Assembly: GCA_943704525.1 (NCBI GenBank)
Contig: CALSCQ010002977.1
Location: 1 to 26,443 of the forward strand
From: Pigoraptor vietnamica
Lineage: Eukaryota; Opisthokonta; Filasterea
Direction: 5' to 3'
Length of the DNA: 26,443 bases
A program made the translations under genes and the position numbers. Positions 1 through 26,443 of this stretch are shown in pieces (the first letter of the stretch is position 1; every line of letters starts with the position of its first letter). The notes under the pieces were generated by a model. The model searched no databases. It had not been told where the DNA came from and saw only the letters and a program-made list of their open reading frames with translations.

Positions 1-56
1 CCCCAAAACACCCCCACCCCTCCACCCCTCTTTCCCCGCCCCCTCCTCTGACCCAC

Positions 57-592
57 CTGAATGCGGCCCTCCAGCTGTCGCTGCCTCTTGATCAGCGACT
101 GCGTCAGCTGGATCTCCTCCGGCGTCGGCAGATTGCCGGCCCTGCGCCGCAATGGCATGCATCAGCAACGCGTAGTGCGCATGCATGCAATCAACACACA
201 CACAGAATGTGCGACCGCTCACTTCTTGTCCAGTTGGTCGTCAGCCTCTGCGATGGGGGGCACAGAAGGGGGTGACGGGTGAGAACACTACGCAGGGGGC
301 AGAATCAACGCCACGGCCACCCACCGCGCCGTCCAGGCTCCGACGGCACGCTGATTGTCTTGAGGATGCGTTCGTTGCCCTCCTTCAGACCTGTCCGAAG
401 TGACGACGAATGAGCTCAAATCACCTGCGCACCACGGCCTGCATAGCATTCCCCACTCTGAATCTGCGCTCGTTGCTCCTCTCGCTTCTTTGCCCGTCGC
501 GCAGCGCGCTCCTCGAACGAGTCGACGCGAGCGCGGCCATCGTCCAGCGCGCGCCCCGACGCGGCCGCTTGCCGCTTGTGTGGGTCGCCCAT
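57..592 (-). CDS. Unrecognised charged protein, 5' part only (runs off left edge)
   Basis: I do not recognise this protein. Three exons fit on the minus strand: 592-457, 390-321 and 141-57, with introns 456-391 (66 nt) and about 320-142 (179 nt). Junction phases agree, but the second donor could lie a few bases either side. A donor GTGGGT at 56-51 shows that the gene continues beyond the window. The ATG at 592 is chosen because the reading frame becomes strongly charged right after it. About 96 residues are visible. They start MGDPHKRQAAASGR, then give a basic/acidic stretch (FEERAARRAKKREEQRAQIQ, about residues 26-45) that should form helix or coiled coil. A second segment reads LKEGNERILKTISVPSEP and a third NLPTPEEIQLTQSLIKRQRQ. 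No signal peptide or membrane segment is seen. It is divergent from DPM1. Gene reality is fairly likely; function is unknown. Confidence 0.5.
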
Positions 593-1261
593 TTGGCCGC
601 CCGCAACCGCCAAAGGGACGAGGACAGCCAGGAAGGGAGGGCGGGGACCGACCGAGCCACGCACGCAGCTGCGCCGCAGGTGAAGTGTAGGGACCAAATC
701 TTCGATGGAAACGGACGACGAACGAGTGCGCCACTCGAATCAGTCAAACCGAAAACAACCAGACGCACGTGATGTCACGGGATTGCGCTTTGTTACGTGA
801 CGTCATCCATTCGGCAAGCCGGCAAGCCCACCAACCGCTCGCCTATTTGCTGCCGGCTGTGTGCCATGCTGCCATCTTGCTGCTCATTACAAAACGCGCG
901 TGTGGGCGGTGCAAAGAGTGACGGTGAACTGGCGCCGCCTTGCCCGCCGGGGGCGCCTTAGCCCCTCGTGGCCATGGACTGGCGTCAGCGCGTGCGGCGG
1001 CAGCTTGCCGTCGCCCAGCTGCAGTACCGGCTGATTACGGGTCCGGGGGGCGCGTGCGGTGGAAAGGTGCGGCTGGAACTGGTCGATCTGTAGCAGGTGT
1101 ACATGGTACGCAGTGTTTGTGCTCCGGTGTTGAGCATGAGTGTGCCCCTCTCGCAGTACTCGCCGCTCAAGGCAGCGGCGGCCCTCGGCCTCTCGCTCCT
1201 CCTCCTTTGGTGCGCGCTGCTTGTTTTCTCCGGTCCTCGCGCAATTGGGCGTGCGAGACAC
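593..1261. other. Intergenic region between divergent genes; possible upstream short ORF
   Basis: This 669-bp stretch separates the divergent unrecognised gene and DPM1. It holds a CACGTG box (766-771), a perfect TGACGTCA (798-805) and a GGGCGG at 904-909. An ATG at 974 in good Kozak context (GCCATGG) opens a 39-codon frame ending at 1093. An ATG at 1136 opens a frame that contains a leucine-rich hydrophobic stretch and runs in phase into the DPM1 start at 1262. These could be an upstream ORF, a separate tiny membrane protein, or an N-terminal extension of DPM1. I cannot decide between them. Confidence 0.5.
766..805. promoter_or_regulatory. CACGTG box plus perfect CRE (TGACGTCA) in a divergent promoter
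   Basis: CACGTG lies at 766-771 and the full palindrome TGACGTCA at 798-805. Both are 170-215 bp upstream of the minus-strand ATG at 592 and about 460-495 bp upstream of the DPM1 ATG. In other eukaryotes TGACGTCA is the ATF/CREB-type bZIP site and CACGTG the bHLH E-box. Binding here is inferred from sequence only. Confidence 0.45.
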
Positions 1262-2539
1262 ATGGAAACGCCCGCTCGCAGCGAGGTAGTGTCGTGCTTT
1301 CTTGTCCCCTTGTGGGTTGTGTTGTGGCATCTCACGTTCTCCTTCAGGTGTCCATTATTGTGCCAACCTACAAAGAGGCTGAGAACATCCGGCCACTGTG
1401 CGAGCGCGTGTTCAGGTTTGTTCGCAGTTGTATGCTGTTTACGACGATGTGGGCCGCGAGCTGTTCACTTATTTTGGTGCCGTCGCAGCGTTTGTCGCGA
1501 AGCCGGTCTGTCCGCCGAGCTGATCATTGTTGACGACAACTCTCGCGACGGAACAGGTGCGCTGTCGCAGTGCCATAGAACGAATGAGCTGCGCTGTGAC
1601 TCACCGTCGTCATTGTCATGTTGCAGAGGAGCTCGTGGCTGAACTGGCGGCGTCGTTTCCCGTGCGCCTGCACACGCGCCGACACGCCCGCGGCCTGAGC
1701 TCAGCAGTGCTCCTGGGCTTTGAGCTTGCCAAGTACGAGACTCTGTTGGTGCGTGTCGCTGGCGTTGGGCGGCGAAGAGTGGGTGCGAACGGGTTTTCAC
1801 ATCGTGCACTCGCGCAGGTCATGGATGCAGACCTCTCGCACCCGCCCGAGGCCATCCCTGCGGTTGCGCGGCCGGTCGTGAATGGCGAAGTCGAGTTCAC
1901 GCTTGGCTCGCGCTACATGGAGGGCGGTGGCACGAAGGTAATCAAAGGAATGGCCGTTGTTTTTTCTGTCGGGCTCAGGTGGCGGGGCGGCTGAGTTGGC
2001 TTTGCCCTTGCGCAGGATTGGCCACTGCACCGTCGGATCATCAGCCAGGGTGCCACGCTGCTCGCGCGCCCGTTGGTCGCTGTCTCGGATCCCATGTCGG
2101 GGTTTTTTGCCCTTCGACGGGAAACGTGGTTGCGAGCCACTGATTTGAACCCATCGGTGGGTTGTTTGAGTGGGGTTATGCGGCGATTTGGCGCAGTCAG
2201 CTCACTGCTCTACCGCAGGGATTCAAGATCGCCCTCGAGCTCCTTGTGAAAACGTTGCCGAGGGGGGTGCGAGAGATCCCGTACGCCTTTGTGGATCGGC
2301 AGCGCGGACAGAGCAAGCTCAAGCTGAAGACGCAGGTGCAGTATGCCTTGCAGGTCCTCCGCCTGTATGCGCGAGCATTCCCTGCCTTCTTCTTCATCGC
2401 GGCTTCTATCGCCGCATGCTCCGCTGCGCTGTTTGTCGCCGGCGTCGTTCGCTTGTGGCGAGACGGCGCGCGCGACGGCCGCTCGCCACAGTCATGGAGT
2501 GCGCAGGGGCGCAGCGGCGCATTCCGCCCCCCCGTGTAA
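1262..2539 (+). CDS. DPM1: Dolichol-phosphate mannosyltransferase, yeast-type with C-terminal membrane anchor
   Basis: This enzyme transfers mannose from GDP-mannose to dolichyl phosphate at the ER membrane. The product feeds N-glycans, GPI anchors and O-mannosylation. Seven exons (1262-1285, 1348-1415, 1489-1556, 1627-1748, 1818-1937, 2016-2156, 2219-2539) join in phase to give 287 aa; yeast Dpm1 has 267. Visible GT2-family motifs are VSIIVPTYKEAENI, the nucleotide-binding LIIVDDNSRDGT, the metal-binding MDADLSHPPE, then DPMSGFFALRR and GFKIALELLVK. A hydrophobic segment at about residues 234-258, after the catalytic domain, is the tail anchor of the yeast class; human DPM1 lacks it and relies on DPM2/DPM3. 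The start METPARSE is chosen because it directly precedes the conserved N-terminus. In-frame upstream ATGs (such as 1136) would add a hydrophobic extension unlike the family. Introns are 62-78 nt. Confidence 0.92.
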
Positions 2540-2561
2540 CCAAAATTTTGATGACCGTGGT

Positions 2562-2567
2562 CACGTG
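2562..2567. promoter_or_regulatory. CACGTG box upstream of aconitase
   Basis: TCACGTGC lies about 130 bp upstream of the aconitase ATG, in the 154-bp gap after the DPM1 stop. It matches the E-box core seen upstream of neighbouring genes. Function is inferred. Confidence 0.35.
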
Positions 2568-2693
2568 CCACCAACAAAGGACTCATCCAATGTCCAGCTG
2601 ACGAGCGTGGGTGCGCCCACCGCACACGGCAGAAAACACAGAGCACTGGCCACAACAGCCGGCAACCACGCCGGAAGTGCGGGCGGTGCCGAT

Positions 2694-5426
2694 ATGCTTG
2701 CGCTGTTCAGATCGCGCGCCGCGGCGCCATGGGCCTGTGCCCGCGCCCGCGCGCTGCACTACGACAGCCTCACGCGGAATGTGTCCGCCTTCCGCGACGC
2801 CAACGGCGGACGCGCCCTGTCTGCCGCCGAGAAGATCGTGTACGGCCACCTCGTCGACCCCCGCGTGAATGTCGCGCGCGGTGAGACGTACTTGCAGCTG
2901 CGCCCTGACCGGGTCGCCCTCCAGGATGCATCGGCGCAGACGGCCGTGCTCCAGTTCATGCTCACGGGCCTCGGGCTCACCGCCGTGCCCACGAGCATCC
3001 ACTGCGACCACCTCATTGTCGCGAGTGGCGGCGCAGAGTCCGATGTCGCTGCCTCCGTGCGGGAGAACCGGGAGGTGTTTGAGTTTCTGGAGAGCGCCTC
3101 GCGCAAGTACGGAATCTCGTTCTGGCGGCCCGGCAGCGGCATCATCCATCAGATTGTGCTTGAGAACATGGCGACGCCTGGCGGCCTTCTTATCGGCTGC
3201 GACAGCCACACGCCCAACGCCGGCGGGCTGTGCATGGCCGCGGTGGGTGTCGGCGGGGCGGACGCTGTCGACGCGATGAGCGGCATGTCGTGGGAGCTGC
3301 GCGCGCCGCGTCTTCTCGGCGTGCGCCTCACCGGACGCCTGAATGCGTGGGCAACTCCAAAGGACGTGATCCTCTCGCTTGCGGGCCGTCTCACCGTCAA
3401 GGGCGGCACGGGTTACATCGTGGAGTATTTTGGGCCCGGCGTGAACACGCTGTCGGCGACAGGCATGGCCACGATCTGCAACATGGGCGCTGAGATTGGG
3501 GTGAGTGGTGGCGTCGGGGACAGATCCTTCGGCGCGATGCTTCTGCAGGCAGCCGCTGCTCCGGATTTCGCTGCTCACTGTCTGATGTATGACTGTGAAA
3601 CCTTGGAACAGGCGACGTGCTCGCTCTTTCCGTACACGGCGGCAATGTCCGAGTATCTCCGCGCAACTGGCCGTTCGTCTGTCGCCGATGCCAGCGACAA
3701 GGTCGCGTCGAAGCTCCTCTGCGCGGACGCAGGTTGCGAATACGACAAGGTCATCGACCTTGACCTTGGCGCCATTGAGCCCCGCGTCAACGGGCCGTTC
3801 ACGCCGGGTGAGTGCGTTTTTGGTGCAGCCTGTAATGCGTGACGGTGGTGACGCTGACGTCTGGCGTGGACATGTTAATGTGCGTGTGCAGACCTATCGA
3901 CGCCGATATCTGGTCTGCGCTCTGCGGCCTCCGAGAACGGTTGGCCATCCGCGGTGAGCGCTGCGCTGATTGGCAGCTGCACCAATTCGAGCTATGAGGA
4001 CATGGCACGTGTCGCAGCGCTCGTGCGCCAGGCGAGGGAGCGCGGGTTGCGCTTGAAGACGGACCTGTTTGTCACGCCCGGCTCGGAGCGTATCCGGGCC
4101 ACGTGCGAGCGCGACGGCATTTTGCGCGAGCTGGAGGGCGCCGGGGCCCGCATCCTAGCGAACGCGTGCGGCCCTTGCATAGGACAGTGGGATCGCACGG
4201 GCGTTGAGCGCGGGCAAAAGAACTCGATCTTGTCTTCGTTCAATCGGAACTTCGCGGCTCGCAACGACGGAAACCCCGGCACCCATAATTTCCTCGCGTC
4301 GCCGGAGATTGTGACGGCCATGGCGTTCGCGGGGACGTTGAACTTCAATCCCCTTGTTGACGAACTCGTGGGCGACGATGGACGGCCATTTCGCTTTGAA
4401 GCGCCGGCGCCCTCGCGACTCCCGCCGTCCGGGCTGTCCGTTGCGGTGGCCGAAAGCGCGGCCAGTGCCGACTCCGGCGCGGCGCCGACCGTCTCAATCG
4501 ACCCCAAATCGCAGCGGCTTCAAGCGCTCACTCCGTTTCCATCTTGGGACGGTCACGACTTCCACGATCTTGCGGTTCTGATCAAGGTCGCTGGAAAGTG
4601 CACGACGGACCACATCAGTGCTGCAGGCGCGTGGCTCAAGTACAAGGGCCACCTCGATAACATCGCCGAGAACACACTCATTGGAGCTGTAAACGCAGAC
4701 AACGGGAAGGTGAACTCTGTCTTTAATCGACTCAACGGCAAGGTATGTACCGCGACGTCGCTTGCGTATCGGCTGCCTGTTTGCCTGTTTTTTTTTGATC
4801 GGATTTTCCCTCATGTGCCCAGTACGAATCTGTGCCTTCTGTGGCTCGTCAGTACAAGGCGGCGGGTATTCGATGGATCGTCATTGGTGACGAGAATTAT
4901 GGCGAAGGGAGCGCTAGGGAGCACGCAGCCATGCAGCCCCGGCATTTGGGTACGTCTTGGAATTCGCACCGCGGGAAACTGCTCATTTTTCTCACTCGCA
5001 TGCTGACGTGAGTTATCCTTATCCTCGACAATTGCAGGAGGCGTAGCCATAATATGTAAGTGTGGGATTTTTTCTGGCTCTGAGGGTGAGTGTGTTTCCC
5101 CCCTTGACTTACGTTAAATTTATTTCGTAGGCCGAAGTTTTGCTCGTATCCACGAGACGAACTTGAAAAAGCAAGGCATTTTGCCGCTTACGTTCGCGGA
5201 GAAGCCGGATTACGACAAAGTCGGACCCCGAGACGTTGTGTCCATTATCGGTTTGGAAGGCTTGACGCCAGAGTCGCGCATATCAATGCGTGTTAAGCAA
5301 GCTTCCACCGGCGACGTTGTTACGTTCCCGCTTGTTCACACGTTGAGTCAAGCGCAAATCGATTGGTTTAAAGCGGGTAGCGCACTGAACTTCGTCGCTC
5401 AAAGCCGTACGAGTGGTACTCGATAA
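2694..5426 (+). CDS. ACO2: Mitochondrial aconitate hydratase (aconitase)
   Basis: This enzyme interconverts citrate and isocitrate in the TCA cycle, using a [4Fe-4S] cluster. Six exons fit: 2694-3500, 3612-3807, 3892-4742, 4823-4949, 5038-5055 and 5131-5426. They give 764 aa, against about 780 in human. The N-terminus ([20 protein letters not shown]) is arginine/alanine-rich with no acidic residue, as in a mitochondrial presequence. Conserved blocks include [53 protein letters not shown] and NGPFTP. The cluster cysteines are in [12 protein letters not shown] and in NACGPCIGQ. The C-terminal swivel domain is spread over the last exons ([31 protein letters not shown]). The intron 3501-3611 is 111 nt with no in-frame stop. 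I treat it as an intron because it has GTGAGT/CAG ends and interrupts the conserved run from GAEIG to the SLFPY block. Exon 5 is only 18 nt, phase 1 to phase 1. Confidence 0.95.
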
Positions 5427-5546
5427 ACCATGTCGACCTATTATTATAATCAAACTACCTTGACTCTAGCTTCTCAACGAGACTAAGCCATAAGATATTG
5501 TGGCAGGAACGCAGCCGCGTAGAAGGAAAAGCGCAAAATGGCACGT

Positions 5547-5736
5547 CGCTTGTCTCTCCCTATTTCGCTCTGCTGTGAACGCGCGGGCTAAGAGTGAAGG
5601 ATTGATTCGTTTGAACACATATCTAGATTGATTGTTGTAACGCTTGTCTCTCCCTATTTCGCTCTGCTGTGAACGCGCGGGCTAAGAGTGAAGGATTGAT
5701 TCGTTTGAACACATATCTAGATTGATTGTTGTAACG
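5547..5736. repeat. Perfect 94-bp tandem duplication
   Basis: The unit 5547-5640 (starts CGCTTGTCTC, ends ATTGTTGTAA) is followed immediately by an identical copy at 5641-5734. Another two bases match after that. No mismatch is seen, so the duplication is recent or homogenised. It lies in AT-rich 3' flanking DNA about 120 bp after the aconitase stop. Confidence 0.95.
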
Positions 5737-6339
5737 TGATCTATGCTGTGAATGAATTAATTCTCTTATACAGGTAGATTGATCTATGGTTAGATTGATA
5801 CTACCCACGAGAGGGCGGGGCAAGCGCCTGTCTAACTTCATAGCATATTCCGTTATGCGTCTTTTCCTGCTATGCATAATTCAAAAACAGTGTGTTGACG
5901 TATTGCTGGCTGATATATTATTGTGAGCTGTTATGACCGTTCTCATCAACCCAATATCATAACATAAGGAAACAAAAAGTGTACGGGGGCAACCTTCGTG
6001 GCACAATTGTCGCCCGTCAGTCTAAGAGCGATTGGTGGTACACCAGTCGCCGGCGGTCACTAACAAGCTAAGCACGACTATCGGATTCAACGTGAGTCTG
6101 TTCGATGCATGGTCTGAAGAGAATGTGTCCCGTGTAGGCGTATGTGTGTGTGTGCGAGCGTGTTTCCAGTCTCCACAGGGGCCCAAGCCTACGCACGCGT
6201 GCCGTGTGAGTGTAAGTTTGTTGGTGGTGTTTGCGTGCAAGTACAGTCAAAGTTGGCACACGCATGTGATCCGATCGTTCGTGTATGGCGTGAGTGTGAC
6301 ATGTGTTATGGCAGTGGCGGTGGTTGGTGGTGTGTCTGT

Positions 6340-6536
6340 TGTGGCGTACTGTGTGTGCACATTTGTGTGTGTGTGGTGTATGTATGTATTACTACTGAAT
6401 GTGTGTGTGCACATTTGTGTGTGTGTGTGTGTGTGGTGTACTACTACTACAGTGTGCATGCACATTTGTGTGTGTGTGTGTGTGTGTGTGTTGTGTGTGT
6501 GGTGTACTACTACTACATGTGTGTGTGCACATGTGT

Positions 6537-6545
<9 letters not shown>
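6340..6545. repeat. TG-rich minisatellite with TGCACAT and TACTACTACTAC blocks
   Basis: A composite unit of TGCACAT, a (TG)n run, GGTGTA and a CTA-repeat block recurs. TGCACAT occurs at 6356, 6408, 6459 and 6526. GTACTACTACTAC follows the TG run in the second and third units, and a degenerate GTATTACTACTG follows in the first. The period is about 51-67 bp. Confidence 0.8.
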
Positions 6546-6572
<27 letters not shown>

Positions 6573-6593
6573 CGTGTGTGTGCCGTGTGTGTG

Positions 6594-6595
<2 letters not shown>

Positions 6596-6650
<55 letters not shown>
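6596..6650. repeat. Pure TG/CA dinucleotide tract, 55 bp
   Basis: This is an uninterrupted alternating TG run about 285 bp upstream of the Munc13 ATG. It is preceded by three GCCGTGTGTG-type units (about 6571-6600). Alternating purine-pyrimidine runs of this length can adopt Z-DNA and are length-unstable. Confidence 0.9.
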
Positions 6651-6651
<1 letters not shown>

Positions 6652-6935
6652 TGTGTGTGCCGTTTGTGTTTTGGTCATCCCTTTTTGACAAACCCGGAGC
6701 AATTTTGATGTCGTACTAAACCCCCACTGTTCGTTGAAATGGCTATTGATACCTGCAAAACATGGCCCGTCGGAAGGCACACCCACACGCACCACACACG
6801 ATCGGCATCACCGCAAGTTTCAGTCATATACGTACATAGAGGATGCCATTACGACTGTCGTTGAACATACAAGAACGTTTGGAATTGTTCAAAATTTTGC
6901 GGTCGATAACTATTTCTACGTAAGGTGACGCCGCC

Positions 6936-9900
6936 ATGGCGGCGCGCGGCGAGACGCCAACCTCTGCAACAGAGGGTGCGAAAGCTGAGGGTGCAGAATC
7001 CGCGACCTCAATGTCGCTACCTCGCTCGAGCTCGAATGTTTCGGCGCCCGCCATAGCTGTGGAGGCACCGAGTCCATCGTATCGCGGCGATACCGAATCG
7101 CCTCAGACGTCGTTCTCAGTGAAGCGACTGGCGGGGCAAGTGAGTTATTGCCGGTCGTCTGAAACGCCGTGTGGCCTGACGGTGCTCACCCCGAAACCTC
7201 CGCAGGGCATCAGCGTGGTCGGCCATGGCATTGGCGCGGTTGGCAAGGGCGTTGGGTCGGTGGGCAAGGGCGTCGGCACCGTCGGCAAGGGCGTGGGCAG
7301 CGTTGGTGTAGCCGTCGGGTCGTCCGTGGGTCACGGGGTGCGCCACGTCGGAAGGTGCGATGCGTGTCGTCATAATTTGATCGATCTTGCCCAACTGCTC
7401 ATGCCGGGTCGCGCACAGGGGAATTGGGGTTGCGGGCAAGTTTGCCGTATCGACAGCCGCCGTACCCTTTCAGCGCACGTCTGCTTTCGTTACGTCCATC
7501 GCCAACGACACGTCATTGTTTCCGGAGACAAAAGGCAGCCAGGCACAGGCTCAGGAGGACGCGTCGTCGGATCCGTTGGCCTTGGGCTCTGGATCGGTGA
7601 GCATTCGCCGCGGAAAGTGGCGCAGAATTGCCGCGCGCCAAATCCTCAACATGTGCCGCATTTCGTTTCGCAGGAGAGCGAGGATGAAGTGGACGACGAC
7701 GACCTGCCGCGACTCTCGGCGCCAGCTCAGACTCCAGACGACGAAGCGACGCCCCATGTGAGCCGGCGGACGCTCTCGATCAAACAGTCGCCCGAGGTAA
7801 ATGTAGTTTGGCTTGGAGACGTGCTCGTTCTTTGCCCGTAGTCTTTATCTCACCTCGATTCTTGCAGGAGTTCACACTGTACGTCCTTGCGCTGCGCTGC
7901 TTTCTGAATCCTTTCGAGGACGATGCCGCTGTTGCGGAGGCGGACGACAACTGGGCGAGCAAGCTCACGTTTGGCCTCACGGACCAGCTGGAGGACCTCA
8001 TCGTGGACAAGTCGGCGCAGCTGTCGCTCGGCCAGGTCCGCCGCCTGATGCGCCACGTGCGCGACTTCATTGAGCGCCTCGGGCGAGAGGCCGACCCCGA
8101 CGAGCTGTTCATGAAGAGCCTCCGGAAGTTCGTCGACCGGCTTGCGTTCCAGGCCCCCGAGCTCGTGTCGAAGGGCAAGGCGACGCGGAGCGGCCTCATT
8201 TCCCTCTACAGGTGCGCTGGCTGCGCATTGGGTGCCGCGGCGGCCGTGCATGGGTGCTGATGACCGGCTTGCGCAGGGAAATTTTGCGCATCGAGATGTC
8301 CCGGAAGGAAGGCGGTGTCGTGGATGAGAAGCTCTTCAGCGAGCGCATTGCGCGCTTTGAGAAGCTTGTGGGCCGTGATCTGGAGGATCGCAGCAAGAAC
8401 GCGAACAGCAACCGCCGCCGCGTCTCGCTGTTCGGCAACGCGCAGGCGGGAAGGGAGACGCGCTCGACAATCCACAGCATCGCTTCTAAGGACAAGTACC
8501 TTGCGCGGGTGCGTGTGTGCCTACTTTCGTCTGGCTGTGCGGACGCCCTTTGTGTTGTCTGGCGCGCGCGAATTGGAGGCTAAATATACGCTCGCTCCTT
8601 TGTCAGGTGTTTGACGTCGGCGAGGACGAGCACGCACGCATCAAGCAGACGGAGGAATTTGTGCAGACGAAGGAGGTCATTATTGACGAGCTCAAGTCGC
8701 GCCTCAAGTCGCTTGACGCGCACCCCTTCTACAACAAGGAGACGTTTGTGCAGAAGACGGCCGCGTTCCTCAAGTGGAAGGCGTCGCAGGAGGAGGCGAT
8801 CCACAAGATGCTCGCGGTTCTCGGCGCCGACAAGCCGGAGCAGTCGGAGGAGTTTGTTCCGCCGCCCAGTGAGGTGTGTGCGTGGTGTGAGGTATACTCG
8901 TCTGTACTGGTCGGCTAATGGCGTACCGTCCCTGTGAATGGATGTAGAGCGGCGACGCAGTCCCCGTGGAGTTTATTGTGACCGTGTGTAAGGCGCGCGA
9001 TCTCACGGGCAAGGACAAGACGGGCTTTAGCGACCCCTACGTTACCATCGAGCACGGGGGTGAAGGTGTGTTGTGTTGTTTTGCTGCTCTGTTCCAACTA
9101 TGGGAGGAAAATGAGAAGGGTGTGGAACTGGTGGCCGCCGCCTCATATCGCGCCCATTGTCCAGCCATGCGCACGTCCACATGCAAGCAGACGCTGAACC
9201 CGTCGTGGTTCGAGCGCTGTAAGTTTGCCATCAAGCCGGACACGAAGACATTCGAGGTCAAGTTTGCGGTGTGGGACGAGGACGAGCCGTCGGAGAAGTG
9301 GGTTGTGCCGCGGTGCCAGAATGCGGGCCGTGCAGTGGTGTTGCCTGGCGGGGTGCTGATGGCCGCGCATTGCTTGCCCACAGGCTCTTTTCGATGAAGA
9401 TGCTGAATCTCTTCGACAACAAGGACGACTTTCTCGGCCAGGTGACGGTGACCGTCAACTTGTCCGACATGTTGCGGTATCCCGTCGAGCGCTGGTACAA
9501 GCTCGAGAAGCGCCACAAGCGATCTCACATCAGCGGCGAAATCCTCCTCAAGTTTGAGGTCGTTACGAAGGGGGGTTCGAAGGACAAGGCCCAGCAGCCG
9601 ACGTTTGCTCGTGTGCAGCGGTCGAACACGAACCCCCAGAGCATCGCGCAGGCCGCGAAGGACGCCAAGAACCCGGACTACCACCACCTCTACCGCGTGC
9701 TCGTGGAGCGCTGCTTCGCTTACGAGTACTCGCTCTTCCAGGCACGCCTCCAGCGCGAAGGCGGCGCGGGAAAGAAGCGGATGTATTTCCGGCCCTCGCA
9801 AACGCTGTTTATGCTTCTTCAGGAGTTTGGCCTCCGTTACTGCGTGGGCAATCTTTACCGAGTGCTCGTCGCAACGGAGATTGCCGCTCAGAGCTACGCG

Positions 9901-12470
9901 AAGGACGAGCTCGACATTGTGTCGCTGTCGTACCTTCTCGTGCAGCTCAAGGAGCGCATTCAGCACCCCGACTCGCGGTGGACGCGGGCGGAGCAGACTA
10001 TTCTGTGCGACTCGTTCGACGTGCTCGAGGATGCCATGATGCGTCGCATCTCGATGTTCACGGACCACTTCCCTTTTTCGTCGCCGCCGGGGCACCTTCG
10101 CCAGACCATACGCGCGCTCTGCCTCATCTACGACAACCCCACATATCGCGAGCGCAAGACGCACGCTAAGGATCTTGAGCGCGTTCTCCGCGCGTGCATC
10201 GTGACGTGCTGCGGCGCACTGTACGCGCGGTTCAGTGCGATGGCTGCGCCGGTTGTGCGCCCGTCGAACAAGGCCGCGGCGAGCGCCGAGTCCATCTCCG
10301 CCGAGCTCGACATGATCATGCGGGAAATCGACAACGTCGCCGTCTATTTTCGCACGGATTTTGTGGTGTTCGACGGCTCCCGCATGATCCAGCTCGACCC
10401 GGTCGCCGAGTGCGTCGCGGGATTCGGGCGGCTGCTTGCGGCGGAGGTGGAAGGAGAGCTCGCGGTCACGTTCTCGGACCGTTTTCACCCCGAGGTGTTC
10501 ACGCTGTATCATCGGCTGAGGCGTTACAACGAGCGCAACCTCATTCTCGCGCGGGGCTCGGGTTTCCAGGGCTTTCCGCTCGCGGACATGTTCCGCCCGC
10601 ACGTGGACTCCTGGCTGGCGCAGACGCGCGTCAAGGGCCTGGAGTGGGTGAAGGCTGCCATCGAGTCTGACAAGGTGATTGTCACCTGAACCCTTTTGAC
10701 GTAGGCGGACCTGTCATGTGCGTTTGGAAGTGTAACGCACGATGTGACACTCGTTCTGAACTTATTGCCGGTCGCACAGTTTGCGCCGCTGTCTGACAAG
10801 GAAAGGCACTCGTCGTCTGTCGTCGACCTCTTCTGTATGCTCCACCAGGTACGTCTTTATTGTGTTGCTGTTCAAGTTCTTGTTATCGGTCACCTTCGCG
10901 TTTACTTTCGGCATTTACTGCCCCCAGTTCGCGGACTTTCTTCTCGAACTCAAATGGCCTAACGAAGAGCAAGGCGACCAGTTTTTCACGTCGTTAAGCG
11001 AGGTGTGCGTCGGCGTTGACTGTTGGTGGCGCTGGCACACGGGTCGTTCCTCACCGCTCTACTCCCCTGCAGACCGTTGCGATGATTATTGACTACTTCG
11101 GCGCCAGCATGGTCGAATCGTTAAACACGATCGCCGCGAAAGGCTCGACGTCACCATCGACCTCCCCGCAGCTTACGCGGCGCACGTCTGCGTCGAACAT
11201 GTCTGTTGAGGCGACGAGCACGATTGGTCGTTTCTTTAGCGGCCAAGGGAAGACGCCCTCGCAAGTCCCGTTTGCGGCTGATGTGGGTGCTTGGGCGTCT
11301 CTGTGTGGTTCTAAGTGTGCACCTACCTAGCCGCTAATTGCTAAATTGCGTGGCCTGTGCTCGTAGATTTGCGTCCGACTGAACAACCTCGAGGCTGCTC
11401 GGCAGCAGTTGGGCGAGCTGTACAGCCGCATCGATGCCGACGCCATTGCGGCGCGGTGGAACTCGGCCAACGCGCCAATCCCCGCGACGGAGACCCCTGC
11501 AAGCGACACTCCTGTGGGCGATGCGGACGCTGCGAGCGTCACGAACAACAGCTCGAGTCGCGCGATGCTGCCGTCGACGAGCAACGCCAGCCTCCTCGAC
11601 GGCATGGCGCCCATTTCCCGCCACTTTCAGTCGGCGGCCGACTCCATCCGAGAGCACATGACGGGCCTTGAGTCTCGCCTGTTGGCGCAGGTGCGCCCGG
11701 CGGTGATGAAGGCCATTGACGGTGTGACGACGGAGGAGCCGATGGCCATTGTGCGCTTCTTTTCGAGGCGCAAGGCGAGCGCTGACTTCACGCCGTCCCT
11801 GGGGGAGGTAAACGCCGCGCTCGGCCCGGCAATGGACATTGTGTCCGGAATTCTCGACGAGTATTCGAAGCTGCTGGTGGGTTCGGCTCTGGGTAGTTCC
11901 TGGTTTTGTTGTCTGCCTCTAACGCGTGATGGGACTGTCGCAGTACGGCGATCTCTTTGACACTCTTCTCGCGACCGCGTGGGATGCGGCCGTCGAGTGC
12001 ATTGGCGATGCGGTGTCAACGAAGCGATTCGAGTCGGGCCATTCGTTCGAAATGCTGAACCAAGTGCTGGTGGTGAGTGGGAGCTGCGCGCGTGTGTGGG
12101 TGCGATGTGGCGTGCGTTGTTCTCTTAACTGTTGTCACTTGTGCAGACGCTGTGGGACTTCTTCCATGCCGACGGCAGTGGCCTGGCGCCCGAGGCGCTC
12201 AACACAGAGATCTACAAGGTTGTTTTGGAGATGACGAACATTATGCGCTCGCGGCAGTACGATGCCCTCCTTGCGCTGTACAGCCTGCACGAGCGCCACC
12301 CGCGTTGCGCACGTCTACTGCGCGACGCCATGAACATTTCGGACGACAAGGCGTGTCGCGAGTTCGTGGCGCAGATGCGGCGCCCTTCCATTCCGTCGCT
12401 TGCGTCTGTCAAGCGCGCCCTCTCCTTAGCTTCCATGGAGATTCGGCAGCGCGCCAACACGTATGCATAA
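6936..12470 (+). CDS. UNC13: Munc13/UNC13-family C2-MUN protein (vesicle priming, SNARE regulation)
   Basis: Family members bind membrane through C2 domains and open syntaxin through the MUN domain. Sixteen exons join in phase: 6936-7139, 7206-7354, 7419-7596, 7674-7796, 7868-8211, 8277-8508, 8607-8873, 8948-9059, 9165-9297, 9384-10674, 10780-10848, 10928-11002, 11073-11282, 11367-11876, 11944-12072, 12147-12470. The product is 1449 aa. The order is: a Ser/Ala-rich start (1-68), a Val-Gly-Lys repeat (69-117), an acidic linker, a helical region (219-499), a C2 domain (500-630), then the MUN region to the end. The C2 keeps SDPYV, WDEDE and KDDFLGQ, and carries about 17 extra residues between the last two, where animal Munc13 C2B also has an insertion. 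MHD1 ends in EWVKAAIESDK, and HSSSVVDLF follows. MHD2 ends near FFHADGSGL and KRALS. No C1, calmodulin site or terminal C2C is present. Confidence 0.88.
7206..7354 (+). repeat. Valine-glycine-lysine repeat coding exon
   Basis: Exon 2 of the Munc13-like gene encodes about 50 residues built from VGxGxGxVGKGVGxVGKGVG units. Glycine is at nearly every second position. Such glycine-zipper patterns can form amphipathic or membrane-inserting helices, and VPS13 C-termini have similar VGKG stretches. The role here is unknown. Confidence 0.8.
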
Positions 12471-12572
12471 AGACTGTTGATGATGCGAAGGGCACACATT
12501 AACGGGAAGGCAGCCAGTGGTGCCTAACGAAATCTTGTGCGTGCACGTCCAGCTAATGCAGTGATGGATGGG

Positions 12573-12578
12573 CACGTG
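12573..12578. promoter_or_regulatory. CACGTG box upstream of the MAPR gene
   Basis: GCACGTGATG lies about 100 bp before the MAPR ATG, in the 205-bp gap after the Munc13-like gene. Its core and 3' flank match the box at 766 (GCACGTGATG). Function is inferred. Confidence 0.35.
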
Positions 12579-12675
12579 ATGTGTTCACTTGGCCGCGCCA
12601 GTCAGCAGTATGCAGTGTGCTAAGAAAAGGTGCATCACAGCACAACGCTGCCCGTAACGCTCCACTCGTGGCACC

Positions 12676-13329
12676 ATGTTGGCCAGCATTGCGTCGGCGC
12701 TCTATGACGAGCTCACTTTTGTGAACATCTTGCTCGTCCTCCTCTGCCTCTACCTCATCCGACTCATTCTGGCGCCCACCCCCGACATGAGCGCACGCGG
12801 CCCCCCCTCGCAGGCGGCGTCGAACGCGAGCACGGCGCCGTCCCCTTCGCAACAGCCACCGCAACTGCGCGACTTCACCCTTGCGGAACTGCGCGCTTTT
12901 GATGGTCGCACTCCGCAAACGCCCCTGTACATGGCCATCTCCGGCAAGGTCTTTGACGTTTCTGCCGGCCGACACTTCTACGGTCCAGGTCTGTGGCACT
13001 GCATATCGCAGGTCTGACAAAAGAGAGGCGCGGTGGGCGGAGATGCAAGTGGATGTGGATGTGCGAAGGACTGATGACCTTTGCTCGCAGGTGGACCCTA
13101 TTCGGCGTTTGCGGGACGCGACGCAAGCCGCGGACTTGCCAAGATGGACACGCAGTCGCCGGCGTCCAACATGTACGATGACCTGGCGGACCTGACGCGT
13201 GCGGAGCGCGACATACTCGCGGACTGGGCTGCGAAGCTTGGGGCGAAGTACCCCCAGGTCGGCCGCCTGCGCCCCGAGGCCGCTGAAATGCCGCCCCCCA
13301 CCCCACCAGCCAGCCTGAAGGCAGACTAA
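12676..13329 (+). CDS. PGRMC1: Membrane-associated progesterone receptor-type haem protein (MAPR, PGRMC/Dap1)
   Basis: Members bind haem through a non-classical cytochrome b5 fold and support ER cytochrome P450 and sterol metabolism. Two exons (12676-12988, 13091-13329) joined over a 102-nt intron give 183 aa, close to PGRMC1 (195). There is one N-terminal membrane segment at about residues 14-33 (FVNILLVLLCLYLIRLIL), then a Pro/Ser-rich linker, then the b5-like domain from about residue 65. The axial haem tyrosine of PGRMC1 is matched by Y108 in FYGPGGPYSAFAGRDASRGL, and Y102 is the second conserved tyrosine. K157-Y158 in AKYPQVG match the distal Lys-Tyr pair. The YDDLADLT block is also conserved. 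The stop is only 110 bp from the end of the convergent minus-strand gene. The donor GTCTGT is unusual here but is supported by phase and by the unbroken family motif. Confidence 0.92.
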
Positions 13330-13439
13330 AGCCCTGTATTGTTTCGCCCGAAACGCACACAACCACGCAGACAACGCAATCGCAACGACACGGCCCGGCA
13401 TGCAGCTCGGCCCCTGAATGCAGAAGAACTCGCGCAGCG

Positions 13440-14899
13440 TCACACGTCGCCGCCGACCTGAGCCAGTTTTTGGCGCTTCGAAGGCGTGAGGCCCTGCGAT
13501 TCTCCGGGACGCTTCCCGTTCTGCTTGTCGGGCACATCTGCAACCAAACGGAACGCGTCAAACGACGGCACGGCACAACGGACATGTGGACTGACGCCCA
13601 TCGTGACAGGACACGCCGACGAGCCAGGGTGAAAAACGGAGCAATGACAACACGCTGACGTGCCAAGGTGCAAACAATAGCTCACCTTCATCGAGTCCGT
13701 CATCTGCTCCGAAGCGGCGATGGCAAGGCGGCGTTTCAGATACAACGGAGTACAGTCGGAGGTGTTTAGAACGGGCTCAGTAACTGGCCGAGTAGAGTGA
13801 CCCCACACACAGAAACGCAACAGTATGCAACCCACCCCAGCTCTTTTGCGCGTGGTGGGAAAACGCCTCCTCCGTGGCCGACGCATCGAGATGGAGCCCC
13901 TCTGCCTCGTCCTCGCTGTCGTAGCCGCCGCCAATCTTGCTGTTCGCCTGTGCCGACGTCTTCCTCCTACGCTTCTCGTTCTTGAGGTAGAACATGACGC
14001 GCGTGTGAATGTGCTTCGTTAGCACCTCCATGTCTTCAATGTTGAACGCCCGCGCGATGGCCTCGATTTCGGCGTGCCGTGCAAGCACCAGTTCCAGCGC
14101 CTCTGCAACACATGACACGCAAAGATGAGGGAGCGATTCGGTGAAGCACTTCGACAAAACGTCACTTAACGTGGAAATCCAAAACACCCCATGCCAACAG
14201 ATGCACGCACGCAAACCCACTCTTCGTCGGGGACCCAACGAGCAGGGGATCGATATTCCGACGGATGTCTTCCTTGATTGCATGCACAATCTCGTTCACG
14301 CGAGAGTGGAGGACCGTCGAGTTCGGCACGAGCTTGTCAATCTTTTTCAACGTGAACTTGTCAGGAGGAGTCAGAAAGCCGCCGAGCGACGGCCGATCCG
14401 GCGTGCCCGAGACGACCACGTCCTGCGAGAACACAATGGGCCCGTCGAGGAAACTGTTCGGACGCCGAGCCGGCGCGCTGGTCTGAATGGGTTGCGTGGT
14501 GATGACGGGCGCGGGTGACCCGGGCTTCGCATTGCCGATGGCAATCACGTCGCGCTGCAAGTCAACAACCGCGCGCTCGAGGAGGCTGAAACGCTGCGAT
14601 ATGACCTCAAATTGCGCCTTGATCGCCGTCACAATCTCGGCAAACGTCGCCTTGATGCGGCCCTCGAGCTCCTGCGAGAACGCATTTGCTTCCAACGGGC
14701 CGACGCCGACGTGGTCCGTGGGACCGTGCTGTTGCGACGGCCGCGCGGGCGTCTCGGGGGCCTCAAACATGCGCGCAAACTCGCTGTCGCCTGCGGACGT
14801 GTGGTGGACGACTGCGTGCGCCGGCGCGACCCCGCTGTGGTGGTGGTGGTGGTGGTGGTGGTGGTGCGCGTCGGCACCGTGCGCGTCGGTGGCGTCCAT
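13440..14899 (-). CDS. Unrecognised polyhistidine, probably nuclear protein
   Basis: I do not recognise the family. Four exons fit on the minus strand: 14899-14221, 14102-13836, 13783-13686 and 13520-13440. Introns are 118, 52 and about 165 nt, and the product is about 374 aa. The third acceptor is the least certain; a nearby AG is phase-incompatible with the basic C-terminus. The N-terminus has ten histidines in a row (residues 12-21). Next comes a helical stretch (ATFAEIVTAIKAQFEVISQ, FSLLERAVVDLQRDV) likely to form coiled coil, then a Pro-rich linker. A conserved-looking block follows (LPPDKFTLKKIDKLVPN-like, VNEIVHAIKEDIRRNIDP, LELVLARHAEIEAIA, EDMEVLTKHIHTRVMFYL). Basic clusters KNEKRRRK and TPSKRQK resemble nuclear localisation signals. 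It is divergent from NBAS and shares its promoter region. Polyhistidine tracts in other eukaryotes can direct proteins to nuclear speckles; that role here is inference. Confidence 0.68.
14837..14866. repeat. (GTG)10 trinucleotide repeat encoding ten histidines
   Basis: Ten perfect GTG units, read as CAC on the minus strand, lie in the first exon of the polyhistidine gene. The lack of CAT codons suggests a young, length-variable microsatellite rather than an old conserved tract. Confidence 0.9.
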
Positions 14900-15133
14900 G
14901 GCGTGCGTGCAAGGCCGCGTCGGTGGGGCGGGGGCAGCGCAGTGTGCGGCGGATGCCCTTTGGACAGTCGCGCGCGGCTGTTTGCGCGGAGTGGCGCGTT
15001 CAAATGGTGGCGCGCAGAGTTGTTGAGGAGTTCACTCCAAGTGCAGCGGAATAAATCTCTGTGCGCGCCAAATTTGGGGGTTTGTATGGCGAATGTATGG
15101 GCGACGGGATGACGCACAAACACAGCCGCATGG

Positions 15134-15181
15134 CACGTGACATCTCGTGACCTCGGTGCAGTCACGTGAACATTCACGTGA
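15134..15181. promoter_or_regulatory. Cluster of three CACGTG boxes in a divergent promoter
   Basis: CACGTG occurs at 15134-15139, 15163-15168 and 15175-15180. The last two sit in perfect TCACGTGA palindromes (15162-15169 and 15174-15181). The cluster lies 68-115 bp before the NBAS ATG and 235-280 bp before the polyhistidine-protein ATG. TCACGTGA is the core bound by bHLH-type factors (Cbf1, MiT/TFE) elsewhere. It may serve both genes in this 349-bp region, where I see no other element. Confidence 0.5.
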
Positions 15182-15248
15182 TCCTCGCCACTTCAGCAAC
15201 CGCCAGTGAAGAGGAAATCGCCGTGCCTGGCGTGGCTGCGGCACCACA

Positions 15249-18200
15249 ATGGCGCATGCGCAGCGACACATTCTTTACGACCTGTGGGAGCCCGCCGAGT
15301 GGCCTCCGGACCATAATGTATGTCGTGTCGAGGTAGTCGCTATTGTACTCCTCCATCCGCGTGCTCACAGCTGGCTGCCACTTGTCGCACGCAGGGCGAT
15401 GGCCCAGCGGTCGGCGCCGGTGCCGGTGAGATACGCAAGCATATGTTTATTTGCTCCATGTCACGTTTACTTACGCTCTCCTTCGCAGGTTTGGTGCGAT
15501 CGGCCGGTGCGAAACTGCTCTCCCCTCTGTTCAGGTGGGGCACGGGCAATCGCCTGCTGGCATTTGTGCATAGCTAACTCGCGGTACCGCAGGCTACGGA
15601 ATCTTTTTGTCCCCCAAGATATTCTTGACCGAGTGTCGCTATCGAGTCCGTGGCATCTGGCCATATCTGGGTGGGTGATTTGTGGCTCGCGCCGCGCGTG
15701 GGCAGGTATTGACGTGCGTGAATGCAGAAACGGCGACCTTTTGGCCGTGCTGAAGAGCGAAGGCATCGAGATTCGCGACAAGATCGATGGCTATGCGGCT
15801 GTTCGCGGCGCTCTTGCCTGTGGGTGTGCGCTGCACTCGTCTTTCTGTTGTTGTATTTGTCTTGATGATGCGACGTCCATGCGCAGTCGACAAGGATCCC
15901 TTGCCCCAATGGCGGTGCATTTCATGGAGCCCGGAGTCTTCCACAGTCGCCTTTACATTCAGGTGAGCGGAGCATATCTCGCAGCCGCGCGTGAGTCCAA
16001 CCGCTGAACCGCCTGGTTGGCACAGCACGGGCCACGTGGCTGTCGTGGACAGGAATGCGCGGCAGTTCCGACTGGCGAGCACTTCGGACACCCCTCGTGG
16101 CGGACCCGGGCAGGCTGCGGCCGTGGCATGTCTGGAATGGGGCCGTAAGGTGCGCGGCACGACGGGCTCTGAGTCTAGGTGAGTCGGGCGCGCCAGTCGG
16201 TTCGCTTATTTCCGCGCTCACGAATGGTGCCCTTTTGTTTGCAGTGATTTTGAGCTTATCTCCTTGGACTACGGCGGTGTTCTCAAGACCTTTGTTGTCA
16301 GGCACGTGCTGCTGTGGCTGCGAAACGCGGTGTGTTGTGGTGTTGCTCTGACCGGGCGTTTGCTGTCAACCACCAGCGTGCACGACGGTGCGCCCCAGTC
16401 CATCTGCAACCACCGCATAATCGAGTGTCTCGTCGGACTGGGAGTTTCGGCAATCGCCTATGATGCTTCGCGAGGGCTGCTTTGGGCCAGCGGACCCGTC
16501 GCGCAAGGAGGTGGGTTCAAGGAAGGCGGCTAATCCGGTCGCTTCAAGACTTTTCGCATGTAAGTTTAAGCGGTGAATTCGCCTGCATGCGTGGTGTTTG
16601 CGCAGACGGACTCGGCAAGTCGATCAGCGCATGGCGCGAAATAGGAGAGGCTCCGTTCCTCACTGCGGTGGACGGCGCTCCAGCACCGGCGGCGGTGAGT
16701 GGTCGTGTGGTGCCTACGAGTTGGTGCCAGGCAAGAAATTTTCTCGTTCCTGCTGTCGTCGCTAACATTCTCATTGTGTGCAGTCTGGCGGTGGCGGTTT
16801 TGCGCGGTTGGGTCGCGCTCTTCGTGCTGCCGCTGGGTTTGGAACCCCTCCGCCGGCCTATGTTGCCAGCCTTCGCGTGTCTCCGGACTCTGCGCACGTC
16901 GCTACTTTGATGGCAAATGGCCAGTGCCATGTTTTGCAGCTTCCGTCTCTGCGCCACGTGCGCAGCTTTGGCGCAGCCAGTGAGTCCACCGAGACCGTCA
17001 CAGACTCCGGCGGGTGAGTCGCTTTCTCGTCTGTGGAAATCGGGTGCCTTGACTCACGTGATCTTATTCCACCTAGGGCTAACAACGGCGTTTGGGATGT
17101 TGCGTGGTGGTCTCCCTCGACGCTCGCGATTGCCTGGGAGAACGGCGAGCTGGTCGTGGCGTCCCTCGAGTCAGGCGCAAATCTCCTCGGGCGGCAGGCG
17201 GAGCGGTGCGAGCCGCGCGCCCGATTGGCGACGCCCTGGCACGGCAGCGGCGCGTCCTCCGATGGCTCGGATGGTATGCTCGTTCTGGAGGCCGTCGGCC
17301 CTGGCACGGTGAGCTGTCCCCTCTGGTCGGCGAATGGAAGTGTTCGCGTGCACAAACTTGCTTTGTTCACTGTGGTGCCCGCGCGCAGACCGGTTCTGGC
17401 GAGGCCATCCCAACCGCAGAGGGTTTCGCCAGCCGAATCCGCGCGACGATGGGCGCGGTTTTGCATTTCATGGCCGACAGTGACCGCGATCACGGTGCGC
17501 ATGACGCGCTGTCGTCCGCCGACGCTTCCGTGGGCCATCGCCTCCTTTGGGTGCGGCCCACAACGCCAGAGAACCTCTTCCGGCGACACATTGAAGCCGG
17601 AGAGTACGGTGACGCTCTCGTGCTTGCGCAGCTGTACGGCCTCGATGCCGACCTCGTCTACATGAGGCAATGGAGCAAGGTGGCCGTCTCGCGCGCGTCC
17701 ATCAAAGATTATCTTAGCAAGATTGGCAACATCGAGTGGGTCGTTGCCGAGTGCATCGCGCGTATCCCGCATTCGTTCGAGTCGGCGCGGCTGTTGTTGG
17801 ATTACGGACTGAAGCGGGCGGTTGTGGAGAGGTTGGCGGCGAAGACGACAGTCGACATCACCGACAGTTCTGATCGCAGCGATGTTAGCGATGGCGACGG
17901 GCCCGCGGAGGAAATGGTGGCGGCCGTGAACGTGCTAGGCAGCGCGGAGCTTTCGGAGGCGGAGGTTGCTACCATTCGAAGCCGCCGCATTCTCCTCCAG
18001 TTTCTCGATCGGCTCTCTTCATACGAGGCAGTGTGCCGCTGCACGAAGGCGCCTTTCGACGAAGACGGATACCGGCGCTTTCGTGAGGCGGACATCGTTG
18101 AGGTGGCGTGTGAGTTTGCGTCGGCGGGATCGTTGGCGCAGCTACAGGTCGTTTTACATCGTCATGCCGAGGTCGGTCCCCACATTCTGGCGCTGTTGTC

Positions 18201-21200
18201 ACGTATACCCGAAACGATCGACCCGCGCAAGTACGCGGAGATGTGCCCGACTCGCGAAGGGACGAGCGCGATCAAGTGCCAGCCCTGGCGCGCTCTCGAT
18301 TGGGCGGAGCAGGACAGCGCGGGGTGCCCCGTTCGGCAGCGCGCGCGGCACTTTGAGGACCGCATGCCTCCTTACGACGACGACGCGCGTGGCTTGGGGA
18401 AATACTGTCTGAGTCGCACGGACGTCGAAGTGGCGAGCGCCATGGCCGCTTGGTACGGTGACCGCGCTCAGGAGATCGAAGCGTTCAGCGGCCTCGTCGA
18501 CTTCGCTTTGGCGCTTGTGGATATTGGGGCGCAGAGGGGCTTTGGCGCCAGTCTCCAGGGGATTCGCCAGGACTTGCAATGTCTCCGAACTATCGTGTAT
18601 GCCGCGGGCGCCCCTCCCGCGTTCGGGCTCTCGCAGCTCTTGCCTCTCGACACGAAGGAGCGAATTCGCATGATGCTCGCGTCCTCGGGGCCCGAGTCGA
18701 TCGTGCAAAATGTACGAGATATGTGCCTGCCGTATCTCCGACAGATTGCGAGCGCGGAGTCGGGCCGCACTGTGGTCGCGGACATAACCGGGCCGCTGCG
18801 CGAGTGTCTCGTGGAGTTCGCGGCGGAGGGTCAGTTTAACAAGTGCCTCGCCGTTCTCAGGGAATCGAGGGCCTCTTTGTCGCCCACAGCTCGGATCATC
18901 GCGGACGACAGGCTCCTTATCGAAACCGTGATCGATTGTGCGTATGCGCACAAAGGCTCTGGGATGCGCGCGACGAGCGAATTGCGCGCGGCAGCGGACA
19001 TTCTTCCGCGGCGCGAGAACGACATTGCGTCCGAAACGTATCGCGCACTGTTCTCCCGCGTCGATGCGTTCTTGCACCACGTCTCCGCGGCCGAAATTCT
19101 CGCACGGCATTCGCAGCCGCAGCCACTCGCATATTTTGTCGACTGCGATCGGGATTCGGACGCGGCGCGCACTCTGCTGCTTCGCATTGCGCGAGGCTTC
19201 GGACGCGGAAAGTCTCAAGCGCGTCAGGAATGGCGTAACCTACACGCCGACCTGTGTGCGCTGAGATTGCACGCTTTTCCGTCGCTGACTGAAAGTTGCT
19301 GTCACTCGGCTTATGCCGCGGCTGTCCTGTCGTCGGGCAGACCGGAGCTCTTTGACCTCGTTCGCGAGCTGTGGGGCTCGGACCATGGTGCGGCGGACGT
19401 GAGCCACGCCGAAGCAGCCGAGATCGTCACTACTGCGGCACGCGAGTATTTCAACTCGGCGGCGTCTTTGGGCGATCCGAGTCTAGGGATGGCGCGCAAG
19501 TGCCTCCAGCTTGTCCCGGTCGTAGACTCACAAGTCTCTGCGGAGCAAGACTTGCTAGAGGCGGTCGACATCCTGAACGCTGGCGGCGTGGACATGCTAC
19601 CCGTTCAGGTGCGTCTGTGCGGCGACCGGTTCGAGCTCGTGCAGCGCTATCTCTGGGCAAATGCAACGACGTACAAGCGACCGCAGCGTCTCCTTGAGCT
19701 TTGCCGCGCTCTGGGTGTCTGTCGCGCGGACGGAGCGGGAGGAGTGATTTTGGATGCGAATGCTGCTCGCGCCCTCACTGCGCTCGGATCTCGCGCGACG
19801 GAACTTGGCGACTACGCCGCTGCGTATGGCGTTCTCGCGGACGTCGTCGCGGCGGGCCATTCTGTTGCGTGGGAAGCTTGTCGCGACCTGTCTGCGCAAG
19901 CGGCGGGATCACTAGCGCCCGAGCAATGCCGACGTTTGGCGGCGTTCGCGGTAGCCCACGCGCCCGCGTCCCTTGCGGGCGGTTGCCTCTCGCTCTGGCG
20001 CGCAATCGAAGCCGGTGAGGCTTGTGGGTCGTTTTCGGGGGACTTGAATGTGTGTTTACAGCAGCTCCGACAGGAATGGGCGAGCGACGGCGGAGTCGCG
20101 GAATCCGTGCGCGGCGTGACGGAGCTCGCGTATGGCCCATTTTCTGCTTCGCTGGGGCGCCCGTTTGACGTTGACTCATCCGGCAAAGTGTATACGCGGA
20201 CATGGTCGGAGTGTGCGAGTGCCGCGTTGGAGTTGGCCGACAAGGTTGAGCTCGCATCCCTTCACAGCGACGTTGCGCGCGACAACAACGACGAAGGGCG
20301 CTCGTCGTTGTCCCAGCGACTCTTCCGCGCGTCCGCTGCACTGGGGCTGCAGCAGGAAGGATATGCGATCGATGCCGCAGTTGCTCTCGCTATCGACTGT
20401 GTTGCACGCGACACGCCGCTCGCTATCGGCGTCCTTCTCGGCTTGCCGCACGTCGCCGATGCCGAGCGTTGTCTCGCTATGCTCTCCAACAGCGAGCCGA
20501 TATACATGATGGCGGCGTGTGTGTTTGCGCTGAGGGTTTGCGAACGCTTCCGCGGGTCGTCCAATCCTCCGCCTGCAGAAGAAGACCTCCTCGTATTCAC
20601 TCTCGGACGGTTTCTTTCGGTCGCCGAGCCGTGGATTCGATCGCTGCCACTTCCTTCGCCCCTCGTCGAGGAGGACGTGTCGCGCGCTTGCACGGTCGCG
20701 CGCCAGTACCTCGAAATTCTCGTCAACAGCGCGCAGGCACGCGTTTTGGAAGGTCTCGGCCAAGGTGTAGACGTTCCGCGGTTCGCGAGAGACGATGCGT
20801 ACAAGAAGGACGTGATCTTGCTGCTAGCTTCGAGCCGTGGTGCTGTGCTGTCGACAGCCATGACCCTGGCTGAGCGGTATAACGTTCCGAAGTTCGAGGT
20901 GGCGCTTCGCCATGTTGAATATCTGTTGCTGGAAAGTGGTGTCGGTGTGAAAGAGTTGGCTGAAGCAACCGACTCCCTGAGTGTGCACATCATTGCGAAT
21001 GCAGCGTTGTCGGCTGCTCGTCTTGTCCGCCTCGTCGAGCGCGTTGACGGACGCGACCACGCGCGCCTCGCGGTCGTTGTGTCCCTACTCGCCGACTGCG
21101 CCGCGGCTCTAGGGCCCGCGCAGGAGGGACCCGGCGTCGAAGCGGGCGTATGGTTCATGGCGGGATTGCCATGGAGTGAACATCTCGCGATGCTCCGGAA

Positions 21201-23337
21201 GCTACGCCAGGCCGCCGGTGGACTTGATTATAAGGCCTTGGTCTGTGGCACTTCCTCTGAACGAATTTCCGCGATCGCCGAGGTCCTTGCGGACAGCAAC
21301 GTCCACGTCCTGGCGCGCCTCGTCGCCCGAATCCCTGGGAGCGGTCTTGCGGCCTCGCAGGTGTTCCTCATGCACCTGACTTCGTCCATGAAGGCCGCGA
21401 TTGGCGGCGACTGGGAAGGGCGCTTTGCGGCGATATCGAACGACCTTGGACGATTGTCTGCGCCGGACTTCATCTCGTTTGCGAACTTTGTTTGCCTAGA
21501 CCCCGATGTGGTGTCGCGAGTGACGTTGCCATCCCGCGCACTTGTCGCGCGTGCCCTCCTGTCATTTGCGGAAAAATCGGGCGGCGTGAAAGGGAAGAAG
21601 GGCCGGCAGCGTGGGTTACCTGCCGCTGACGACGACGCTGACGCAGACGTGGGGGACGCTGTTCCTCGCATCCGTCAAATCTTGTCCCACCTCGCCGCTG
21701 TGTCTGCTGTCGCCGAAGGCGCATTTCGGGACTCGTCATGCGATTACGTACGCGAATTTGACGACGCGTTCGGAGCCGAGAGGAAGGTGTGTATGAAGTG
21801 GGCTCCTTATTTTCTTGCCGCTTCGTTTTCTTTGCGCATTTATATTAACTGGGTTCTCTTGCTCTTCGCGCGCACAGATTCTGCGCTTGGCCGCCCACCT
21901 TGTGATCGACGGAGCTTCCGGCGGCGACGTCACGGGGCTCCTTGAGACAGTGAAGTTGACTTACGACGCCACAATTGCGCTTCGAGCTGTGATCAGCGAG
22001 GCCGTGGAGCTCGCTCTGACTGGACTGTTATCTGGGTGAGTTCCGTGTGCGGTGATTTGAAGTGTGCCACCAGCTATTCAAAGCGAAGGGTGTTCCGCGT
22101 AGAGAGGACTCCGTGGCCGTCTCTCGGCTGGAGAGGGCTGCCCGGTTTGCCATGAGTGCGGCGAGCGTGGACGAGCAGGGCGAGTGGATCGATCGTCTGC
22201 GCTCCTTCTGCGCAGACCCCGGAGTGCCTCTGAAATGTCGCGAGAAAGCACTTGCGGTTCTCGAGAAAGTGAGTGGTCCTCTCGGCTTGGGCCCGGCGTG
22301 TGAATGTAGCGCTTCTGACATTGTTTTCTACCGCCTTTTCAACAGCACGCATCGCACAGTACCGACTCTATCCTGTACCTACGCGCAACGGCGCTGCTCA
22401 AAGCGTCCCAGGGAAAAGAGGTGCGTTTTGGCGTTACTCGTCATCCCCTATTAGTGTTGTGGTAACCTTGTGTTTGTGCAGGTTTCCCCTGCGAATGTTT
22501 CAAGCGCTGAGAATCGTGTCGCATTCGTGGAGGCTCTGGCAAAGGAGAGTGGCGCGTCTGTTGCGCTACTTGGCCTTCTGCGACTTTTTGCGGCTGCGGA
22601 TGGCTGTGCGTTGTACGCGCGACTGTATGCCGAGTGCGTGATGGCGCTCGTGCGCGACGGCGAGACCGTGTCCCTTGAGGACGCGTGTCGTGAGTCGGAT
22701 TTTCGCAAAAGCCTCGACGTGGAGGTGGGATTTTTCAGCAAGCATTTTACGCTCTCCGTTCGCCCCGAAATTGTGCTTCGTTTCTCGCCTCTCATATTTT
22801 GGTGTCATTTTCTTTTGTTGCGTTTTTTCTACCCAGACTGACGACGGGCTTTTCGAGGCCCTCCGCGATGGCACCAATGCCAGACTTGCGTGCCTTTTTG
22901 CCGTGCATTCTGTACACGCCCGCGTCCGGTTGCACGGTGCTGCCATGATTCGAACGGGGGCTAGCCTTTCTTCTCGCGAAGACGCACAGGCCATCGTGTC
23001 GGACGTTCTGCGGTGCCCGGCCGTATCCGAATTTGTCGTCGCATTGGCGGATTCGTCGTCGCGTTTTGCGTTTGATGCACTCGCCTGCGCTGTTCGCGCG
23101 GTTGGAGTCGTGGACGCCGCAGCTGTCGTGGTCCTGTTGCGCGAGGGCGGGCGCCCCCTGCATGCTAATCGACTGTCCCTTGCTGTGTATAATGTTCATT
23201 CGTCTTTGTCTGTTGGCGCGGGTATGCCGTGTGCTGTTCGTCTTGTGGGTGCCTTGGTCGCTGGTTGCAAATTTCGCGTTCTCTCTTTGCCGCCTGACGA
23301 GGTTGTGAGGCTGGCCAGCCGGTCCTTGGAAAAATGA
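15249..23337 (+). CDS. NBAS: NBAS homologue (NAG/Sec39; NRZ-Dsl1 tethering complex subunit)
   Basis: NBAS joins RINT1/Tip20 and ZW10/Dsl1 in the ER tether that captures Golgi-derived COPI vesicles; human NBAS also takes part in nonsense-mediated decay. Seventeen exons fit: 15249-15317, 15371-15425, 15489-15534, 15593-15670, 15728-15819, 15887-15962, 16026-16178, 16245-16510, 16606-16694, 16784-17013, 17077-17308, 17389-21786, 21878-22035, 22103-22268, 22346-22420, 22482-22724, 22837-23337. The result is 2308 aa (human about 2371). The N-terminus ILYDLWEPAEWPPD matches the family. Residues 1-460 form a beta-propeller-like region (for example VSPDSAHVATLMANG). Exon 12 carries TPENLFRRHIEAGEY, LYGLDADLVYMRQW, the Sec39-type solenoid (AAREYFNS, LPVQVRLCGDR) and QARVLEGLGQGVDV. 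The far C-terminus keeps WIDRLRSFCADPG and FFRT-like LYLRATALLKAS. Exon 8 may hide a short intron (about 16332-16376), and the exon 16 donor could be 22725 or about 22758. Confidence 0.9.
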
Positions 23338-23624
23338 ATCATATTCGCCGTGCAGCTGCACCTAGCAGCATTTTTTCCTTGGCTGTCGGTCTGCTGCGGC
23401 GCGACAACCCGGAAGTCACGGCTTGCTCAGGTACACCCCATGGCCTTATCAGATGAGGACTGCATGGAGCGATGAACGTTCTCAAAATGATAATACTAAT
23501 TCTGGTAGTAACTGGTATCAGATGACCAAGAGGCACATTCGTTCGGCTATGTTGTTCTCCCTGATAACTCGGCTACACCATTATCATCCAAGAAGAGCAC
23601 GAATACCAACACGTAACGAGAAGT
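23338..23624. other. Intergenic gap between convergent genes
   Basis: These 287 bp lie between the NBAS stop and the stop of the PWWP gene. They are more AT-rich than the coding regions and must hold both 3' ends. No clear polyadenylation signal, RNA gene or repeat is seen. Confidence 0.6.
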
Positions 23625-26203
23625 TCATTGGGAAAGTGTTCTGAATTGCGACATCCCTCGGGCGGGGTCACAGGTCAGGGCTTGCTCCGCCCGGTCACGA
23701 TTGACGCCGCCGGTTAGCATCGTGAGCCGGATAATGGCCTCGGGCAATAGCACGTTCACAATATACGCCGACGAGATTGGCACACTTCCACGTACACCGC
23801 CGTATGAACGCCGTTCGAAACGCCGCAACAGCTCAGTCGCAAGCGTTTCCCAATCTGCTAGCTTCAGGGGACCGAACCCATTCTCCCGGTTGAGACCTCG
23901 GCGCGTTGATTCCGCAAAATACTGGTCGTGCCGCCAACAACGCGTGCTGCCCGCCGCAATCGACTTAAGCTCCTCATCAATGACGCCCAATGCAGCGATC
24001 CACTCGGCAATACGAACGGACGGAAGACCGAGAAGCGGTGCAGGGTCCATCTCATCGTCGCCGTCCTCAATGTCCTCGTCGTCGACGGCGTGAGGCGCGT
24101 CGTCGGTCGCATCACCACCCGCGACATCCGCGACATCCGCGGGGAGACGGTCTGCGGCGGCAGGGATCACAGGCGCATCGGAGAATGTCTCCAACGCATG
24201 CCGACGGAGCGACCGACGAAACCGCGCCGTTGCTACTTCCAGCCGGAAGAGCTGCAGCGCAGCACTAAGGCTGTGACTATGCGCCCGCTTTTGAACATCC
24301 GCACGAATCGCCTCAACCGCCGCCTGATGCGCACACAACGTACCAATGGGTCAGTTCATGCCACACCTCACAACATTTTGCAAACAGTGCACACACCTTG
24401 TACTTCTCGTCCATGTCCTTAGGCGGACAGTACTCTCGAAATGGGAGCACCCACTTGCGCGCATTACCCGTGATTTGCAGCGAAGACTTCACCATGGGGC
24501 TGGGTGCAAGAGACAAACGCGACTGGTATTGGTCGCAGACCCCAAACAACGCCGCAGAGTACCAAAGAACGTACCGCGCAATCGGGAAAGGCGTAAGGGT
24601 TATCCGTCGCGGAAGAGCAGTCCGCGGATCCCGTGTCACCGATAGAATCTGTGGGATTTAACCACTCAAAATCGAGTGCTGCGAAGACTCGGCGAAAAGC
24701 ACCAAATATTCTTGAAATGCCGCACTCACCTTGTGTGGCCAATAAGCCGAACCCTTTTTAACATACCACACGTTCGCGTCTTCCTGAATAAAGGAATGCT
24801 CATTGCCTGACGGACACAAATTCCGTGTTAATTGTGCGACAAGAGTTGATCACAAAAAAATGCGCGTGACGGACAGCGCCCTTACCAATATCCATTACAG
24901 GCGTCGCCAAGTCTGTGTCCGAGTCAGCGGCATCATCTTGGCAGTTAGTTACGCCCACGTGGTGCTCGCGGAACAACTGCAAGAACAGAAAGCGCACGGT
25001 CCGCACTGCAATCTTAAACGCTTCCAACGTTCCCTCAACCGGCCGGCTGTTGCCTTTCGCAGTCAACCCATTCCCGGGGAGACCTATGGAGCCATCCCAA
25101 ATTTCGTACTGCTCGCGGTGAGGCTCATACGGCTCAACGTCCGTCTTCGAGATAAGAACGTCCGAGTCCCTAAAACGCGACCATTAGATCGTCACACTAC
25201 TTCCACCAAATTATACCAAGACAACTTCAAACAAAATACCTTGGAAGACCAAATTATACCAAGACAACTTCAAACAAAATACCTTGGAAGACCGATGTAG
25301 CGGATCTGCAGCTCCCCAGGGCACTTCGGATCGACGGCACGAATCTGAACGGACTTAGTGTCATTGAATGTGCTCGCTGCTCTACGTGGCTGGCTAACAG
25401 GTACAAATGCAGCATGGTCACTCGCGCACAGTGCAGCTGGGCAACCTACAAATGCGGGCCACTTCCTTCCATTTGCAAGAGGCGCCCATACGGGAGCTCC
25501 GGCACACAATGGGTCTGCAGTGGACAAAGAGGTTAACACGGCATTCTCGGTTCACGACACGTGCACAAACCCAAACATCCACATCGGCGAGGCAAAGGGT
25601 TAAACAACGGGCGCCGTCGGCAACAGTCTCCACGAACCATCAACGAATCGAGAAGACTGTTCGAAGAAATTGTCCTCGGTGATTTGGGCATTCTGAAGTC
25701 GCTCCCGCTCGCATTTGAAGAGGTCAACGCCACGCAATTCTTTCAAGTCGAGAAGGGCCGCGCGAAACAGATTACCGTGTGTGCGATTCCTTAAGCCCTC
25801 GTCCACAAAGGTGCACGTAGCAATGTCCTCCACATCCAGTACGTGCAGCTTCGATTTCGAAACTGACAGCCTGCGACATAGCAGCATCAAGGTCCAAGTT
25901 AAACACAAGGACCTCCTTGTGGTTGAAGTACGCTTTGTACGTACTTGGTGTGGTCTCCGAAAGATTCGCAAACGACGGTGGAGTCCGAGAGGTCGCTTTC
26001 GTCTTGACCAAGGACAAACTGAAAAAGCCAAAAATTCAGACGTGCATACGTAGCACAAGGAAATAAGGACAGATGCAAAGCTGGCGTCTGCGGAAAAAAA
26101 ACTTGGCACTCGACGTGAACTATTGCACATCGGAACAAAATGCACGCACCACGGGCCAACGCGGGTAACCAGAGAACGGCGCCCAATAGAGGCCTTGCTC
26201 CAT
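23625..26203 (-). CDS. PWWP-domain protein with three PWWP-type motifs and a MUM1/PWWP3A-like tail
   Basis: PWWP domains bind methylated histone tails and DNA, so a chromatin role is likely. Eight minus-strand exons join in phase: 26203-26129, 26018-25945, 25870-25638, 25514-25283, 25169-24886, 24806-24730, 24648-24397 and 24323-23625. The product is 641 aa. Three segments share W, then eight residues, then WP: LYWAPFSGYPRWPVV (W7/W16), PVWAPLANGRKWPAFV (W137/W146) and NVWYVKKGSAYWPHKI (W313/W322). This is the spacing of VWAK..GxPWWPA in PWWP proteins. Behind the second, LQIRYIG and TDVEPYEPH resemble the later strands of a PWWP domain. An acidic stretch (about 490-505, DDEDIEDGDDEMD) is followed by a tail with YIVNVLLPEAIIRL (near residue 600), like the end of animal MUM1/PWWP3A. 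The start ATG lies just before the first motif. A recent 43-bp duplication copies the exon 4 donor. Orthology to MUM1 is tentative. Confidence 0.66.
25205..25293. repeat. Perfect 43-bp tandem duplication across a splice donor
   Basis: The unit 25205-25247 (starts ACCAAATTATACC) is repeated exactly at 25248-25290, with three more matching bases. On the minus strand the copy at 25290-25248 contains the last 8 nt of PWWP-gene exon 4 and its donor (25282). The second copy places an identical exon end and donor 43 nt downstream, inside the intron. Confidence 0.95.
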
Positions 26204-26443
26204 TCTTCAAATATCCTTCCAACACTTCTCCACTGGCTCTCTTCAGCAAAAAACAATTGTCACGTTGGTTTTGGCGGGGTTTACAAGAATTTGGCGGGAA
26301 CAAGTTACTTGACGTAACGAAATCGGGCCGGGCAATCACATCCGGGTGCCGATTTGATCTTTGTATGGGGCGAGTATTGGGGGAAGAGGGATTTTTGACA
26401 AGCGGAGGAGAGGTGGGGGTTTAACATCCGGGTGCCGATGTGA
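26204..26443. other. Upstream flank of the PWWP gene, with a 20-bp direct repeat
   Basis: This is 240 bp of AT-richer DNA upstream of the PWWP gene to the window edge. ACATCCGGGTGCCGAT occurs at 26338-26353 and again at 26424-26439, 86 bp apart. Each copy is followed by one variable base and TGA. The second copy touches the window end, so further copies may lie outside. No CACGTG box and no gene are seen. Confidence 0.6.

Follow-up and report, generated by a model that had tools for sequence, protein, structure and literature searches.

A filasterean gene encoding three diverged PWWP-type motifs and a putative PWP3A-B_C/RTC4-type C-terminal domain

The locus and its gene model

We analysed a 26,443-bp stretch of Pigoraptor vietnamica DNA, hereafter referred to as the window. 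Its content is eukaryotic, comprising spliced genes and including those for a mitochondrial-type aconitase, a Sec39/KNTC1-type protein and a family-2 glycosyltransferase; Rfam (gathering threshold) and tRNA searches of the window found none. The large plus-strand gene, which we take to be NBAS-like, converges on the minus-strand gene that is the subject of this study (the PWWP gene) and ends some 290 bp from it (Table 1). A long TG-rich simple repeat was found at 6467-6659, and a perfect two-copy tandem duplication of a 94-bp unit at 5547-5736, within the most G+C-poor 1-kb bin of the window (0.456 G+C); it is the second perfect tandem duplication besides the one in the PWWP gene described below. 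Upstream of the PWWP gene and on its strand, the 16-mer ATCGGCACCCGGATGT occurs twice within 26338-26439.

Table 1. Coordinates of the large plus-strand gene and of the PWWP gene with its exons and protein regions.
Feature	Position	Strand	Details
Large gene, presumably NBAS-like	17083-23337	+	First long ORF matches Sec39 and a KNTC1-type ARM; exons after 21945 placed by eye only
PWWP gene, whole model	23625..26203	-	8 exons, 634 aa; 641 aa with the alternative intron-1 donor
Exons 1-4	26203-26150, 26018-25945, 25870-25638, 25514-25283	-	GT-AG splicing
Exons 5-8	25169-24886, 24806-24730, 24648-24397, 24323-23625	-	GT-AG splicing
PWWP copy 1	25714..26191	-	Residues 5-95, exons 1-3, motif YWAPFSGYPRWP
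Probable PWWP copy 2	24977..25491	-	Residues 129-262, exons 4-5, motif VWAPLANGRKWP, long insertion between strands 2 and 3
PWWP-like copy 3	24285..24771	-	Residues 305-415, exons 6-8, motif VWYVKKGSAYWP, helix motif KYKAAVEAI
Acidic linker	24030..24149	-	Residues 461-500, 15 D/E versus 1 K/R
C-terminal region	23628..24047	-	Residues 495-634; block YIVNVLLPEAIIRLTMLTGGVNRDRAEQALTCDPA at 23765-23661

Eight exons, rebuilt from three reading frames, join in phase to encode 634 amino acids. All seven introns (73-131 nt) are of the GT-AG type, their phases are compatible throughout, and the joined exons contain neither a frameshift nor a stop. G occupies position +5 in six of the seven donors, and an in-frame TGA stands two codons upstream of the ATG of the gene. 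The gene model is a consistent reading frame, and at the level of the DNA the eight-exon model proposed in an earlier sequence-only reading was recovered: a second donor of intron 1 yields its 641 residues, with motif starts at 6, 136 and 312 exactly as in its numbering. We preferred the donor GTGCGT, because copy 1 then reads WPVFV, the usual spacing, and scores 1 bit better against a home-made PWWP profile (13.8 versus 12.8 bits).

A perfect 43-bp tandem duplication (25205-25293, 2.1 copies) lies across the boundary of exon 4 with intron 4, so that the splice donor is present twice; the second intron-4 donor, if used, would shift the frame.

The three PWWP-type copies

The triple motif in the PWWP gene product is not a chance occurrence. 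The pattern [VY]W.{8}WP occurs three times in the protein, against an expectation of 0.0013 per protein at this composition; one motif appeared in 14 of 20,000 composition shuffles and two or more in none. The looser pattern [VYILF]W.{8}WP, searched for in every frame on both strands across the entire window, returned the same three segments and no others. They lie where the sequence-only reading had placed them (residues 6-20, 136-150 and 312-326 in the 641-residue numbering), and all of them have the canonical W-to-WP spacing of PWWP domains. The same reading called the copies evenly built, which holds for the W-to-WP motif alone; the rest of the copies differs greatly, and by alignment none has a complete aromatic cage. 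Its proposal of a long insertion in copy 2 was confirmed, as 55 residues separate the P of WP from the G-equivalent of strand 3 in this copy; the corresponding distances are 22 residues (copy 1) and 33 (copy 3).

Support for PWWP identity declines from copy 1 to copy 3. Against Pfam PF00855 (PWWP; gathering cut-off 25.6 bits), the whole protein scored 31.8 bits over two stretches, the best being residues 5-63. Cut out alone, copy 1 scored 20.8 and 21.4 bits and copy 2 15.1 bits (E 0.034), or 15.8 bits (E 0.02) in a shorter cut, all under the cut-off; a scan with only the second half of copy 2 gave no Pfam match, nor did copy 3 give one up to E 10 in the four extents scanned. A home-made profile of 13 human PWWP sequences, all recognised by Pfam, when run with filters off, placed one domain on each of the motifs in their order along the protein (13.8, 1.7 and -0.1 bits). 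Shuffled sequences reached the observed scores in 0, 1 and 23 of 3000 cases for copies 1, 2 and 3, respectively, and in 0 of 3000 for the whole protein. The match of copy 3 consists of its first 18-20 residues and a weak helix; a shorter cut of it was equalled by 29 of 5000 shuffles, and enlarging the profile with copies 1 and 2 made its score worse (67 versus 29 of 5000). When the 333 six-frame ORFs of at least 50 aa were ranked against the home-made profile, a procedure independent of the gene model, the frame with exon 4 of copy 2 came first and that with exon 6 of copy 3 second; the frame of the first exon of copy 1 is shorter than 50 aa and lies outside the 333. In hhalign comparisons of single copies with the home-made PWWP alignment, the probability was 81 percent for copy 1, 16 percent for copy 2 and 3 percent for copy 3.

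In the multiple alignment, all three copies were aligned on strand 3 and on a C-terminal helix motif, [FY]xxA[LIV], which is also present in five of the eight known PWWP rows. In pairwise comparison, copy 1 resembles copy 2 (equalled by 1 of 1000 shuffles) and copy 2 resembles copy 3 over the helix region (6 of 1000); copies 1 and 3 show no direct similarity (515 of 1000). An initial placement of strand 3 of copy 3 on SLQITG was dropped for RYVLWYS, a judgement backed by the multiple alignment. Judged from these comparisons, copy 1 is firmly a PWWP domain, copy 2 probably one and copy 3 plausibly one; five-strand barrel folds would be expected of copies 2 and 3. The claim that all three segments are PWWP domains, for which the sequence-only reading had suggested a profile search, thus fared unevenly: it stood for the whole protein and copy 1, less securely for copy 2, which scored under the cut-off, and only as plausible for copy 3, which went unmatched. 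A PDB sequence search with the 634-aa protein gave three matches (E between 0.24 and 0.61), all in a TNF-receptor chain, which we rejected as chance-level.

The aromatic cage of HDGF2 is described as Y18, W21 and F44 (PMC3119473). By alignment, the corresponding positions are Y13-W16-S37 in copy 1, G136-W139-Y193 in copy 2 and S312-W315-W347 in copy 3, each copy keeping two of the three aromatics; the third position is lost in copy 1 and the first in copies 2 and 3. F44 of HDGF2 was here assumed to be the residue two before the G of FFG. A three-aromatic methyl-lysine cage was found by alignment in none of the copies (Y-W-S, G-W-Y and S-W-W), and with two of three positions each, a complete reader cage is supported in no copy. 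A full cage in copy 1 alone was considered and rejected, since S37 falls on the third position in the alignment. Copy 3 is basic (pI 9.7). The other two copies are acidic (copy 1, pI 4.8; copy 2, pI 5.3), an argument against their binding DNA.

Compared with the PWWP family at large (PF00855, including HDGF, DNMT3, NSD, MSH6, GLYR1 and others), the copies share the W-8-WP spacing, the register of strand 3 and helix, an intron after strand 2 (copies 1 and 3) and a variable insertion between strands 2 and 3. Unlike those proteins, the product of the PWWP gene carries three copies in one small protein, each with two of three cage aromatics by alignment, and copy 3 lies below Pfam detection. The multi-PWWP proteins named in PMC3119473 and PMC3457860 are of the NSD type, NSD1, NSD2 and NSD3 having two PWWPs of different origins together with PHD and SET. 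The protein studied here resembles them in having more than one PWWP in a chain and differs in having three, in an intron sharing that suggests duplication inside the gene, and in listing no match to SET or PHD at E up to 10 over its 634 residues. In the open-access PMC literature searched we found no report of a three-PWWP protein; in the parts covered, the wording "three PWWP" never referred to one protein with three PWWPs (PMC3119473, PMC6191444, PMC12071340, PMC8899535, PMC6812964).

The C-terminal region

The C-terminal region was proposed in the sequence-only reading to resemble the tail of animal MUM1/PWWP3A. Eight consecutive residues of the block given in Table 1, VLLPEAII, are identical to human PWWP3A/MUM1, whose sequence as used here is recognised by Pfam (127.6 bits against PF20884 and 219.3 bits against PF20886). 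Over the 35-residue block at residues 589-623, 4 of 2000 shuffles were as good against that sequence. The 94 residues before the block showed no detectable similarity to human PWWP3A (2609 of 3000 shuffles as good), and a global alignment of the whole C-terminal region with it was no better than chance (1044 of 2000).

Profile searches placed the block near two families, PWP3A-B_C (PF20886) and RTC4 (PF14474), which Pfam keeps separate. The cut-out C-terminal piece scored 13.1 bits (E 0.093) against PWP3A-B_C, below the cut-off of 27, and 14.9 bits (E 0.031) against RTC4 over the same block, below the cut-off of 23.7; in the whole-protein scan RTC4 fell to 11.9 bits (E 0.25) and PWP3A-B_C was unlisted. 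The PWP3A-B_C match lies at 93-122 of both the 139-aa piece and the 141-position profile, the start of the piece being our own choice. The MUM1-like_PWWP profile (PF20884) matched neither the whole protein nor cuts of copies 1-3 up to E 10, versus weak matches for four of five human PWWPs scanned alongside; the motif regions of copies 1, 2 and 3 were equalled against the MUM1 PWWP by 0, 4 and 4 per 1000 shuffles. The proposed resemblance therefore survives for the 35 residues around VLLPEAII, which RTC4 fits equally, and does not extend to membership of the MUM1/PWWP3 families by profile. As judged from such comparisons, the link to MUM1/PWWP3A is suggestive at best, and the protein should not be filed as a PWWP3A/B member.

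In terms of layout, PWWP3A/B (MUM1/EXPAND1; PF20884 plus PF20886) likewise has a PWWP followed by a C-terminal domain with VLLPEAII, and differs from our protein in that the PWWPs of the latter are not MUM1-like by profile and only 35 residues of its C-terminal domain match. RTC4-like proteins share the same block, below threshold in both the piece and the whole protein as noted above. Human PWWP3A listed no RTC4 match up to E 10; the window protein is thus the only bridge seen between both families, and a weak one. RTC4 and PWWP together were not found in the open-access PMC literature. An AlphaFold model of exon 8 alone contained helices only, at a mean pLDDT of 38, and searches of viral contigs with exon 8 alone and with a C-terminal alignment (A1) confirmed no relative.

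Origin, alternative readings and possible function

The positions of the introns bear on how the copies arose. Copies 1 and 3 each have a phase 0 intron directly after WP, at sites that differ by one codon. Copies 1 and 2 each have a phase 2 intron directly behind the G of strand 3; these two sites differ by one codon if that G is taken as the reference and by three columns in the alignment. Copies 2 and 3 are also alike in being entered by a phase 1 intron, and the other internal intron of copy 3, in the helix, is found in neither of the other copies. Randomly placed introns gave at least two internal coincidences in 151 of 20,000 trials when sites up to 3 residues apart were accepted. With the tolerance narrowed to 2 residues or 1, the gene itself shows a single coincidence, and at 1 residue at least one arose in 1227 of 20,000 trials. 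The site after WP is described as a frequent split site of PWWP domains (PMC3119473). That two intron positions recur between copies with identical phase speaks moderately for an exon unit having been duplicated within the gene, the origin that we hold most likely for the three copies.

This account has to be weighed against others. That only two PWWPs are real, the third motif being a remnant or a chance W-WP in an otherwise different domain, strikes us as possible but doubtful. Copy 3 lacks a Pfam match in all four extents, allows two competing by-eye placements of strand 3, has no similarity to copy 1 and scores lower with the enlarged profile; nevertheless, its exact spacing is absent elsewhere in the six frames, its frame ranks second among the 333 ORFs, its intron after WP has the phase seen in copy 1, its helix motif is in register, and its motif region compares well with the MUM1 PWWP (4 of 1000 shuffles). 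We consider it very unlikely that the gene model itself is an artefact in which neighbouring short PWWP genes, or a decaying gene, were joined on paper. The donors of introns 3 (GTTCGT) and 4 (GTATTT) do look weak, and the latter is repeated by the 43-bp duplication, but every phase fits without frameshift or stop, and the PWWP and helix motifs are kept in all three copies. Moreover, in the frames of copies 2 and 3 no ATG lies between the motif and the last stop before it, so that each copy needs an upstream exon.

Another possibility is that the gene is a true orthologue of animal PWWP3A/B (MUM1) with a multiplied PWWP. The order of a PWWP and then a C-terminal domain at the extreme C-terminus is the same, the PWP3A-B_C match occupies the same position in piece and profile, and both the 35-residue block and the three motif regions compare well with the human protein. 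Yet the cut-out piece stays under the PF20886 cut-off, PWP3A-B_C is unlisted for the whole protein, RTC4 scores slightly better on the same block, the MUM1-like_PWWP match weakly detected in four of the five human PWWPs is missing, and nothing is seen in the 94 residues before the block or in the global alignment. Orthology appears distinctly unlikely to us.

The reading that we prefer, and give somewhat better than an even chance, is that of a multivalent chromatin tether. An exon unit would have been duplicated in tandem inside the gene and then diverged strongly, giving three PWWP-type barrels, after which the chain would continue with an acidic linker and end in a C-terminal domain, helical and of PWP3A-B_C/RTC4 type. 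The barrels, each with an incomplete methyl-lysine pocket, may dock jointly on nucleosomes, with the basic copy 3 meeting DNA and the C-terminal domain holding a partner. The protein would probably be nuclear, and we infer its tether function, with several weak nucleosome contacts, its ligands and its partner. The affinity of PWWP domains for single histone peptides is reported to be low, with Kd values of about 0.1-1 mM or binding too weak to fit (PMC3119473, Table 1), which makes joint binding by three a reasonable use of such a layout. A more specific version of this reading, with three PWWPs made by exon-unit duplication, a cage decayed in two ways (third position in copy 1, first in copies 2 and 3), barrels acting jointly and a C-terminal domain bridging the PWWP3A/B and RTC4-like families, seems unlikely to hold in full.

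MUM1/EXPAND1 works with 53BP1 in DNA repair. Three diverged PWWPs with a tail faintly like that of an animal DNA-repair factor would be an unusual, not a revolutionary, arrangement. If true, the multiplication of PWWP within one gene would offer a natural test of which features a PWWP domain retains under erosion of the cage, and the tail may be a link between RTC4 and animal PWWP3A/B.
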